A stretch of 64,000 nt of DNA from Amycolatopsis deserti (GTDB lineage: Bacteria; Actinomycetota; Actinomycetes; Mycobacteriales; Pseudonocardiaceae): positions 1,054,001-1,118,000 of the forward strand of contig NZ_BNAU01000001.1 of NCBI RefSeq assembly GCF_014653945.1, in the 5' to 3' direction. The notes below the pieces were generated by a model. The model had not been told where the DNA came from, ran no database searches, and worked only from the letters and a program-made list of their open reading frames with translations. Numbering within the stretch: position 1 is the stretch's first letter; every line of letters begins with the position of its first letter. Positions 1-64,000 of the stretch are shown piece after piece. The position numbers were made by a program, and so were the translations under genes.

Positions 1-193
1 CGGCTTCAGCGCGGGCTTCCTCTGGCGCCGGCCCGCCCTCGCCCGCGAGCTGGCGACCGAGGTCCTGGACCTGGCCGCGGCCGGCCAGCTGACCCCCGTG
101 ATCGGCCAGCGCTTCCCGCTGGACCGGGCCGCCGACGCGCACGCCGCCATCGAGGCGCGCGGAACCGTCGGCAAGACCCTGCTCATTCCCTGA
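1..193 (+). CDS. Zinc-type alcohol dehydrogenase/quinone oxidoreductase, C-terminal end (partial)
   Basis: Only the last 63 codons lie in the window, in the frame that starts at base 2 and stops with TGA at 191-193. The residues end in a stretch reading [24 protein letters not shown], which is the typical close of medium-chain dehydrogenase/quinone reductases: the helix before the last strand carries the A.AH..IE.R...GK motif that packs on the NADPH-binding domain. The substrate cannot be told from this piece. The NmrA-like gene starts 32 bases downstream on the same strand with a good AAGGAG site, so the two redox genes probably share a transcript. Confidence 0.75.
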
Positions 194-225
194 CACACAA
201 CCAAAAAAGAAGGAGTTCACACATC

Positions 226-1125
226 ATGTCCGAAACCCCCAAGATCTTCGTCGCCGGCGCAACCGGCCTGCTCGGCGGCCAGATCGTCCGGGCGCTGCTC
301 GACCAGGGCGCCCCCGTGCGGGCCCTGGTGCGGCCCGGCACCAGCGAAGACAAGAAGCGTGCCCTGACCACCGGGGACGTGGAGCTGGTCGAGGGTGACC
401 TCACCGATCCGGCCGAGCGGCTCGCCGAAGCCGTCGGCGACGCCACCACCGTGATCTCCGCCGTCCAGGGCGGCCCCGAGGTCATCGTGGACGGCCAGGC
501 CAACCTGCTGCGCGCCGCGGAGAAGGCCGGCGCCCGGCGGTTCATCCCGTCCGACTTCGCCGTCGACCTGACCAAGCTCGACGACGGCGACAACTTCATG
601 ATCGACTGGCGCCGGCAGGCCGCCGCCGCCCGCACCGGTACCAGCCTCGACGTGGTGTCCGTGCTCAACGGCGCCTTCTACGAGGTGATGACCGGCTTCA
701 TGGAGCTCGTCGACTGGGAGCAGGGCACCGTGTCCCACTGGGGCGACCCCGACCAGCCGCTCGACCTGACCTCGGTGGCCGACACCGCCGCCTACACCGC
801 GGCCGTCGCCCTCGACCCGGCCGCCACCGGCACCCTGCGCTTCGCCGGTGAGGTCCTCTCGATGCGCCAGTTCCACGAGGCCGTCCAGCGCGGCTCCGGC
901 CGCACCCTGCGGCTGCAGCACCTGGGCAGCGCCGACGAGCTGCGCGCGGAGATCGCCCGCCGGGCGGCGGCCACCGACAACCCGTTCGAGTACGTGGCGC
1001 TGCAGTACCAGTGGTGCATGGTCAGCGGCAAGGCCAAGTTCGACAACCTGGACAACGCCCGGTACCCGCAGGTCAAGCCGCAATCGCTGACCGACTTCGT
1101 GCGCGCCACCGCGCCCGCGCGCTGA
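226..1125 (+). CDS. NmrA/isoflavone-reductase-like NAD(P)-binding protein
   Basis: A 299-residue atypical short-chain dehydrogenase. The N terminus reads [19 protein letters not shown], the GxxGxxG dinucleotide-binding loop of the NmrA and isoflavone reductase families. [10 protein letters not shown] segment near residue 107 corresponds to the region after strand 4 in these reductases. Family members are either NADPH-dependent reductases or redox sensors, and the sequence does not decide which. AAGGAG lies about nine bases before the ATG. It follows a quinone oxidoreductase end on the same strand and converges on a TetR gene with six bases between them. Confidence 0.8.
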
Positions 1126-1131
1126 CGCCGG

Positions 1132-1716
1132 TCAGCCGGCGCCGAGGGCACCGATCGCGAAGTCGATCGTGCGAGCCAGCCGCTGCGGGTCGTGCCCGGC
1201 GCGTTCCCGGACCCGCAGTCCCAGCACGGTGGTGAACAGCAGTTCCACCGCGGCGTCGACATCGAGGTCGGCGGGCAGCTCACCGTCCCGGCAGCCGCGG
1301 CGCAGCACGGCCGCGATGGCCTCCCGGGTGACCTCGAACGCCGCCTCGGTGCGCTGCCGGACCTCCGGGTCGGCGGTGCCCAGCTCGGTCGTCGTGTTGA
1401 CCACGAAACACCCGAGCCCGGCGTGCTCTCCGGCGCCGGTGGCCAGCCACATCAGCCAGGCCCGCAGCACCTCGCGGGCCGGGCCGGGCCGGTTCAGCCG
1501 GGCTTCGGCTTCCGCCGAGTCCGTCTCGCGGTAGTGGTCGAGCGCGCGCAGGAACAGCGCGTGCTTGTCGCCAAAGGTGCGGTAGAGGCTGCTGGAGGTC
1601 AGCTCCAGTTCGCCGTTCAGATCCCGGACCGAGGTGGCGTGGTAGCCCAGGCGCCGGAACAGCCCGGCGGCCCGCGCGACCACCTCCCGTTCGTCGAATT
1701 CCCGTGGCCGTGGCAC
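1132..1716 (-). CDS. TetR/AcrR family transcriptional regulator
   Basis: A 194-residue regulator with GTG start. The N-terminal helix-turn-helix is clear: EREVVARAAGLFRRLGY, then TSVRDL and SSSLYRTFGDKHALF, the recognition-helix signature of the TetR family. The rest is a helical ligand-binding domain of the AcrR-like C-terminal type; the ligand is unknown. The gene diverges from an MFS transporter gene, and the 96 bases between them hold a pair of near-identical palindromes. The usual arrangement is a repressor of itself and of the adjacent efflux pump, released by the pump's substrate. Confidence 0.88.
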   Translation of the reverse strand: MPRPREFDEREVVARAAGLFRRLGYHATSVRDLNGELELTSSSLYRTFGDKHALFLRALDHYRETDSAEAEARLNRPGPAREVLRAWLMWLATGAGEHAGLGCFVVNTTTELGTADPEVRQRTEAAFEVTREAIAAVLRRGCRDGELPADLDVDAAVELLFTTVLGLRVRERAGHDPQRLARTIDFAIGALGAG

Positions 1717-1739
1717 GTCCCACAGCCTACCAGTATTGT

Positions 1740-1791
1740 GGAGCGATCGTTCCCGTACTAGCGTGCGCCGCTATACGGGAGCGATCGCTCC
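1740..1791. promoter_or_regulatory. Paired palindromic operator between tetR-like gene and MFS gene
   Basis: GGAGCGATCGCTCC at 1778-1791 is a perfect 14-base palindrome (extends to 16 as GGGAGCGATCGCTCCC at 1777-1792). A copy with one mismatch, GGAGCGATCGTTCC, lies at 1740-1753, with centres 38 bases apart. The two sites face each other inside a larger inverted repeat (TCCCGTACTAGCG / CGCTATACGGGA around the loop TGCGC). This is the expected form of a TetR operator controlling both divergent genes. Binding itself is inferred. Confidence 0.7.
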
Positions 1792-1812
1792 CAAATTGGA
1801 GGGAGATCGACT

Positions 1813-2994
1813 GTGGTGACAACGGAACCGCCACCGACCCGGGAACGCGGCCGGTGGCCGGCGGTCGCCGTGGTGGCGTTCGGGACGTTCCTGCTGGTGA
1901 CCGCGGAGCAGCTGCCGGTCGGGCTGCTGACCCGGGTCGGCGCGGACCTCGCGGTCTCCGCCGGCACCGCGGGCCTGATGGTGACCGTGACCAGCATCGT
2001 CGCCGGCCTGGCCGCCCCGGTGGTCCCGGTCCTCGTGGGCCGGCTGGACCGGCGGTGGTTGCTGGCCGGGCTGATGGGCCTGATGACCCTGGCGAACGTG
2101 ATCTCCGCGCTCGCACCGGGTTTCACGGTGCTCATCGCCTCGCGCGCGCTGACCGGGGTGGCGATCGGCGGGTTCTGGGCGGTGGCCGGCGGCCTGGCCG
2201 TCCGATTGGTGCCCGCCGAACGCGTACCGCGGGCCACGGCCGTGATCTTCGGCGGCGTCGGGGCCGCCAACGTGTTCGGCGTGCCGATCGGCACGGTCCT
2301 GGGCGACCTCGCCGGATGGCGCGCCGCGTTCGCCACGCTCGGGGCGCTCGCGCTGGCCGTCCTGATCGCCCTGTTCGCGCTGCTGCCGCCGCTGGCCGCG
2401 ACCCAGCCGGTCAGTCCCCGGGACCTGGTCGCCCAGGTCCGTGACCGGGGCGTGCGCGTGGGCATCCTGGCGACCGCGCTGATCGTGACTGGGCACTTCG
2501 CCGCCTACACGTTCGTCGGCCCGGTCCTGCGGGACTTCTCCGGTATCGGCGACAGCCTCGTCGGGCCGCTGCTGTTCGGGTTCGGCCTGGCCGGCATCGC
2601 CGGGAACTTCCTCGCCGGTGCGGCGCTGGCCCGCCGCCTGCACCGGACCGTGCTGGTGATCACCGGCGCCCTCGCGGTGGCGGTGCTGCTGTTCCTCCTC
2701 GCCGGCCGGTCACCGGCGGGCGGCATCGCGCTGCTGGTCGCGTGGGGGCTGGCCTACGGTGGGGTGTCGGTGAGCCTGCAGACCTGGATGATCAAGGCCG
2801 CGCCGCGCGCGGTGGAAGCCGCCTCGGCGCTGTGGGTGGCGGTGTTCAACCTGGCGATCGGCCTCGGCGCGCTGATCGGCGGAGTGATCGTCGACGCGCT
2901 CACCCTCGACGGGGTGCTCGTGCTGGCCGGGGCCTGCTTCCTGCTGGCCGGGCTGGCGGTGTGGACGGTCCGCCGGGCCGCGCACCTGCGCTGA
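1813..2994 (+). CDS. MFS transporter, DHA1 (drug:H+ antiporter, 12 TM) type
   Basis: A 393-residue integral membrane protein with about twelve hydrophobic segments. It has the loop 2-3 signature region (LVGRLDRRWLLAGLM) and the loop 4 RALTGVAIGGFWAVAGGLAVRL region of the AraJ/YdhP/CmlA-like sugar efflux and drug resistance subfamily. GTG is the start, with GGAGGGAG eight bases upstream; a second in-frame GTG follows at 1816. It is divergent from the TetR gene and preceded by two palindromes, so it is probably an inducible exporter. The substrate cannot be read from the sequence. Confidence 0.85.
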   Translation: MVTTEPPPTRERGRWPAVAVVAFGTFLLVTAEQLPVGLLTRVGADLAVSAGTAGLMVTVTSIVAGLAAPVVPVLVGRLDRRWLLAGLMGLMTLANVISALAPGFTVLIASRALTGVAIGGFWAVAGGLAVRLVPAERVPRATAVIFGGVGAANVFGVPIGTVLGDLAGWRAAFATLGALALAVLIALFALLPPLAATQPVSPRDLVAQVRDRGVRVGILATALIVTGHFAAYTFVGPVLRDFSGIGDSLVGPLLFGFGLAGIAGNFLAGAALARRLHRTVLVITGALAVAVLLFLLAGRSPAGGIALLVAWGLAYGGVSVSLQTWMIKAAPRAVEAASALWVAVFNLAIGLGALIGGVIVDALTLDGVLVLAGACFLLAGLAVWTVRRAAHLR

Positions 2995-3000
2995 AACGAG

Positions 3001-3039
3001 CGGAGGGCCGGCTCCCCGCCCCGGGGAACCGGCACTCCG
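3001..3039. terminator. Hairpin terminator between convergent MFS and mdh genes
   Basis: Arms CGGAGGGCCGGCTCCCC (3001-3017) and GGGGAACCGGCACTCCG (3023-3039) pair at 17 positions, two of them G-T, around a five-base loop. There is no long U run, as is common in high-GC actinobacteria. It sits between two convergent stop codons and may serve both strands. Confidence 0.6.
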
Positions 3040-3055
3040 CCAACCACGGCGAAAA

Positions 3056-6200
<3,145 letters not shown>

Positions 6201-6204
<4 letters not shown>

Positions 6205-9200
6205 GCACGGCTCCCGAGCAGTTCCCATTCGGTCAGCGCGGTCCGCCGCCCGGTCGCCGCGGTGACCCGCAGCCGGTAGGCACGGTAGGTCCCCGGCTGG
6301 GCGATCGAGAACGGCCGGGTCTGCCGCCGCCACCGGAACCGCTCCCCGCGCCGCTCGTCCAGCCGCACCCACGACTCCCCGTCGGCGGTGCCCTCCAGCA
6401 CCCAGTCACAGGGGTTGGCCCCGCGCGCGGCGGAGGTCAGGGTGTAGAGCTCCACGCGCGCTGGTTCGCGGACGGTGCACTCGATCACCGGGGTGCGGGA
6501 GCGGAACGTCACCTGCGTGGCCGTGGTGTCGGCGAACAGCTCGGTGACGTCGGTGCCGTCGTCGCAGGTGCCGGAGCCGGTCACGTCGGTCAGCGGCTTC
6601 TCGCCCAGCGACGGCGGCGGGTCGCCCCAGTCCGTGGGGGTGTCGGTGAGGTCGAACTCCAGGCGCTCGGCGCTGACGAGGTCGGCGTGGGACAGCCACG
6701 TCGAGTGGTGCGGCTTCCCGTCGATCGTCACGCCCCGCACGTGGGTCCCGCCGCCCGGGGCGCTGATCGTGAGCGTCCGTCCGGTCTCCAGGCGCAGGGT
6801 GGCCTGCTCGAACAGCGGCGCGGTCAGCACGTAACCCGGGTCGCCCGGCGCCAGCGGGTACAGGCCGAGCGCGGCCAGGACGTACCAGGCGGACATCTCG
6901 CCGTTGTCCTCGTCGCCGGGGTAGCCCTGCCCGATCTCGCTGCCCAGGTAGCAGCGGGTCAGCACCTCACGCACGATCGCCTGCGTCTTCGCCGCGGCCC
7001 CGGCGTGGGTGTACATCCACGGGATGTGGTGGCTGGGCTGGTTGGAGTGCCCGTACTGGCCGAGCCGGACGTCCCGCGCCTCGGTCATCTCGTGGATGAT
7101 CCCGCCGTAGGACCCCGGCACGCGCCCGGTCTCCGGCGTGGCGAAGAACGTGTCCAGTTTGGACTCCAGCGCGGCGCGGCCGCCCAGCAGGTCCGCCAGC
7201 CCGGCGCCGTCGTGCGGCACCGAGAACGCCGTGTTCCAGCCGTCGGTCTCGGTGTAGTCGAAGCCCCAGCGGGCCGGGTCGTAGTGCTCCGGCGCCCAGC
7301 GCCACCGGCCGTCGCGGTGACGGCCCTGGAAGAACCCGGTGTGCGGGTCGAAGTGGTGCACGTACTGCGCGGCGCGCTGCCGGAAGTAGCGGGCGTCGTC
7401 GGCGTGCCCCAGCGCCCCGGCCAGGTTCGCCAGGCCGAAGTCGTTGAGGCAGCCCTCCAGCGCCCAGGACAGGCCTTCGTGGGTGGTCAGCGGCGTGAAC
7501 CCGAGGAAGATCGACTCACCCAGGCCCTGCCGCCCGACGCTGCGGCCGGGCGGGGTGACGGTGGCGTTGCGCAGCGCGGCGTCGTAGGCCGCGTGCACGT
7601 CGAAGCCCCGCACCCCGCGCAGGTAGGCGTCGGCGAAGGCGACATCGGAGCTGGTGCCGGTCATCAGGTTGGCGTAGCCGGGGGAGGACCACCGCGAGAT
7701 CCAGCCGCCCTCCCGGAACTGCTGCACGAACCCCTCGACCAGCTCCCCGCAGCGCCGCGGCGCGAGCAGCGCCAGCGCCGGCCACACGGTGCGGTAGGTG
7801 TCCCAGAAGCCGTGGTTGACCGACATCGGCCCGTCCACGACCTTCGCCCCGGTCCGGGTGCGGGTGCTCGGCCACCACCGGCGCCGCACCGGGCTGGCGT
7901 GCCGCACGCCGCGCGGGGTGCGCTCGTGCCCCGAGTTCGGGTACAGGAACAGCCGGTACAGGCCGGAGTAGAAGGTGGTCAGCTGGTCCGGGGTGGCGCC
8001 CTCGATCTCCACGCGGCCGAGCACGTCCTGCCACGCCGCCCGCGCCCGGTCCCGGACCTGGTCGAACGTGGTGCCGGGCGGGATCTCCTGCTCGAGGTTG
8101 CGTTGCGCCTGGTCGAGGCTGATCAGCGAGGTCGCGATCCGCAGCTCCACCCCGGGTGCGTCGAAGGACAGGTAACCGGTGTTGGGCCAGCGCAGCCGGC
8201 GGCCCCCAGTGGCGGGCCGGTCGAACGTGCCGTGGACGAACATCCGCCGCGCGCCCACCGACAGGCGGCTGCGCGCCCACGTGTGCCCGGTGACCACCCC
8301 GCGGGCCGGGTCGAGGCGCAGGCCGCCGCGGCGGTCGACGTTGTCGAACAGCACCCATCCACTCTCGCCGGGGAAGGTGAACCGGACCAGGGCGGCGTGG
8401 TCGGTGGGCGCGAGGTCGACGGTGATGCCGTTGTCGAAGCGCACCCCGTAGTGGTAGGGCCGGTCGGTCTCGTGGTCGTGCGAGAACGCCAGCGCCCGCG
8501 CCTTCCGGTCCGCGGTCACCGGACCGATTCCCGGCAGGAATTGAAACGGGTGCCGGTCGCCCATCCACGGGCTCGGCTCGTGGCTGACCGCGAAAGCCTG
8601 CAGCTCAGGGCGGTTGTCGGCGTTGTTGCGCCGGTGGTACTCGTACAGCCACGCCGTGGACGAGGCGTCGGTGACGGGGGTCCAGAAGTTGAAACCGTGC
8701 GGCACCGCCGCGGCCGGGAAGGTGTTGCCGCGCGAGAACTCGTTGCTGGAGTGGGTGCCGCGTGTGGTGCGCACCCAGTCCACCGGGTCCCGCGGTTCCC
8801 TGAGGGGAGCGTCGGCGATGCGGACGTCGTCGATCCAGCCGGACACCGGCTCGCCCGGCGGGGGTTCGACGGTCAGCAGGATCGCCCTGGCCCGGCGGCC
8901 CGCGCCGTCGCCCAGGTCGTGGCGCACGAGGTTCCACTGGTCGAGGTAGAGGGTCTTGGATTCACCGGCCGCGCGGGCCGACCCGCCGATCACCGTGCCG
9001 TCGTCGAGTTCGACGGCCAGCGCCACGAAGGTGCTGCGCCAGGACGGCCCGGCGTCGGAGCCGGGGAACACCACATAGGACAGTCGCGTGTCCGGGCCGA
9101 TCTCGGCGTCCACTTCGAACAGCACCTGACGTGCCGGTGCGGCGGCGGTGTAGCGGGCGGCGCGGAGCCCGGTGAACCCGGCGCCGGCCTTGGCTGCGGG

Positions 9201-9296
9201 CGCGCGATCCGGCCCGGCGCCGACGCTGACGAGCGCGCCCGCGCGGGGCGGCGGATCCCCGGCCTCGAACGACGAGAAGAAGTGGGTCCGGCTCAC
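6201..9296 (-). CDS. GH92 family alpha-mannosidase, no signal peptide
   Basis: A 1031-residue glycoside hydrolase family 92 enzyme, an inverting Ca-dependent exo-alpha-mannosidase family. Residues 1-160 form a beta-rich leader, then the GH92 N domain, the (alpha/alpha)6 catalytic domain and a C-terminal discoidin-like (F5/8 type C) domain. Motifs: HGFWDTYRTVWPA, GTSSDVAFADAY, YTETDGWN with E683 as likely acid, IHEM (H735, E736), HSNQPSHH, and GDEDNGEMSAWYV with D795 and D797 as likely base pair. The spacing of E683 to D795/D797 matches that in Bacteroides BT3990 (from memory), and the IHEM pair matches residues linked there to alpha-1,2 specificity. The GTG start is fixed by an in-frame stop 27 bases upstream, so there is no signal peptide, unlike its paralogue. 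Confidence 0.88.
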
Positions 9297-9324
9297 CTGG
9301 CCTACCGTAACCGCCCGCGGCGAT

Positions 9325-9768
9325 CACTTCCCACCGAGCGGCGCCGCCTCCGACCACGGGCGGCGCTCGGGTGGTGGTGGCAGCCGCGGCGATCACTTCC
9401 CGCCGAGGGGCGCTGCCTCCGCCAGCGGGGCGCGCGGCCCGGCGGCCAGCCGGGCACCCGGCCGCTGGCTGTGGTCCGCCGTGCTGCCGGGCGGGCCGAT
9501 CACTTCTCGCCGGTGCGTGGCAGCCGGGTGGTCCGGGTAAGGCGCAGCCGCCGGCTCTCTTCCCGCCAACCGGGCGGGCCCCGCCGCCGCTGGCGGTGCT
9601 CACCGCGGTGCCGGGCGCGGCGAGCACTTCCCGCCGGGCGCCGCCGGCGCGCCGGAGCCAGTAGTCCGGGCGGGCGACAACCGCCGCCTCTCTTCCCGCC
9701 GACCAGGCGGGCCCTCACCGCCGCCGGGAGGCGGGCCCGCTGCTCGCCGCCGCGTCACTTCGCGCCGA
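9325..9768 (-). repeat. Degenerate tandem array derived from the 3' end of the upstream GH92 gene
   Basis: The 458-base gap between the two GH92 genes holds six copies of a core that reads TCGGCGGGAAGTG or a close variant on the minus strand, at 9325-9337, 9394-9406, 9501-9513, 9557-9569, 9625-9637 and 9690-9702. A seventh copy, TCGGCGCGAAGTG, is the end of the upstream GH92 gene itself (9756-9768, encoding LGAK and the stop). Steps are 69, 107, 56, 68, 65 and 66 bases. The 9394 copy is preceded by GGCGGAGG exactly as in the gene end. The array therefore looks like decayed tandem duplications of the gene's last codons. Four cores keep the TGA stop and two read GAGAGG instead. Confidence 0.6.
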
Positions 9769-12700
9769 GTAGTTCCACCTCCGCCAACCCCGCGGGGCCG
9801 CCGCTGCTGCCGGTGATCCGCAGCCGGTAATGCGCGTACGCACCGGGCGTGGCGATCTTGAACGCCCGCGTCTGCTGCCGCCACGTGAACGTCTCCCCGG
9901 ACCGGGTGTCCAACGGCGTCCAGCTCCGCCCGTCCGCCGAGCCCTCCAGCACCCAGCCGCTCGGGTCGCCGCCGTCCTTGGCCGACGTCAATGTGTAGAA
10001 CGTGGCGGTCACCGCGCCGGGCACCGGGCAGTCCACCGTCTCCAGCGGCCGCGCCTGCGTGGCGGAGGTGTTGTCGAACAGCGGCCCGCCCGGCGTGGTC
10101 AGGTCCGCGGGCGGCCGGGGCACCTCCCCGCCCTCCGTGAGCGACGGAGGCACGTCGTCGGCACCCCATCGCGACGGGCTCGGCCCCATCGCGAAGTCCA
10201 GTGTGCCGCCACCGGCCAGCACATCATGGGGCAGCGCCGTCGAGTTCCACGTCCGCCCGTTGACCCGCAGGCCCTGCACGTAGACGTTGCGGGCGTTGTT
10301 CTTCGGCGCGTTGATCACCAGGTCCCGGCCGCCGGCCAGGTGCACGGTCGCCTTGGTGAACAGCGGCGACCCGACCGCGTAGGACGGGCTGCCCATCCGC
10401 AGCGGGTAGAACCCGAGCGCGCTGAACACGTACCAGGCCGACATCTCGCCGTTGTCCTCGTCGCCGGGGTAGCCCTGCCCGATCTCACTGCCCAGGTACA
10501 ACCGGGACAGCGCTTCCCGCACCCGGGCCTGCGTCTGCCACGGCTGCCCGGCGAAGTCGTACATGTAGGCGATGTGGTGGGAGGGCTGGTTGGAGTGGCC
10601 GTACTGGCCCATCCGCACGTCCCGCGCCTCCCGCATCTCGTGGATCTGCCCGGGGTAGGACCCGGGGAACCGCGCGGTCTCCGGGGTGCCGAAGAACTCG
10701 TCCAGCTTCTTCGCCAGCGCCTCGCGCCCGCCGTAGAGGTTGGCCAGGCCCTGCCCGTCCTGCGGCACCGTGAAGGCCATGTTCCAGCCGTTGGTCTCGG
10801 TGTAGTCGTAGCCCCACACCCGCGGGTCGTACTGGCCGGGCGGGACGCGGAACGTGCCGTCGGCGGCACGGCCCTGGAAGAACCCGACCGCCGGGTCGAA
10901 CATGTGCACGTAGTTCTGCGCCCGGCCGCGGAAGTACTCGGCGTTCTCGGCGTACTCGCGGCGGCGCGGATCGTCCGGCGCGGCCTCCTCGGCCAGCTTC
11001 TGCGCCATCATCGCGATGCCGAAGTCGTTGAGGTAGCCCTCGAGGGCCCACGACATGCCCTCGCCGGTCGAGGTCGGCGTGTACCCGAGGAAGATCGACT
11101 GCTCCAGGCCCTTGCGGCCGACGTTCTCGTTCGGCGGCGCGACCGTGGCGTTCTTGATCGCCGCGTCGTAGGCGGCCTGGACGTCGAAACCGCGCACGCC
11201 CTTGAGGTAGGCGTCGGCGAAGGCCACGTCCGAACTGGTGCCGGTCATCAGGTTCGCGTAGCCGGGGGAGGACCACCGGGCGATCCATCCGGCGTCGCGG
11301 TACTGCTGGACGAACCCGTCGATCATCTTCCCGGCCGTGTCCGGGGACAGCAGCGCGTAGGCGGGCCAGGTGGTGCGGTAGGTGTCCCAGAACCCGTTGT
11401 TGACGTAGATCTCGCCGTCGACCACCGCCGCCCCGGTCTGCGTCGGCGTGTCCGGCCCGGCCTTCGGCGCGACCGGGCTCGCGTAGGCGTGGCGCGGGGC
11501 GCGCGTGGTGCCGACGTTCTCGAACCCGGAGTTCGGGTAGAGGAACAGCCGGTACAGGTTCGAATAGAGAGTGGTCAGCTGGTCGCGGGTGGCGCCTTCG
11601 ACCTCGATGACGCCCAGCTCGCGGTCCCACGCGGCCTGCGCGGCGGAGCGGACCGTGTCGAACGCCGTGCCCGCCGGGATCTCCTGCTCCAGGTTGCGTT
11701 TGGCCTGGTCGAGGCTGATCAGCGAGGTCGCGATCCGCATCCCCACCACACCGCCGCGGCCCGGGGCGAACTTCAGATAGCCGCGGACGTTGTCGCGGCC
11801 CTCGCCGGGCAGCATCGACCCGCTGGTGACCGGCCGGTCGAAGACCGCGTACACGAACATGCGGCCGGCCCCGGCGGAGTTGCCGCTGCGCGTGTCGGTG
11901 AACCCGGACAGCGTGCCGGTCGCCGGGTCCAGGGTCAGGCCGCCCGCGTCGCTGAAGTTGTCGAAGATCAGGTTCGCGTCCGCACCCGGGAAGGTGAACC
12001 GGAACATCGCCGCGTGGTCGGCCGGCGCGATCTCGGCCTTCACACTGTTGTCGAACGTGACGCCGTAGTAGTGCGGTTTGGCCGTCTCGTTGGCGTGGTC
12101 GAACGACAGCGCCCGCGCGGCCCGGTTGCCGTCCGGGGTCCCGGCGGCGGCCGAGGGCATCACCTGGAAGGTCTGCCGGTCACCCATCCACGGGCTCGGC
12201 TCGTGCGACAGCGACAGCGCCTGCAGGGCCGGCCGGTTCTGTGCGTTGTTGCCTTCCTGGTAGCGGTAGAGCCAGTTCAGCGACCCGGCGTCGGTGACCG
12301 GGGTCCAGAAGTTGAAACCGTGCGGCACCGCGGTGGCCGGGAAGTTGTTGCCGCGCGAGAACGTGCCGTTGGCGTTTGTGCCGCGGGTGGTGAGCACGTG
12401 GTCGGACAGGCGGGTGACGCGGGCCTGCGGCGCGGCCGGGCCGATCGTGATGTCGTCGAACCAGCCGTTGAACGAGCCGGGACCGTCCGGGTTGTCGTAG
12501 GCGATCAGGATGCGCGCGACGGTCTTGCCGCGGGCGACCGTGCCGATCGCCGAGCGCACCAGGTTCCACTGGTTGGCGTAGAGCGACTTGGCCGCGCCCT
12601 GCCCGCGCGGGCTCAGCGGGAACCCGTACTGGTCCACCGCGCCCAGACCGGACAGGTAGGTGCCGTCGGTGAAGGCCAGGTCGACCGCGACGTGCGTGCT

Positions 12701-13570
12701 CGGGTACTTCAGGTCGTCCCCGGTCAGCTCGGGGAACACCGTGTACGACAGCTCGGTGTCGGCGCGCACCGGGATGCGCACGTCGAAGACCTTGTTGTAG
12801 GAGTAGCCGTGCGGCGCGGTCTGGGTGCCGCCGTAGTGCAAGGCCCGCAGCCCGGTGAACCCGGCACGCTGTTTGCTGGTGTAGCCGCCGGGCGGGCCAC
12901 TGTCCGGATAGGACCGCATGGTGGGCAGCGGCGGCGGGGCCGGCTGGTCGTCGGCCAGCAGCAGCTCGGCCAGCTGCACGATGTCCGCACCGTGGTTCGC
13001 GGTGATGTCCAGCCGGTAGTAGCGGTGGGTCGCGGCCGCGGCGAGGCGGAACTCCCTGGCCTCGAACCGCTCGCCGAAGGACTGGCCGCTCTGGCTGTCC
13101 ACAGTGGTCCAGGTGACACCGTCGTCGGAGCCCTGCAACGTCCAGTCGCGCGGGTCGCGTTCCGGGGCGTCGTTGGCGGAGGTCAGGCCGTAGCGGGTGA
13201 TGGTGACCGGTTCGGCGAACTCGACCTGCACCCACCCGGTGGGGGCGAAGGCGAGCCACTTCGACTCCGGCCTGCCGTCGAGCACGTTCACCGCGACCTC
13301 ACCGGCGCCGGTGTTCTCCGCGCTCGCGGTCGCGCCGGTGGCCTTGCCGCGCACGTCACCGGGGATGGCCGAACCGTTCGCGCCGTTGACCCCGGCGGCC
13401 AGCGGCCGCCCGTCCCGGCCGGTCTCGACGGTGTCCACCCAGTCCGGCCCGGGCTGCCCGGCTTCGAACGACGAGGAGAACCGCACCGGTGCCTCCGCTC
13501 CCGCGGGCGGCGCGGCGACCAGACCGGTGATCAGCAGGGCGACGGCCAGCACGCGCGTGGTTCGGACCAT
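9755..13570 (-). CDS. Secreted GH92 family alpha-mannosidase with N-terminal discoidin domain
   Basis: A 1271-residue secreted enzyme. Residues 1-25 are a Sec signal peptide (two arginines, a hydrophobic stretch, then PAGAEA). Residues of about 60-205 form an F5/8 type C (CBM32-like) domain, followed by a beta-rich leader, the GH92 N domain and catalytic domain, and a C-terminal discoidin-like domain. Catalytic residues by alignment with its neighbour are E925 (acid) and D1037/D1039 (base), with IHEM at H977/E978. It probably trims alpha-mannose from mannan, glycoprotein glycans or lipomannan outside the cell. It shares long identical stretches with the 6201-9296 protein, so the pair are tandem paralogues. 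A TTGACG lies about 35 bases upstream of the ATG, with no clear -10. Confidence 0.9.
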   Translation of the reverse strand: MVRTTRVLAVALLITGLVAAPPAGAEAPVRFSSSFEAGQPGPDWVDTVETGRDGRPLAAGVNGANGSAIPGDVRGKATGATASAENTGAGEVAVNVLDGRPESKWLAFAPTGWVQVEFAEPVTITRYGLTSANDAPERDPRDWTLQGSDDGVTWTTVDSQSGQSFGERFEAREFRLAAAATHRYYRLDITANHGADIVQLAELLLADDQPAPPPLPTMRSYPDSGPPGGYTSKQRAGFTGLRALHYGGTQTAPHGYSYNKVFDVRIPVRADTELSYTVFPELTGDDLKYPSTHVAVDLAFTDGTYLSGLGAVDQYGFPLSPRGQGAAKSLYANQWNLVRSAIGTVARGKTVARILIAYDNPDGPGSFNGWFDDITIGPAAPQARVTRLSDHVLTTRGTNANGTFSRGNNFPATAVPHGFNFWTPVTDAGSLNWLYRYQEGNNAQNRPALQALSLSHEPSPWMGDRQTFQVMPSAAAGTPDGNRAARALSFDHANETAKPHYYGVTFDNSVKAEIAPADHAAMFRFTFPGADANLIFDNFSDAGGLTLDPATGTLSGFTDTRSGNSAGAGRMFVYAVFDRPVTSGSMLPGEGRDNVRGYLKFAPGRGGVVGMRIATSLISLDQAKRNLEQEIPAGTAFDTVRSAAQAAWDRELGVIEVEGATRDQLTTLYSNLYRLFLYPNSGFENVGTTRAPRHAYASPVAPKAGPDTPTQTGAAVVDGEIYVNNGFWDTYRTTWPAYALLSPDTAGKMIDGFVQQYRDAGWIARWSSPGYANLMTGTSSDVAFADAYLKGVRGFDVQAAYDAAIKNATVAPPNENVGRKGLEQSIFLGYTPTSTGEGMSWALEGYLNDFGIAMMAQKLAEEAAPDDPRRREYAENAEYFRGRAQNYVHMFDPAVGFFQGRAADGTFRVPPGQYDPRVWGYDYTETNGWNMAFTVPQDGQGLANLYGGREALAKKLDEFFGTPETARFPGSYPGQIHEMREARDVRMGQYGHSNQPSHHIAYMYDFAGQPWQTQARVREALSRLYLGSEIGQGYPGDEDNGEMSAWYVFSALGFYPLRMGSPSYAVGSPLFTKATVHLAGGRDLVINAPKNNARNVYVQGLRVNGRTWNSTALPHDVLAGGGTLDFAMGPSPSRWGADDVPPSLTEGGEVPRPPADLTTPGGPLFDNTSATQARPLETVDCPVPGAVTATFYTLTSAKDGGDPSGWVLEGSADGRSWTPLDTRSGETFTWRQQTRAFKIATPGAYAHYRLRITGSSGGPAGLAEVELLGAK

Positions 13571-13753
13571 GTCTGGCAGCGAAACGCGCAGGTCGGGGGC
13601 GCGTCAAGCGGGCGCGCCAAACCTGGCCCAAACCGGACAGGGTCGGGTGAATCCCCTCCCGCGATCAGCGGCGCGAGGTTTAGGACGTGATCACCCCGGG
13701 TGGGTCGGCGCTGCGGCCACGGACGCAGGCGCGGGACGGGCGCAGCCGCTGGG

Positions 13754-15043
13754 TCAGCAGTGCGTCAGGAAGTGCTCCAGCACCCGCTTGCCGAAGTGCA
13801 GCCCCTCCAGCGGCACGCGCTCGTCCACTCCGTGGGCCATCGCCCGGTACGGGAAGCCCTCGGGCAGCCACAGCGGCGCGAAGCCGTAGCAGGCGATGCC
13901 CAGTGGGCTGAACGCCTTGGCGTCCGTGCCGCCGCCCATGCAGTACGGCACCACCACCGCCTCCGGGTCCTGCGACCGCAGCGCGTCGGCCATCGCGGTG
14001 AACCACGGCGAGTCCACCGGCGCCTGCACGGCCGGCTGGTGCGCCACGAACTCGCGCGTGATGTCCGGCCCGAGCAGCTCGTCGATCTCCTCCAGCAGCT
14101 GCTTCTCGGTGCCCGGCAGGGTGCGGGTGTCGATCTGGGCCTGCGCCAGGCTCGGGATCACGTTCACCTTGTAGCCGGCGTCGAGCATCGTCGGCGTGGT
14201 GCTGTTGCGGATGGTCGGCTCCACCAGCTTCGCCGCCGGGCCCAGCCGCGCCATCGTGCCCTCCACATCGGACAGATCGACCTCGACGCCCAGCGCCTCG
14301 CCGGTGCGGACCAGGAACGCCTCCACCGTCGGGGTCAGCGTGACCGGCCACTCGTGCGCCGCGATCCGCTGCAGCGCGCCGACCAGCCGGACCACCGCGT
14401 TCTCGTGGTTGGGCCGCGAGGCGTGCCCGGCCCGGCCCCGCGCGGTCAGCCGCATGTGCGCGGTGCCGCGCTCGGCCGTGCCCACCGGGTAGAGCCGCAC
14501 GTCCCGGCCGTCGGCCGCGGGCACGTGGTAGGTGTAGCCGCCGGACTCGCTGATCGCCGCGACGCACCCGTCGAACAGCTCGCGGTGCTCGGCCGCCAGC
14601 CAATGCGCCCCGTACTCGCCGCGGTCCTCCTCGTCGGCCACGAACGCCAGCACCAGGTCCCGCCGCGGCCGCAGCCCGTCGGCCACCGCGGTGAGCACCG
14701 TCGCGATGAAGTCCTTCATATCCACCGCGCCCCGGCCCCACAGGAACCCGTCCCGGACCTCCCCGGCGAACGGCGGCACCGTCCAGTCCGCGGCGTCGGC
14801 CGGCACCACGTCCAGGTGCCCCTGCACGAGCAGCGCCGGCAGCGACGGGTCGGCACCCGGGAGGCGGGCAACCACGTTGGTGCGCCGCGGCGCGGACTCC
14901 AGCACCACCGGTTCCAGCCCCGCCCCGGCGAGCACACCCGCGACGAACTCCGCCGCGTCCCGCTCGCCCTCGGCGTCGCCGTGGCCGCGGTTGGTGGTGT
15001 CGAACCGCAGCAGCTGCGCGCACAGACTCTCGACGTTAGCCAT
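13754..15043 (-). CDS. M20 family metallopeptidase (ArgE/DapE/CPG2 type)
   Basis: A 429-residue zinc exopeptidase or deacylase. Metal-binding motifs are visible in order: QGHLDVVP (His and Asp), WGRGAVDMKD (bridging Asp), ADEEDRG (catalytic Glu and ligand Glu), and a late HG histidine in AMAHGVDERVP. The lid/dimerisation domain lies between, with GRAGHASRPNHENAV. Relatives hydrolyse dipeptides, N-acyl amino acids or succinyl-diaminopimelate, and the substrate cannot be fixed. Its start overlaps the 3' end of the M55 aminopeptidase gene by eight bases, so the two peptidases are co-transcribed, and both diverge from a peptide ABC transporter. It probably acts in the cytoplasm on imported peptides. 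Confidence 0.87.
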   Translation of the reverse strand: MANVESLCAQLLRFDTTNRGHGDAEGERDAAEFVAGVLAGAGLEPVVLESAPRRTNVVARLPGADPSLPALLVQGHLDVVPADAADWTVPPFAGEVRDGFLWGRGAVDMKDFIATVLTAVADGLRPRRDLVLAFVADEEDRGEYGAHWLAAEHRELFDGCVAAISESGGYTYHVPAADGRDVRLYPVGTAERGTAHMRLTARGRAGHASRPNHENAVVRLVGALQRIAAHEWPVTLTPTVEAFLVRTGEALGVEVDLSDVEGTMARLGPAAKLVEPTIRNSTTPTMLDAGYKVNVIPSLAQAQIDTRTLPGTEKQLLEEIDELLGPDITREFVAHQPAVQAPVDSPWFTAMADALRSQDPEAVVVPYCMGGGTDAKAFSPLGIACYGFAPLWLPEGFPYRAMAHGVDERVPLEGLHFGKRVLEHFLTHC

Positions 15044-15863
15044 ACTTCCCCTGCACCGCGCCCGCGGCGATCGCCGTGACCACCTTGAACGCCTTCATCG
15101 CCTCGGTCATCGTGGCCGCGTCGAAGCCGACCCGGCGCACGCCGGTCTGCTCGACGGTCGGCACCACCGCGGCGGCCTGCGCCAGGTGGCTCGCGTCGAA
15201 CTCGACCTCGATGCGGTGCGCGGCGGCCGTGCCCGGTGTCCGCACCGCACGGTCCATGCTCGCCCGTGCGGCCGCGCTCAGCATCTCGGCGGTCCGCGAC
15301 GGGGGAAGGCAGATCGCCGCGTAACGGCTCACGCACTCCTTGACGGCGACCAGCTCGGCGCCCGGCGCGTAGCCGGCGGCGTCCTCGCACGTCTTGTCGT
15401 CGCCGGACACCAGCAGCACCGGCACCCCGTGCTCGGCGGCGAGCGCGGCGTTGAGGCGGCCCTCGCTCGCCGGGACGCCGTCCAGCCACACCCCGGTGAT
15501 CTGGTTCTCCAGGTAGGTGTGCGACAGCACCCCGTCCGCGCCGGCCCCGGCGTGGTAGCCGAGGAACACCACGCCGTCCACGCCGGAGTCGATGCCCTGC
15601 ATCATCGACAGCGGCTTGTGCCTGCCGGTGAGCATGCGGGCGCGCTCGTCCAGGTCCTCCAGCAGCAGGTTCCGCTGCGACGAATGCGCCTCGTTGACCA
15701 GCACGTCGCTCGCGCCGCCGTCGCACAGGCCGCGGATCACCGCGTTCACGTCCCCGGTGAACAGCCGCCGGAACCGCTGCCACTGCTCGGTGCCCGGGAC
15801 GACGTCGTCGGTCCAGGTGACGCCGGTGGCGCCCTCCATGTCCGCCGAGATCATGATCCGCAT
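15036..15863 (-). CDS. dppA: M55 family D-aminopeptidase (DppA type)
   Basis: A 275-residue protein matching the zinc-dependent D-aminopeptidase of Bacillus subtilis in length and motifs. It has SADMEG at residues 6-11 (D8 and E10), NEAHSS (H60), GYHAG (H104) and PASEGRLNAA (E134) as probable zinc ligands, with H115 in LSHTY in the position of the catalytic histidine. The family removes N-terminal D-amino acids (D-Ala, D-Ser) from small peptides and forms decamers. In Bacillus, dppA leads the dipeptide transporter operon; here it diverges from one, with an M20 peptidase downstream. Salvage of D-amino-acid peptides, for example from cell wall, is a reasonable inference. Confidence 0.88.
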   Translation of the reverse strand: MRIMISADMEGATGVTWTDDVVPGTEQWQRFRRLFTGDVNAVIRGLCDGGASDVLVNEAHSSQRNLLLEDLDERARMLTGRHKPLSMMQGIDSGVDGVVFLGYHAGAGADGVLSHTYLENQITGVWLDGVPASEGRLNAALAAEHGVPVLLVSGDDKTCEDAAGYAPGAELVAVKECVSRYAAICLPPSRTAEMLSAAARASMDRAVRTPGTAAAHRIEVEFDASHLAQAAAVVPTVEQTGVRRVGFDAATMTEAMKAFKVVTAIAAGAVQGKYG

Positions 15864-15908
15864 GGTCCAGACCTTACGTCACGGCTCGGCAACACCACCC
15901 GTGAGTCG

Positions 15909-15938
15909 TTGACTCCGCGTGCTTGGAAGTGGTTACTT
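15909..15938 (+). promoter_or_regulatory. Putative housekeeping promoter of the peptide transporter operon
   Basis: TTGACT at 15909-15914 and TTACTT at 15933-15938 are separated by 18 bases, 36 bases before the chosen GTG of the substrate-binding protein. The 110-base gap to the divergent dppA-like gene must also carry the promoter of that pair. The -10 is a poor match, so this is tentative. Confidence 0.35.
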
Positions 15939-15973
15939 TCCGGTTTCGGATTCAGCCAGAGAGGTGGGGACCT

Positions 15974-17785
15974 GTGGGGATGCGTTTCCCGAGACGAACG
16001 CGCGTGGGTGCGGCGGTGGCCGCCGCGGCGCTGGTGACCGGCGCGTTCACGCCGGCCGCCCAGGCGCAGCAGCAGGGCGGCACGGTGCTGCGCGTGGCGC
16101 TGGTGCAGGAGATCGACCACCTGAACCCGTTCCTCGCCTCGTTCGCCTCCAGCACCATGGTCGGCCGCATGACGTGGGAGTTCCTCACGCTGCCCTCGGC
16201 CGAGGACAACACCCCCGCGCCGGGCCTGGCCGAGTCCTGGTCCACCTCGCCGGACAAGCTGACCTGGACCTACCGGATCCGCCACGGCGTCAAGTGGTCC
16301 GACGGGCAGCCGGTCACCGCGAAGGACGCGGCCTACACCTTCACCCGGATCATGACCGACGAGAACGCGCAGGAGGCCAACGGCACCTACGTCGAGAACT
16401 TCGAGTCGGTCACCGCCACCGACGACCACACCCTGGTCATCAAGACCAAGACCCCGCAGGCCAGCATGACCGCGCTGGACGTGCCGATCGTGCCCGAGCA
16501 CATCTGGGCGAACCAGCCGAACATGACCGACCCGGCCACCGACTCGGTGCCCGTCGTCGGCGTCGGCGACGGCCCGTTCCTGATCACCGAGTACCGGCCG
16601 AACGAGCTGGTCCGGCTCAAGGCCAACCCGGACTACTGGCGCGGCAAGGCCAAGATCGACGAGCTGCAGTTCATCAGCTACAAGAACTCCGAGGCCGCGG
16701 TCAACGCGCTGCGCAACGACGAGGTCGACTTCGTCAACCGGCTCACCTCGACCCAGTTCGACACGCTCAAGAACGCCGACGGCGTCACCACCAACAAGGC
16801 CACCGGCCGCCGCTACCGCGAGCTGATCATCAACCACGGCGCCCAGCTGCTGTCCCGCCAGCCGATCGGCGACGGCAACCCCGTGCTCAAGGACGTCCGC
16901 GTGCGGCAGGCGATCGCCCGGGCGCTGGACCCGCAGACCCTGGTGGACAAGGTGCTCGGCGGCTACGGCCAGACCGGCGGCGGCATCGTGCCCGCCTCCT
17001 TCCCGGCCTACCACTGGGAGCCCTCGGCGAGCGAGCGGTACGCCTTCGACCCGGCTGCCGCCAACGCCCAGCTCGACCAGGCCGGCTACCCGCGCGGCGC
17101 CGACGGCGTGCGCATCGGCCCGGACGGCAAGCCCATCGAGCTGCGGCTGCTCGGCCGCGCCAGCGAGGACTTCGCCCAGCGCGCCTCCGACTACGTGGTC
17201 AGCTGGCTGGGCGCGGTCGGCATCAAGGTGACCAAGCAGCTGGTGTCGGACAACGAGGTCGACGACCGCACCAACGACGGCAACTACGACCTGGCCTTCT
17301 CCGGCTGGGGCACCAGCCCGGACCCGGACTACATCCTGTCCAAGCAGACCTGCTCCGCGCTGCCCGCCGTGGCCGGCAGCAGCAGTAGCACCGCGTTCTT
17401 CTGCGACCCCGAGTTCGACCGCCTCTACGCCGCCGAGAGCACCGAGTTCGACCCGGCCAGGCGCGCCGACCTGGTCAAGCAGGCCCAGGCCCGCTATTAC
17501 ACCCAGGTGCCCAGCGTCGTGCTGGACTACGACAACGTGCTCGAGGCCTACCGGTCGGACAACTTCGCGAGCTTCACCAAGCAGCCCGCGAGCACCGGCC
17601 AGATCATGGAGCAGAGCGGCTACTGGGGCTTCTACGGCGCCACCCCGGCCGAGGGCGGCTCGTCCGCCGGCGGCGGCCTGTCCGGCGGCGCCTGGATCGC
17701 CATCGGCGCCGGTGTGGTGATCGTGGTGGCGATCGCGGGCACGGCCGCCGGGCGGCGCCGCAAGTCCGCCGACGACCAGGAGTAG
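15974..17785 (+). CDS. ABC transporter substrate-binding protein, oligo/dipeptide family (SBP family 5), C-terminally anchored
   Basis: About 603 residues. An N-terminal signal peptide (RFPRRTR, a hydrophobic run, then AAQAQ) has no lipobox cysteine. The mature part is a family 5 extracellular solute-binding protein: IDHLNPF, YRIRHGVKWSDGQPVTAKDAAYTF, and the late QARYYTQVPSVVLDY. Unusually, the C terminus has a glycine/serine linker, a hydrophobic segment (GGAWIAIGAGVVIVVAIAGTAAG) and a basic tail, so it is anchored at its C terminus rather than as a lipoprotein. GAGG at 15961-15964 favours the GTG at 15974 over the ATG at 15980. It binds peptides or related oligomers for the permease pair that follows. 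Confidence 0.87.
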   Translation: MGMRFPRRTRVGAAVAAAALVTGAFTPAAQAQQQGGTVLRVALVQEIDHLNPFLASFASSTMVGRMTWEFLTLPSAEDNTPAPGLAESWSTSPDKLTWTYRIRHGVKWSDGQPVTAKDAAYTFTRIMTDENAQEANGTYVENFESVTATDDHTLVIKTKTPQASMTALDVPIVPEHIWANQPNMTDPATDSVPVVGVGDGPFLITEYRPNELVRLKANPDYWRGKAKIDELQFISYKNSEAAVNALRNDEVDFVNRLTSTQFDTLKNADGVTTNKATGRRYRELIINHGAQLLSRQPIGDGNPVLKDVRVRQAIARALDPQTLVDKVLGGYGQTGGGIVPASFPAYHWEPSASERYAFDPAAANAQLDQAGYPRGADGVRIGPDGKPIELRLLGRASEDFAQRASDYVVSWLGAVGIKVTKQLVSDNEVDDRTNDGNYDLAFSGWGTSPDPDYILSKQTCSALPAVAGSSSSTAFFCDPEFDRLYAAESTEFDPARRADLVKQAQARYYTQVPSVVLDYDNVLEAYRSDNFASFTKQPASTGQIMEQSGYWGFYGATPAEGGSSAGGGLSGGAWIAIGAGVVIVVAIAGTAAGRRRKSADDQE

Positions 17786-17787
17786 GC

Positions 17788-18804
17788 GTGACGAACGCGG
17801 TCTCCACCGCCGCGGCGGAGCTCGACGAGCCCCGCCGCGGCACCGGCACGGCCCGGTTCCTGCTCGGCAAGCTCGGCGGCGCGATCGGCAGCCTGCTGCT
17901 CGTGGTCGCCCTGGGCTTCCTGCTGTTCCGGATGATCCCCGGCGACCCGGTCACCACCCTGACCCGGGACCGGCCGACCAGCCCGGACCAGCTGGCGCAG
18001 CTGCGCGCCCGGCTCGGCGTGGACCAGCCGCTGTACCAGCAGTTCCTGGACCACCTGGGCGGGCTGCTGCGCGGCGACCTGGGCACCTCCTACGGCTACA
18101 ACCGGCCGGTGAGCGCGCTGATCGGGGAGCGGATCGGCCCGACGCTGCTGCTCGTCGGCACCGCCACCGTGCTGGCCGTCGCACTCGGCCTGTGGCTCGG
18201 TGTGCGGGCGGCGTGGCGGCGCGGCAGCCGGTTCGACCGCACCCACACCGGGATCGCGCTGACCCTGTGGTCGATGCCCCAGTTCTGGCTGGGCCTGCTG
18301 CTGCTCATCGCCACCCAGGGTGTGTTCCCCAGCGGCGGCATGCGCTCCCCGGACACCCCGCCGGAGTTCTTCCCGCAGCTGCTCGACATCGCCCACCACC
18401 TCGCGCTGCCGTGCGTCACACTGCTCGCGGTGATCTACGCCCAGTACATGCTGGTGATGCGCTCGTCGCTGCTGGGCGAGATGAACGCCGAGTACCTCAC
18501 CACCGCGCGCGCCAAGGGCCTGCGCGAGGACCTGGTGCGCCGCCGCCACGCGGTGCCCAACGCGCTGCTGCCCACGGTGACGCTGGTGTTCCTGCAGTTC
18601 GGCCTGGTGGTGTCCGGCACCGTCACGGTCGAGACCGTGTTCTCCTGGCCCGGGCTGGGACTGCTCACCTACGAGGCGCTGCGGGTGCCGGACCTGCCGC
18701 TGCTGCAAGGAGTCTTCGTGGTCATGGCCGGCTCGGTCATCGTGATGAACCTGATCGCCGAGGTGCTCTACCGCGTGCTCGACCCCCGGGTGCGTGCCCA
18801 GTGA
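17788..18804 (+). CDS. ABC transporter permease, DppB/OppB type
   Basis: A 338-residue membrane subunit with six predicted helices. After the first helix it has the IPGDPVTTL loop and YQQFLDHLGGLLRGDLGTSY, the typical periplasmic start of DppB proteins. The cytoplasmic coupling (EAA) loop reads YLTTARAKGLREDLVRRRHAVPNALLP, ending in the EAA-G-like pattern that contacts the ATPase. It begins two bases after the substrate-binding protein gene and its stop overlaps the next permease start (GTGA), so the four transporter genes form one operon. Confidence 0.9.
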   Translation: MTNAVSTAAAELDEPRRGTGTARFLLGKLGGAIGSLLLVVALGFLLFRMIPGDPVTTLTRDRPTSPDQLAQLRARLGVDQPLYQQFLDHLGGLLRGDLGTSYGYNRPVSALIGERIGPTLLLVGTATVLAVALGLWLGVRAAWRRGSRFDRTHTGIALTLWSMPQFWLGLLLLIATQGVFPSGGMRSPDTPPEFFPQLLDIAHHLALPCVTLLAVIYAQYMLVMRSSLLGEMNAEYLTTARAKGLREDLVRRRHAVPNALLPTVTLVFLQFGLVVSGTVTVETVFSWPGLGLLTYEALRVPDLPLLQGVFVVMAGSVIVMNLIAEVLYRVLDPRVRAQ

Positions 18805-19697
18805 CCGCCCCTGCCGCGATCGCCTGGCAGCGCCGCCGCGCCGCGGCCGCCGCCGTGTGGCGCGAGTTCGCCGCCGACCGCGGCGGACTGGCCGGGCTCG
18901 GCGTCCTGGTGCTGGTGGTGCTGCTGGCCGTGCTGGCGCCGGTGATCACCGACCCGGCCGGGCTGGACGTGGTCAACGCCGCCGGAAAGCCCTTGCAGCC
19001 GCCCAGCGGGGAGTTTCCGCTGGGCACCGACATCGACGGCCGCTCGGTCCTGCTGCTCACGCTGTGGGGCGCGCGGGTGTCGCTGCTGGTCGGGTTCGCC
19101 GCGACGATCCTGTCGGTGCTGATCGGCACGATCGTGGGCATCGCCGCCGCGCACTTCGGCGGCTGGATCTCCGGCGTGCTGATGCGGTTCACCGACTTCT
19201 TCCTGGTGCTGCCCTCGCTGGTGCTGGCGATCGCGCTGTCCACGGTGCTGCCGCACGGCGTGCCGACGATCATCGTCGCGGTCGGCGTCACCTCCTGGCC
19301 CACCACGGCCCGGCTGGTGCGGGCGCAGACGCTGACCATCGAGTCCCGGCCCTACATCGAGCGGGCCCGCGCCCTGGGCGGCGGGCACCTGCACGTGATC
19401 GGCAAGCACGTGCTGCCCGGGGTGATGCCGCTGGTGCTGGCCAACACCACGCTCGTGGTGGGCAACTCGATCATCGCCGAGTCCACGCTGTCCTTCCTCG
19501 GCCTCGGCGACCCGACCGCCCCGTCGTGGGGCCAGATGCTGCAGCGCGCCCTGTCCTCGGGCGCGGTCACCGGGGGAGCGTGGTGGTACCTGATCCCGCC
19601 CGGGTTGGCGATCGTGGTGATCGTGCTGTCGTTCACCCTCGCCGGCCGCGCGCTGGAGACGGTGCTCAACCCGCGGCTGAAGGGGGAACACGCGTGA
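18801..19697 (+). CDS. ABC transporter permease, DppC/OppC type
   Basis: A 298-residue permease. The N terminus carries a cytoplasmic helix and first membrane segment of the OppC_N kind. FPLGTDIDGRSVLLLTLWGARVSL is the family hallmark (GTDxxGRD-like), and YIERARALGGGHLHVIGKHVLPGVMPLV is the coupling loop. STLSFLGLGDPTAPSWGQML near the C terminus is the usual DppC signature. The GTG start at 18801 overlaps the upstream stop. Open frame further upstream is only the DppB gene read out of frame. It pairs with the DppB-like subunit to form the channel. Confidence 0.9.
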   Translation: MTAPAAIAWQRRRAAAAAVWREFAADRGGLAGLGVLVLVVLLAVLAPVITDPAGLDVVNAAGKPLQPPSGEFPLGTDIDGRSVLLLTLWGARVSLLVGFAATILSVLIGTIVGIAAAHFGGWISGVLMRFTDFFLVLPSLVLAIALSTVLPHGVPTIIVAVGVTSWPTTARLVRAQTLTIESRPYIERARALGGGHLHVIGKHVLPGVMPLVLANTTLVVGNSIIAESTLSFLGLGDPTAPSWGQMLQRALSSGAVTGGAWWYLIPPGLAIVVIVLSFTLAGRALETVLNPRLKGEHA

Positions 19698-21313
19698 GCC
19701 CGCTACTGGAGATCAAGGACCTTCGCGTCTCCTACGCCGAGGTGGAGGCGGTGCGCGGCGTGGACCTGACGCTGGCGCCGGGGGAGACGCTGGGGGTCGC
19801 GGGGGAGTCCGGGTCGGGCAAGTCCACGGTCGCGATGAGCGTGCTGCGGCTGCTGCCCAAGTCCGCGCGGGTGACCGGCGAGATCCTGCTGGACGGCGAG
19901 GACGTCACCACCATGCGCTGGGGACACCTGCGCGCGGTGCGGTGGGCCAAGGCGTCGGTGGTGTTCCAGGGCGCCATGCACGCGCTCAACCCGGTGCGCA
20001 CCATCGGCGACCAGATCGCCGAACCGATCCGGCTGCACGACCCGTCGGCCACCGACGTGGACGCGCGGGTCGCGGAACTCCTGGAATCGGTGGACCTGCC
20101 GCCGTCCCGGGCCGGGGCGTACCCGCACGAGCTGTCCGGCGGGCAGAAGCAGCGCGTGATGATCGCGATGGCCCTGGCCTGCCGCCCGCGGTTGATCATC
20201 GCCGACGAGCCGACCACCGCGCTCGACGTGATCGTGCAGGCCCAGGTGCTCGACCTGCTCAGCCGCCTGGTCGCCGAGCACGGCCTCGGGCTGGTCATGA
20301 TCAGCCACGACCTGTCCGTGCTCGCCGCGACCTGCTCGCGCATCGCCGTGATGTACCGCGGGGAGATCGTCGAAGAGGGCCCCTCCGACGAGGTGATGCG
20401 CACGCCGAAGCACGAGCACACCCGCGCGCTGGCCGCCGCGTTCCCCACCGTCGGCGACCCGGCCGCGCGGTTCGCGCCCGCGACCACCACACCGCTGCCG
20501 CCGGAACCGGACACCCCGCCCCCGCCGGACGTGCTGCTGGCCGCGGAGAACCTGCGGGTCAGCTTCCGCGACCGCCGAGGCGCCCGCATCGACGCCGTCG
20601 CCGGGGTGGACCTGCAGGTGCGGCGCAACGAGATCGTCGCGCTGGTCGGCCAGTCCGGCTCCGGCAAGACGACCCTGGCCCGCACGCTGCTCGGCCTGCA
20701 GAAGCCCACCTCGGGCGTGGTCCGCTACGACGGGCAGCCGGTGCCCGCCTCCGGCGCGGCGCTCAAGGCCTACCGGCGGCACGTCCAGCTCGTCCTGCAG
20801 GACCCGGCCAGCGCGCTCAACCCGCGCCACACCGTCTACGAGGCGGTCGCCGAAGGGCCGCGCATCCACCGGCTGCCCGGCGACGAGCGGCAGATCGTGA
20901 CCGAGGCGCTGGAGGCCGCGGAACTGCGCCCGGCCACGCACTTCCTGCACCGGCTGCCGCACGAGCTCTCCGGCGGGCAGCGACAGCGCGTGGTGATCGC
21001 CGGCGCGCTCGCGCTGCGGCCCGGCGTGCTGGTCGCCGACGAGCCGGTCGCCTCCCTGGACGCCTCGGTGCGCGGCGAGATCCTCGGGCTGCTGCTGCGG
21101 CTGCGCCGCGAACTCGGCCTGGCCGGGCTGGTCATCACCCACGACCTCGGGCTGGCGTGGAACATCGCCGACCGCGTGGCCGTGATGTACCGGGGCGAGC
21201 TGGTCGAGGTCGGCACCGTCGAGGAGGTCCTGCTCGACCCGAAGCACGACTACACGCGCTCCCTGCTCGCGGCGTTGCCCGGGGGGACGACCCGCAGTGC
21301 ACTACCGTCCTGA
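19694..21313 (+). CDS. ABC transporter ATPase, fused DppD-DppF type
   Basis: A 539-residue protein with two complete nucleotide-binding domains in one chain. Domain 1: Walker A GESGSGKST, signature LSGGQKQR, Walker B LIIADEPTTALD, and switch His in MISHD. Domain 2 from about residue 280: Walker A GQSGSGKTT, signature LSGGQRQR, a Walker B that reads VLVADEPVASLD, and switch ITHD. A proline-rich linker separates them. Other bacteria use two proteins, DppD and DppF. It starts by a GTGA overlap with the DppC gene. Together with the genes from 15974 it makes a complete dipeptide/oligopeptide importer. Confidence 0.92.
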   Translation: MSPLLEIKDLRVSYAEVEAVRGVDLTLAPGETLGVAGESGSGKSTVAMSVLRLLPKSARVTGEILLDGEDVTTMRWGHLRAVRWAKASVVFQGAMHALNPVRTIGDQIAEPIRLHDPSATDVDARVAELLESVDLPPSRAGAYPHELSGGQKQRVMIAMALACRPRLIIADEPTTALDVIVQAQVLDLLSRLVAEHGLGLVMISHDLSVLAATCSRIAVMYRGEIVEEGPSDEVMRTPKHEHTRALAAAFPTVGDPAARFAPATTTPLPPEPDTPPPPDVLLAAENLRVSFRDRRGARIDAVAGVDLQVRRNEIVALVGQSGSGKTTLARTLLGLQKPTSGVVRYDGQPVPASGAALKAYRRHVQLVLQDPASALNPRHTVYEAVAEGPRIHRLPGDERQIVTEALEAAELRPATHFLHRLPHELSGGQRQRVVIAGALALRPGVLVADEPVASLDASVRGEILGLLLRLRRELGLAGLVITHDLGLAWNIADRVAVMYRGELVEVGTVEEVLLDPKHDYTRSLLAALPGGTTRSALPS

Positions 21314-21378
21314 ATGCCCGCGAGTCAAGGAAATGACGTTCCCGGCGCGAACCCGCACGGGAACGGTGTGTAATCTCC

Positions 21379-22941
21379 GTGGACGAAATGGCGACCACCA
21401 CTGACCCCGCTCCCGGTGCGCCCGCGCAGGCGCACCCGGCCGCGCGCGTGCGCGTGCCCTCGCGGTTCCCGTACCGCACGATCGCGATGGGCACCCTCGG
21501 CAGTCTCCTGCTCCTCATCGGCGCGCTCGGGGCCGGCGGGATCCTGATCCGCGACCCGGTGCTCGGGCACGGCCCGCTGTCCTGGGTCCGCTACGGGCAC
21601 GGGCAGATGCTCGCCAACGCGGTGCTCTACGGCGGGTTCGCGCTGGTGGTGTGGGCGTGGGTCCGGCTGGGCCGCTACATGCTCGCCGGGCGCGTCGGCA
21701 GCAGGCCGATCCTCGTCGCCGCCGCGTGCTGGATGGCGCCGCTGCTGATCTCGCCGCCGCTGTTCACCCGCGACGTGTTCTCCTACCTCGGGCAGGGCGC
21801 CCAGCTGCTGCACGGGCTCGACCCGTACGCGCACGGCCCGGCCGAGCTCGACGTTCTGCGCGACGTCGTGCAGAACGTGCACCCGGTGTGGCAGACCACC
21901 CCGGCGCCCTACGGCCCGCTGTTCCTGCTGATCGCCAAGGGTGTCGTGGCGCTGACCGGCGACAACGTGATCGCCGGGGTCATCGTGACGCGCCTGGTGC
22001 TGCTGGTCGGCCTGGCGATGATGCTGTGGGCGCTGCCGCGGCTGGTGCGTCACCTCGGCGGCAAGCTGCCGATCACCGTGTGGCTCGCGGTCGCCAGCCC
22101 GATGACCGTGATCCACCTCGTCGGCGGCCCGCACAACGACCTGCTGATGCTCGGTTTCCTCACGCTCGGTGTGCTCGCCGCGCTGGAACGCAAGCACGCG
22201 GTCGCGATCGTGCTGGTCACCATCGGCATGCTGATCAAGCCGACCGCGGCGGTCGCGCTGCCGTTCCTGGTGTGGGTGTGGGCCAACCACCTGCCGCACC
22301 CCAGCCGGATCCGCAACTTCCTCCAGGCCGGCGCGATCTCGGTCGGCCTGTTCGGGATCGTGTTCGTGGTCGGCACCTGGGTGTCGCTCGGCTCGTTCAA
22401 CCTCGGCTGGGTCACCGGCCTGCAGGCGCCGACGCTGGTGACGAACTGGCTGAACTTCCCGACCGGGCTGGGGCAGCTGGCGCACACGCTGGTGAACCTG
22501 GTGATCACCGTGCCGGAGTCGCCGTTCGTGACGGTGGCCCGCGCCCTGGCGATGCTGACGCTGGCGGCGTTCATGGTGCGGCAATGGTGGAAGGCCCGGA
22601 ACGGCGGCAACGAAGCGATCTTCCGGATGGCGATGGCGCTGCTGGCCACCGCGATCCTCGCCCCGCCGACCCTGCCGTGGTACCTGACCTGGGGCTTCGT
22701 GATCGCCTCGGCGTTCCCGTGGCGGCGCAGGCACCTGGCGATCGTGGTCGCCGTGGCGTCCTTCCTGGTGCTGGCCTACTACCCGACGGGCGAACAGGCC
22801 CTCTACGACTGGTGGTTCGTCGCGCTGGTGCTGGCGCTGTCGGTCTACGCGGCGGCGTCCCTGCTGCGCCCCGACCCGCTCGGCCTGGTCGGCGCGTGGC
22901 GGCGGCAGCCCGAGGTGCCGGACTTCGTCGGCAAGGACTAG
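21379..22941 (+). CDS. mptB: Polyprenol-phosphomannose-dependent alpha-1,6-mannosyltransferase, MptB-like
   Basis: A 520-residue GT-C type membrane glycosyltransferase with about twelve to thirteen hydrophobic segments. After the first helices it shows LFTRDVFSYLGQGAQLLHGLDPYAHGP, with the acidic residue that GT-C enzymes use to bind the lipid-phosphate donor, and then TTPAPYGPLFLLIAK. This pattern matches the MptA/MptB enzymes that extend the alpha-1,6-mannan backbone of lipomannan and lipoarabinomannan from polyprenyl-phosphomannose outside the membrane. I favour MptB over MptA from the general pattern, not from an alignment. GTG at 21379 gives the longest form; ATG at 21388 is an alternative. 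It is 65 bases after the peptide transporter operon. Confidence 0.8.
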   Translation: MDEMATTTDPAPGAPAQAHPAARVRVPSRFPYRTIAMGTLGSLLLLIGALGAGGILIRDPVLGHGPLSWVRYGHGQMLANAVLYGGFALVVWAWVRLGRYMLAGRVGSRPILVAAACWMAPLLISPPLFTRDVFSYLGQGAQLLHGLDPYAHGPAELDVLRDVVQNVHPVWQTTPAPYGPLFLLIAKGVVALTGDNVIAGVIVTRLVLLVGLAMMLWALPRLVRHLGGKLPITVWLAVASPMTVIHLVGGPHNDLLMLGFLTLGVLAALERKHAVAIVLVTIGMLIKPTAAVALPFLVWVWANHLPHPSRIRNFLQAGAISVGLFGIVFVVGTWVSLGSFNLGWVTGLQAPTLVTNWLNFPTGLGQLAHTLVNLVITVPESPFVTVARALAMLTLAAFMVRQWWKARNGGNEAIFRMAMALLATAILAPPTLPWYLTWGFVIASAFPWRRRHLAIVVAVASFLVLAYYPTGEQALYDWWFVALVLALSVYAAASLLRPDPLGLVGAWRRQPEVPDFVGKD

Positions 22942-22956
22942 CGAGCCACGCCGGCG

Positions 22957-23367
22957 TCAGGCCGATCCGGCCCACCCGCTCCACCGCGTCACGCGCGTGC
23001 GGACCACTGGCCCTTGGGGCGGGCGACGGGCGTACTGCGGGTACTTCGCCCGCAACCACTCGACCGCGCCGGGGTCGTGGTCCTCGACGGTCGCGGTGCC
23101 GTCGGCCCGGGACCACCACAACCGGGTCCAGTCCTCGTCGTAGGCGTCGGCCAGGAAGCTCACCGCCGGGTTCGCCGCGATGTTCGCCAGCCGCCGCAAC
23201 GCGGTCGTCGTCTTGGGTTTGTGGTCCACGGCGAACACGATCTCCTCGCCGGACACCGCGAACGTCACCGGCACCAGGTGCGGCTGTCCGTCCGCCGACA
23301 CCGTTGCCAGCCGCGCCACCCGCGCGGCGGCGAACCGCTCCCGCGCCTCCCGCGGATCAAGCCGCAT
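22957..23367 (-). CDS. PPOX-class F420-dependent oxidoreductase-like protein
   Basis: A 136-residue split-barrel flavin/deazaflavin-binding protein of the pyridoxamine-5-phosphate-oxidase-like superfamily. It starts with RLATVSADGQPHLVPVTFAV and continues with IVFAVDHKPKTTTALRRLANIAANPAVSFLAD, the pattern of the small actinobacterial F420-binding group (Rv0121c-like). Members reduce or bind small cofactors, and the substrate is unknown. Its start lies inside the last 11 bases of the LD-carboxypeptidase gene, so it is the third gene of the operon that starts with the S9 peptidase. Confidence 0.82.
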   Translation of the reverse strand: MRLDPREARERFAAARVARLATVSADGQPHLVPVTFAVSGEEIVFAVDHKPKTTTALRRLANIAANPAVSFLADAYDEDWTRLWWSRADGTATVEDHDPGAVEWLRAKYPQYARRPPQGPVVRTRVTRWSGWAGSA

Positions 23368-24214
23368 CGGTGATCACGCTCAGCGCGTCCGTGTCCAGCA
23401 CCGCCCCGACCCCCAGCGGCACCGTCAGCGACCCCTCGACGTGCCCGAACGGCACCCCCGCCAGCACCGGCACCCCCAGCGGCGCCAGCCGCTCCAGCAT
23501 CAGCGCCCGCACCTCCGCCGGATCCCCACACCGCGTCCAGGTGCCGAGCACGACCCCGGCCACCCCGGCGAACCAGCCGGACCGCAGCAGCTGCGTGAGC
23601 ATCCGGTCCAGCCGGTACACCGGCTCGCTCACGTCCTCCAGCACCACGATCGCCTCCCGCGCGCTGCCCTGCTCGGGTGCGCCCACACTCGCGGCGAGCA
23701 GGCTCAGGTTCCCACCGGTCAACCGGCCACGCGCGGTGCCGGGCACCAGCGCCTCGGTCCCGGGCAGCGTCACCGGCCCGGGCGTCAGCAACGCCCGCCG
23801 CAGATGCTCCCCGCCCGTCTCGTCCCAGTAGTCCCCGGCGGGCATCGGCGAGAACAGCGTCGGCAGGCCCAGCTGCTCGTGGATCGCCGCGTGCAGCGCG
23901 GTCACATCGCTCGACCCGGCGAACACCTTCGCCCCGGCGCCCCGCAGCGCGCGCCAGTCGAGCAGGTCCAGCATCCGCTGCGTGCCGTACCCGCCGCGCG
24001 CGGCGAGCACCACGTCCACCTCGGGGTCCAGCCACGCCTCGGTGAACAACTTCGCCCGCGCCGCGTCGGTGTCGGCCAGGTACCGAACCGGCCGCGAGCC
24101 CGGCGTGACCAGGTTGTGCACCCGCAGCCCCCAGGAGGCGAGCACGCCCAGCGCCCGCTCCAGCCGCTCGGGTGCGACGGGGCCGGCGGGCGCGACCAGC
24201 GCGACGGTCGTCAC
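23357..24214 (-). CDS. LD-carboxypeptidase (peptidase family S66)
   Basis: A 285-residue serine peptidase of the LdcA/MccF family. The N-terminal half has ARGGYGTQRMLD and FAGSSDVTALH, with the nucleophilic serine in the GxSD turn near residue 102. The C-terminal half has GRLTGGNLSLL, VLEDVSEPVYRLDRML carrying the catalytic glutamate, and GVPFGHVEG with the catalytic histidine. Family members cleave the L-Lys/DAP-D-Ala bond of murein tetrapeptides in recycling, or inactivate microcin C-like compounds. GTG is the start and overlaps the stop of the S9 peptidase gene by four bases. Given the D-aminopeptidase nearby, cell-wall peptide salvage is plausible. Confidence 0.87.
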   Translation of the reverse strand: MTTVALVAPAGPVAPERLERALGVLASWGLRVHNLVTPGSRPVRYLADTDAARAKLFTEAWLDPEVDVVLAARGGYGTQRMLDLLDWRALRGAGAKVFAGSSDVTALHAAIHEQLGLPTLFSPMPAGDYWDETGGEHLRRALLTPGPVTLPGTEALVPGTARGRLTGGNLSLLAASVGAPEQGSAREAIVVLEDVSEPVYRLDRMLTQLLRSGWFAGVAGVVLGTWTRCGDPAEVRALMLERLAPLGVPVLAGVPFGHVEGSLTVPLGVGAVLDTDALSVITDAA

Positions 24215-26133
24215 GAGCGCAGCTCCAGTTCCGGCACCCCGGGCGTGGCGAAGCCGAACACCTGCCCGTAGAAGGACAGCTCGGCCTCCAGCGCGGCGAT
24301 CATGGTCTCCGCCTTGCGGAACCCGTGCTGCTCGCCCTCGAAGGTCAAGTACCCGTGCGGGATGCCGCTGCCGGCCAGCGCGGCCACGAACCGGTCGGCC
24401 TGCTCGGGCGGGCAGATCTGGTCCTCCAGCCCCTGCAGGAGCAGGACCGGCCCGGCCAGCCGGTCGGCGTGCCGCAGCGGTGACCGCTCCACGTAGCGCT
24501 CGCGCGCCTCGGGCAGCGGCCCGACCAGCCCGAGCACGTAGCGGGACTCGAAGTCGTGGGTCTCGCCGCCGTCGCCGGTCCACTCGGCCAGGTCGAGGAT
24601 CGGGTACTTGATCGTCGCCGCGCGGTAGGTGGTCACGCTCGTCATCGACGCCGCCGAGGTGTAGCCGCCCGCGCTGCCGCCACGCACCGCGAGCCGCGCC
24701 GGGTCGGCGGTGCCCTCGGCGGCGAGAGCTTCCGCGACGGCGGCGCAGTCCCGCACATCGACCACGCCCCACTGTTCGCGCAGCCGTTCCCGGTAGGCGC
24801 GGCCGTAGCCGACCGAGCCGCCGTAGTTGACCGCGACGATCCCGATGCCGCGGCTGGTGAAGTAGGCGAAGTCCAGGTCGAGATCGCCGGACACGCGCCC
24901 GGTGGGGCCGCCGTGGACGTGCACCAGGTAGGGCGGGCGCTCGCCCTCGGGACCGGTGAAGCCGGGATTGGCCGGCGGGTAGACGTAGGCCGGGATCGGC
25001 ACGCCGTCCGGGCCGGGGAACGTCCGTTCCTGGGGCACCGGCAGGTACTCCGCGGGCGGCAGCGGGTGTGCGGGCGGGGTCAGCTCGGTCACCGCGCCGC
25101 TGCCGAGGTCGACGTGCACGACGGCGCTCTCGTGGCGCGGCCCGGCGGCGATGCCCGCGACCCCATCGCCGTGGCGGGCCAGGGTCGCCGCCCAGCTGGT
25201 CAGGTGCTCCGCGACCGGCGTGACCGACCCGGTGTTCTCGTCGAGCACGGCCAGCCGCCCGGAGTCGAGCACGGCGTGGCGGCCGCCGCCCAGCGGCACG
25301 AACCAGTTCGACCCGATCTTCCACAGCGGCCCGCCCAGCTCCCGCTCGCCCGGGACGAGAGCCACCGCCGTGCCGTCGAGCCCGATCCGGTGCAGGTTCC
25401 ACCAGCCGTCCGGATCCACCAGCGCGAGCAGCGTGCCCGCGTCCTCCCACTCCACCTGGCACACCGATACGCCCGGCCCGCCGGCGAGCACCCGGTGCGG
25501 GCCGAAGCCCTCGGGCCGCACCTCGGCCACGCACAGCTCGGTGGCGTCCCACGGCATGTCCGGGTGGTCCCAGCCCAGCCAGGCCGCGTGCCGCCCGTCC
25601 GGCGACAGCCGCGGCGCGGTGAGGAAGTGGTGACTGGCCGCCAGCGGCACCACCTCGCCGCCGGACAGGGACACCAGATCGCGCCGGATGTCGGTGCGCC
25701 GCGGCCCGGTGCTCGTCTCCCGCACCGCCCACACCGCGCCGTCGGGACCGGGACGCAGGTCGCCGAACCGGACACCCTGCGGCACGTGCGGCTCGGGTGT
25801 GACCGGAACCACCTCGCCGCTGTCCAGGTCGCGTGCGTAGACCCGCTGATCGTCCCAGTGGGTGAAGAACAGGGTCCGGCCGATCACCAGCCACGGCCGC
25901 CCGCCGTACTCGTGCACCCGGTTCCGCGCGTTCCACGGCGACGGCAGCATCTCCTCCGCGCCGTCCTGACCAGCGCGGACCAGTGTCAGCCTGCCGCCTT
26001 CGGCCGGCCGCGCCTCGGCCCACCAGACGGTGCCGCCGACGACGTCGAGCCACTGCGCGCCACCGCCCGCGGCGGCGACGTCGGCGGCGGAGATCGGGGA
26101 GGTCCAGGTGCCGTACGGCGCGGTTTCAGCCAC
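24211..26133 (-). CDS. Prolyl oligopeptidase family serine peptidase (S9C-like)
   Basis: A 640-residue protein. Residues 1 to about 380 form a beta-propeller with repeated WD-like blades, and the C-terminal third is an alpha/beta hydrolase. Catalytic triad: S487 in GGSAGGY, D571 in GLEDQICPP and H603 in GEQHGFRK. YINYGGS-like oxyanion residues are seen in VAVNYGGSVGYGR. It has no signal peptide, so it acts in the cytoplasm as an acylaminoacyl- or dipeptidyl-type peptidase on short peptides. It is the first gene of a three-gene operon with LD-carboxypeptidase and the PPOX protein, and diverges from the DUF3090 gene. Confidence 0.88.
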   Translation of the reverse strand: MAETAPYGTWTSPISAADVAAAGGGAQWLDVVGGTVWWAEARPAEGGRLTLVRAGQDGAEEMLPSPWNARNRVHEYGGRPWLVIGRTLFFTHWDDQRVYARDLDSGEVVPVTPEPHVPQGVRFGDLRPGPDGAVWAVRETSTGPRRTDIRRDLVSLSGGEVVPLAASHHFLTAPRLSPDGRHAAWLGWDHPDMPWDATELCVAEVRPEGFGPHRVLAGGPGVSVCQVEWEDAGTLLALVDPDGWWNLHRIGLDGTAVALVPGERELGGPLWKIGSNWFVPLGGGRHAVLDSGRLAVLDENTGSVTPVAEHLTSWAATLARHGDGVAGIAAGPRHESAVVHVDLGSGAVTELTPPAHPLPPAEYLPVPQERTFPGPDGVPIPAYVYPPANPGFTGPEGERPPYLVHVHGGPTGRVSGDLDLDFAYFTSRGIGIVAVNYGGSVGYGRAYRERLREQWGVVDVRDCAAVAEALAAEGTADPARLAVRGGSAGGYTSAASMTSVTTYRAATIKYPILDLAEWTGDGGETHDFESRYVLGLVGPLPEARERYVERSPLRHADRLAGPVLLLQGLEDQICPPEQADRFVAALAGSGIPHGYLTFEGEQHGFRKAETMIAALEAELSFYGQVFGFATPGVPELELRS

Positions 26134-26209
26134 CGCCGCACTCTAACTAAGATGCAAGCGGGGGCGGCGGATGCCGATCATGAAACGGTGGCATAGGGTC
26201 GGGGGTGCC

Positions 26210-26788
26210 ATGGCTCGTGTAATCCACGTCTTCCGCCAGCCCGACCGGTTCGTCGCAGGGACCGTCGGGGAACCCGGCGACCGCACTTTCTACCTGCAGG
26301 CCACCGAGGACGTCCGCACGGTGAGCGTGACGATCGAGAAGCAGCAGGTGCAGGTGCTCGCCGAACGCCTGTCCTCGCTGCTGGAGGAGATCGTCGCGCG
26401 CTTCGGCGCCGACGTGCCCGAGACCGTGCCCGACGACCTCGTCGACGTCGACCCGCTCGAGGTGCCGGTCGAGGAGGAGTTCCGGGTCGGCACGATGGGC
26501 CTGGGCTGGGACGCCGAATCCAGCGCGGTCGTCATCGAGCTGCTCGCGATGACCGAGGGCGAGGTCGACGAGACCGTCGTGCTCGACGACACCGAGGAGG
26601 GCCCGGACGCGGTGCGCGTGTTCCTCAGCCCGGCCGCGGCGCGGGCGTTCGCCGAGCGCGCGGACCGGGTGGTGCGCGCCGGCCGCAAGCCGTGCCCGCT
26701 GTGCGGCGAGCCGCTGGACCCGGAGGGCCACATCTGCCCGCGGCAGAACGGCTACCGGCGCAACACCGACCTGGCCGACGAGAGCTAG
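26210..26788 (+). CDS. DUF3090 family protein
   Basis: A 192-residue protein of the conserved actinobacterial DUF3090 family, whose function is not established. It starts ARVIHVFRQPDRFVAGTVGEPGDRTFYLQA and ends in a zinc ribbon: CPLCGEPLDPEGHICPRQNGYRR, with four cysteines and a trailing basic segment. The acidic middle part (VDVDPLEVPVEEEFRVGTMGLGWD) is typical of the family. I start at the ATG at 26210, because residues before it in frame do not match the family. It is followed after two bases by the SCO1664-type gene, its constant partner in many actinobacteria. Confidence 0.85.
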   Translation: MARVIHVFRQPDRFVAGTVGEPGDRTFYLQATEDVRTVSVTIEKQQVQVLAERLSSLLEEIVARFGADVPETVPDDLVDVDPLEVPVEEEFRVGTMGLGWDAESSAVVIELLAMTEGEVDETVVLDDTEEGPDAVRVFLSPAAARAFAERADRVVRAGRKPCPLCGEPLDPEGHICPRQNGYRRNTDLADES

Positions 26789-26790
26789 AC

Positions 26791-27594
26791 GTGGCCCCAC
26801 CGGTCGGCCCCGCCGATCCCCACGCCAGGGAGTTGCTGACCCGCGGCCGCCTGACCGTCGAAGGCCGCCTGGTCGACGCCTCCAACGTCACCCTGTTCTG
26901 CTCGATCGAGCTGGACGGGTTGTCCGCGCAGGCGGTGTACAAGCCGGTGTCCGGGGAGCGGCCGCTGTGGGACTTCCCGGACGGCACGCTGGCCGGCCGC
27001 GAGGTCGCCACCGCCCTGCTGTCCGAGGCGGCCGGGCTGGGCAAGGTGCCGCCGACGGTGCTGCGGGACGGCCCGTTCGGCGAGGGCATGGTGCAGCTGT
27101 GGGTGGAAACCGGCGACGAGGAGCTGATCGACGTCCGGTCGCCGAAGGACGTGCCGGACGACTGGCGCATCGTGCTGCACGCCCACGACCGCGCGGGCGA
27201 GCCCGCGGTGCTCGCGCACGCCGACCACCCCGGCATGCGGGACCTGGCGGTGCTGGACATCATCGCCAACAACACCGACCGCAAGGGCGGGCACGTCCTG
27301 GTCGGCACCGACGGCACGGTGTACGGCGTCGACCACGGCATCTGCCTGCACGCCGAGCCGAAGCTGCGCACGGTGCTGTGGGGCTGGGTGGGCGACCCGC
27401 TGCCCGGCGAGACCCTGGACAAGCTGCGCGCCCTGCCCGGCAAGATCCGCGGCGAGCTGGGCGAGCAGCTCGTGCCGCACCTGACGAAGCTGGAGATCAG
27501 CGCGATCGCCGAACGCGCCGAGATGCTCGTGGCGACCGGCGTGTTCCCCGAACCCGGCGACGACTGGCGCGCCATCCCCTGGCCGCTGTTCTGA
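26791..27594 (+). CDS. SCO1664 family protein (phosphatidylinositol-kinase-like fold)
   Basis: A 267-residue protein. Features resemble the PI3/4-kinase-like ATP-binding fold: a lysine in AVYKPVSGERPLWDFPDGTLAGREVAT and a DHG turn in YGVDHGICLHAE after LDIIANNTDRKGGHVLVG, which recalls the catalytic loop N and metal-binding D of atypical kinases. Activity has not been shown for the family as far as I know. GTG start two bases after DUF3090. In many actinobacteria these two genes precede mshC (mycothiol ligase); here an ECF sigma factor gene comes next instead. Confidence 0.82.
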   Translation: MAPPVGPADPHARELLTRGRLTVEGRLVDASNVTLFCSIELDGLSAQAVYKPVSGERPLWDFPDGTLAGREVATALLSEAAGLGKVPPTVLRDGPFGEGMVQLWVETGDEELIDVRSPKDVPDDWRIVLHAHDRAGEPAVLAHADHPGMRDLAVLDIIANNTDRKGGHVLVGTDGTVYGVDHGICLHAEPKLRTVLWGWVGDPLPGETLDKLRALPGKIRGELGEQLVPHLTKLEISAIAERAEMLVATGVFPEPGDDWRAIPWPLF

Positions 27595-27630
27595 CCTGAC
27601 CTTCCACCAATCCGGTGGCCGCCCTCACCC

Positions 27631-27654
27631 GAACTCGTGACGGGCCGGTGCGTG
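27631..27654 (+). promoter_or_regulatory. Putative ECF-sigma-dependent promoter of the Asp23 operon
   Basis: GAAC at 27631-27634 and CGTG at 27651-27654 are 16 bases apart, which resembles the GGAAC / CGT elements read by many ECF sigma factors. It lies about 58 bases before the sigma gene, suggesting autoregulation. Short motifs like this occur by chance in GC-rich DNA. Confidence 0.3.
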
Positions 27655-27711
27655 AGCTTTCGCCGTGCCCGGTGTCTGGCCTACTGAAGCGAGTGTGAAT
27701 CCGGGGAGGCT

Positions 27712-28293
27712 GTGCATGGGCGGGACGCGGTGACGGCCGGGGCCCACCTCGGCGAGGTCCTGGACGACGCGACGCTGGTCGCGCGGGCGCGTGACGGTGA
27801 CGTGCGCGCCTACGAGGAGCTGGTGCGCCGCTACCAGGGCCGCATGTACCGGCTCGCGCTGCGGATGCTGGGCAGCGCCGGCGACGCCGAGGACGTGGTG
27901 CAGGAGGTGTTCCTCACCGTGTGGCGGCGGCTGGAGCAGCTCGCCGACGACCGGGCCTTCGTCGGCTGGCTGTACCGGTCGGTCACCAACCGCTGCCTCA
28001 ACGTCATCCGCGCCCGCCGCCCGGTCACCGACGTCGACCCGGACGACACCGAGACCCGCCGCGGCGACGCCCGGCCCGAGCGCGCCGCCGAGGTGAGCGC
28101 CCAGATGGCCGCCCTGACCGCGGCACTGGCCGGGCTGACGCCGGAGCAGCGGGCCTGCTGGCTGCTGCGCGAGGTGCACGGCCGGTCCTACGAGGAGATC
28201 GCGGAGGCCGTGTCGACCTCGCCGGGCGCGGTCCGCGGGCGCATCGCGCGAGCCCGTGCGCAACTGGCGGAGGTGATGCAGCCATGGCGCTAG
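27712..28293 (+). CDS. ECF-type RNA polymerase sigma factor heading the Asp23 operon
   Basis: About 193 residues. Region 2: YEELVRRYQGRMYRLALRMLGSAGDAEDVVQEVFLTVWRRL, with RAFVGWLYRSVTNRCLN as region 2.4 into 3. Region 4: LTPEQRACWLLREVHGRSYEEIAEAVSTSPGAVRGRIARARAQL, the -35-binding helix-turn-helix. There is no C-terminal extension. GGGGAGG at 27703-27709 sits very close to the GTG at 27712; the in-frame GTG at 27730 is an alternative start. The last ten bases overlap the next gene, which carries an anti-sigma zinc motif, so sigma and regulator are made together. Confidence 0.88.
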   Translation: MHGRDAVTAGAHLGEVLDDATLVARARDGDVRAYEELVRRYQGRMYRLALRMLGSAGDAEDVVQEVFLTVWRRLEQLADDRAFVGWLYRSVTNRCLNVIRARRPVTDVDPDDTETRRGDARPERAAEVSAQMAALTAALAGLTPEQRACWLLREVHGRSYEEIAEAVSTSPGAVRGRIARARAQLAEVMQPWR

Positions 28294-28838
28294 ACCAGAC
28301 CACCCACGACCTGCCCTGCGGCCGGTCGCTGGAGGACGTGTGGGACCGCCTCGACGCGGTCACCGAGCACGACCTGACCTGCCCGCACTGCTCGACCGCC
28401 CGCGGCAGCCTGCTCGCCCTGCGGGACGCGACCCGCGAGCTGGCGGCGGAGCAGACCGAGCCGTCGCGGGACCTGACCGAGCGGATCATGTCCGCGGTCC
28501 GCGCCGACGTGCGGCGCTACCGCGGCATGGTGCGGCTGTCCGCGCCGGAGCCCGGCACGCTCGAGGTGAGCGAGCAGGCGGTCGCGGCCGTGCTGCGGTT
28601 CGCCGCCGACGAGATGGACGGCGTCCGCGCCCGCCGCTGCCGGGTCACCACCGCCGGGCTGGACGCCGACGGGCGGACGCTGATCGAGGCCGAGCTGACC
28701 ATCGCCACCGCCTACCGCGACGACCTCGCCGACGTGCTGGCGCGGCTGCGGGACCGGGTCGGCGCCGCGTGCTCGTCCGGGATCGGCGTCCGGCTGGTGC
28801 GGCTGGATCTGCGGGTCGACGACTTCTACGACCGGTGA
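28284..28838 (+). CDS. Zinc anti-sigma-like motif joined to an Asp23/Gls24-like region
   Basis: A 184-residue soluble protein. Residues 8-36 contain H8, C12 and then HDLTCPHC, an HX3CX2C pattern (H29, C33, C36) like the zinc-binding motif of ZAS anti-sigma factors. Residues from about 85 on (EVSEQAVAAVLRFAADEMDGVRARRCRVTT, then LIEAELTIATAYRDDLADVLARLRDRV and VRLDLRVDDFYDR) follow the Asp23/Gls24 pattern of a helix, paired strands, an amphipathic helix and a last strand. It starts inside the sigma gene end. My reading is that it is the cognate anti-sigma factor with an Asp23-like sensor or docking part. That coupling is inference and not, as far as I know, described. Confidence 0.65.
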   Translation: MALDQTTHDLPCGRSLEDVWDRLDAVTEHDLTCPHCSTARGSLLALRDATRELAAEQTEPSRDLTERIMSAVRADVRRYRGMVRLSAPEPGTLEVSEQAVAAVLRFAADEMDGVRARRCRVTTAGLDADGRTLIEAELTIATAYRDDLADVLARLRDRVGAACSSGIGVRLVRLDLRVDDFYDR

Positions 28839-28850
28839 GAGGGGGAACTG

Positions 28851-29204
28851 GTGCACGTCGAGTGGATCGTCGAGGACGCCGTGGTGGCGTCGGTGGCCGC
28901 GCACGCCGCCCGGTCGGTGCCGGGCGTGGCCCGGCTGGAGCCGGGCGTGGCGGGGCTGGTGCGCGGCTGGGGCCGGGCGCGGTGGCAGCAGGTCAAGGGC
29001 CTCACTCCGGCACCCGCGGACGGGGTGAGCGTCCGCCGCGCCGGGGACGACGTCGAGGTGTGGGTGGGCATCGCCACCCGCGCCGGGGCGCAGGTGGCCG
29101 CGGTCGCCAGGGCGGTGCAGCGCGAGGTGCGCGCCCGGCTGCACCGGGACACCGGGGTGCGGCCCGGTCAGGTGTCGGTGACCGTGCTGGACATCGAACG
29201 ATGA
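28851..29204 (+). CDS. Asp23/Gls24 family envelope stress response protein
   Basis: A 117-residue protein: EDAVVASVAAHAARSVPGVARLEPG, then VSVRRAGDDVEVWVGIATRAGAQVAAVARAVQREVRARLHRDTGVRPGQVSVTVLDIER. The order of a helix with A..VPGV, then an alternating strand, a long amphipathic helix and a closing VxVxVxDI strand is the Asp23/Gls24 fold pattern. The GTG start has GGGGGA upstream. The stop overlaps the next ATG (ATGA). Asp23 proteins in Firmicutes form a layer on the inner membrane face held by AmaP; the same role can be supposed here. Confidence 0.72.
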   Translation: MHVEWIVEDAVVASVAAHAARSVPGVARLEPGVAGLVRGWGRARWQQVKGLTPAPADGVSVRRAGDDVEVWVGIATRAGAQVAAVARAVQREVRARLHRDTGVRPGQVSVTVLDIER

Positions 29205-29497
29205 CCCCGCGCGCCGAGCACGTCGAGGCGATCCTGACCGCATTGTCCGAAGTGGACGGCCTGCGCCCGGCGGCACCCGCGGTGCGGCCGGTGGCGTCGT
29301 GGAACCCGGCCGCGCTGGCGGTCGACCTGACGCCGGAGGTCGTGCGCGTGCGCCTGGTCGCCACCGCGCTGCCGCTGCCGCCGCGGCTGCGGCTGGCCGG
29401 GGACGCGGTCGCGAAGGCACTGGTGGGAAGTGCTTACGCGGACGCGGAAATCCGGCTCGTGGTGACCGATGTGGACGGAACCGCGTTCGGCGCGTGA
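29201..29497 (+). CDS. Small protein of the Asp23 operon, function unknown
   Basis: A 98-residue protein that I do not recognise as a named family. Its second half (VVRVRLVATALPLPPRLRLAGDAVAKALVG, then AEIRLVVTDVDGTAFGA) has the strand, amphipathic helix, strand order seen in the neighbouring Asp23-like proteins, so it may be a shortened or divergent relative. It is translationally coupled to the gene before it by ATGA. A 59-base gap then separates it from the main Asp23 gene, the largest gap inside the operon. Confidence 0.6.
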   Translation: MTPRAEHVEAILTALSEVDGLRPAAPAVRPVASWNPAALAVDLTPEVVRVRLVATALPLPPRLRLAGDAVAKALVGSAYADAEIRLVVTDVDGTAFGA

Positions 29498-29556
29498 CGT
29501 TTCCGCGGCGGCGGTGTCGGAAGAAGTGGGAACACCAACCGGAAAGGGGAGAGAAG

Positions 29557-30009
29557 ATGAGCAGTGCGACCGAGGAGAAGGCCGCCGCGGTGAGCAAGCT
29601 GGCGGCGAGCTCACTGGTGACCAGCCAGGGCACCACCACGATCGCGAGCACGGTGGTGCAGAAGATCGCCGGGCTGGCGGCGCGGGAGATCCCGGGCGTG
29701 TACGACCTGGGCGGCGGCGCGGCGCGGGCGTTCAACGCGCTGCGCGAGCGCATCCCGGGCGCCAGCGGCAGCGTCGGCCAGGGCGTGTCGGTCGAGGTCG
29801 GGGAGAAGCAGGCCGCGGTGGACCTGCAGATCGTGGTCGAGTACGGGGTGTCCATCGCCGATCTGGCGCAGGCGGTGCGGGCCAACGCGATCGGCGCGAT
29901 CGAGCAGATGACCGGGCTGGAGGTCGTCGAGGTCAACATCACCGTCAACGACGTGCACCTGCCCGACGACGACGAGCCGCAGGGCGGCGCGCCCGCCCGG
30001 GTGCAGTGA
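29557..30009 (+). CDS. Asp23/Gls24 family envelope stress response protein (canonical copy)
   Basis: A 150-residue protein and the most typical Asp23/Gls24 member of the operon. It has TTIASTVVQKIAGLAAREIPGVYDLGGG, VSVEVGEKQAAVDLQIVVEYGVSIADLAQAVRANAIGAIEQMTGLEVVEVNITVNDVHLP, and a charged disordered tail. The EIPGV, VEYG and VNITVNDV segments are hallmarks of the family, known in Staphylococcus as an abundant protein attached to the membrane through AmaP and tied to cell-envelope stress. It has a strong ribosome site (GGGGAGAG) before the ATG, the best of the operon, so this copy may be the most abundant. Confidence 0.88.
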   Translation: MSSATEEKAAAVSKLAASSLVTSQGTTTIASTVVQKIAGLAAREIPGVYDLGGGAARAFNALRERIPGASGSVGQGVSVEVGEKQAAVDLQIVVEYGVSIADLAQAVRANAIGAIEQMTGLEVVEVNITVNDVHLPDDDEPQGGAPARVQ

Positions 30010-30010
30010 C

Positions 30011-30187
30011 GTGAGCGCCACGATCGCCGGTCTGCTGACCGGGCTCGTCCTCGGCCTGGCCGCCGCGTTCGGCGGGTTCGGCGCGTTCCTGATCGTCGCC
30101 GTGCTGGGCGGGCTGGGCCTGCTGGTGGGCCGGGTGCTGGACGGCAAGCTCGACTTGTCCCGGTTCACCGACCGGGAGCGGAGGTGA
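30011..30187 (+). CDS. DUF2273-like small membrane protein
   Basis: A 58-residue peptide starting at a GTG one base after the stop of the Asp23 gene. It is nearly all membrane: two short hydrophobic stretches (IAGLLTGLVLGLAAAFGGFGAFLIVAVLGGLGLLVGRVL) and a charged end LDLSRFTDRERR. Small two-helix DUF2273 proteins are regular members of Asp23/AmaP operons in Gram-positive bacteria, which supports both the reading frame and its membership. Likely a membrane partner in the Asp23 assembly. Confidence 0.72.
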   Translation: MSATIAGLLTGLVLGLAAAFGGFGAFLIVAVLGGLGLLVGRVLDGKLDLSRFTDRERR

Positions 30188-30191
30188 GCCG

Positions 30192-30563
30192 GTGACCGTC
30201 GAAGCGCCGGAGCGGCGCGGCACCACGGTCGTGGCCGACCGGGCGGTGCAGCGCATCGCCGAACAGGTGATCACCGGGCTGGACGGCGTGGGCGGGGCCG
30301 CGCGCCGCGTGCTCGGGGTCGCCGTGAGCAGTGGTGATCCGGAGCAGCCGGCCAACGTCACCGCGCGGGTGCGGGACGGCCGGGTCAGCCTGGCCGTGGA
30401 ACTGTCGGTCGGCTACCCGGCCCCGGTCGCGCGCACCACGCGCGCGGCGCGGGAACGGCTGATCCGGCGGGTCGGCGAACTGACCGGGCTGGTCGTGGAA
30501 CGGGTGGACATCACGGTGACCGCCCTGCACAGCGACCGGTCGCGGGAGAGGAACGTGACATGA
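30192..30563 (+). CDS. Asp23/Gls24 family protein
   Basis: A 123-residue Asp23-like protein: VVADRAVQRIAEQVITGLDGVGGAARRVLG, a variable loop, VTARVRDGRVSLAVELSVGYPAPVARTTRAARERLIRRVGELTGLVVERVDITVTAL. The fold pattern matches the copies at 28851 and 29557, with the first helix carrying RIAEQV and the last strand VDITV. The GTG start lies four bases after the DUF2273-like stop, and the stop overlaps the next ATG. The operon thus encodes at least four Asp23-like units including the fusion at 28284. Confidence 0.78.
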   Translation: MTVEAPERRGTTVVADRAVQRIAEQVITGLDGVGGAARRVLGVAVSSGDPEQPANVTARVRDGRVSLAVELSVGYPAPVARTTRAARERLIRRVGELTGLVVERVDITVTALHSDRSRERNVT

Positions 30564-31090
30564 CCCGCCGGTCCCGGCGCAGCCTCGCGGCCACCCTGGT
30601 GGCCCTGATCGGGGTGATCGGGTGCGTGCTGGTGGCGACCAGCGCGGTGCAGCTCCTGCTGGGCGAGCGGCCGGTGCTGGACTACGACGCCGTCGCCGCC
30701 TGGCTGCACGCCACTCGCTGGGAAGCGCTTCCCGTCGCGATCGGCGGGGGATTGCTGGCCGCGGTGGGCCTGGTGGTGCTGCTGGCGGCGGTGCTGCCCG
30801 GCCGCGCGCTCGTACTGCCCTTGTCGGGGGGAAGCAGCAGGGTCGTCAAGGCCGGCGCGAGCCGCCGCAGCATCACCGGGAGCCTGCGCTCGGCGGCCGA
30901 ATCGGCCGACGGGGTGGAGTCGGCGAAGGTGCGGCTGCGGCGGGGCAGCGTGACCGCGAAGGTGCGCGGCGGCCGGCTGGCCGCCGACGACGTGGCCACG
31001 CAGGTGCGGCAGGCGATGGAGGACCAGCTGGACCGCATCGCCCCGGCCCGGCGGCCGCGGGTGAAGGTGCGCGTGAGGAGCACGGCATGA
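30560..31090 (+). CDS. DUF6286-like two-helix membrane protein of the Asp23 operon
   Basis: A 176-residue protein. A basic N terminus (RRSRRSL) precedes membrane helix 1 (about residues 9-34) and helix 2 (about 57-82); a soluble domain follows with VKAGASRRSITGSLRSAAESADGVESAKVRLRRGSVTAKVRGGR, and ends VKVRVRSTA. The soluble part again has the strand-helix-strand look of an Asp23- or AmaP-like C-terminal domain on the cytoplasmic face. I assign DUF6286 from the gene order and overall pattern, so treat that name as provisional. ATGA overlaps at both ends. Confidence 0.65.
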   Translation: MTRRSRRSLAATLVALIGVIGCVLVATSAVQLLLGERPVLDYDAVAAWLHATRWEALPVAIGGGLLAAVGLVVLLAAVLPGRALVLPLSGGSSRVVKAGASRRSITGSLRSAAESADGVESAKVRLRRGSVTAKVRGGRLAADDVATQVRQAMEDQLDRIAPARRPRVKVRVRSTA

Positions 31091-31659
31091 CCCGCCTGAA
31101 CCGTCCCGCCCGGCTCAACCGGACCCTGCTCGCGCTGATCGGGCTCGTCCTGCTGGCCGGGGGCGGGTTCGCCCTGGCCACCTCGGTCGGCTGGCTGCGC
31201 GTGCTCGACCGCTCGCGGCCGCTCGTCCCCGGCGACGACCGGCCGCCGGCGTGGGTGCTGTACGTGACGGTGGTCGTCGCGGTGGTGCTGGGGCTGCTGT
31301 TCCTGCGGTGGCTGGCCGCGCAGGCGATGCGCCGCCCGAAGACGCAGACCTGGCGCCTGGAGGACGATCCGGCCCGCGGGGTCACGAAGCTGGCTGCGGA
31401 CGCGGCGGTCGCGCCGTTCGAGTCGGAGATCGCGGCGTACCCGCAGGTGCGCTCGGCGGACGCGACGCTGTCCGGCACGCAGGACCGGCCCACGCTGCTG
31501 GTGACGGTGACCGCCGAGCCGGGCACCGACCTGACGGCACTGCGGGAGCACATCGTGACCGACGGCGTGGCGCGGTTGACGCAGGCGCTGGACCTGACGG
31601 AGCTGCCGTCGGTGATCGAGTTCCGCATCGCCGCGGAAGCGGCCGCGCGGGTGATCTAG
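31087..31659 (+). CDS. AmaP-like alkaline shock membrane anchor protein
   Basis: A 190-residue protein with membrane helices at about residues 13-37 and 57-78, and a soluble C-terminal domain: GVTKLAADAAVAPFESEIAAYPQVRSADATLSGTQDRPTLLVTVTAEPGTDLTALREHIVTDGVARLTQALDL. This two-helix plus Asp23-like domain form is that of AmaP, which in Staphylococcus aureus tethers Asp23 to the membrane. It is the last gene of the operon, and its stop overlaps the convergent HxlR gene by four bases, so no terminator fits between them. Confidence 0.72.
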   Translation: MTRLNRPARLNRTLLALIGLVLLAGGGFALATSVGWLRVLDRSRPLVPGDDRPPAWVLYVTVVVAVVLGLLFLRWLAAQAMRRPKTQTWRLEDDPARGVTKLAADAAVAPFESEIAAYPQVRSADATLSGTQDRPTLLVTVTAEPGTDLTALREHIVTDGVARLTQALDLTELPSVIEFRIAAEAAARVI

Positions 31660-32036
31660 ACCGGCACCGCGGTTCGCTGGGCGTCGTAGGCCTGGCGGGC
31701 CGCGGCGATCTCGCCGCGGTACTTCTCCGCCCAGGAGGTCAGCCCGACCAGCGTCTGGTGCAGCTCGCGGGCCATGTCGGTGAGCGAGTACTCCACCCGC
31801 GGCGGCACGGTCGGGTACACGGTGCGCACCAGCAGCCCGTCGCGCTCCAGCTTGCGCAGCGTCAGCGTCAGCATGCGGCGGCTGATGCCCTCCACCTCCC
31901 GCTCCAGCTGGGTGAAGCGGACCGGCCCGCGCGCGGCGGTGACCAGGATGCCGATCGCCCACTTGCCGGCGACGTGGTCGAGGACCTCGACGATCGGGCA
32001 CGCCTCGGTGACGGGGGAAGCGGTGTCAGCAGCCAT
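31656..32036 (-). CDS. HxlR family winged-helix regulator
   Basis: A 126-residue regulator: CPIVEVLDHVAGKWAIGILVTAARGPVRFTQLEREVEGISRRMLTLTLRKLERDGLLVRTVYPTVPPRVEYSLTDMARELH, the standard HxlR winged helix. C13 in the EACPI segment matches the N-terminal cysteine through which several HxlR proteins (YodB, HypR, QorR) sense quinones or disulfide stress; no other cysteine is seen. It diverges from a DHA2 exporter gene. CAGTTAC occurs at 32063 and 32201 in the gap between them and might be part of the operator. Confidence 0.88.
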   Translation of the reverse strand: MAADTASPVTEACPIVEVLDHVAGKWAIGILVTAARGPVRFTQLEREVEGISRRMLTLTLRKLERDGLLVRTVYPTVPPRVEYSLTDMARELHQTLVGLTSWAEKYRGEIAAARQAYDAQRTAVPV

Positions 32037-32235
32037 ACCTCGATGGTTCCATGTCCGCCCCTCAGTTACCAGCCGTCTCCCATGGCGATCGTGGCGTGCA
32101 TCACAGCCTCACCGGTGGGACCAGGAGTGGTACATCGGTGTTCCTCTGGCACAGAGAACTGCCTTCTTCCGGACACGATCACGGGCTCACATGATGGCCC
32201 CAGTTACAAATCGTGCCCCTTTGGAGGTCAAGGCC

Positions 32236-33699
32236 ATGTCCCTCGATCAGCCGGCCGGACGATCGCGGTGGCTCGCGCTCGCCGTGCTGTCCGCGCAGAC
32301 GCTGATGATCGTGCTCGACCAGACGATCGTGAACGTCGCCCTGCCGGCCATCCGCGACGACCTCGGCTTCACGCCGTCGAACCTGTCCTGGGTCGTCAAC
32401 GCCTACCTGATCCCCTTCGGCGGGCTGCTGCTGCTCGCCGGCCGCCTCGGGGACCTGGCCGGCCGCCGCCGCGTCTTCCTCGCCGGGATGGCCGTGTTCA
32501 CGCTGGCCTCGCTGCTCGCCGGGCTCGCCTGGAACCCGGAAACCCTGATGGCCGCGCGGTTCCTGCAGGGCGCGGGCGGCGCCGCCTCGACCGCGGTCGC
32601 GCTGGGCATGGTCGTCCGGCTGTTCCCGGAGCCGGCTGAACGCGCCAAGGCGCTGGGCGCGTTCAGCTTCGTGCAGGCCGCGGGCGGCTCGATCGGCAGC
32701 ATCGCCGGCGGTGTGCTCACCCAGGCGCTGAGCTGGCACTGGATCTTCCTGATCAACCTGCCGATCGGCCTGGCCGCCGGCGCGGTCGCGGTGCGGGTGC
32801 TGGAGAACGACCGCGGCCTCGGGCTGCGTGCCGGCGCGGACTGGCTGGGCGCCGCGCTGGTGACCGCCGCGCTGATGCTCGGCGTCTACACGATCGTCGA
32901 GGTGGAGTCCCACGGCTGGGCCTCGGCGCACACGCTCGGCTTCGGCGCCCTGTCGCTGGCGCTGCTGGCCGCGTTCGGCATCCGCCAGGCCCGCACCCGC
33001 GACCCGCTGCTGCCGCCGCGGATCTTCGCCTCGCGCGGCCTGTCCGGGGCGAACCTGACGATGGCGCTGCTGGTGTCGGCGATGTTCGGGTTCCAGTTCC
33101 TGGTCGTGCTGTACCTGCGGCAGGTGCTGGGCCTGAGCGCCCAGGCCACCGGGCTGGCGATGGTGCCGATCGCCGGGACGATCGCGCTGGTGTCGCTGGC
33201 GGTCTCGCCGCGGCTGTCCACCCGCTTCGGCGACTACCGGGTGCTGCTGGCGGGGCTGGTGCTGATCGGCGGCGGGCTCGCCTGGCTGGCCCGGGTGCCC
33301 GCCGACGGCGGCTACGCGACCGACGTGCTCGGTCCGACGCTGGCGATGGGCGCCGGGTTCGGCCTGGCCATGCCCGCGCTGATGGGACTGGGCATGCGGG
33401 ACGCCGCCGCCGACGACACCGGTCTGGCCTCCGGGCTGTTCAACACGACGCAGCAGGTCGCGGGCGCGCTGGGGCTGTCGGTGCTGGCGGTGCTCGCCGC
33501 GACGCGCACCGAGTCGCTGACCGGGGTGCGGCCGGAGGAGGCGCTCACCTCCGGCTACCACCTCGCCTTCTGGGTCGGGACCGGGCTCGTCGCGGCCGCC
33601 TTCGTCGTGGCCGCGGTGATGCTGCGCCCCGGCGTGGCGGCGCGACGAACGGGGGAACCCGGCGCTACCGTCGCGGATCGTGCGCTCCCACAGCTATGA
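32236..33699 (+). CDS. MFS transporter, DHA2 (EmrB/QacA, 14 TM) type
   Basis: A 487-residue drug:proton antiporter. It has LMIVLDQTIVNVALPAIRDDLGF (motif D1 of the 14-helix family), LLLLAGRLGDLAGRRRVFLAG (motif A), RFLQGAGGAASTAVALGMVVRLFP (motif B region) and GSIAGGVLTQALSWHWIFLINLPIG (motif C). The ATG at 32236 has GGAGG nine bases upstream. It diverges from the HxlR regulator, the common layout for a redox- or quinone-induced exporter. Its last 20 bases overlap the start of the DUF3097 gene. Confidence 0.9.
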   Translation: MSLDQPAGRSRWLALAVLSAQTLMIVLDQTIVNVALPAIRDDLGFTPSNLSWVVNAYLIPFGGLLLLAGRLGDLAGRRRVFLAGMAVFTLASLLAGLAWNPETLMAARFLQGAGGAASTAVALGMVVRLFPEPAERAKALGAFSFVQAAGGSIGSIAGGVLTQALSWHWIFLINLPIGLAAGAVAVRVLENDRGLGLRAGADWLGAALVTAALMLGVYTIVEVESHGWASAHTLGFGALSLALLAAFGIRQARTRDPLLPPRIFASRGLSGANLTMALLVSAMFGFQFLVVLYLRQVLGLSAQATGLAMVPIAGTIALVSLAVSPRLSTRFGDYRVLLAGLVLIGGGLAWLARVPADGGYATDVLGPTLAMGAGFGLAMPALMGLGMRDAAADDTGLASGLFNTTQQVAGALGLSVLAVLAATRTESLTGVRPEEALTSGYHLAFWVGTGLVAAAFVVAAVMLRPGVAARRTGEPGATVADRALPQL

Positions 33700-34489
33700 C
33701 GACATCCTCGCCGGCCCGCGCAGACGCAAGATCCCCGAGGTCGTGGCGGAGCGCGGGCTGGTGGTCGAAGAACCGGGAAGCGGTTTCTGCGGCGCGGTGG
33801 TCCGGTTCGAGCACGGGAACGTGGTGCTGGAGGACCGCCACGGCCGCCACCGCGTGTTCCCCCTGGCACCCGCCGGGTTCCTGCTCGAGGGCAAGCCGGT
33901 GACGCTGGTGCGGCCGAAGGCCGCGCCGCCGTCACCGGCTTCGGCGCGTTCGGCGTCGGGATCGGTCAAGGTGCAGGGGCTGCGGGCCCGCACCGCGCGT
34001 GACTCGCGCATCTGGGTCGAGGGCAAGCACGACGCCGAACTGGTGGAACGCGTGTGGGGGCACGACCTGCGCGTCGAAGGCGTCGTGGTGGAGCCGCTGG
34101 ACGGGGTCGACGTGCTGGCCGAGGCGATCGCGGAGTTCGGCACCGGTCCGGGGCGGCGGCTGGGTGTCCTGGTCGACCACCTGGTGGCGGGCAGCAAGGA
34201 GTCCCGCCTGGTGGACGCGATCCGTGACGAGCACGTGCTGGTCACCGGCCACCCCTACGTCGACGTGTGGCAGGCGGTGAAACCGTCCGCGGTCGGCATC
34301 CGCCAGTGGCCCACGGTGCCGCGCGGCACGCCCTGGAAGGAAGGCGTGTGCGCGGCGCTGGGCTGGGGCGAGACCTACGAGGGCTGGCAGCGCGTGCTGG
34401 CCGCGGTGAGCAGCTACCGCGACCTGGAGACGCCGCTGATCGGCGCCGTCGAGCGGCTGATCGACTTCGTGACCGACCCGGAAGGCTGA
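33680..34489 (+). CDS. DUF3097 family protein
   Basis: A 269-residue protein of a conserved actinobacterial family without known function. The N-terminal part has RKIPEVVAERGLVVEEPGSGFCGAVVRFE and VVLEDRHGRHRVFPL; the C-terminal part has IWVEGKHDAELVERVWGHDLRVEGVVVEPLDGVD, RLGVLVDHLVAGSKESRL and VTGHPYVDVWQAVKP. The VEGKHDAEL and VLVDHLV segments look like the acidic motifs (E, then DxD-like) of TOPRIM nucleic-acid domains, as in small primase/nuclease folds. That fold call is my inference. GTG start inside the end of the transporter gene. Confidence 0.82.
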   Translation: MRSHSYDDILAGPRRRKIPEVVAERGLVVEEPGSGFCGAVVRFEHGNVVLEDRHGRHRVFPLAPAGFLLEGKPVTLVRPKAAPPSPASARSASGSVKVQGLRARTARDSRIWVEGKHDAELVERVWGHDLRVEGVVVEPLDGVDVLAEAIAEFGTGPGRRLGVLVDHLVAGSKESRLVDAIRDEHVLVTGHPYVDVWQAVKPSAVGIRQWPTVPRGTPWKEGVCAALGWGETYEGWQRVLAAVSSYRDLETPLIGAVERLIDFVTDPEG

Positions 34490-34564
34490 ATCCGGCAGGT
34501 CACACCGAGATCACTTCGGGTCGTCCGCTGGTCGCGACCGGTCACTATCTGCCACGATGGACGC

Positions 34565-34996
34565 ATGACACCGGCGCTCGTCTGGCTGATCGTCGCCATC
34601 GTCCTGATGGCCGCCGAGGTGCTGTCCGGCGACTTCTTCCTGCTGATGCTCGGCCTCGGCGCGCTGTTCGGGGCCGGTGCGGCCCTGATCACCGGCAACA
34701 TCGTCGTCGACGCGGTCGTGTTCGCGATCGCGTCCGGAGCGCTGATCTTCCTGGCCCGGCCCGCGCTCAAGCGCCGGTTCCTGACCGGGACGGGTCACCG
34801 CACCAACACCGAGGCCCTGATCGGCGCCAGGGCCGTGGTCGTGTCCGTTGTGGACGGCCACTCCGGGCGTGTCAAGCTGGCCGGCGACGTGTGGTCCGCA
34901 CGGGCCATCGCCGACGGTCAGCGAATCGAACCCGGCACGACCGTGACCGTGGTAGAGATAGCGGGCGCCACGGCCGTGGTGGCGCCCGAGCCGTAA
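34565..34996 (+). CDS. NfeD family membrane protein
   Basis: A 143-residue protein: three hydrophobic segments in the first 75 residues (WLIVAIVLMAAEVLSGDFFLLMLGLGALFGAGAALI, then VVFAIASGALIFLA) followed by a soluble OB-fold domain, GARAVVVSVVDGHSGRVKLAGDVWSARAI and TVTVVEIAGATAVVAP. This is the short NfeD form, whose OB domain works with SPFH proteins. It is immediately followed by an SPFH protein gene (28 bases), the usual operon pair linked to membrane microdomains or membrane quality control. Confidence 0.92.
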   Translation: MTPALVWLIVAIVLMAAEVLSGDFFLLMLGLGALFGAGAALITGNIVVDAVVFAIASGALIFLARPALKRRFLTGTGHRTNTEALIGARAVVVSVVDGHSGRVKLAGDVWSARAIADGQRIEPGTTVTVVEIAGATAVVAPEP

Positions 34997-35024
34997 CCAC
35001 AACCCTCATACCGGGAGAGCGATC

Positions 35025-36407
35025 TTGGGAACCGCAGCGATCATTGTTGTCGCGGTCATCGCCCTGTTCGTGATCGTGACGATCGCGAAGGCGATCATGG
35101 TGGTCCCGCAGGCCCAGGCCGCGGTGATCGAGCGGCTGGGCAGATTCAAGTCGGTCGCCTCGCCCGGCCTGAACTTCCTGGTGCCGTTCCTGGACAAGGT
35201 GCGGGCCCGGATCGACCTGCGCGAGCAGGTCGTGTCGTTCCCGCCGCAGCCGGTGATCACCGAGGACAACCTGACGGTGTCCATCGACACCGTCGTCTAC
35301 TTCCAGGTGACCGATGCGCGCGCCGCGGTGTACGAGATCTCCAACTACATCGTCGGTGTCGAGCAGCTGACCACCACGACGCTGCGCAACGTGGTCGGCG
35401 GCATGACGCTGGAGCAGGCGCTGACCTCGCGCGACCAGATCAACAACCAGCTGCGCGGCGTGCTCGACGACGCCACCGGCCGGTGGGGCATCCGCGTGGC
35501 GCGGGTCGAGCTGAAGGCGATCGACCCGCCGCCGTCCATCCAGGATTCGATGGAGAAGCAGATGCGCGCCGACCGGGAGAAGCGCGCGATGATCCTCAAC
35601 GCCGAAGGTCAGCGGGAAGCGCAGATCAAGACGGCGGAGGGGCAGAAGCAGTCGCAGATCCTCGCCGCGGAGGGCGCCAAGCAGGCCACCATCATGGCGG
35701 CCGAGGCGGAGCGGCAGTCGCGGATCCTGCGGGCGCAGGGTGAACGCGCGGCCCGCTACCTGCAGGCGCAGGGCCAGGCCAAGGCGATCGAGAAGGTGTT
35801 CGCCGCGGTGAAGGCCGGCAAGCCGACGCCGGAGGTGCTGGCCTACCAGTACCTGCAGACGCTGCCGCAGATGGCGCAGGGCGACGCGAACAAGGTGTGG
35901 CTGGTGCCCAGCGACTACGGCAACGCGCTGCAGCAGTTCGCCCGCGCGTTCGCCAAGCAGGACGCCGACGGCGTGTTCCGGTACGAGCCGGCCGACACCG
36001 ACGGCGCCGAGCCGCCCACCCTGGACGACGAAGAGGTCGCCAGCTGGTTCGACACCTCCACCGACCCGCGGATCGCCGAGGCGGTGCGCGAGGCGGAGGC
36101 GGTGGCGCGCCAGGAGGTGCCCGGGCCGCTGGCGCACCAGCCGCAGCCGCCGGCCCCGCAGGCGACCAGCGCGCTGCGCGGCAACCCGGTGACCGAGGAG
36201 GCGCAGGAGGCGCCCGCGGCCGAGCCGCCCGTCCAGCCGGAGCCGCCGGCGTTGTCGCCGCCGACCACGCCGCAGTTCCCCGCGGCCGGCGGACAGCAGG
36301 GCCAGCTGCCGACCCGCAACCCGGGCCAGCACTACGGCACCCCGCCGCGGCCCCCGTACCCGCCGCAGCAGCCGCCGCCCGCGCCGCCCGCGGGGCCGCA
36401 GCAGTAG
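35025..36407 (+). CDS. SPFH/Band 7 domain protein (stomatin/QmcA-like)
   Basis: A 460-residue protein with TTG start behind GGGAG. An N-terminal membrane helix (IIVVAVIALFVIVTIAKAIMVV) precedes the SPFH domain (QAAVIERLGRFKSVASPGLNFLVPFLDKVRARIDLREQVV, then VYFQVTD and LRNVVGGMTLEQALTSRD), then a charged coiled coil rich in QxA/ExA repeats (about residues 185-265) and a proline/glutamine-rich disordered tail of about 100 residues. It forms oligomeric membrane-associated rings, probably with the NfeD protein before it. Two hairpins follow the stop codon. Confidence 0.93.
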   Translation: MGTAAIIVVAVIALFVIVTIAKAIMVVPQAQAAVIERLGRFKSVASPGLNFLVPFLDKVRARIDLREQVVSFPPQPVITEDNLTVSIDTVVYFQVTDARAAVYEISNYIVGVEQLTTTTLRNVVGGMTLEQALTSRDQINNQLRGVLDDATGRWGIRVARVELKAIDPPPSIQDSMEKQMRADREKRAMILNAEGQREAQIKTAEGQKQSQILAAEGAKQATIMAAEAERQSRILRAQGERAARYLQAQGQAKAIEKVFAAVKAGKPTPEVLAYQYLQTLPQMAQGDANKVWLVPSDYGNALQQFARAFAKQDADGVFRYEPADTDGAEPPTLDDEEVASWFDTSTDPRIAEAVREAEAVARQEVPGPLAHQPQPPAPQATSALRGNPVTEEAQEAPAAEPPVQPEPPALSPPTTPQFPAAGGQQGQLPTRNPGQHYGTPPRPPYPPQQPPPAPPAGPQQ

Positions 36408-36418
36408 GCGCTTTCCCG

Positions 36419-36451
36419 AAGGGGCCGCACCGGGTTTCGGTGCGGCCCCTT
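36419..36451 (+). terminator. Rho-independent-type terminator after the NfeD-SPFH operon
   Basis: AAGGGGCCGCACC (36419-36431) pairs perfectly with GGTGCGGCCCCTT (36439-36451) around a seven-base loop, followed by TTCG. It starts 12 bases after the SPFH stop codon. Confidence 0.8.
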
Positions 36452-36503
36452 TCGCTGCTCGCTCGTGGCCTGGCCGTGCGGCAGTCGCATCCCCACGCGG
36501 ACG

Positions 36504-36547
36504 GCGCTTTCCCGATGGCCCCACACCGGATTCGGTGCGACCCCTGA
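36504..36547 (+). repeat. Decayed second copy of the SPFH terminator
   Basis: GCGCTTTCCCGA, then GGCCCCACACCGGATTCGGTGCGACCCCTGA, repeats the layout of the strong terminator 95 bases upstream, including the leading GCGCTTTCCCGA (36409-36420). Several arm bases no longer pair, so it is a weak hairpin and a duplicate that has drifted. Confidence 0.55.
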
Positions 36548-36578
36548 CCTTTGTCTGCTGCGGCGGCCGTCGGGGTCT

Positions 36579-37099
36579 TCAGTAGCCGATCGTGAAGCGG
36601 CGTTGGACGAAGCGCGGTAGTTCCGCCTCGTCGATCAGTGCCACGGCCGCGTCTTCGGCGGAGATGCGGCTGCGACCCTCGGCATCCAGGACCGGCTGGT
36701 CGCCGCCGATCCGGAAGCGGCCCGTGCGTTCGCCCGGGGCGATGTCCTCCGCGGGGCTGAAGTACGTCCAGAGCCGGTTGGACGTGCGCAGGACGTTCAA
36801 CGCATCCCGGTGGCCGCGTACCGCCAGCGCGTAGTCCCTGGGAAGCCCGATCTGGTCGAGCGTCTCGTGGAGGAGCTCATCCGAGTCGGCCCGCACGATC
36901 CCGGGTTCGACCTCGAGGCTCCCGGCACCGCCGATGACGATGAGGCGGGTCCTGGGGTGGCTCGCCAAAGCGGTCAGCAGTGCTCTGGCCGCCCGGGCGT
37001 AGACGGTGGGGTCGGCGATGGAGCGAGCCACGGTGTCCGCGAAGTCCTTGCCGGCGTTGCCGGGCTGGAACCCGCTGATCAGGACGTCCAGGCCGGGGA
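36579..37099 (-). pseudogene. NAD(P)H-binding (NmrA/YwnB-like) protein, 5' end missing
   Basis: About 173 codons that encode the C-terminal three quarters of a short-chain-dehydrogenase-like protein: GLDVLISGFQPGN, RTRLIVIGGAGSLEV, LRTSNRLWTYFSPAEDIAPGERTGRFRIGG and RSRISAEDAAVALIDEAE. This corresponds to the family from strand 4 onward. The N-terminal GxxGxxG nucleotide loop and first two strands are absent: upstream of about 37099 the frame stays open but turns into the other-strand TetR gene. The remaining protein could not bind NADPH normally. It ends head-to-head against a TetR remnant. Confidence 0.72.
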
Positions 37100-37640
37100 G
37101 CGGGATGAGCTGGTCACCACGCTGGTCCACGACGTCTACACCGCCCTGGCCGACGCGGTGGACGCCGCAGGGGAAGCCGTCTCCACGCCGGATCCGGCCG
37201 ACCGCATCCGCGCCTGGGCCACCGCCTTCCGGAACTGGTCGCTGGCCAACCCGCAGGGCTTCCGGCTCGTCTACGGCGACCCGGTTCCCGGCTATCAGCC
37301 ACCCGAAGGCGGGCCTGCTCCGGAGGCCGCGCGCCGCGTCTGCACGGGGCTCGCCGGCCTCGCCGCGGCCGCCTGGCCGCACACCCAGCACCTCTACGAA
37401 GGCAGCGAGTTCCAGTGGTCCGACTTCGACCCCGGACTCCTCGACAAGGTGCGCCCGGCCCATCCGGAACTGCCGCCCGCCGGCGTCGCTCTCGCCCTGC
37501 GCATCTGGGGACACCTGCACGGCCTGGTGTCACTGGAGGTCTACGGCCACCTGCGCACCCAGACCCTCAGTCCGGACAAGCTCTTCCACGCGGAACTGAC
37601 GCAGCTGACCCGCGCATTGGGGCTCGTGCCCCGGGGATGA
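37098..37640 (+). pseudogene. TetR-type regulator (WHG domain), DNA-binding domain missing
   Basis: About 180 codons that encode a complete TetR C-terminal ligand-binding domain of the WHG type: RIRAWATAFRNWSLANPQGFRLVYGDPVPGYQPP, ALRIWGHLHGLVSLEVYGHLR. The frame begins at ERDELVTTLVHDVY, which is exactly where the HTH of such regulators ends (usually LYRHFxSRDEL). The DNA-binding 50 residues are gone, replaced by the other-strand reductase remnant. No ribosome site or start codon fits at the junction. Confidence 0.72.
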
Positions 37641-37690
37641 TGCGCCGACCACTCGGCGAGGCGGTGACCGCGGGATGCCACCCTGGAGCC

Positions 37691-37903
37691 ATGAGCGAAG
37701 AGCCCGTGCCGGGCGCGCAGCGGCGCCGTCTGTTGTGGGGGTCCGTGCTGGCGACCGTGGTGGCGCTGGCGATCCTCGTGCCCGGTCTGGTCGGCGCGCT
37801 GGGCGCGCGGTCGAACTGGCTGCCCTACGGGATCGCCCTCGCGGTGCTCGCCGCGCTCGGTTGGTACCAGTGGTTCAGCGGCGGTAGACCGCGTCGTCGG
37901 TGA
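37691..37903 (+). CDS. Small DUF2530-like membrane protein
   Basis: A 70-residue protein with two hydrophobic segments (LLWGSVLATVVALAILVPGLVGAL and WLPYGIALAVLAALGWYQWFSGG), separated by a short loop, and a basic end. This size and the GxxNWxPYGIxL pattern resemble actinobacterial DUF2530 proteins of unknown function. Its last 29 bases overlap the convergent end of the MHS transporter gene. Confidence 0.65.
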   Translation: MSEEPVPGAQRRRLLWGSVLATVVALAILVPGLVGALGARSNWLPYGIALAVLAALGWYQWFSGGRPRRR

Positions 37904-39218
37904 TGTCGGCTCGCGAGCGGTCCTTCAGCAGCGCCACGCAGATGATCGTGACGACCGCGGAGAGCACGACGTAGGCCGAGATCGAGTACGGCGTGCCGGT
38001 GGTGTGCAGCAGCCAGGTCGCCAGCAGCGGCGCCGGCCCGCCCGCGAACACCGACGCCAGCTGGTAGCCCAGCCCGGCCCCGCCGTAGCGCAGGTGCGTC
38101 GGGAAGCTCTCGCCGATCAGCGCGGCCTGCGGCCCGTACTGCATGGCGTGCGGGATCATCGACACCACGATCGCCACGAAGATCAGCACTTCGCCGCCGT
38201 TCTTGAGCACCGCGAAGTACGGGAACGCCAGCAACCCGGTCAGCACCGCGCCGGTCAGGTACACCCGTTTGCGGCCAATCCGGTCCGACAGCTGCGAGAA
38301 CCACAGGATCAGCACCAGCTCCATGGCCGCGCCGAGCAGGACGGCGTTGAGCACGAACGTCTTCGAGTAGCCGTGCTCGGCGACCACGTACACCAGGACG
38401 TAGCTGGTGTAGAGGTAGAACGGCATCTGCTCGGAGAACCGCAGCCCGGCCGAGAGCAGGATCTCCCGCCAGTGGTGCTTGACCGCGTCGGCCACCGGGC
38501 TGCGTGAGGTCCGCCGCCGCGCCACCACCTGGGCGAACATCGGGGTCTCCAGGATGCGCAGCCGGATCAGCAGCCCGACGGCGACGAGCAGCAGGCTGGC
38601 CAGGAACGGCAGCCGCCAGCCCCACGAGTCGAACGCCTCGTCCGACAGCACCGCCGAGAGCAGGGTCATGCCGCCGGTGCCGAGGACGAGCCCGACCGGC
38701 ACGCCGATCTGCGCGAAACTGCCCAGCAGCCCGCGTTTGCGCTGATCGCCCCATTCCATGGCGAGCAGCACCGAGCCGCTCCACTCGCCGCCGATCGCGA
38801 TGCCCTGGATCAGCCGCAGCGTCACCAGGATCAGCGGCGCCGCGATCCCGATGGTCGCCGCGCCGGGCAGCACGCCGACCACCCCCGAGGCGATGCCCAT
38901 CATCAGCAGCGTCACCACGAGGGTGGTCTTGCGGCCGATCCGGTCGCCCCAGTACCCGAAGATCGCCGCGCCGACCGGCCGGGCCGCGAAGCCGACCGCG
39001 TAGGTGGCGAAGGACTGCATCGCCCCGGCGTAGCTCGACGAGGCGGGGAAGAACAGCTGCGGGAAGATCAGCGCCGCGGCTGTGTTGTAGAGGAAGAAGT
39101 CGTACCACTCGATGGTGGTGCCGATCGCGCTGGCGAAGGCCGCGCGCCGCACCTGGGTGGACTTGTGACGGGTCTGCGCCTGGAGAACGGTGTCCGCTTC
39201 GTCGCGTCCGAGAGCCAT
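37875..39218 (-). CDS. MFS transporter, metabolite:H+ symporter (MHS) family
   Basis: A 447-residue symporter: RRAAFASAIGTTIEWYDFFLYNTAAALIFPQLFFP at the first helix, FAARPVGAAIFGYWGDRIGRKTTLVVTLLMMG (loop 2-3 signature with D and RK), and RLIQGIAIGGEWSGSVLLAMEWGDQRKRG. These are hallmarks of the MHS family that imports carboxylates such as shikimate, citrate, ketoglutarate or betaines. Twelve helices are expected. GGAGG lies ten bases before the ATG. Substrate unknown; no linked catabolic genes are seen. Confidence 0.9.
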   Translation of the reverse strand: MALGRDEADTVLQAQTRHKSTQVRRAAFASAIGTTIEWYDFFLYNTAAALIFPQLFFPASSSYAGAMQSFATYAVGFAARPVGAAIFGYWGDRIGRKTTLVVTLLMMGIASGVVGVLPGAATIGIAAPLILVTLRLIQGIAIGGEWSGSVLLAMEWGDQRKRGLLGSFAQIGVPVGLVLGTGGMTLLSAVLSDEAFDSWGWRLPFLASLLLVAVGLLIRLRILETPMFAQVVARRRTSRSPVADAVKHHWREILLSAGLRFSEQMPFYLYTSYVLVYVVAEHGYSKTFVLNAVLLGAAMELVLILWFSQLSDRIGRKRVYLTGAVLTGLLAFPYFAVLKNGGEVLIFVAIVVSMIPHAMQYGPQAALIGESFPTHLRYGGAGLGYQLASVFAGGPAPLLATWLLHTTGTPYSISAYVVLSAVVTIICVALLKDRSRADITDDAVYRR

Positions 39219-39342
39219 GCCGCCGAGCCTCCTGTGATCGGCTTCACTTCCCGGAGAAACGATCCCTCACCAGAGTGACGATGTCCAGATCCGGAGGGCG
39301 AATCACCACCCGCTGTCCGGTTCCGGCACTCGTCCCCGCGGC

Positions 39343-40101
39343 TCAGTCCATCGGCAGCAGCACCGGCCGTTTCGGGGTCAGGGTGTCGCCGGAGGACTCG
39401 CCGCGCAGGCGGCGCCCGATCCACGGCAGGACGTGCTCGCGGCCCCACCGCAGGTTCTCCGCGCGCTGCCGTCGCCGGTCGACCAGCTCACGCGGCCCGA
39501 GCGCGGCGGGGGAGAGCCCGTGCGGGCGGCCGAGCACGTCGAGCACGGCGATCGCGACCTCGGCGTGGCCGAGCGCGTTGAGGTGCAGCCGGTCGGCCGA
39601 CCACAGCCGCCGGTCCCGCAGTTGCCGCATGCCCCACATGTCGACCACGTGCGCGCCGTGCCGGGCGGCGATCACCCGGGTGTGCTCGTTGTAGATCGCG
39701 GTGCGGCCGCGCAGCTTGCGGAACACCGGATCCTCGGCACCGTCCACCCCGGTGAACAGCAGCACCGTCGCGCCGGTCTTGGCGAGCTGCTCGACGGCGT
39801 TGTCGAACCGCGCGGCCAGCGCGTCGATGTCGGCCTTGGGGCGCAGCAGGTCGTTGCCGCCGGCGTAGATCGAGACCAGGTCGGGCCGCAGCGCGAGGGC
39901 CGGTTCGAGCTGCTCGGCGAGCACCTGGTCGAGCAGCCGTCCCCGGATCGCGAGGTTGGCGTAGCGGAACTCGGGATCGGCGGCCGCCAGCTGCTCGGCC
40001 ACCCGGTCGGCCCAGCCCCGCACGCCGTTCGGGCGGGCGGGGTCGTCGTCGCCGACGCCCTCGGTGAAGGAGTCGCCGAGGGCCACGAAACGCTGGTACA
40101 T
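39343..40101 (-). CDS. SGNH/GDSL hydrolase
   Basis: A 252-residue esterase-like protein with all four SGNH blocks: FVALGDSFTEGVGDD (block I Ser), NLAIRGRLL (block II Gly in AIRG), SIYAGGNDLLRP (block III Asn) and DRLHLNALGH (block V Asp and His). It has no signal peptide, so it is cytoplasmic. The substrate is an ester or acyl group that cannot be told from sequence. The ATG at 40101 begins MYQRFVALGDS; the open frame runs 14 codons further but those residues are not part of the fold. It follows the ECF41 operon on the same strand by ten bases. Confidence 0.9.
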   Translation of the reverse strand: MYQRFVALGDSFTEGVGDDDPARPNGVRGWADRVAEQLAAADPEFRYANLAIRGRLLDQVLAEQLEPALALRPDLVSIYAGGNDLLRPKADIDALAARFDNAVEQLAKTGATVLLFTGVDGAEDPVFRKLRGRTAIYNEHTRVIAARHGAHVVDMWGMRQLRDRRLWSADRLHLNALGHAEVAIAVLDVLGRPHGLSPAALGPRELVDRRRQRAENLRWGREHVLPWIGRRLRGESSGDTLTPKRPVLLPMD

Positions 40102-40111
40102 GCTCAGCACC

Positions 40112-41008
40112 TTAGGCGACCGGTCCGGAGGCCCCGAGACCACGCGCGACGGCGCCGAGTTTGTCCGGGTTGGCCACGTTGTGCAGGGTGGTGATGCGGC
40201 CGTCGGCGTCGAAGTCGAAGGTGACCGTGGCGATCACCCGGTCCGGGCCGCGGAAGACCAGTCCCGGGCCGCCGTTGATCTCGGTCAGCTCCGCGACCAT
40301 GTCCGCGGGCGCGACGCCCTGGTAGGTGACGGTGCCGATCGCGGCGAACCAGGCGGCCACCGTCTCGGCGCCGCTCACCGGGCGCAGGGCCTGGCGGACC
40401 TTGCCGCCGCCGTCCGTCCACAGTGTCACGTCCGGGGACAGCAGGTCCATCAGGGTGTTCACGTCACCCCCGGTCGCGGCGGCGAGGAACCGCTCGGTGA
40501 CCTCACGCTGCTTCGCGCGATCGGCCGGGAACCTCGGCCGCCGCGCCTGCACGTGCTCGCGTGCCCGGTGCGCGGCCTGCCGCACGGCCGCTTCCGAGCG
40601 GTCCACGGCCTCGGCGATCTCGGCGTGGCTGAACCCGAAGACGTCCTTGAGCACGAACACCGCGCGCTCCAGCGGGCTCAGCGTCTCCAGCACCACCAGC
40701 ATCGCCATGGACACCGATTCCGCGCCGGTGACGGCGTCGGCGCTGTCACCGGTGGTCAGGATCGGTTCCGGCAGCCACGGCCCGACGTAGGTCTCCCGCT
40801 GGTGCCGGGCCGAGCGCAGCCGTTCCAGCGCCAGGTTGGACACGATCCGCGCCAGGTAGGCCTTCGGGTCGGCCACCTGGGAGCGGTCGGCGGCGGACCA
40901 CTTCAGCCACGCGTCCTGCACCACGTCCTCGGCGTCGGCGGCGCTGCCGAGGATCCGGTAGGCCACCGCGAACAACAGCTTGCGGTGCTGGTGGAACACC
41001 TCGGTCAC
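40112..41008 (-). CDS. sigJ: ECF41-family sigma factor (SigJ-like) with SnoaL-like C-terminal domain
   Basis: A 298-residue sigma factor. Region 2 lies at about residues 6-70 and region 4 at 105-155. A C-terminal SnoaL-like domain of about 130 residues follows. The three signatures of ECF41 proteins are all present: WLPEP at 78-82, DGGGK at 199-203 and NPDKL at 280-284. In this group the extra domain takes the place of a separate anti-sigma factor and tunes activity. ECF41 genes usually sit beside an oxidoreductase, epimerase or carboxymuconolactone decarboxylase. Here the partner is the NDH-like flavoprotein, whose stop overlaps this start (ATGA). Confidence 0.93.
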   Translation of the reverse strand: MTEVFHQHRKLLFAVAYRILGSAADAEDVVQDAWLKWSAADRSQVADPKAYLARIVSNLALERLRSARHQRETYVGPWLPEPILTTGDSADAVTGAESVSMAMLVVLETLSPLERAVFVLKDVFGFSHAEIAEAVDRSEAAVRQAAHRAREHVQARRPRFPADRAKQREVTERFLAAATGGDVNTLMDLLSPDVTLWTDGGGKVRQALRPVSGAETVAAWFAAIGTVTYQGVAPADMVAELTEINGGPGLVFRGPDRVIATVTFDFDADGRITTLHNVANPDKLGAVARGLGASGPVA

Positions 41009-42171
41009 CGCACACCCCGGGTGAAGCGGCCGCCACGCGGCCAGAACGCGCCCGAGACGGGCATCTTCTTCATGCGCAGGTAGGTCGGCCAGGGCGAAGC
41101 GGTCACCGTCTCTTTGTACCGGGCGGCCAGGCGGCCGGTCAGGCTGATCCGCCGCGGGCTGTCGTCGGGGTGGGTGAACTGCACCACCGCGTCGTGACGG
41201 CCCAGGCTGACCGGCGTGTGGTAGTAGCCGAAGCGGAACGGCTTGGGCTCCTCGCCCCGCAGCGCGCGGATGATCGACACCGCGGCGTGCACACCGGTGG
41301 GCATGCCGCTCTGGCAGGTGCCGTGCAGGACGCCGTAGCCCTGCCGGATCGCGGCCGCGTCACCCACCGCGTAGACGTCCGGGTGCGAGACCGACCGCAG
41401 CGCGGCGTCGGTGGCGACGCGGCCGCGGTCATCGACGGTCAGCCCGGCGGCTGCCGCGAGCGGTGCGGCGCGGGTGCCGCCGGTCCACAGGACCACGTCG
41501 GCCGAAACGGTCTCGCCGCCGGCCAGTTCGATCGCGTCCGGCAGCACCTTGATCACCTCGGCGCCGCTGCGCACCTCGACGCCCAGCCGCTCGAGCGCCG
41601 CCTGCAGGTAGGTCCTGGCGCGGGTGTTCATCGTCGCGCCCGGCTCACCCCGGCCCAGCAGCACGACCCGCAGCTCCGGGTACCGCTCGGCGATCTCCGC
41701 GGCCGACTCGACGCCGGTGAGCCCGGTGCCGGCGACCACCACCGTGCCGCGGCCCAGCCCGGCCAGCCGGCGCCCGAGCACCTCGGCGTCCTCCGGGGTG
41801 TTGAGGGTGTGCGCGTGCTCCTCGGCGCCCGGCACGGTGCCGGCCACGCCGCCCAGCCCGTACACCAGGGTGTCGTAGTGCAGGACCCGGTCGTCGTCGA
41901 CGCGCACCGTCCTGGTGTCCGGGTCGAGCGCGGTGACCCAGCCCCGCACGAACCGCGCGCCGGTGCCCGCCAGCAGGTCCGGGATGCTCAGCTCGGCGAC
42001 CGGCTGGCCGGTCGCGGTCAGGTGCAGCCGCAGCCGCTCGGTGAACCGGTCGTGCGCGTTCACCAGGGTCACCTCGACGTCCGCACGCCCCTTGACCCGC
42101 GCGGCGAGCTGGATCGCCGCCGCCATGCCCGCGTACCCCGCGCCCAGGACGAGAACCTTGTGTGTGGTCAT
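41005..42171 (-). CDS. NDH-2-like FAD-dependent pyridine nucleotide oxidoreductase
   Basis: A 388-residue two-dinucleotide-binding-domain flavoprotein. The FAD loop is VLVLGAGYAGMAAAIQLA at the N terminus, the NAD loop VVVAGTGLTGVESAAEIAERYP near residue 160, and the FAD-closing motif HPDVYAVGDAA near residue 290. A basic, partly hydrophobic C terminus (WPTYLRMKKMPVSGAFWPRGGRF) could touch the membrane, as in type II NADH dehydrogenases. It is the first gene of the sigJ operon with a strong GGAGG site, and is probably the principal ECF41 target. Electron acceptor unknown. Confidence 0.85.
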   Translation of the reverse strand: MTTHKVLVLGAGYAGMAAAIQLAARVKGRADVEVTLVNAHDRFTERLRLHLTATGQPVAELSIPDLLAGTGARFVRGWVTALDPDTRTVRVDDDRVLHYDTLVYGLGGVAGTVPGAEEHAHTLNTPEDAEVLGRRLAGLGRGTVVVAGTGLTGVESAAEIAERYPELRVVLLGRGEPGATMNTRARTYLQAALERLGVEVRSGAEVIKVLPDAIELAGGETVSADVVLWTGGTRAAPLAAAAGLTVDDRGRVATDAALRSVSHPDVYAVGDAAAIRQGYGVLHGTCQSGMPTGVHAAVSIIRALRGEEPKPFRFGYYHTPVSLGRHDAVVQFTHPDDSPRRISLTGRLAARYKETVTASPWPTYLRMKKMPVSGAFWPRGGRFTRGVR

Positions 42172-42252
42172 CGTTTTCGCCTCCTCGATCGGCTGTTGAC
42201 GACCACGTGATGGGTTCGGCGATCTCGTGCGTGACATGGCGCGGTTGTGACG

Positions 42253-42269
42253 GGGCACACAACGTGCCC
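42253..42269 (-). terminator. Short hairpin at the amidase stop codon
   Basis: GGGCAC and GTGCCC (6-base arms, five-base loop) sit directly after the amidase coding end, upstream of the flavoprotein gene on the same strand. A second overlapping pair, GTTGTG / CACAAC at 42244-42263, could be an operator instead. Weak evidence for either. Confidence 0.3.
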
Positions 42270-43720
42270 TACCTCAGTGGCCGGAAGCCGCCGATCCGCT
42301 GCTCGAGCAGTTCGGCCAGCCGCAGCGGGGTGCGGTCCTCGAACATCGGACCGATGAGCTGCACGCCGACCGGCAGGCCCTCGGGCGACCGGCCCGCGGG
42401 CACGGCGGTGGCCGGCAGGCCCGGCATGGTGGCCAGGCCGGCCCAGACGAGCTGGTCGAAGTACGGGTACTCGACGCCGTCGACGTCGATGCGCCGGGCC
42501 ATCGGATTCGGGCTGTGGTCGTGCGGGAAGGCGGGCGTCGGCGTGATCGGGCACACCACGGCGTCGAACTCGGCGAACAGCCGCCGCCAGGCGTGGCGGT
42601 GGAGTTCGCGGAGGTGGTGCGCGTCGAGCCAGTCGCGGTGGCTGAACAGCATGGCGCGCAACCGCACGGTGTCCAGGCTCCGGTCGTCCGCGCTCAGTCC
42701 GGCGACGCGGTTCCGCAGCTGCTCGAGCGATTCGACGGGAAACCGCGCCACGGCGCCGGAAATCAGCAACTGCATGTAGATCGTCGCCGCTTCGGCCAGA
42801 TCGGGCAGCAGCGGACTGTGCCGTTCGACGCGGGCGCCGCCGTCGGCGAGCGCGTCGGCCACCCGGTTCACGCCCGCCCGCACGGCTGCCCCGGTCGGAA
42901 TGCACGGATGGTCGTCGAGGACCAGGACGCGGAAATCGCTCAGCCGCTCGTGGCGGGCGGGCGGCAGGGCCAAGCGGTACGCCACGCCGAGCGTGAGCGG
43001 GTCCGGTCCGGCCATGACGTCGAGCAGGAGCATGAGGTCGCGCGCGGTACGCGCCATCGGGCCGACGACGGCGAGGTCGAGCTCGGCCGGCAACGCCGGC
43101 TCGGACGGCGCGACCATGCCGCGGTTCGCCACCAGCCCGAGCGTCGGCTTGTGCGCGTAGACACCGCAGAAATGCGCGGGCGTGCGCAGCGAGCCGGCGA
43201 TGTCGGAGCCGAGGGACAGCGCGCCGAACCCGGATGCCAGGGCCGCCGCCGACCCGCCCGAGGATCCGCCCGGCGTGCGCTCGGGATCCCACGGGTTGGT
43301 GGTGGTGCCGTAGATGTCGTTGAAGCTCTGGATGTCCTGCAGCCCCAGCGGCACGTTGGTCTTGCCGAGCACCACCGGGCCCGCGGCCTTGACGCGCGAG
43401 ACCTGGACCGCGTCCTCGGCGGGCAGGTGGTTCCGGTGCGGCGGCATGCCCCAGGTCGTGGGCAGGCCGGCGATGTCGTAGGACTCCTTGACCGTCACCG
43501 GAACACCGAGCAGCGGCCGGTCCTCGCCGCGGGCACGCGCCTGGTCGGCGTGGCGCGCGGCGGACCGCGCGCGGTCGAAGTCCGGCACGCAGATCGCGTT
43601 GATCACCTCGTCGTCGCGCTCGATCCGCGCGATCGCCTCGTCGGTCAGCTCCGCCGAGGTCACTTCACCGGCGCGCATGGCGGCCACGAGGTCTTCGGCC
43701 GACGCGAAGTTCCATTCCAT
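42269..43720 (-). CDS. Amidase (amidase signature family)
   Basis: A 483-residue amidase signature enzyme. Triad: Lys in GVPVTVKESYDIAG (about residue 76), cis-Ser in PGGSSGGSAAALA and nucleophile Ser in LGSDIAGSLRTPAHFCGVYAHKPT. The glycine-rich region and the late ATMPGLPATAVPAG segment are typical. Length is normal. It begins at MEWNFASAEDL; the open frame further upstream belongs to the CGNR gene in another frame. It hydrolyses an amide (aryl- or alkyl-), with no partner genes to hint which. It is not GatA, because gatB/gatC are absent and the sequence lacks GatA hallmarks. Confidence 0.9.
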   Translation of the reverse strand: MEWNFASAEDLVAAMRAGEVTSAELTDEAIARIERDDEVINAICVPDFDRARSAARHADQARARGEDRPLLGVPVTVKESYDIAGLPTTWGMPPHRNHLPAEDAVQVSRVKAAGPVVLGKTNVPLGLQDIQSFNDIYGTTTNPWDPERTPGGSSGGSAAALASGFGALSLGSDIAGSLRTPAHFCGVYAHKPTLGLVANRGMVAPSEPALPAELDLAVVGPMARTARDLMLLLDVMAGPDPLTLGVAYRLALPPARHERLSDFRVLVLDDHPCIPTGAAVRAGVNRVADALADGGARVERHSPLLPDLAEAATIYMQLLISGAVARFPVESLEQLRNRVAGLSADDRSLDTVRLRAMLFSHRDWLDAHHLRELHRHAWRRLFAEFDAVVCPITPTPAFPHDHSPNPMARRIDVDGVEYPYFDQLVWAGLATMPGLPATAVPAGRSPEGLPVGVQLIGPMFEDRTPLRLAELLEQRIGGFRPLR

Positions 43721-43779
43721 GAATCCGACCGTATCCGCGCCTGGAACGGGACATAAAACGCCGATTCGCACAACGGGTT

Positions 43780-44295
43780 TCAGGCGTCCGCGCGGGCCCG
43801 GTGCTCGGCCACGTGCACCCGCGTCGCGCAGCGGGTCGAGCAGAACCGGCGGCGACCGTTGCGGGAGGTGTCGACGAAGACGGTTTCGCACCCATGGCGG
43901 GCACAGGTGCCCAAGCGGCCGGGGTCTTCGCACAGCAGGTGGGCCAGGCCGCCCGCGGTGAAGGCCCGGATCCGGCGGGGCAGGGTGTCGTCCTCGCCGG
44001 CGTAGTGCAGGTGCGCGGGCAGGCCGTCGTGGCGGGAGATGAACGGGCGGCACGCGGTTTCCGCGAGCAGCTCGTTGACCAGGTCGATCCGCCGGTCCGG
44101 GTCCGGCTCGGCGAACACCGCGCGGAGCCGGCGGCCCCACGCTTGCGCTTCGGCGGCTTCGGCGGCGGTGAGCCTGGTCAGCGACATGCCCGCGTCACGC
44201 ATCATCCGCAGCAGCTCGGCGGCAGGCGCACCGGGCATGTTGACCAGGCCGGCGGCGACCTGCGCGGCCGGCCCGCCGTAAGGGTTGAAGTGCAT
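43780..44295 (-). CDS. CGNR zinc finger / ABATE domain regulator
   Basis: A 171-residue protein. The N-terminal ABATE domain starts MHFNPYGGPAAQVAAGLVNMPG and the C-terminal CGNR-type finger reads GTCARHGCETVFVDTSRNGRRRFCSTRCATRVHVAEHR, with the four cysteines in CxxxxC..CxxxC order. The usual CGNR at the end of the finger reads CATR. Such proteins are stress-linked predicted regulators. I prefer the ATG at 44295, because the family begins with the histidine/NxYGGPA segment; 44322 is a longer alternative. It diverges from the zinc-ribbon/patatin pair with 25 bases between. Confidence 0.82.
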   Translation of the reverse strand: MHFNPYGGPAAQVAAGLVNMPGAPAAELLRMMRDAGMSLTRLTAAEAAEAQAWGRRLRAVFAEPDPDRRIDLVNELLAETACRPFISRHDGLPAHLHYAGEDDTLPRRIRAFTAGGLAHLLCEDPGRLGTCARHGCETVFVDTSRNGRRRFCSTRCATRVHVAEHRARADA

Positions 44296-44320
44296 AAAGC
44301 CATTACAGCACGCTGGGGAC

Positions 44321-44500
44321 ATGACCGACGAACGTTGTCCCCGCTGCCAGTGGCCGCTGTCCGAGCTCCTGCGGGGCGGGTCGAGCCATCCCGTCGCGGA
44401 CGGCCGCCTCGACTACCGCCGCTGCGTGTGCGGGACCTGGCTGCTGCTCGTCAACGGCGCGCTCGCCGCCGCCACGCGGAGGCCTAGGATCGAGGCATGA
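44321..44500 (+). CDS. Small zinc-ribbon protein upstream of the patatin gene
   Basis: A 59-residue protein: CPRCQWPLSELLRGG, then DYRRCVCGTWLLLVNG, a two-knuckle zinc ribbon (CxxC and CxC). The family is unknown to me. The stop overlaps the start of the patatin-like gene (ATGA), so the two are translated together. The reading frame is supported by that coupling and by the paired cysteine knuckles. Confidence 0.6.
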   Translation: MTDERCPRCQWPLSELLRGGSSHPVADGRLDYRRCVCGTWLLLVNGALAAATRRPRIEA

Positions 44501-45345
44501 CACGTGCACTTGTACTCGGTGGTGGCGGCATTGCCGGAATCGCATGGGAAACCGGGCTGTTGCACGGTTTGTCGGAGTCCGGAGTGGACATTCTGGACGC
44601 GGACCGGTTCATCGGCACTTCCGCGGGTTCGACGGTGGGGGCCCAGATCACCAGCGGCACCGCCCTGGCGGAGCTGTTCCGGCGGCAGGTGGATCCGGCG
44701 CTGCAGACGCCGGAGATCGCGGCGAACATCGACGCCGAGGAGATCGCGGAGATGTTCGGCGCGGCGGTGAGCGCCGCGACCGACGCCCGGGACGCGCGGC
44801 GGCGGATCGGCGAGATGGCCCTGGCGGCGCAGACGGTGCCGGAGGCCGAGCGGCTGAAGGTGATCGAGGCGCGCCTGCCCGTGCACGACTGGCCCGCGGC
44901 GCCGTTGCAGATCGTCGCGGTGGACGCCGCGACGGGCGACGACCGGGTGTTCACCGCGGAGTCCGGGGTGTCGCTCGTGGACGCGGTGGCGGCCAGCTGC
45001 GCCGTGCCGGGCACCTGGCCGCCGGTGACGATCGGGGACCGCCGCTACGTCGACGGCGGGGTGCGCTCGATGGAGAACGCCGACCTGGCCGCGGGCTGCG
45101 ACCGGGTGCTGGTGCTGCGGGTGACCGAGGTGCCCGGCATCACCGACCTCGACGACCAGGTGGCAGCCCTGCGCCAGGACGGCGCCGAGGTGCTGGTGAT
45201 CGCCCCCGACGAGAGCGCCATCGAGGCGATCGGCCCGAACGTGCTGGACCCGACAGTCCGCGAGGCGGCCGCCCGCGCCGGATACGACCAGGCCCTCCGC
45301 GCGGCGGCCGAGGTCAAGGCCCTCTGGGGCGAGCGGCGCGCCTAG
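44497..45345 (+). CDS. Patatin-like phospholipase
   Basis: A 282-residue acyl hydrolase. It has the oxyanion loop LGGGGIAGIAWETGLL at the N terminus, nucleophile Ser in RFIGTSAGSTVGA, and the catalytic Asp in RYVDGGVRSMENADLA (DGG form). The Ser-Asp dyad of patatins is complete. It is of the short bacterial RssA/NTE-like type without a regulatory domain or signal peptide. It probably cleaves membrane phospholipid or another lipid ester from the cytoplasmic side. Preceded by a coupled zinc-ribbon protein and followed by a hairpin. Confidence 0.9.
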   Translation: MTRALVLGGGGIAGIAWETGLLHGLSESGVDILDADRFIGTSAGSTVGAQITSGTALAELFRRQVDPALQTPEIAANIDAEEIAEMFGAAVSAATDARDARRRIGEMALAAQTVPEAERLKVIEARLPVHDWPAAPLQIVAVDAATGDDRVFTAESGVSLVDAVAASCAVPGTWPPVTIGDRRYVDGGVRSMENADLAAGCDRVLVLRVTEVPGITDLDDQVAALRQDGAEVLVIAPDESAIEAIGPNVLDPTVREAAARAGYDQALRAAAEVKALWGERRA

Positions 45346-45422
45346 CCGGGGCGGTGGGTCAGCGGCGTGCCGGGCCAGATCAGCATGCGCCGGAACACCA
45401 TCCCTGCCTAGCCACCCGGCCG

Positions 45423-45461
45423 CCGTGGTCGCCAGCCCCGGCAGGGGCGGCGACCGCGGCA
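45423..45461. terminator. Long hairpin between convergent patatin and SMP-30 genes
   Basis: GCCGTGGTCGCCAGCCCC (45423-45440) and GGGGCGGCGACCGCGGC (45445-45461) fold around GGCA, with one bulged A and one G-T pair. It is placed between two convergent genes, with no U tract. The remaining bases of the 197-base gap show nothing I recognise. Confidence 0.6.
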
Positions 45462-45542
45462 CGCCCTACCGGGCCCCAGTGGCCTTGTGCAGTCGTGCGG
45501 CTGCCAAGGTCACGCCCCTGCCGGGTCGGCGACCGGCCGCGC

Positions 45543-46427
45543 TCAGGGGCGCCCGGCGCGTGGCACGCTGACCCGGAAGGCGAGCAGGCTCGCCTCGCGG
45601 GCGTCCCTCCTCGCGTGCTCGTTGAAGTCCGGCGCCGCACACGCGAACAGGGTCCGGCCGTCGGCGCCACCCAGCATGCACGCGAACACCCCGGTGCCCG
45701 GCTGGATCTCGTCGGTGATCTCGCCGCCCTCGCGGACTCGCAGCAGCCGGCCGCCGACGCCGTCGGCCACCCACAGGGCGCCTTCGGCGTCCAGGCAGCA
45801 GCCGTCCGGCGCGACGGCGATTTCGGGAAGCGCTTTCTCCAGCTCACGCTCGGTGAGCGGCTCGCCGAACTTCGCCCAGACGCGGCGGTTGGTGAGCGAC
45901 CCGTCGTCGGCGATGTCGAACGCCGTGACCCGGTTGCCGAACGTCTCGTCGACCAGCAGCACACCGTCGTCGGTGATGACGCTGCCGTTGGGGAACCACA
46001 GGTCCTCCGCCACGACCGTCACGGTGCCGTCGGGGTCGACGCGCAGCAGGTTCGCCGGCGCGACGGGGGCGCCGTTCATCAGGTCGAACCCGAAGTTGCC
46101 GACGTAGGCGCGGCCCTGGGCGTCGACGACCATGTCGTTGGGGTGCCCGGTCACGTACCCGGCCAGGTCGGCGTGGGTGACGAGGCCGCCGTCGGCCTCG
46201 CGGCGCAGCAGGCGCGCGTCCCGCATCGAAACCACGAGCAGCCGGCCGTCGGGCAGCCAGCCGAGCCCGGAGGGTTGCTGCGGCACCTCGGCCTCGACCC
46301 GCAGGTCGCTGCCGTCCTCGAGGCTGGAGTACACGCGGTGGGTGTAGAAGTCGGCGAACCAGATGCGGCCCTCGTGCCAGCGCGGGCATTCGAGGTAGGA
46401 GAAGCCGTCCAGAACTTCGTTGGTCAC
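45543..46427 (-). CDS. SMP-30/gluconolactonase family protein
   Basis: A 294-residue six-bladed beta-propeller lactonase-type protein: LECPRWHEGRIWFADFYTHRVYS (metal-binding Glu in ECPRW), GHPNDMVVDAQGRAYVGNFGFD (Asn and Asp of the metal site), and LDAEGALWVADGVGGRLLRV. The family opens sugar or other lactones using Ca or Zn, and the substrate is uncertain. Single gene, divergent from an MFS transporter; a shared role such as sugar-acid use is possible but unsupported. Confidence 0.88.
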   Translation of the reverse strand: MTNEVLDGFSYLECPRWHEGRIWFADFYTHRVYSSLEDGSDLRVEAEVPQQPSGLGWLPDGRLLVVSMRDARLLRREADGGLVTHADLAGYVTGHPNDMVVDAQGRAYVGNFGFDLMNGAPVAPANLLRVDPDGTVTVVAEDLWFPNGSVITDDGVLLVDETFGNRVTAFDIADDGSLTNRRVWAKFGEPLTERELEKALPEIAVAPDGCCLDAEGALWVADGVGGRLLRVREGGEITDEIQPGTGVFACMLGGADGRTLFACAAPDFNEHARRDAREASLLAFRVSVPRAGRP

Positions 46428-46506
46428 AGTGGACAGTCAGGCACGTCACGCCGGACGGTGTCAAGACTTGACCCTGACACCGGTGTGAGCGCTTAGCGTC
46501 CGCCGC

Positions 46507-47691
46507 ATGAGAAGGAGTCACCCGACGCTGGCCGTGCTGTGCCTGAGCGTCTTCGTCGTCGGCACGTCGGAATACCTGATCTCCGGGCTGCTGCCGCAGA
46601 CCGCCGCGGACCTGGACGTGTCCGTCGGCACGGCCGGGCAGGCGGTCACGGCCTACGCCCTCGGCGTGGTGATCGGCGGTCCGGTGGTGGCCGCGCTGAC
46701 GATCCGGGTACCGCGCAAGGGGCTGGCGCTGGGCCTGATGCTGCTGTTCGCGGCGGGCAGCGCGGTCAGCGCCGCGGCGCCCACCTTCGCGTGGCTGCTG
46801 GCCGGGCGGGTGGTGTCGTCGTTGAGCCACGCGGCGTTCCTCGCGCTGGCGCTGGTGATGGCGACGAGCGTAGCGCCGCCCGGGCGCGCCGGCACGGCGA
46901 TTTCGACTGTGGCGTCCGGGTTCACCGTCGCCACGCTGCTGGGCGTGCCGCTGGGCGCACTGCTCGGGGAGCGCGCGGGCTGGCGGGCCCCGTTCGTGGT
47001 CCTGACCGCCCTGGCCCTGGCGGGTGCGGCGCTCCTCGCGGTCGTCCTGCCCCGGCAGGACCCGCCCGCCGCCTGGCTGCGCGAGGAAATCGCGGTCGTG
47101 CTGCGCCGCCCGGTGCTGCTGGCTATCGCCACCACCGCGGTCGGGTTCTCCGGGGTCGCGGTGGTCTTCACCTACCTCGCGCCGCTGCTGACCGGGGTGT
47201 CCGGGTTCTCCGCCGCGGCGGTGTCCGGTCTGCTGCTCGCGTACGGGGCGGGCAGTTTCCTCGGCAACCTGCTCGCCGGGCGGCTCACCGACCGGTCGAT
47301 GAGCGCCACCGTGCGCGGGGTGTTCGGCGGCCTGGCCGGGGTGCTGGTGGTGTTCCCGTTCGCGGTCGGGTGGCAGCCGGCCGCGGTGGCCGCGGTGCTG
47401 GTGCTCGGGTTGCTGTCCACGGCCACCATCGCGCCTCTGCAGGGGCTGATCCTGCGTCACGCCGGGGATGCCCCGACGCTGGCGGTCGCGGCGAACGTGG
47501 GCGCCTTCAACCTGGGCGCCGCCGCCGGCGCCGTGCTCGGCGGGGTGATCACGGCAGCCGGGGCGCTGCGCTGGTCGGGCCTGGCCGGTGCAGTGCTCAG
47601 CCTCACCGGGCTGGCCCTGACCTTCCTCGTCCTGCCCCGCGCCCGGCGGGTCGCGGAGCCCCGGCTGTCAGGCGTCGCCGACCAGGCGTAG
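46507..47691 (+). CDS. MFS transporter, DHA1 type
   Basis: A 394-residue, roughly twelve-helix transporter: VGTSEYLISGLLPQTAADLDVSVGTAGQAVTAYALGVVIGGP is the N-terminal signature of the AraJ/YdhP/CmlR-like sugar efflux and chloramphenicol exporter subfamily, followed by a loop 2-3 (IRVPRKGLALGLML) that keeps the basic residues. The regulator, if any, is not adjacent. Its 3' end overlaps the end of the convergent recombinase gene by 24 bases. Confidence 0.85.
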   Translation: MRRSHPTLAVLCLSVFVVGTSEYLISGLLPQTAADLDVSVGTAGQAVTAYALGVVIGGPVVAALTIRVPRKGLALGLMLLFAAGSAVSAAAPTFAWLLAGRVVSSLSHAAFLALALVMATSVAPPGRAGTAISTVASGFTVATLLGVPLGALLGERAGWRAPFVVLTALALAGAALLAVVLPRQDPPAAWLREEIAVVLRRPVLLAIATTAVGFSGVAVVFTYLAPLLTGVSGFSAAAVSGLLLAYGAGSFLGNLLAGRLTDRSMSATVRGVFGGLAGVLVVFPFAVGWQPAAVAAVLVLGLLSTATIAPLQGLILRHAGDAPTLAVAANVGAFNLGAAAGAVLGGVITAAGALRWSGLAGAVLSLTGLALTFLVLPRARRVAEPRLSGVADQA

Positions 47692-48774
47692 GTGGCGCGG
47701 TTCCTCCCGGGCCTCGTCCCGGATCTCAGCGCCGCTGGTGAGGTCGGCGAGCATCTGGGTGGTCTGGCGGCGCCGGCTGCGGCGGACGTAGATCAGGGTG
47801 GTGGCGACGCTTTCGTGGCCGGCGAGGTCGGCCAGGTCCTCCACCGAGACGCCCTGTTCGTAGCCGAGGGTCAGGACGGTGTGCCGCAGCGAGTGCGGGA
47901 CGACGTCGTCGGGGTGGTCCAGGCCGGCGCCCCGGGCCGCGTCGCGCAGGAGGTTGCCGAGGTCGCGCGAGGTCAGGGGCGTGCCGGTGCGGGTGGCGAA
48001 CAGCCAGCCGGACAACTCGGCGACGGATTTGCCTTCGCGGGCGGCGCGGGCGGCGAGGTAGTTGCCGAGGGCGACGTCGGCCAGGCCGAGGATGTCGGCG
48101 GTCTTGCGGTGGCCGCCCTTGTTGACGTAGCGCAGGATCCGGTGGCCGTGGTCGACGCCGAGGTCGCCGTCCGGGCCGCAGCGGGCGTGCAGGATGGCGC
48201 CGGACCGCACGGCGGTGGTGGCCATGATCTCCAGGATGGCGAGGTTGCGCAGCGCGGCTTCGGTGCCCGCGGTTTCGGCGCGGCCGCGAGCGTAACCGAG
48301 CAGGGCCAGGAGTTCGGCGTAGGTGAGAGCGCGGGTCTGGGACTCCTGGTCGCGCTTGTGGCGCGGGACCAGGCGCGCCGGGTTGTCGTCGTGGACGCGG
48401 TTGTTGATCAGCTCGGTGTACCAGGAGCTGACGGCGGCCAGGCGGGCGTTGTAGGTGACCGGGCTGCCCGGGTCGAGCAGGGCGATCCAGTCCTTGACGT
48501 CGGCCAGGCGCGCGGCCAGCGGGTCGACGCGGTGCCAGTCGCAATAGGACAGCCACAGACCCAGGCCGCGCCAGTAGGAGCGGCGGGTCTGGTGGCTTTT
48601 CATCTCCAGCAGCCAGGAGCGGGTGACCCCGCGCGGGCCCCGGCCGCCGGCGGGGTCGGCCGGCAGGGCCGGGAGCTCGGCCACCGCGTCCTCGACCAGG
48701 CGCCGCAGGGCGGTCTTGTCGGGGGCGTGGGCCGGCATCGGCCGGGGCTCGTACGGGGCGAGGTCGAGGGTCAT
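47668..48774 (-). CDS. Tyrosine recombinase/integrase
   Basis: A 368-residue phage-integrase-type recombinase. The N-terminal SAM-like core-binding domain spans about residues 50-135 (QTRRSYWRGLGLWLSYCDWHRVDP), and the catalytic domain starts near 148. Catalytic residues: R190 (TTAVRSG), a lysine in the NKGGHRK hairpin, H294 and R297 (HSLRH), H320 (GHESVATT) and nucleophile Y329. All are present, so it should be active. No tRNA gene or direct-repeat attachment site was seen near either end. A FAD oxidase and a coiled-coil gene lie beyond its 5' end. Confidence 0.88.
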   Translation of the reverse strand: MTLDLAPYEPRPMPAHAPDKTALRRLVEDAVAELPALPADPAGGRGPRGVTRSWLLEMKSHQTRRSYWRGLGLWLSYCDWHRVDPLAARLADVKDWIALLDPGSPVTYNARLAAVSSWYTELINNRVHDDNPARLVPRHKRDQESQTRALTYAELLALLGYARGRAETAGTEAALRNLAILEIMATTAVRSGAILHARCGPDGDLGVDHGHRILRYVNKGGHRKTADILGLADVALGNYLAARAAREGKSVAELSGWLFATRTGTPLTSRDLGNLLRDAARGAGLDHPDDVVPHSLRHTVLTLGYEQGVSVEDLADLAGHESVATTLIYVRRSRRRQTTQMLADLTSGAEIRDEAREEPRHLRLVGDA

Positions 48775-48788
48775 CGCCCCCGATCATG

Positions 48789-50204
48789 TCACGACGACGC
48801 GCTCCCGGCCGGTGGGATGTTGATGTTGCGGTGGAAGACGTTGCGCGGGTCGTACCGCTGCTTGATCTCCCGGAGCCGCTGGTACTTCGCCGGTCCGTAG
48901 GCCGCCTGGACCCGGTCCTGCCCGGCGTCGTCCATGGCGTTGACGTAGGTGCCGGTGCGCGGGGCGAAGGGGCGCAGCGCGTCCGTGCACGACCGCACCC
49001 AGGCCGTCTCGGCCGCCAACGTCTCCAGGGTCTGCGTCGCCGCGATCATGAAGGCGCAGTACCGGGGTGAGCGGCCGCCGCTGAAGGCCGTGGCGTCGTC
49101 GGGCACCGCCGAGTAGGCCCCGTCGAGCCGGTAGAACAGCACGATCGACATCGGCGAGGTGCGCTGTGGCACCTGCTCGACGACCGCCTGGATCACCTCG
49201 TCGGTCAGTTCTTCCAGGTACACGCTCTTGTCGTAGTAGTACAGGCCCCAGGCGTTGGCCTCGTCGATCAGCTGCTGCAGTTCCACGTACGGCATCGGGG
49301 TGACGAACTCGAACGCGGGCGGCAGAGCCTGCCGGATCCGGTCCAGCGCGTCGGCGTGGGTGCCGGCGTCGCCGAACCCGGTCACGAGCAGCGCGTAGCC
49401 GGGGGCGAAGTGGTACGGCTCGGGGACGAACGGCGCGGGCGGTGCGTTGAGGGCGCCGATCACCACGCTGATGTCGAGCGGCAACGCGGGCACGAGTTCG
49501 CGGGCCAGTCGCAGCATTTCCGGGCCTTGGTCGAGTTCCCAGAACAGGAGCGCGAACTGGACCAGGGGACCGGCCTCGTGCAGCCGGAACTCGAACTCGG
49601 TGACCACGCCGAAGTTCCCGCCGCCACCGCGGATGGCCCAGAACAGGTCCGGGTGTTCGGTTTCCGAGGCGCGCCGGATGCGGCCGTCGGCCGTGACGAT
49701 CTCGGCGGAGACCAGGTTGTCGATGCTGAGTCCACCCTTGCGGGTGAACCAGCCCATCCCGCCGCCGAGGGTCAGGCCGCCGACGCCGGTGTGGCTGACC
49801 ATGCCGGCGGGCACCGCGAGCCCGTGTGCCTGGGTGGCCGCGTCGAGGTCGCCCAGCAGGGCGCCGCCACCGGCGCGGGCGAGCTTCGCGTCCGGGTCGA
49901 CGGTGATGTGGTTGAGGGCGCTCAGGTCGATGACCACGCCGTTGTCGACCGTCGAGTTGCCGGACGGGCTGTGCGCGCCGCCGCGGACCGCGATCTCCAG
50001 GCCGTGTTCCCCGGCGAACCGGACCGTCGCGGCGACGTCGGCCGCAGAGGCGCACCGGGCGATCATCGCTGGTCTGCGGTCGTTGGCGGCGTTCCACACC
50101 TTCCGGGCTTCGTCGTACCCGGAGTCCTCCGGGCCGAACACCGGGCCGCTCAGCACCGCCCGCAGATCCGCCACTCCGCCGCCGACCGTCTGGGTCATGG
50201 TCAT
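48789..50204 (-). CDS. FAD-linked oxidase, berberine bridge enzyme-like
   Basis: A 471-residue flavoprotein of the PCMH/VAO type. The FAD domain has IAVRGGAHSPSGNSTVDNGVVIDLS, where the histidine in GGAH is the usual site of covalent FAD attachment, and TGVGGLTLGGGMGWFTRKGGL; the C-terminal BBE segment reads RYDPRNVFHRNINIPP. The usual second (cysteinyl) attachment site, where C is expected before the STG turn, reads MVSHTG, so FAD is probably held by one bond. It oxidises an alcohol, sugar or natural-product intermediate. AAGGTG precedes the ATG pair at 50204/50198. It stands between the recombinase and the coiled-coil gene. Confidence 0.88.
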   Translation of the reverse strand: MTMTQTVGGGVADLRAVLSGPVFGPEDSGYDEARKVWNAANDRRPAMIARCASAADVAATVRFAGEHGLEIAVRGGAHSPSGNSTVDNGVVIDLSALNHITVDPDAKLARAGGGALLGDLDAATQAHGLAVPAGMVSHTGVGGLTLGGGMGWFTRKGGLSIDNLVSAEIVTADGRIRRASETEHPDLFWAIRGGGGNFGVVTEFEFRLHEAGPLVQFALLFWELDQGPEMLRLARELVPALPLDISVVIGALNAPPAPFVPEPYHFAPGYALLVTGFGDAGTHADALDRIRQALPPAFEFVTPMPYVELQQLIDEANAWGLYYYDKSVYLEELTDEVIQAVVEQVPQRTSPMSIVLFYRLDGAYSAVPDDATAFSGGRSPRYCAFMIAATQTLETLAAETAWVRSCTDALRPFAPRTGTYVNAMDDAGQDRVQAAYGPAKYQRLREIKQRYDPRNVFHRNINIPPAGSASS

Positions 50205-50318
50205 CACCTTCGTTCGGAACCCTTTTGGTGGGGTCGCAGTCGATCTGCGCGGGGTTACACCGGCTGGGTGAGGTCCGGTGGGGCGCTTCGGCGGGGTCCC
50301 CGGGGTACTGGGGCGTTT

Positions 50319-50331
50319 CGTCACAGTGACG
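50319..50331. promoter_or_regulatory. 13-base palindrome upstream of the FAD oxidase
   Basis: CGTCACAGTGACG is a perfect palindrome about 115 bases before the oxidase start. It could be an operator, but nothing links it to a regulator. Confidence 0.35.
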
Positions 50332-50381
50332 ACCCCCCCAGTTCTCGCTGCCTGAATGAGCCGGATCGGTAGCCCGCGATA

Positions 50382-50398
50382 ACCGTGATTATCACGGT
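50382..50398. promoter_or_regulatory. 17-base perfect palindrome between oxidase and coiled-coil genes
   Basis: ACCGTGATTATCACGGT has eight-base arms around a central T. It lies 74 bases upstream of the coiled-coil gene. Its perfection in an intergenic region makes a regulatory role likely. Confidence 0.5.
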
Positions 50399-50411
50399 GC
50401 GTCTTTGGCTG

Positions 50412-50456
50412 TAGTTTACTAACTCTAACCCGGGGTTCTAGTTAATAAACTAGAAC
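50412..50456 (+). promoter_or_regulatory. AT-rich double operator and promoter of the coiled-coil gene
   Basis: GTTCTAGTTAATAAACTAGAAC is written as two 9-base arms around AATA (50435-50456). A partial copy, AGTTTACTAACT (arms AGTT / AACT), is at 50413-50424. Both share AGTT-4-AACT, with centres 27 bases apart. The stretch is far lower in GC than its surroundings and ends 16 bases before the ATG at 50472. Autorepression by the gene product is the simple guess. No ribosome site is visible, so a short-leader transcript is possible. Confidence 0.5.
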
Positions 50457-50471
50457 TGATAAGCTGCGGTT

Positions 50472-51629
50472 ATGGAGGAAACAGCCCCACCGCCGCCGCG
50501 CAGGGACGCGTCGGGGAGTCGTGAGCCCGTGTCCGACCCGGCGCTGTGCCGGTACTGCCGTCGGCATCCGCGGAAGCAGCCGGGCCCGCGCGGCGGGCGG
50601 CCGGGGGAGTACTGCACGACGGTGTGGGCGGTCGACGAGCGCGGCCGCGAAGTCACGTGCGCGCGGCTGGACGAGGCGGACCAGATCGCGTTCGCCGCCT
50701 ACGGGCCGGCGATGCCCGGGCTGGACGTGGCGGCGGTGGGCCGGGACGTGAGCCGGGCGCTGGCGGAGATCACGCCGTTGCAGCGGACCCTGGCCGCCCT
50801 GGACGAGCGGCTCGACGCGGAGGTGACGGAGGCTCGCGAGCGGGTCGCGGAAGCCGAGGCTCGCGCGGCGGACGCGGAGGCGCGTGCGTCAGCGGCGGAG
50901 GCCGGAGCGGCGGCGGCCGGGGTGGAAGCCGCGGAGGCCGCCGAGCGGGCCGACGCCGCGGAGACCCGGGCGCGGGAGGCGGAGGAGCGCGCCGCGAGCG
51001 AGCGGACCCAGGCCCAGCGTGCGATCGCCGACCGGCTCACCGCGGAGGGTGAGATCCGGCAACTGCGCGAACGCCTGGAACAAGTGGAGACGGAGCAACG
51101 GCAGGCCGCCGAGACCGCCGCCGCGCGCATCGAGGAACTCGCTGCCGCGGCCGCCGCCCGCGCCAGCGAGGCCGAGGCCGCGCACGCGCGGGCCCGCCAG
51201 CTGGAGACCGACTTGCGCGACCTGGCGACTCAGCACCACGAGGACCTCGAGCAGCTGCGCGCCCGCCATGACCAGGCGCTGGCCGAGGAGCGCGAGAAGC
51301 TCCGTCAGGCCCGGGAGCACTGGCGGGCCGAGCACGACCAGCGGATCGCCGCACTGCGCGAGCAGCACGAGCAGGAACTCGCCGCCGCCCGCGACCGAGT
51401 CACCGAGCTGCTCACCACCGCCGCGCGGGCCGAGGCCGCCGCCACCGAGGCGCGGACAGCCGCCGCCGCAGCGGGCCGCGCCTCGGACGCCGCCACGGCG
51501 CGGCTCGGCATACTGCGGGAGGGGGTGCTCACCGCCCTGGCCGAGCCGGCGGCCGAGCTTCCTGCCCGGCTCCGCGCACTGCTCGCCGACACCGCGCCGC
51601 CCGTGGCGGGCGGGGGCCACCAGGAGTGA
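50472..51629 (+). CDS. Zinc-finger-like plus long coiled-coil protein (KfrA-like appearance)
   Basis: A 385-residue protein of no family I can name with certainty. Residues 26-63 hold cysteines in CRYCRRHP, GEYC and VTC, around a GGRPGEYC turn that recalls a small zinc finger. Residues of about 105-365 are an almost unbroken coiled coil rich in A, E and R. Plasmid KfrA proteins have a DNA-binding head and coiled-coil tail and repress their own promoter; the double palindrome upstream fits such a scheme, but the head here is a cysteine motif, not the KfrA helix-turn-helix. It is probably a DNA-binding or scaffold protein. Confidence 0.75.
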   Translation: MEETAPPPPRRDASGSREPVSDPALCRYCRRHPRKQPGPRGGRPGEYCTTVWAVDERGREVTCARLDEADQIAFAAYGPAMPGLDVAAVGRDVSRALAEITPLQRTLAALDERLDAEVTEARERVAEAEARAADAEARASAAEAGAAAAGVEAAEAAERADAAETRAREAEERAASERTQAQRAIADRLTAEGEIRQLRERLEQVETEQRQAAETAAARIEELAAAAAARASEAEAAHARARQLETDLRDLATQHHEDLEQLRARHDQALAEEREKLRQAREHWRAEHDQRIAALREQHEQELAAARDRVTELLTTAARAEAAATEARTAAAAAGRASDAATARLGILREGVLTALAEPAAELPARLRALLADTAPPVAGGGHQE

Positions 51630-51703
51630 CCGGCGCCCGCTCGACGCGGCGGCCCAGCGCGAGCCGGGCGTCCGAGCCCGCGGGTGCCTGAAGACCTAAC
51701 GGG

Positions 51704-52615
51704 TCAGCGCGACTCCGTGACCACCGGTTGCCACGTGCGCCCGCCGTCCTCGTCCTGGCGCACTCGGCCGAACGCGACGTCGGCGAAGTGGATCCCGAAA
51801 CCGTACGTTCCGGGCCGCGCCAGGCGCTCGACCAGGGCGCGCCGGTGGTGGACGCTCGCCTCGTCGTCCACGTCCGGCTGGGACGACCAGTCCGGGTGTC
51901 CCATCTGCACCGGCGAGTGGAACAGATCCCCGAACGCGATCACCGTCTCCTCGCCGGCCGTGATCTCGTAGGCGGCGTGCCCCGCCGTGTGGCCGGGCGT
52001 GGCGAGGAGCCGGACGCCGGGGAACACCTCGTCACCGTCGTCGGCCAGGTCCAGCCGTGGTTCCAGCGCCGCGACCGTCGCCGGGAACGGCGCGTCCCGC
52101 AGGGAGCGGCCGTGGTCCCATTCGGCCTTCGTCAGCACTGCGCGTGCGTGCGCGAACGGCGGCTGGCCGGTGTCCGGTGCCGGTGCGGTGAGCCAGCCGA
52201 TGTGGTCCCGGTGCAGGTGCGTGATCGCCACGGTGTCGACGTCGGCCGGGGTGCGGCCGAGCGCGGCGAGACTGTCGAGCATCCGGCCACCGGAAGCTGC
52301 GCCCGCTCGCGGCTGGGCCGGGTCGGCGGCGACCTCGCGGGGCCCGAAACCGGTGTCGATCAGCAGGGCGCGGCCGTCGCGTTCGACGAGCAGGCCGCCC
52401 GCGCCCACCCGCAGGTAGCCCTCGTCGTCGAGGTATTCCCGGTGGCGGTCCCAGAAGTCCGGGCCGCTGTCGGCGAACCACTCCCGCGGGTTGAGCTGGA
52501 TCCACGCGTCGGCGACGTAGCTGAGCCTGACTTCCCCGAGCACGACGGTCCGCACACGCGACGGCGTGCGCAGCCGGACGGGGTCGAGGTCGACGACATC
52601 ACCGAGAGAAGTCAT
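51704..52615 (-). CDS. MBL-fold metallohydrolase (lactonase-like)
   Basis: A 303-residue beta-lactamase-superfamily hydrolase with a complete dinuclear metal site: HLHRDHIGW (HxHxDH), LLATPGHTAGHAAYE (His), VIAFGDLFHSP (bridging Asp) and a late His in FGIHFADVAFG. The wide spacing resembles quorum-quenching lactonases of the AiiA/AidC type and other lactonases. The ATG at 52615 has GGAAG six bases upstream; an in-frame GTG lies 12 bases earlier. A small open frame precedes it in the same frame. Substrate unknown. Confidence 0.87.
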   Translation of the reverse strand: MTSLGDVVDLDPVRLRTPSRVRTVVLGEVRLSYVADAWIQLNPREWFADSGPDFWDRHREYLDDEGYLRVGAGGLLVERDGRALLIDTGFGPREVAADPAQPRAGAASGGRMLDSLAALGRTPADVDTVAITHLHRDHIGWLTAPAPDTGQPPFAHARAVLTKAEWDHGRSLRDAPFPATVAALEPRLDLADDGDEVFPGVRLLATPGHTAGHAAYEITAGEETVIAFGDLFHSPVQMGHPDWSSQPDVDDEASVHHRRALVERLARPGTYGFGIHFADVAFGRVRQDEDGGRTWQPVVTESR

Positions 52616-52633
52616 GTGCACTTCCACAGAAGA

Positions 52634-52837
52634 TCATGCGGCCGCGAAGGCGTCCAGCAGCGCCGAAACCGAAGAGGTCGTGCTGCTGTCGGCCGGTGAC
52701 GAGATTCCGGTAGTTCCCGCCCAGTGGGCGACAAGGTAGCGACCCGGCGAACCGCTGATTTGCGTTTCGCCGGGCCGGCGGGGCTGGAGAGACGTCGGCC
52801 TCGCCGAGGTGGGTGCGACGTGCTCGTTTCGCTTCAT
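52634..52837 (-). CDS. Possible 67-residue peptide gene upstream of the MBL hydrolase
   Basis: Open frame starting MKRNEHVAPTSARPTS and ending SSVSALLDAFAAA, with about three quarters G/C at third positions. It is in the same frame as the MBL gene, with one TGA and 18 bases between them. It lacks a good ribosome site and recognisable motifs. It could be a real leader or small protein, a former N-terminal extension, or chance. It fills most of the 247-base gap. Confidence 0.3.
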   Translation of the reverse strand: MKRNEHVAPTSARPTSLQPRRPGETQISGSPGRYLVAHWAGTTGISSPADSSTTSSVSALLDAFAAA

Positions 52838-52862
52838 GACAAGCTGTTCGGCCGCACGCCGC

Positions 52863-53690
52863 TCACTTGAACGCGGCGGCGTTGCGTGCCGCCCAGTCCG
52901 CGAACGAACGCGGCGCGCGGCCCAGCACCTCTTCGATGTCGGGGCTCACCTGCTGGATCACGGCGGGTGGCGTGCCAAGGAGGTCCAGGGTGTTCTCCAC
53001 GACCGGCTCGGGCATGAATCGCACCATCGCGGACTTGGCCTCGGCGCGGGTCAGTTCCACGAACTCCACCGGTTCGCCCACTGCGTCGCCGATCGCCGCG
53101 GCTTGCTCACGGGGTGAGATCGGGGCAGGCCCGGTCAGGTCGTAAATCTTGCCGACGTGGCCGGGTTTCCGCAGCACCACGCCGGCGACATCGGCGATGT
53201 CGAGCGGGTCGACGGCCGGCAGTGCAACGTCCCCGAACGGGGCCGCGACAATTCGTTGCGTCCGCACTGAATCCGCCCACTGGAAGGCGTTGGAGCTGAA
53301 GTTGCCGGGGCGCAGCATCGTCCACTCCAGGCCCGACGCGGTCACGGCGTCCTCCAGTTCGGCGGAATGGTTGCCGCTGCTGACGCCTTGCGAGGACAGC
53401 AGAACAACGCGGCGGACGCCGGCGGCCCGCACGACGTCCATGACCTCGCGGAGGTTGCCGCCGGAGCCCACGAAATCGCCTGAGGTCAGCAGGAACACCG
53501 CGTCGGCGCCGTCGAACGCGCCCTTCAGGTTCGCCGGTTCGGCCAGATCTCCTTGCCGGACACGGACTCCGGCTGGCGCGTCTGTCGCGGAGATGCGCCG
53601 CGACACCGCCGTCACTACTTCTCCCGCGGCCGCCAGTGTCTGCACCAGCGGTCGTCCGACATTTCCGGTTGCTCCCGTAATCACGATCAT
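52863..53690 (-). CDS. NmrA/YtfG-like NAD(P)H-binding reductase
   Basis: A 275-residue atypical SDR: MIVITGATGNVGRPLVQTL is the GxxGxxG loop. Then AFDGADAVFLLTSGD, VRRVVLLSSQGVS and WTMLRPGNFSSNAFQWADSVR, the pattern of the QOR2/YtfG and NmrA-like group of quinone reductases or redox sensors. Genes of this kind are often controlled by HxlR regulators. A TAGGTACCTA palindrome lies 29 bases upstream of the ATG, and a similar sequence lies before the HxlR gene at 55562. Confidence 0.88.
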   Translation of the reverse strand: MIVITGATGNVGRPLVQTLAAAGEVVTAVSRRISATDAPAGVRVRQGDLAEPANLKGAFDGADAVFLLTSGDFVGSGGNLREVMDVVRAAGVRRVVLLSSQGVSSGNHSAELEDAVTASGLEWTMLRPGNFSSNAFQWADSVRTQRIVAAPFGDVALPAVDPLDIADVAGVVLRKPGHVGKIYDLTGPAPISPREQAAAIGDAVGEPVEFVELTRAEAKSAMVRFMPEPVVENTLDLLGTPPAVIQQVSPDIEEVLGRAPRSFADWAARNAAAFK

Positions 53691-53718
53691 GCGGACGACG
53701 CTAGCGACCGTGGGCTAG

Positions 53719-53728
53719 TAGGTACCTA
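53719..53728. promoter_or_regulatory. TAGGTACCTA palindrome upstream of the NmrA-like gene
   Basis: A perfect 10-base palindrome 29 bases before the start codon. It shares TAGGTAC with the inverted repeat at 55508-55530, which suggests that the nearby HxlR protein may act here too. This is inferred from similarity alone. Confidence 0.4.
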
Positions 53729-53791
53729 GAGGAAAGTATTGGACCGGAGGGCAATCGTGACCGACACCACGGCCGCCACCCAAAGCGTTGC

Positions 53792-54601
53792 CTACTGTCC
53801 GGAAACTGCCGGACGGCCGGTGAAGACGGCTTGGCGCCGCTCGAGGAACGACCGGATGCCTTCCTGACCGTCGGCGGTGGCGAACAGCCGGGCGACGGTG
53901 GGGGTGAGCTCGTCGATGGCGGCCCGGTCGCCGTGGTCGCGGGCGCGGTGTGCCGACTCGAGCACCGCGCGGACGCCCAGGGGTGCGGCGGTGTCGGCGA
54001 TGCTGCGGGCGATCGCGACGGCGTGTGCCACCGGGTCGGTGTCGGCGACTTCCTGGACCAGACCGATGCGGTGGGCCTCGGCGGCGTCGAACTCGTCGCC
54101 GGTGAGCATCCAGCGCATGGCGTTGCCCCAGCCGGTTTCGCGGGGGAAGCGCAGGGTCGCGCCGCCGAACGGGTAGATGCCGCGGCGGACCTCGAGCTGG
54201 GAGAAGCGGGCGTCCCGGCTGGCGACGCGGATGTCGGCGGCGAGGAGCAGTTCGATGCCGAGCGTGAGCACCCGGCCCTGTGCGGCGGCGACGACCGGGG
54301 TGGTCCAGTCGCCGTCCAGGCGCCACGGATCCCGGCCGTCGGCGGGGTAGAAACCGGTGCCCGCCTGGATCGCGGGGGCGACGTCGGCCAGGTCCAGCCC
54401 GGCGGTGAAGTGCTCGCCGTGCGCGAACAGCACTCCGCAGCGCAGGTCGTCGTCCGATTCGAGCAGGGCGTAGGCGCGGGAGAGGTCGTGCAGCATCGCC
54501 AGGTTGAACGCGTTGCGCTTGTCCGGGCGGTTGAGGCCGATCAGCAGGACGTGCCCGTCGCGTTCGAGCGTGATCGTGCCGTGCTCGGAGGTGAGGTTCA
54601 T
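53792..54601 (-). CDS. Enoyl-CoA hydratase/isomerase (crotonase) family protein
   Basis: A 269-residue crotonase: VLLIGLNRPDKRNAFNLAML, then CGVLFAHGEHFTAGLDLADV (oxyanion loop 1, FxAGLDL) and AAAQGRVLTLGIELLLAADIRVAS with the second oxyanion loop. The usual catalytic glutamates of enoyl-CoA hydratase are not both evident: after LEVRRGIYPFGGATLRFPRETGW, the position of E164 appears to be occupied by G/A. So it may be a hydrolase, isomerase or other crotonase rather than a true hydratase. GGAG lies eight bases before the ATG at 54601. Confidence 0.86.
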   Translation of the reverse strand: MNLTSEHGTITLERDGHVLLIGLNRPDKRNAFNLAMLHDLSRAYALLESDDDLRCGVLFAHGEHFTAGLDLADVAPAIQAGTGFYPADGRDPWRLDGDWTTPVVAAAQGRVLTLGIELLLAADIRVASRDARFSQLEVRRGIYPFGGATLRFPRETGWGNAMRWMLTGDEFDAAEAHRIGLVQEVADTDPVAHAVAIARSIADTAAPLGVRAVLESAHRARDHGDRAAIDELTPTVARLFATADGQEGIRSFLERRQAVFTGRPAVSGQ

Positions 54602-54636
54602 GTGGTCGCTCCGTTGGTCTCGGGACGGTTTCCGCA

Positions 54637-55485
54637 TCACGCCAGCCTCTGCGCGTTCAGCCAGACGGTGCCCGGGTTGACCCGGTCCGGGTAGCGCCGG
54701 ACCATCTCGTCGAAGAACTCGCGTGGCGCGGGTTTCCCGGCCAGCACCCGCTGGGCGGTGCGCAGGTAGTCGGCGGTCTCGTCGAGGATGGCGGGATCGT
54801 CAGCGCGGGCCGGGTCCTTGTGGCCGGCGACCACGGCCGTGGGCGCCAGGTCCCGCACCTTGTCGAGGGCGCGCAGCCAGGAGTCGATGCCGCCGTCGAG
54901 CCCGCCGTCGGCGAGGTACTGGTGCACGTTGTTGTAGGCGACGTCGCCCGCGACGACCAGTCCGAGGTCGGGCACGTGCAGCACGGTGGAGTCGTCGCAG
55001 TCGCTGTGACCGACCTCGACCGGGACCAGCGGATGCCCGTCCAGCACCAGGGCTTCGGCCGCCAGCGGCCGCGCGGTCACCCGGGGTTCGGGGATCTGCC
55101 CGGGAAAGAGCTTGTCCCAGAACGCTTTCCGCCGTCCGGACGCGGAGGCGTGCATGAGGGCGACGGTGCCTTCGGTGGCGTGCACCGTCACGCCGGGGAA
55201 GCGCTCGGTGAGCGCCGCCGCACCGAACCAGTGATCGCCATGGGCGTGCGTGACGTAGATGTGCGTCAGGCGTTTGCCGGAGCGCTCGACCCAGTCACCG
55301 ACCCGCCGGGTCTGCTCGACCGTGAACGGCGGGTCGACCAGCACCGCGTCGGTCGCGCCCGAGATGAGCGTCGTCGACAGCGGCGACCACAGCTGCGGCT
55401 GCCCGGTGGGGAGCGTGCCGGTGGTGGGGATGGGCTCGGACACGAAGACGTCGAACGACAGCGCGGCGGGACGGGGCTCGGGCAT
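54637..55485 (-). CDS. MBL-fold metallohydrolase (second copy type)
   Basis: A 282-residue metallohydrolase: LVDPPFTVEQTRRVGDWVERSG, THIYVTHAHGDHWFGAAAL (HxHxDH site), VPVEVGHSDCDDSTVLHVPDLGLVVAGDVAYNNVH (His and bridging Asp), and AVVAGHKDP (His). The order is that of the metallo-beta-lactamase-like hydrolases often found under HxlR or MarR control. GAGGAG lies five bases before the ATG. It diverges from the HxlR gene; the 76-base gap has an inverted repeat, so the HxlR protein is its likely regulator. It precedes the crotonase gene on the same strand, perhaps co-transcribed. Confidence 0.87.
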   Translation of the reverse strand: MPEPRPAALSFDVFVSEPIPTTGTLPTGQPQLWSPLSTTLISGATDAVLVDPPFTVEQTRRVGDWVERSGKRLTHIYVTHAHGDHWFGAAALTERFPGVTVHATEGTVALMHASASGRRKAFWDKLFPGQIPEPRVTARPLAAEALVLDGHPLVPVEVGHSDCDDSTVLHVPDLGLVVAGDVAYNNVHQYLADGGLDGGIDSWLRALDKVRDLAPTAVVAGHKDPARADDPAILDETADYLRTAQRVLAGKPAPREFFDEMVRRYPDRVNPGTVWLNAQRLA

Positions 55486-55507
55486 ATTCTGCTCCTCGAT
55501 CAAGCTA

Positions 55508-55530
55508 GTAGCTATCATTAAGATAGGTAC
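55508..55530. promoter_or_regulatory. HxlR-type operator between MBL and hxlR-like genes
   Basis: GTAGCTATC-ATTAA-GATAGGTAC: nine-base arms that match at eight positions. It is in the AT-rich middle of the divergent intergenic region, where a repressor of both genes would bind. Confidence 0.6.
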
Positions 55531-55561
55531 TTTCCTCATGTGGATCGCCGAGGAGTGAGCC

Positions 55562-55912
55562 ATGACACATCGGGAGCTGGACGCCGAGTCGATCCGGCCG
55601 TACTGCCCGTACTTCGCGTCGGCGATGGACATGCTGGGCCGTCGCTGGGCCGCGACCGTGTTGCGCGCGCTCCTGGCCGGGGCCACCCGGTTCAGCGACA
55701 TCTCCAGCGCGGTTCCGGGCATGACCGACAAGCTGCTGTCGCAGCGCCTGAAGGACCTGGAAGCCGACGGACTGGTCGAGCGCACCGTGCACGCGAGCAC
55801 CCCGGTGCGGATCGACTACCGGTTGACCGAGAAGGGCGCGGCCCTCGGCAAGGTGCTGCTGGAACTCAACCAGTGGGCACTGGAGTGGATCGAACTCCCG
55901 GCGAGCCGTTGA
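55562..55912 (+). CDS. HxlR family winged-helix regulator
   Basis: A 116-residue HxlR regulator: CPYFASAMDMLGRRWAATVLRALLAGATRFSDISSAVPGMTDKLLSQRLKDLEADGLVERTVHASTPVRIDYRLTEKGAAL. The cysteine in the PYCPYF segment near residue 15 matches the redox-sensing position. GAGGAG occurs just before the ATG. It diverges from the MBL hydrolase with an inverted repeat in between. Confidence 0.9.
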   Translation: MTHRELDAESIRPYCPYFASAMDMLGRRWAATVLRALLAGATRFSDISSAVPGMTDKLLSQRLKDLEADGLVERTVHASTPVRIDYRLTEKGAALGKVLLELNQWALEWIELPASR

Positions 55913-55949
55913 CCGGGGGTCGCCGTCGTATCCGGGACATTTCGGGCGG

Positions 55950-56130
55950 ATGTACACGAATGAGGAGTTGAAGGGGCTCTCGCGCGACGAGCGGTGCGTG
56001 AAGGTGTTCGAGGAGAAAACCCCGGGCAACGCATCCGGGGAAGCTGGGCCGGCGGCATTTCGAGGGGACGTGCTCGAGCGGCTGCTCTCACGCCACCACG
56101 CCCGGTATCGAGCCCCAGATCTGCAAGCGG
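55950..56130 (+). other. Open stretch with coding-like codon use, no recognised gene
   Basis: From an ATG at 55950 the plus strand reads MYTNEELKGLSRDERCVKVF and onward for about 55 codons that look protein-like, then runs into the reverse-strand lactonase gene. I do not recognise it. It may be the head of a broken gene, because the flanking 56.1-57.6 kb is visibly decayed. The 226 bases between the HxlR and lactonase genes hold nothing else that I can name. Confidence 0.2.
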
Positions 56131-56138
56131 TTGGCGGC

Positions 56139-57087
56139 CTACCCGCGCCATGCGAACGCGCGGCCTGGATTGACCGCCAAGATCGTGTGCATGGCATCCT
56201 CGCCGACGCGGCGGGTCAGCGCGGCGGCTGTGTCGTTGAGCAGGGCCGCTGGGCCGGGGCTGCCGTTGGGGTCGAGGCGGTCGGCGGTGGGGGTGTCGGC
56301 GCCGAGCAGGATCCGGTCGGCGTGTCCGGCCTCGAGCATCGCGTGGATCAGGTTGCCGAGCATCCAGTCGGTGGCGTGAGTATCGCGGCGAGGGCCGTCG
56401 TAGGCGAGGTAGGCGCCGGAGGCGGCCAGCTCGGCGTGCAGATGGTAGTCCGGGTTGCGGGCGAGATGACCCAGTACCACGTTCCCGGGCGGCACGCCGG
56501 CGGCGTCCAGTGCGGCGAGCACCGCCAGGCCGTGGGTGCCCAGTTCGAGATGGACGCAGACCGGTGCGCCCGGTGGCCTGATGAGCGGCTCCGGCTGCGG
56601 CCAGCGCCTGGCGTTCGTGCTCGTCCGTGCCGTGGTAACCGGCCGCCACCTTGATCACGCCCGCGCACGGCGCACCGGCCGGGTCCGGCACGCCGTCGTC
56701 GCCGCGCATGCCGATGGTGAGTTCCTCGGTGAACAGTTCGGCAAGCTCGGCCGCGCCGAGAGTGGCGGGCCAGCGCGGCGGGCCTCCGCCGGTGGTGTAG
56801 TGGCGTGCCTGGTGCACGCCGGTGGCGGCGATGATGTGGACGCCTGTCTGCTCGGAGATGCCGGGCAGCCAGGCGGCGTGGCGGCCCATTCCCGGCGGGG
56901 TCCACTGCACGAGGGCCTGGCCGCCGGTCGCCGTGAAGTCCTGTGCCATGGCCGATGCGGCGGACCGCCGGCTGAGCGGCCTGCCGGGGATCACAGGGGA
57001 CTCGAGCAGCAGGTGGTCATGGGCGTCGGTCACCCCCAGCTCGCCGAGTGGTAGGTCACCTCGCACGGTGCGGACCAGGCCCCTCAC
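56139..57087 (-). pseudogene. Phosphotriesterase-like lactonase with one frameshift
   Basis: Reads as a single 315-residue PTE-family protein if one extra base is removed within 56566-56571 (a GGGCGC run on the coding strand); the total span of 949 bases fits a one-base insertion. All metal ligands are there: HxH in VTDAHDHL, carboxylated Lys in GVIKVAAGYHG, His in VCVHLELGTHGL (after the shift), His in VVLGHLARNPDYH and Asp in RILLGADTPTAD. As written, the product stops making sense after the HQATG segment. It is either a recent pseudogene or a sequencing error. The GTG start overlaps the stop of the upstream remnant (GTGA). Confidence 0.75.
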
Positions 57088-57404
57088 GCGGCCGCCTCTC
57101 CGCCGCCCCGAAGGAGCCTTTCGATCGCAGTGACGGTCAGGCACCCGGCCGCGACCCGGGTCATCTCCGGCCGGGCCGACTCGCCGAAACCCGATGTCGC
57201 GTCCTCGGCGATCACCAGGCGGGCGCCGGAGGCGATAAGCGACCGGCGGCAGATGTCGGCGTTGCTGCCATCGGGCAGGTAGAGCCGGACCATGTGCGCG
57301 ACGGGCCGTCGTGCGTCCCGGAACGCGCGTGTCAGCCTGGCCACAGCCGGGACGATCTGTCCGGTGCCGGGCACCGGGTCCTGGGAAGAAGCTTTCTTGG
57401 TCAC
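57084..57404 (-). pseudogene. Isochorismatase-like cysteine hydrolase remnant
   Basis: About 106 codons with PVPGTGQIVPAVARLTRAFRDARRPVAHMVRLYLPDGSNADICRR, which is the start of an isochorismatase-type hydrolase after its first strand, joined directly to LVIAEDATSGFGESARPEM, which belongs near the C terminus. The first catalytic Asp strand and the middle part with the catalytic Cys are absent, so it cannot be active. GTG at 57404 would be its start. The 3' end overlaps the lactonase start by four bases. Confidence 0.6.
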
Positions 57405-57419
57405 CCGGCGCACGTTACG

Positions 57420-57605
57420 GCTCGCCGACGGGGCTGCCTTGTACGTCGTTGCGTGCCCGTCTGGCACAGGCGAACTGCCCGGAGTTGTGGCGAACGTCCG
57501 GCGGAAATGGCGGTGCAGGTGAGCCTGGTCGTAGAAGCCGCTGTCGGCCGCCCGGGCGACGCTGTCGCGGGCGGCGGCATCCCGGCCAGTTCGGTGGGTT
57601 CGGCG
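57420..57605 (-). pseudogene. AraC-type regulator C-terminal remnant
   Basis: About 60 codons that contain VARAADSGFYDQAHLHRHFRRTFATTPG, the second helix-turn-helix signature of AraC/XylS proteins, followed by a normal-looking tail (DGHATTYKAAPSASRNV). The sensor domain and first HTH are missing: upstream the frame passes directly into the NUDIX promoter region. It is in the same frame as the isochorismatase remnant after it. Confidence 0.6.
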
Positions 57606-57633
57606 TGTCACGAGTGCCGATCGTGGGCATCGT

Positions 57634-57655
57634 TTATAGTCATACTGACCAATAA
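57634..57655 (+). promoter_or_regulatory. Probable operator/promoter of the NUDIX regulator gene
   Basis: The AT-rich stretch TATAGTCATACTGACCAATA contains AGTCA-TAC-TGACC, a short inverted repeat 10 to 25 bases before the start codon. NrtR proteins bind inverted repeats just upstream of their own operons, so autoregulation is likely. The exact site is inferred. Confidence 0.45.
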
Positions 57656-57663
57656 GGGGGCGG

Positions 57664-58374
57664 ATGTACGACAAGCACGCCTACGAGCCGTTCGCGGTCA
57701 CGGTCGACCTCGCGGTGTTCACCGTGACCGCGGGCCGGCTGCGGATCCTGCTCGTGGAGCGGGGCGGGGAGCCGTTCGCGGGGTGGTGGGCGCTGCCGGG
57801 CGGGTTCCTCCGGCCGGAGGAGTCCGCGGAGGCCGCGGCCCGGCGGGAGCTGGCCGAGGAGACCGGGCTCGCCGAGGTCGCGGGTCTGCACCTGGAGCAG
57901 GTGCGCACCTACAGCGAGCCGGACCGGGACCCGCGGATGCGGGTCGTGTCGGTCGCCTTCGCCGCGCTGGTGCCCGACGCGCCCGAGCCCGCCGGCGGCG
58001 GCGACGCGGCCCGTGCCGCGTGGCTGCCGTGCGGGGAGCACGGGCCGCTCGCCTTCGACCACGACCGCATCCTGGCCGACGCCCGCGACCGGATCGGCGG
58101 GAAGCTGGAGCGCACCGCCCTGGCCACGGCCTTCTGCCCGCCCGAGTTCACCCTCGGCGAGCTGCGGCGGGTCTACGAGGCGGTGTGGGGCACCGGTCTC
58201 GACCCCGCGAACTTCCGGCGCAAAGTGCTCGCCACCCGGGGGTTCGTCACGCCGGTGGCGGGCGCCTCCCGGCTCACCGGCGGGCGCGGCAAACCCGCCG
58301 CGCTGTACCGGGCCGGTGGCGCCGCCGTCCTGCACCCGCCGCTGCTCCGACCGACGGAAGGACCACGTTCATGA
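57664..58374 (+). CDS. NUDIX-domain regulator, NrtR type
   Basis: A 236-residue protein. The N-terminal NUDIX fold starts AVTVDLAVFTVTAGRLRILLVERGGEPFAGWWALPGG; the NUDIX box is complete: GGFLRPEESAEAAARRELAEETGL (G-x5-E-x7-REU-x-EE-x-GU). The C-terminal part (FTLGELRRVYEAVWGTGLDPANFRRKVLATRGFV) is the winged helix of NrtR, the ADP-ribose-sensing repressor of NAD metabolism genes. Because the box is intact it may still hydrolyse ADP-ribose-like substrates. It overlaps the ADP-ribosylglycohydrolase gene by ATGA. Confidence 0.9.
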   Translation: MYDKHAYEPFAVTVDLAVFTVTAGRLRILLVERGGEPFAGWWALPGGFLRPEESAEAAARRELAEETGLAEVAGLHLEQVRTYSEPDRDPRMRVVSVAFAALVPDAPEPAGGGDAARAAWLPCGEHGPLAFDHDRILADARDRIGGKLERTALATAFCPPEFTLGELRRVYEAVWGTGLDPANFRRKVLATRGFVTPVAGASRLTGGRGKPAALYRAGGAAVLHPPLLRPTEGPRS

Positions 58375-59369
58375 CCAGGACACCGGCCACCGGCTCGCTG
58401 CTGGGCCTCGCCCTGGGCGACGCGCTCGGCGCGCCGACGGAGTTCCAGCAGGTGCCCTCGATCCTCGCCACGCACGGTCCGTGGCGCGAGATGGACCTGC
58501 TCGCGCCCGTCGCGTGGATCACCGACGACACCCAGATGGCGCTGGCCGTCGCGCGCGCCGCCGTGCAGGGGGAGCTGGAGCCGGAGCGGTTCGAGCCGCC
58601 GCTGCGGGCGGCGTTCGTCGCCTGGCTGCGCTCGCCGGACAACAACCGCGCTCCCGGCGCCACCTGCCTGCGGGCCTGCCGCCTCCTGGAAGCCGGCCAC
58701 CCCTGGGCGGAGGCCAGTCAGATCACCTCGAAGGGGTGCGGCGCGAACATGCGGGTCACGCCGCTGGGCCTGCTGCCCGGGATCGGCGAGGAGCAGCGCG
58801 CGGGCGCGGCCCAGTTGCAGGCGGCCCTCACCCACGGGCACCCCACCGGCCTGGCTGCTGCCGATCTCACCGCGCACGCCGTGCACCTGCTGGCCCAGGG
58901 CGCCGAACCGGCCGGTCTGCTCGACGCGTTGCGCGACTACGCCTCCCGGCATCGCGAGACGTACCACGAGCGGTGGCTGGGTGAGCTGTGGACGCGTGCC
59001 GGGGACGCCTCGTCGAGGGAGTTCATCGCCCGCGGCTGGGACGAGTGCCTGGCCGCCCTGGACCGGGTGGACGCGGCGGTGCGTACCGCGGACCCGGAGG
59101 CCGACCCGTGCCTGGCCACGGGTGAAGGCTGGGTCGCCGAGGAAGCGCTGGCCACCGCCCTGCTGTGTTTCCTGCTCTTCCCCGGCGAACCGGTGATGGC
59201 GCTGCGGCGCGCCGCCTGCACCTGCGGGGACTCGGACTCGATCGCCGCGCTGGCCGGCGCGTTCGCCGGGGCCCACCACGGCGGCGAGGCCTGGCCGGAT
59301 GCGTGGGTTGAGCGGCTGGAGCACCGCGACGAGCTGCTCGCGCTCGGCGCGAAGTGGGACCCGGCCTAG
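58371..59369 (+). CDS. ADP-ribosylglycohydrolase (DraG/ARH-like)
   Basis: A 332-residue all-helical hydrolase. It has GLALGDALGAPTEFQ at the N terminus, APVAWITDDTQMALAVARA (metal-binding TDDTQM), PDNNRAPGATCLRACRLLE and the C-terminal ACTCGDSDSIAALAGAFAGAHHG (second metal site, DSDS). These acidic pairs bind the two Mg ions in DraG and ARH enzymes, which remove ADP-ribose from proteins, nucleic acids or other acceptors. It is translationally coupled to an NrtR-type regulator that senses ADP-ribose, so expression likely follows cellular ADP-ribose or NAD status. Confidence 0.9.
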   Translation: MTRTPATGSLLGLALGDALGAPTEFQQVPSILATHGPWREMDLLAPVAWITDDTQMALAVARAAVQGELEPERFEPPLRAAFVAWLRSPDNNRAPGATCLRACRLLEAGHPWAEASQITSKGCGANMRVTPLGLLPGIGEEQRAGAAQLQAALTHGHPTGLAAADLTAHAVHLLAQGAEPAGLLDALRDYASRHRETYHERWLGELWTRAGDASSREFIARGWDECLAALDRVDAAVRTADPEADPCLATGEGWVAEEALATALLCFLLFPGEPVMALRRAACTCGDSDSIAALAGAFAGAHHGGEAWPDAWVERLEHRDELLALGAKWDPA

Positions 59370-59431
59370 GAGGTTTCGTCGTACCCGGCGGGTACCGTCC
59401 ACGCAGGAGCACGACGCGTGGAGGAGCCACG

Positions 59432-59662
59432 GTGAAGGCGAAGGACCAGCTCAGCCTGTTCGAGGCGCTGCCGTGGTTCGTGCCGGACGTGCCGGCTCCG
59501 TTCGCCGACGAGCGGCGCGCGCACCTGTTCGCCGACGAGCAGCCCTACCTGGGGTACCGGATCGCGCGGTGCGGTGAGCGGCGGCGCATCTGGACGGCGA
59601 TCGAGCACGTGCCCGGCGGAGAGCGGGTGCCGCGCTGCGCGGAGTGCCTCGCCGTGTCCTGA
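59432..59662 (+). CDS. Small hypothetical protein with C-terminal cysteine pair
   Basis: A 76-residue protein starting at GTG with GAGGAG nine bases upstream. It reads AKDQLSLFEALPWFVPDVPAPFADERRAHLFADEQPY, then RIWTAIEHVPGGERVPRCAECLAVS. The end CAEC could be half of a metal site. No family recognised. It lies in a 325-base gap between the ADP-ribosylglycohydrolase and the TRIC channel gene, with a clear ribosome site and normal codon use, so it is probably real. Confidence 0.55.
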   Translation: MKAKDQLSLFEALPWFVPDVPAPFADERRAHLFADEQPYLGYRIARCGERRRIWTAIEHVPGGERVPRCAECLAVS

Positions 59663-59694
59663 TCGTCCGTCCACTGCGGACTAGGGTGCCCGGT

Positions 59695-60411
59695 ATGGCG
59701 GGTGGAACGGCGGTCGAGGCGATCAACCAGATCACGCGTTACCTCGACCTGGCGGGCGTGTTCGCGTGCGCGATCCTCGGCGGCGCGATCGCGCGGAGCG
59801 AGCGGCTGGACCTGTTCGGGTTCCTGGTGGTGGGCAGCGTGTCCGGGCTGGGCGGCGGGGTCATCCGGGACACGCTGCTGCAGCACGGCACGCCGGTCGC
59901 GCTGACCGACTACGCCTACCTGCCGACCGCGCTGGCCGGTGCGCTGCTGTCGTTCGTGATCTCGATCAGCGAGAGCGCGTGGGACAAGCTGTTCACGGCG
60001 CTGGACGCGGCGGTGATCGGGTTCTGGGCGGTCACCGGGGCGCAGAAGACGCTGGCCACCGGGCTGGGCTGGCTGCCGGCGATCCTGCTGGGCACGACGA
60101 CGGCGGTCGGTGGCGGCGCGCTGCGGGACATCATGCTGCGGCGAGTGCCGGCGGTGTTCGGCGGCAACGCGCTGTACGGCACGGTCGCGGCGGCCGTGGC
60201 GGCCACCATGGTGGTGTGCCACTACCTGGGCGCCCCGCTGGTGGGTGTCGTGGCCGGGGTGGTGGGGGCGTTGCTGTTCCGGCTGGCGGCGGTGAAGTTC
60301 GGCTGGAACCTGCCCAACGGGCTGGAGTGGCAGCCGCATTCCCGGCTGGCGAGCGCGTGGCGCAGCCGCCGGGTGCGGCGCAACCCGCCGGAGGGTCAGG
60401 AGGGCCGGTAG
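59695..60411 (+). CDS. TRIC cation channel family protein (UPF0126/YicG-like)
   Basis: A 238-residue membrane protein with about seven helices in two repeats. GLGGGVIRDTLLQHGTPVAL and VGGGALRDIMLRRVPAVFGGNALYGTVAA are the GGGxxRD motifs, one per repeat, that line the pore of prokaryotic TRIC channels. Related proteins conduct potassium or other monovalent cations; some are linked to glycine transport. The basic tail after residue 205 is disordered. Confidence 0.9.
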   Translation: MAGGTAVEAINQITRYLDLAGVFACAILGGAIARSERLDLFGFLVVGSVSGLGGGVIRDTLLQHGTPVALTDYAYLPTALAGALLSFVISISESAWDKLFTALDAAVIGFWAVTGAQKTLATGLGWLPAILLGTTTAVGGGALRDIMLRRVPAVFGGNALYGTVAAAVAATMVVCHYLGAPLVGVVAGVVGALLFRLAAVKFGWNLPNGLEWQPHSRLASAWRSRRVRRNPPEGQEGR

Positions 60412-60744
60412 CGCGCCCGGAGGTGGAAGCGCTCGCCCTGCGGGCCGAGGAACTCGCCCGGGGCGGTGTCGGCGTTGCCGAACCAGTACGGCAGGTGGGT
60501 GTCGAACTCGGCGACCTGGGTAGCCGCGCGAGTCGCCCGTGGCGGGGCGCCGACGAGGCGGCTTGCTGGTCGCCAGCCACGACCCCGGGGAGCTGACGCC
60601 CCGTGAAGGTTTCGACCCGGCCGACGTCGCGGCACTCCTCTGCGGGCGCGACGGGCTCCAGGTTGAGGTCCCGCAGCGTGTCGATCACCTCGCGGCGCGC
60701 CGGGCCATCGAGTTCACGCTGCGGGCGGGGCAGGAAAGCCGACC
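60412..60744. pseudogene. Remnant region: possible methyltransferase end and an unplaced minus-strand fragment
   Basis: No intact gene in 333 bases. Plus strand from about 60560 reads RRGGLLVASHDPGELTPREGFDPADVAALL and VEVPQRVDHL, which resembles the end of a SAM-dependent methyltransferase (GGxLLVxxHD, then VEV and a basic residue). Minus strand 60396-60510 reads VAEFDTHLPYWFGNADTAPGEF and a short end, a protein-like segment of a family I do not recognise. They meet at about 60525 with no start codon for either. This looks like the residue of a rearrangement. Confidence 0.35.
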
Positions 60745-61623
60745 TCATCGCAGCGTGGCGCGGGCGCGGTCGAGGAACACCCGCGCCGCCGGGCTCACCG
60801 GGCCCGCCGCCCGCCAGGCGAGGGCCAGGCAGCCCCGCAGCGGCGGATCGGTGATCGTGATCGCGTGCAGGTCGGGCCGGGTCGTGGACACCGACTCGGG
60901 CAGGATCGCCACGCCCAGCCCGCGGGCGGCGAGGTCGGCCAGCACCGTGGGGTGCCCGGCCTCGAACCCGATCCGCGGCGTCAGCCCCTGCGCGGCGCAC
61001 GCCTCGTCCAGCCGCGCCCGCAACCCGGTGCCTTCGGGCAGGCTGATCAGCGGGCGCTCGCGCAGCTGCGCCAGCGGGACTTCGGCGCGCCCGGCCCACT
61101 CGTCATCCAGGCCGACCGCGGCGGTGATGGCCTGGTTGGTGAGGACCAGGACGTCCAGGCCGGGGGGTCGTTCGTCGGTGGCGAGGCTGACGATCGCCGC
61201 GTCCAGGCGTCCGCCGCGGATGTCCTCGGTCAGCTGCTCGGAGCGCCCTTCGACGAGCGTGATCTCCACGCCCGGGTGCTCGTCGTGGAAGGCCGCGAGC
61301 AGCGCGGGCACGTCGAAGCTGTGCGAGGTGACCATGCCGAACGCGACCTTGCCCCGGACGAGCCCGCGGAACTCGTCGGCGACCAGCCGCGCCCCGGCGA
61401 CCGCGGCCAGCGCCGCCCGCGCGTAGGGCAGGACGGCGGCGCCGACCTCGGTGAGCCGGACCGTCCGCCCGGAACGGTCCAGCAGCTCGTGCCCGAGCTC
61501 CCGTTCCAGGCGCCGGACCTGCGCCGAGACGCCCGGCTGCGCCACGTGCACGCGCTCGGCGGCGCGGGTGAAGTTGCCCTCTTCGGCGACCGTCACGAAG
61601 TACTCGAGCTGACGCAGTTCCAT
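60745..61623 (-). CDS. LysR family transcriptional regulator
   Basis: A 292-residue LysR regulator: MELRQLEYFVTVAEEGNFTRAAERVHVAQPGVSAQVRRLERELGHELLDRSGRTVRLTEVG is the complete winged HTH. The effector domain has two Rossmann-like lobes (GKVAFGMVTSHSFDVPALLAAF, EGRSEQLTEDIRGGRLDAAIV, LISLPEGTGLRARLDEAC, AARGLGVAILPES). It diverges from a SnoaL-like gene with 89 bases between, which it probably controls. Effector unknown. Confidence 0.92.
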   Translation of the reverse strand: MELRQLEYFVTVAEEGNFTRAAERVHVAQPGVSAQVRRLERELGHELLDRSGRTVRLTEVGAAVLPYARAALAAVAGARLVADEFRGLVRGKVAFGMVTSHSFDVPALLAAFHDEHPGVEITLVEGRSEQLTEDIRGGRLDAAIVSLATDERPPGLDVLVLTNQAITAAVGLDDEWAGRAEVPLAQLRERPLISLPEGTGLRARLDEACAAQGLTPRIGFEAGHPTVLADLAARGLGVAILPESVSTTRPDLHAITITDPPLRGCLALAWRAAGPVSPAARVFLDRARATLR

Positions 61624-61712
61624 AACCGTTGATTCTAGTAGCGAGACTTGCCAGCTCTTGGACTTCTGGGTGTGGACGAGCCACGCTGGAGTCAGTCGAA
61701 AGGAGCGAGAAA

Positions 61713-62069
61713 GTGATCGACAAGGCCACCACCCCCGAAGACCTGGCCGTGATGTTCGTGGAGCGCGCCAACGCCCGGGACGCGAAGGCGCTGTCCGAGC
61801 TGTACGCCGAGGACGCGGTGCTGGCGTTCCCACCCGGCTCGCAGACCGTGGGCCGCGACGCGATCCGCGAGGTGCTGGAGCGCCTGGTGGAGCACGGCGG
61901 CGAGTTCCAGGTCGAGGAGCCGATGCCGACGATCTACTACGGCGACCTGGCGCTGTGCTCGACCAAGCCGGCCGACGGCACCGGGGGACGGGTGCAGGTC
62001 GCGCGGCGGCAGCCGGACGGCACCTGGCTGCGGATCATCGACCGTCCGGAGATCCGCCGCCCGGAGTGA
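61713..62069 (+). CDS. SnoaL-like / NTF2-fold small enzyme or binding protein
   Basis: A 118-residue NTF2-superfamily protein: AVMFVERANARDAKALSELYAEDAVLAFPPGSQTVGRDAIREVLERLVEHGGEFQVEEPMPTIYYGDLALCSTK. The cone-shaped alpha+beta barrel may bind a small molecule or catalyse a polyketide-like reaction; no catalytic residue can be assigned. AAGGAG lies eight bases before the GTG at 61713. The 3' end overlaps the end of the MarR gene by 35 bases. Divergent from the LysR gene. Confidence 0.8.
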   Translation: MIDKATTPEDLAVMFVERANARDAKALSELYAEDAVLAFPPGSQTVGRDAIREVLERLVEHGGEFQVEEPMPTIYYGDLALCSTKPADGTGGRVQVARRQPDGTWLRIIDRPEIRRPE

Positions 62070-62487
62070 GGTTGTCCGCGCAGCGGGCGAGAAGCTCGGC
62101 CAGGCGCCGCCGGTCGCCGTCGCCGAGCCCGGCGAGCATCCGGTCCTCGACGTCGGCGACCGCCGCCTCGGCCTCGGCCAGCCGGGCGCGCCCGGTGTCG
62201 CTCAGGCGCACCGGGCGCACCCGGCCGGAGGCGCCTTCGCTGACGGTGACCAGGCCGGCGCGGCGCAGCCCGGCGAGCACCTCGCCGAGGGATTGCCGGG
62301 TGACGAAGCACAGCCGGGCGAGCTCGGCGGAGGAGACCTCCGGGTGGTCGGCCAGCTGGCGGAGCACCGCGTACTGGGCCATCGAGAGCCCGGCCGCGCG
62401 CAGGCGCTCGTCGCCGGCCTGGCGGAACAGCTGCTGGACCCGCTTGACGAGGTAACCGGGCCGGCCGGTGACGCCCCCTTGACTCAT
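62035..62487 (-). CDS. MarR family transcriptional regulator
   Basis: A 150-residue MarR: YLVKRVQQLFRQAGDERLRAAGLSMAQYAVLRQLADHPEVSSAELARLCFVTRQSLGEVLAGLRRAGLVTVSEGASGRVRPVRLSDTGRARL. It has the winged HTH with the beta-hairpin wing and one cysteine in LARLCFVTRQS. ATG at 62487 or at 62505. The long inverted repeat between this gene and the ABM monooxygenase gene overlaps its own start region, pointing to autorepression. Confidence 0.9.
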   Translation of the reverse strand: MSQGGVTGRPGYLVKRVQQLFRQAGDERLRAAGLSMAQYAVLRQLADHPEVSSAELARLCFVTRQSLGEVLAGLRRAGLVTVSEGASGRVRPVRLSDTGRARLAEAEAAVADVEDRMLAGLGDGDRRRLAELLARCADNLTPGGGSPDGR

Positions 62488-62524
62488 GTCAGGTACCTTA
62501 CACATGATGTAAGGGTCCTGACAT
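62486..62524. promoter_or_regulatory. Long inverted repeat, probable MarR operator
   Basis: Arms ATGTCAGGTACCTTACA (62486-62502) and TGTAAGGGTCCTGACAT (62508-62524) match at 15 of 17 positions around CATGA. Centre at 62505, midway between the divergent MarR and monooxygenase genes. One of the clearest operators in the window. Confidence 0.75.
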
Positions 62525-62536
62525 GAGGAGGAAGCC

Positions 62537-62863
62537 ATGCCCGTCTCCACCATCGACGCCACCGCCGGGATCACCACGCTGATCAACCAGTTCACGGTGG
62601 CGCCCGAGCGCCAGCAGGAGCTCATCGACGTGCTCGACCAGGCGACCGAGCAGGTCATGCGGCACCAACCTGGGTTCATCGCGGCCAACATCCACGCCAG
62701 CCTCGACGGCACCCACGTCGCCAACTACGCGCAGTGGGAGAGCGAGGAGGCGTTCCAGGCGATGCTCGCCAACCCGGAATGCCAGGAGCACATGCGCGCG
62801 GCCGCGCGGATCGGCTCCTTCGAGCCGGTGCTGTACCGCGTCGCCTCCGTGCACTGCCGCTGA
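62537..62863 (+). CDS. Antibiotic biosynthesis monooxygenase (ABM) family protein
   Basis: A 108-residue dimeric ferredoxin-like-fold protein: ITTLINQFTVAPERQQELIDVLDQATEQVMRHQPGFIAANIHASLDGTHVANYAQWESEEAFQAML. This is the ActVA-Orf6/YgiN-like pattern of cofactor-free monooxygenases; the small size gives no substrate. GAGGAGG precedes the ATG. It is divergent from the MarR regulator and presumably induced by its ligand, perhaps a quinone-like or aromatic compound. Confidence 0.86.
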   Translation: MPVSTIDATAGITTLINQFTVAPERQQELIDVLDQATEQVMRHQPGFIAANIHASLDGTHVANYAQWESEEAFQAMLANPECQEHMRAAARIGSFEPVLYRVASVHCR

Positions 62864-62991
62864 GGCGACGCGGTACGGTGATCACACGACCGACCGAGGA
62901 GGTGAGACCCGTTTCCGTTCCGGCAACCCGGGTGCTCCCCTCCGGCGACGAGTGAGTCGCGGGCGCCCGTTTCCCTGAAAGGCGCTTTGTC

Positions 62992-63759
62992 GTGTCCGTC
63001 GATGTCGAAACCGTTCTCGTGAGCCGTCTGCGGGCGGCCGGCTGTGTGTTCGCCGAGGATGAGGCCCGTCTGCTGCTGGAGGCCGCGTCCGGCCCGGCCG
63101 AGCTGGACGGCCTGGCCGCCCGGCGGGTCGCCGGTGAACCGCTCGAACAGGTCCTCGGCTGGGCCGGGTTCCGCGGCCTGCGCATCCACGTCGAGCCGGG
63201 CGTGTTCGTGCCCCGGCGCCGCACCGAGCTGCTGGTCGAGGAGGCGGTGCGGGTGGCCCCGCCACGCCCGGTGGCGGTGGACCTGTGCTGCGGTTCCGGC
63301 GCGCTGGGCGCGGCGCTGGCCGCCGAACTCGACCTCGTCGAGCTGTACGCCGCGGACCTCGACCCCGCGGCGGTGCGGTGCGCGCGCCGCAACGTCCCGG
63401 GCGAGGTCCACGAAGGCGACCTGTACTCCGCGCTGCCGGATGGGCTGCGCGGGCGCGTGGACCTGCTGGTCGTGAACGTGCCGTACGTGCCCACCGGCGC
63501 GGTCGCGCTGATGCCACCGGAAGCGCGCCTGCACGAACCGCAGCTCGCACTCGACGGCGGCGCCGATGGCCTGGACATCGCCCGCCGAGTCGTCGCCGGC
63601 GCCCCGGCCTGGCTCGCGCTGGGTGGGCACCTCCTGATCGAGACCAGCGAACGCCAGGCGCCGGCACTCGTCCGCGCCGCCAGCGGCGCCGGGCTGGTCC
63701 CGCGCGTGGTGACCTCGGACGAACTGGACGCGACCGCGCTCGTGGCCCGTCGTGACTGA
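62992..63759 (+). CDS. PrmC-like putative protein N5-glutamine methyltransferase
   Basis: A 255-residue SAM methyltransferase. The N-terminal helical part is short; then VPRRRTELLVEEAV, the SAM loop AVDLCCGSGALGAALA, LYAADLDPAAVRCARRN and DLLVVNVPYVPTGAVALMPPEARLHEPQLALDGGADGLDIARRV. The active-site motif NPPY of PrmC reads NVPY here, as in the paralogous actinobacterial group annotated as putative N5-glutamine methyltransferases, so it may not be the release-factor enzyme. GTG start. A 128-base stretch before it has a short GTG frame ending VLPSGDE. It overlaps the AraC gene start by eight bases. Confidence 0.85.
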   Translation: MSVDVETVLVSRLRAAGCVFAEDEARLLLEAASGPAELDGLAARRVAGEPLEQVLGWAGFRGLRIHVEPGVFVPRRRTELLVEEAVRVAPPRPVAVDLCCGSGALGAALAAELDLVELYAADLDPAAVRCARRNVPGEVHEGDLYSALPDGLRGRVDLLVVNVPYVPTGAVALMPPEARLHEPQLALDGGADGLDIARRVVAGAPAWLALGGHLLIETSERQAPALVRAASGAGLVPRVVTSDELDATALVARRD

Positions 63760-64000
63760 CCGGGTCGAGCACCGGTACGGGCCGGCGGGGATCCGGCTGG
63801 TCACCGCGTCGTTCCGCAGCCACCACTTCGTGCCGCACGCCCACGGCGAGTACGCGATCGCGGCCGTGGAACGCGGTGTCGAGGCGGTGCGCTACCGCGG
63901 CGGCACCGAGCACGTGCCCGCGGGCAGCCTGCTGCTCATCGACGCCGAGACCATTCACGCCGGACGCCCGGCGACCGACGAGGGCTGGGACTACCGCGTC
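63752..64000 (+). CDS. AraC family regulator, N-terminal part (runs off the window)
   Basis: 83 codons of the N-terminal cupin-like sensor domain: ASFRSHHFVPHAHGEYAIAAVERGVEAVRYRGG, EHVPAGSLLLIDAETIHAGRPATDEGWDYRV. The HxHxE-like and PG..LLI...H.G motifs are typical of the AraC effector-binding fold. The DNA-binding half lies outside the window. The GTG start overlaps the end of the methyltransferase gene by eight bases, so they share a transcript. Confidence 0.8.
   Translation, partial: MTDRVEHRYGPAGIRLVTASFRSHHFVPHAHGEYAIAAVERGVEAVRYRGGTEHVPAGSLLLIDAETIHAGRPATDEGWDYRV

Follow-up and report, generated by a model that had tools for sequence, protein, structure and literature searches.

An extracytoplasmic function (ECF) sigma factor and a soluble class I zinc anti-sigma factor probably control one main target, made up of their own operon and the genes of an Asp23 membrane layer, in a homeostatic loop coupled to that layer. 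The two proteins are encoded at the head of a nine-gene operon in the window, that is, the whole 64,000-nucleotide stretch of DNA from the soil actinomycete Amycolatopsis deserti analysed here (Table 1). The domain make-up of the candidate anti-sigma factor, its constant pairing with the sigma factor, the shared motif, and the joint presence of sigma factor, N-terminal domain and motif are supported by sequence comparisons. We infer that this sigma factor recognizes the motif, and that the fusion protein binds the factor and docks on the layer; the feedback sign and the signal from outside are likewise inferences.

An ECF sigma factor gene heads an Asp23 operon

All nine open reading frames listed in the preliminary description are present and lie on the forward strand. 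The tight spacing it reported (overlaps or gaps of ≤12 bases) holds except for 59 bases before the canonical Asp23 gene; this gap holds P2, the second of two promoter motif copies, which also overlaps the final bases of the small gene. The sigma factor matches Pfam Sigma70_r2 (9.1e-19) and Sigma70_r4_2 (1.7e-14). The labels 'DUF2273-like' and 'AmaP-like' are correct, with scores slightly below the respective cut-offs (Pfam DUF2273, 3.2e-4, 21.1 versus 25.4 bits; NCBIfam AmaP equivalog NF033218, 3.4e-13, 49.7 versus 55 bits), and because of the latter score we name the last protein AmaP-like only. The small protein had no match in Pfam or NCBIfam; it has homologues in 29 of 65 loci, and comparing it with the C-terminal half of the fusion gave an hhalign value of 37.6%.

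Table 1 Features of the operon (positions in the window)
Feature	Position	Strand	Remarks
P1	27651..27676	+	CGTGA-N16-GTGTC upstream of the sigma factor gene
ECF sigma factor gene	27730..28293	+	GTG start (alternative GTG at 27712)
Fusion (candidate anti-sigma factor)	28284..28838	+	Zinc anti-sigma-type domain (residues 1-~78) and Asp23-like domain (~80-184)
Asp23-family gene	28851..29204	+	Pfam Asp23 3.1e-12
Small protein	29201..29497	+	Possibly a shortened Asp23-like domain
P2	29493..29518	+	CGTGACGTT-N12-GTGTC before the canonical Asp23 gene
Canonical Asp23 gene	29557..30009	+	Pfam Asp23 3.9e-30
DUF2273-like small membrane protein	30011..30187	+	Two hydrophobic segments (hydropathy)
Asp23-family gene	30192..30563	+	Pfam Asp23 1.8e-8
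DUF6286 membrane protein	30560..31090	+	Pfam 5.1e-27; two hydrophobic segments (hydropathy)
AmaP-like membrane anchor	31087..31659	+	Two hydrophobic segments (hydropathy)

The fusion joins a zinc domain to an Asp23-like domain

The second gene had been described as a fusion of a zinc anti-sigma domain and an Asp23-like region, and profile comparison backs both halves. The HX3CX2C motif is real (H29, C33 and C36), and C12 is the probable fourth zinc ligand. Of the 65 homologues compared, 62 have all four candidate ligands, so the motif is not a chance occurrence. A profile of the N-terminal half aligned on HX3CX2C with eight zf-HC2 proteins of the same genome (hhalign, 89.7%, P 1.8e-6), against <2% for each of eight control profiles. 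Searching the PDB with a 41-row profile of the fusion family returned 3hug_B, which we take to be RslA, as the top match (E 0.0068), and RsiW (5wuq_C, an anti-sigma factor by title) at E 0.068; on this assumption about 3hug_B, anti-sigma-type structures make up two of the five best matches, the three between them being unrelated (zinc finger 2m0d_A, E 0.02; designed hydrolases, E 0.037 and 0.048). None of the 41 family members reached Pfam zf-HC2 at E 0.01. Structure prediction (mean pLDDT 74.6) placed helices at residues 16-21, 28-32 and 34-56 and, after a weak linker, a low-confidence helix at 64-74. Class I anti-sigma domains are described as having this layout, with helix 4 as the element that binds sigma region 2 (PMC7406223). 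The fusion shares 96% identity with its A. thermalba counterpart.

The C-terminal half matched the three Asp23 families of the operon in profile-profile comparison (hhalign, 96.7-97.5%), and 25 of the 41 family members reached Pfam Asp23 at E ≤0.01. The window protein itself scored under the cut-off for both Asp23 (PF03780; 17.6 versus 28 bits) and DUF6286 (19 versus 35 bits). Hydropathy revealed no transmembrane segment in the window protein; the cut-off was exceeded by 4 of the 65 trimmed homologues, whose start sites are uncertain. These features point to the fusion as a candidate anti-sigma factor lacking a transmembrane segment.

Sigma factor and fusion occur as a pair

An ECF sigma factor gene lies directly upstream of the fusion gene, on the same strand, in all 65 loci compared (the window plus 64 fetched), and the two genes overlap by 10 nt in 44 loci and by 4 nt in 15. 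In one distant locus (L248), a single open frame of 563 residues contains sigma regions 2 and 4 and, after them, the fusion's last helix together with its Asp23-like part. Five fetched loci have a relative of the fusion that starts only at about residue 65-72, and all five are without sigma factor and without motif. What these short relatives lack is everything ahead of that start; a description of them as devoid of helix 4 was dropped, as part of it may be retained. Three observations thus support the anti-sigma role originally proposed for the fusion: it has a zinc domain, a sigma partner accompanies it at every one of the 65 loci, and sigma factor and N-terminal domain are missing together. 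Among 14 further sigma-bearing loci, the fusion match begins only at about residue 42-46 in 7, so the sigma factor can be kept without the zinc bundle. Two Streptomyces plasmid loci also carry an ECF sigma factor gene beside a soluble Asp23-family protein.

A conserved motif precedes the sigma factor gene and the Asp23 cassette

Autoregulation had been proposed on the basis of a GAAC-16-CGTG promoter. These letters are present at 27631-27654, but they are not conserved upstream of the 65 sigma factor genes: apart from the window, just four close relatives (L006, L067-L069) have them at that position, and GAAC is gone even from the A. thermalba locus, so this promoter was rejected. Its '-10' element, CGTG, is the start of the actual '-35' element in P1. 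Autoregulation is instead supported by the conserved motif upstream of the sigma factor gene, of which a second copy, P2, had been overlooked before the Asp23 cassette. CGTGA-N12..18-GTGTC was found upstream of the sigma factor gene in 33 of 65 cases and upstream of Asp23 in 27 of 50, against 0.62 (mean) and 0.48 in dinucleotide-shuffled sequence, counted among related sequences in the same loci in which the motif was discovered. With a matrix built from sigma promoters only, 33 of the 50 linked Asp23 regions scored above the 99% shuffle level and 17 fell under the threshold. Asp23 cassettes unlinked to the pair passed this matrix in 9 of 10 cases from five genomes of one related genus (g16), and in none of 10 from four other genera. 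The sigma factors are more distant in three of the four; the exception, G018, has the motif at its sigma factor gene and none at its cassette. At the 14 further sigma-bearing loci, the matrix was passed by 7 Asp23 regions and by no sigma region.

A strict version of the pattern gave 58 matches in 40 chosen genomes. The zones reaching 4 kb from the fusion gene contain 26 of these and, by our own arithmetic, make up ~0.1% of the sequence. Matches away from the locus outnumbered those of a reversed-pattern control (32 versus 9, and 48 versus 11 in a second search), which leaves room for additional targets. In the A. deserti genome the seed pattern matches at 39 places, and all 39 cores were scored with a matrix built without this locus and A. 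thermalba. P2 ranked first (30.6), C4:121272 second (28.9; spacing 27, within a coding frame) and P1 third (27.0). When matches of length 26 are taken by themselves (eight in all), P2 and P1 lead and the next scores 16.3. A wide regulon was discarded as a reading, and the envelope-stress role given in the preliminary description is broader than the evidence, since the two best right-length matches both lie in this operon. One additional target may be marked by the weak match C3:425725 (13.2), positioned 24 bases ahead of an open frame; another match, C7:239006, scores 7.8.

A proposed layer-coupled circuit and its alternatives

In the circuit we propose, the N-terminal zinc domain (helix bundle, linker and last helix) would clamp the sigma factor. 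On release, the sigma factor would use CGTGACGTT-N12-GTGTC promoters located ahead of both its own gene and the Asp23-DUF2273-Asp23-DUF6286-AmaP cassette. The C-terminal Asp23-like half may dock on, or co-assemble with, the Asp23/AmaP layer under the membrane, and sigma activity would therefore follow the amount or integrity of the layer. The Asp23-like half of this brake probably reads the state of the layer; the brake is built from the same type of domain as the lining proteins, which hints that production of the lining may be controlled by the lining itself. The most specific version, in which the Asp23-domain anti-sigma factor co-assembles with an Asp23 filament layer whose state sets sigma activity and whose genes are the main targets, we put forward tentatively, at somewhat under even chances.

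Soluble zinc anti-sigma factors often sense redox (PMC8999054, PMC7406223), and the C-H-C-C four-ligand site is kept in all but three homologues, as expected of an RsrA/ChrR-type redox or zinc sensor in which oxidation or zinc loss frees the sigma factor and the Asp23-like half serves only for dimerization or localization. However, pairs persist without the site: L124-L126 lack a full zinc site, and HX3CX2C was not seen in 11 of the 14 further sigma-bearing loci. Some lineages can thus do without the site, whose role may be structural. The two best right-length motif matches, from seeds searched to one mismatch, also lie in this operon rather than at redox genes, and we regard such a sensor as unlikely.

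ECF anti-sigma factors are frequently under proteolytic control, and an outside envelope signal could arrive by that or another route (a kinase, or transcription of the sigma factor gene). The layer would then be output only, and the Asp23-like half, acquired by fusion with a neighbouring gene, merely a membrane-proximal tether. The Asp23 cassette as apparent target fits this account, as do 19 of the 65 loci, where the stretch fetched around the pair contains no canonical Asp23 gene. Against it, the Asp23-like half is retained in nearly all 65 aligned homologues, the clear exception being L103, where sigma factor and zinc domain are still present; and all 24 genomes (of 296 in the class) with a fusion match starting at residue ≤13 carry Asp23 genes, a count to which the C-terminal half of the fusion could itself add. 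We judge this account quite unlikely. A partner switch with positive feedback, in which free Asp23 binds the Asp23-like half and frees the sigma factor so that the first Asp23 amplifies the layer, would make use of the one domain family found on both sides and of the Asp23-type gene directly following the fusion gene in 55 of 65 loci; we consider it very improbable. The homeostatic loop is the reading that we retain.

Relation to known systems

The Staphylococcus aureus Asp23 gene is under SigB. Unlike the S. aureus layer, the cassette described here has several Asp23 variants, DUF2273, DUF6286 and its own ECF sigma/anti-sigma pair. S. aureus Asp23 forms filaments and is attached to the membrane by AmaP, which the same operon encodes; what Asp23 does at the molecular level is still unclear (PMC6954212). 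A sigma factor seemingly devoted to Asp23 genes offers a genetic handle: in actinobacteria, deleting or inducing it ought to switch the layer as a whole. Were the layer read by the Asp23-like half, a structural membrane-associated polymer would control its own supply through a sigma factor.

A putative anti-sigma role for soluble Asp23-family proteins is already published for ECF286 and ECF292 (PMC8999054): such proteins, encoded beside these sigma factors, are predicted anti-sigma factors (Casas-Pastor et al. 2021, cited in PMC8999054), with actinobacterial examples in Streptomyces rimosus and Mycolicibacterium cosmeticum (PMC8999054). The present locus is alike, compared by description, in that the ECF sigma factor gene adjoins a soluble Asp23-family protein throughout the 65 loci. 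Unlike this locus, the ECF286 and ECF292 descriptions available from PMC8999054 name no zinc domain, promoter or target genes, and in the literature searched we found no report of the zinc-domain fusion, the promoter motif or the target set. If true, the proposed circuit would give a promoter, targets and a mechanism to ECF groups for which, so far, no more than a predicted anti-sigma factor is available.

The N-terminal half resembles the class I zinc anti-sigma factors RslA, RsiW, RsrA and ChrR in its HX3CX2C motif with an upstream ligand, its predicted helices and its predicted linked last helix. In the RslA, RsiW and RsrA families, the second half is a membrane segment or nothing. In ChrR it is a cupin (PMC8999054). 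Unlike in all four, the second half of the fusion is Asp23-like.

Genomic setting of the sigma factor-fusion pair

The window is part of contig C1 in a genome of 7.7 Mb, and its nine-gene operon is preceded by a DUF3090 gene and an open frame of 300 residues and followed by genes outside the operon, as listed in the table. The fusion of Amycolatopsis thermalba is 96% identical to that of the window.

Features of the operon, its surroundings and two divergent loci
Feature	Sequence	Coordinates	Strand	Remark
Nine-gene operon	window	27730 to 31659	+	
Motif P1	window	27651-27676		before sigma gene
ECF sigma factor gene	window	27730-28293	+	
Fusion gene	window	28284-28838	+	zinc-type N half, Asp23-like C half
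Small protein gene	window	29201-29497	+	
Motif P2	window	29493-29518		before canonical Asp23 gene
Canonical Asp23 gene	window	29557-30009	+	
HxlR-type regulator	window	31656-32036	opposite to operon	3' of and adjoining operon; outside it
Long transporter-like frame	window	31774-33699		past HxlR gene, from ORF list; outside operon
Zinc domain without Asp23-like half	L103	4019-4798		
Single sigma-fusion frame	L248	2603-4291	minus	distant locus

The sigma gene is immediately 5' of the fusion gene, on the same strand, in 65/65 loci (the window and 64 fetched loci, a non-random sample picked by likeness to the fusion), and the two genes overlap by 10 nt in 44 loci and by 4 nt in 15. Relative to the pair, the canonical Asp23 gene is on the same strand in 29 loci; 16 loci have it in divergent and 1 in convergent orientation, and in the other 19 it is beyond the fetched stretch. 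In the 563-residue product of the L248 frame, sigma regions 2 and 4 come first; after a gap of six residues, the final helix of the fusion and its Asp23-like part follow. This arrangement, found in one genome, may be a natural joining of a sigma factor to an anti-sigma-type protein, or it may stem from an assembly error. At L087, a second copy in genome G146, the neighbouring fusion is 49% identical and shares one frame with a sigma match that stops two thirds of the way through the sigma profile, a shortening that may reflect decay or sequencing error.

Matches were also found on three Streptomyces plasmids, two of which were examined (NZ_CP109253.1 and NZ_CP108443.1). Both are linear. On both, the pair is divergent from an Asp23 cassette, and the fusions are publicly annotated as 'Asp23/Gls24 family' or 'hypothetical'. 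Because pair and cassette sit on linear plasmids, the module may be mobile between strains.

Domain composition of the fusion

All four of C12, H29, C33 and C36 of the fusion, a candidate anti-sigma factor, are present in 62/65 homologues. Against eight zf-HC2 proteins encoded in the window's genome, the N-half profile scored 89.7%; each of eight control profiles gave <2%. When the profile of the whole protein was compared with the PDB, the top match was 3hug_B (E 0.0068), which we take to be the anti-sigma factor RslA. RsiW (E 0.068) ranks below designed hydrolases and a zinc finger, whose E values run from 0.02 to 0.048; the PDB matches taken alone therefore lend weak support to the predicted anti-sigma likeness. 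An AlphaFold2 model built from five sequences (mean pLDDT 74.6, pTM 0.50) predicts helices at residues 16-21, 28-32 and 34-56, a weak linker and a further helix at 64-74 (pLDDT 52-57); within the C half, block pLDDT values are 81-92 over residues 101 to 180. In class I anti-sigma domains, as described in PMC7406223, helices 1-3 are bundled together, and a flexible linker connects them to helix 4, which binds sigma region 2.

Profile comparison of the C half with the three Asp23 families of the operon gave 96.7 to 97.5%, and no membrane segment was found in the fusion. At L103, the zinc domain runs on into a tail resembling the small protein, and sigma gene and cassette are retained despite the absent Asp23-like half; this locus offers a natural case for probing the role of that half.

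A shared promoter motif

A bipartite motif was first recognised from side-by-side upstream sequences. The pattern CGTGA-N12..18-GTGTC occurs in 33/65 sigma upstream regions (versus 0.62 in shuffles) and 27/50 Asp23 upstream regions (versus 0.48), spanning 26 or 27 positions in every case, and conservation extends past the seed (C 36, G 36, T 31 and T 34 of 43 sites). It can also be written GTGAC-N16-TGTC, a spacing usual for ECF promoters. A scoring matrix built from sigma promoters alone, with its threshold at the 99% shuffle level, passes in 33/50 linked Asp23 regions. On the two examined plasmids, the motif was found before the Asp23 cassette in 1/2 and before the sigma gene in 0/2.

The same matrix passes in 9/10 unlinked Asp23 cassettes of the related genus g16 (five genomes, two cassettes each, all either on a different contig from the sigma gene or separated from it by at least roughly half a megabase) and in 0/10 cassettes from four other genera. 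Of these four, three have more distant sigma factors and G018 does not. Across 40 chosen genomes, the strict pattern gave 58 matches, comprising 26 within 4 kb of a fusion, spread over 21 genomes, and 32 away from fusion loci, versus 9 with the reversed pattern. With one mismatch allowed in 12 genomes, 18/66 matches lie at fusion loci or unlinked cassettes, at least one per genome, and the reversed control gave 11. Ranked in the window's genome by a matrix made without this locus, P2 is first and P1 third among 39 seed matches, and first and second among the eight of length 26.

Joint presence and absence

Among the relatives listed by a profile search, many have the Asp23-like half alone. Five were fetched (L230, L231, L232, L236 and L237), and their proteins begin at about fusion residue 65-72; the sigma gene is absent from the fetched stretch in 5/5, and the motif precedes the Asp23 gene in 0/5. 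The gene for this lone protein either diverges from the Asp23 cassette or adjoins it. Sigma is retained in 14 further fetched loci, where three fusions keep HX3CX2C, four keep the N part minus this motif and in seven the match begins only at about residue 42-46; the matrix threshold is passed by 7/14 of their Asp23 and 0/14 of their sigma upstream regions. In these few and mutually related lineages, sigma thus accompanies the N-terminal domain and motif, with some lineages keeping only a shortened, zinc-free part of that domain.

Proposed circuit and known systems

Read most simply, sigma factor, fusion and Asp23 layer would form a dedicated loop. The N-terminal domain would hold sigma, which when free would drive its own operon and the Asp23 layer, and we infer that the Asp23-like half of this brake may sense that layer. 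The Asp23/Gls24 anti-sigma, ECF and AmaP literature searched yielded no published description of the promoter, of its targets as a set or of the zinc domain. Staphylococcus aureus Asp23 is membrane-attached via AmaP and forms filaments (PMC6954212), and a Streptomyces Asp23-family gene is reduced after ethanol shock, according to PMC9769785. The core idea of Asp23-family proteins as ECF anti-sigma factors is not new, because PMC8999054 already states that ECF286 and ECF292 adjoin soluble Asp23-family proteins and, as a prediction only, names these as their anti-sigma factors.
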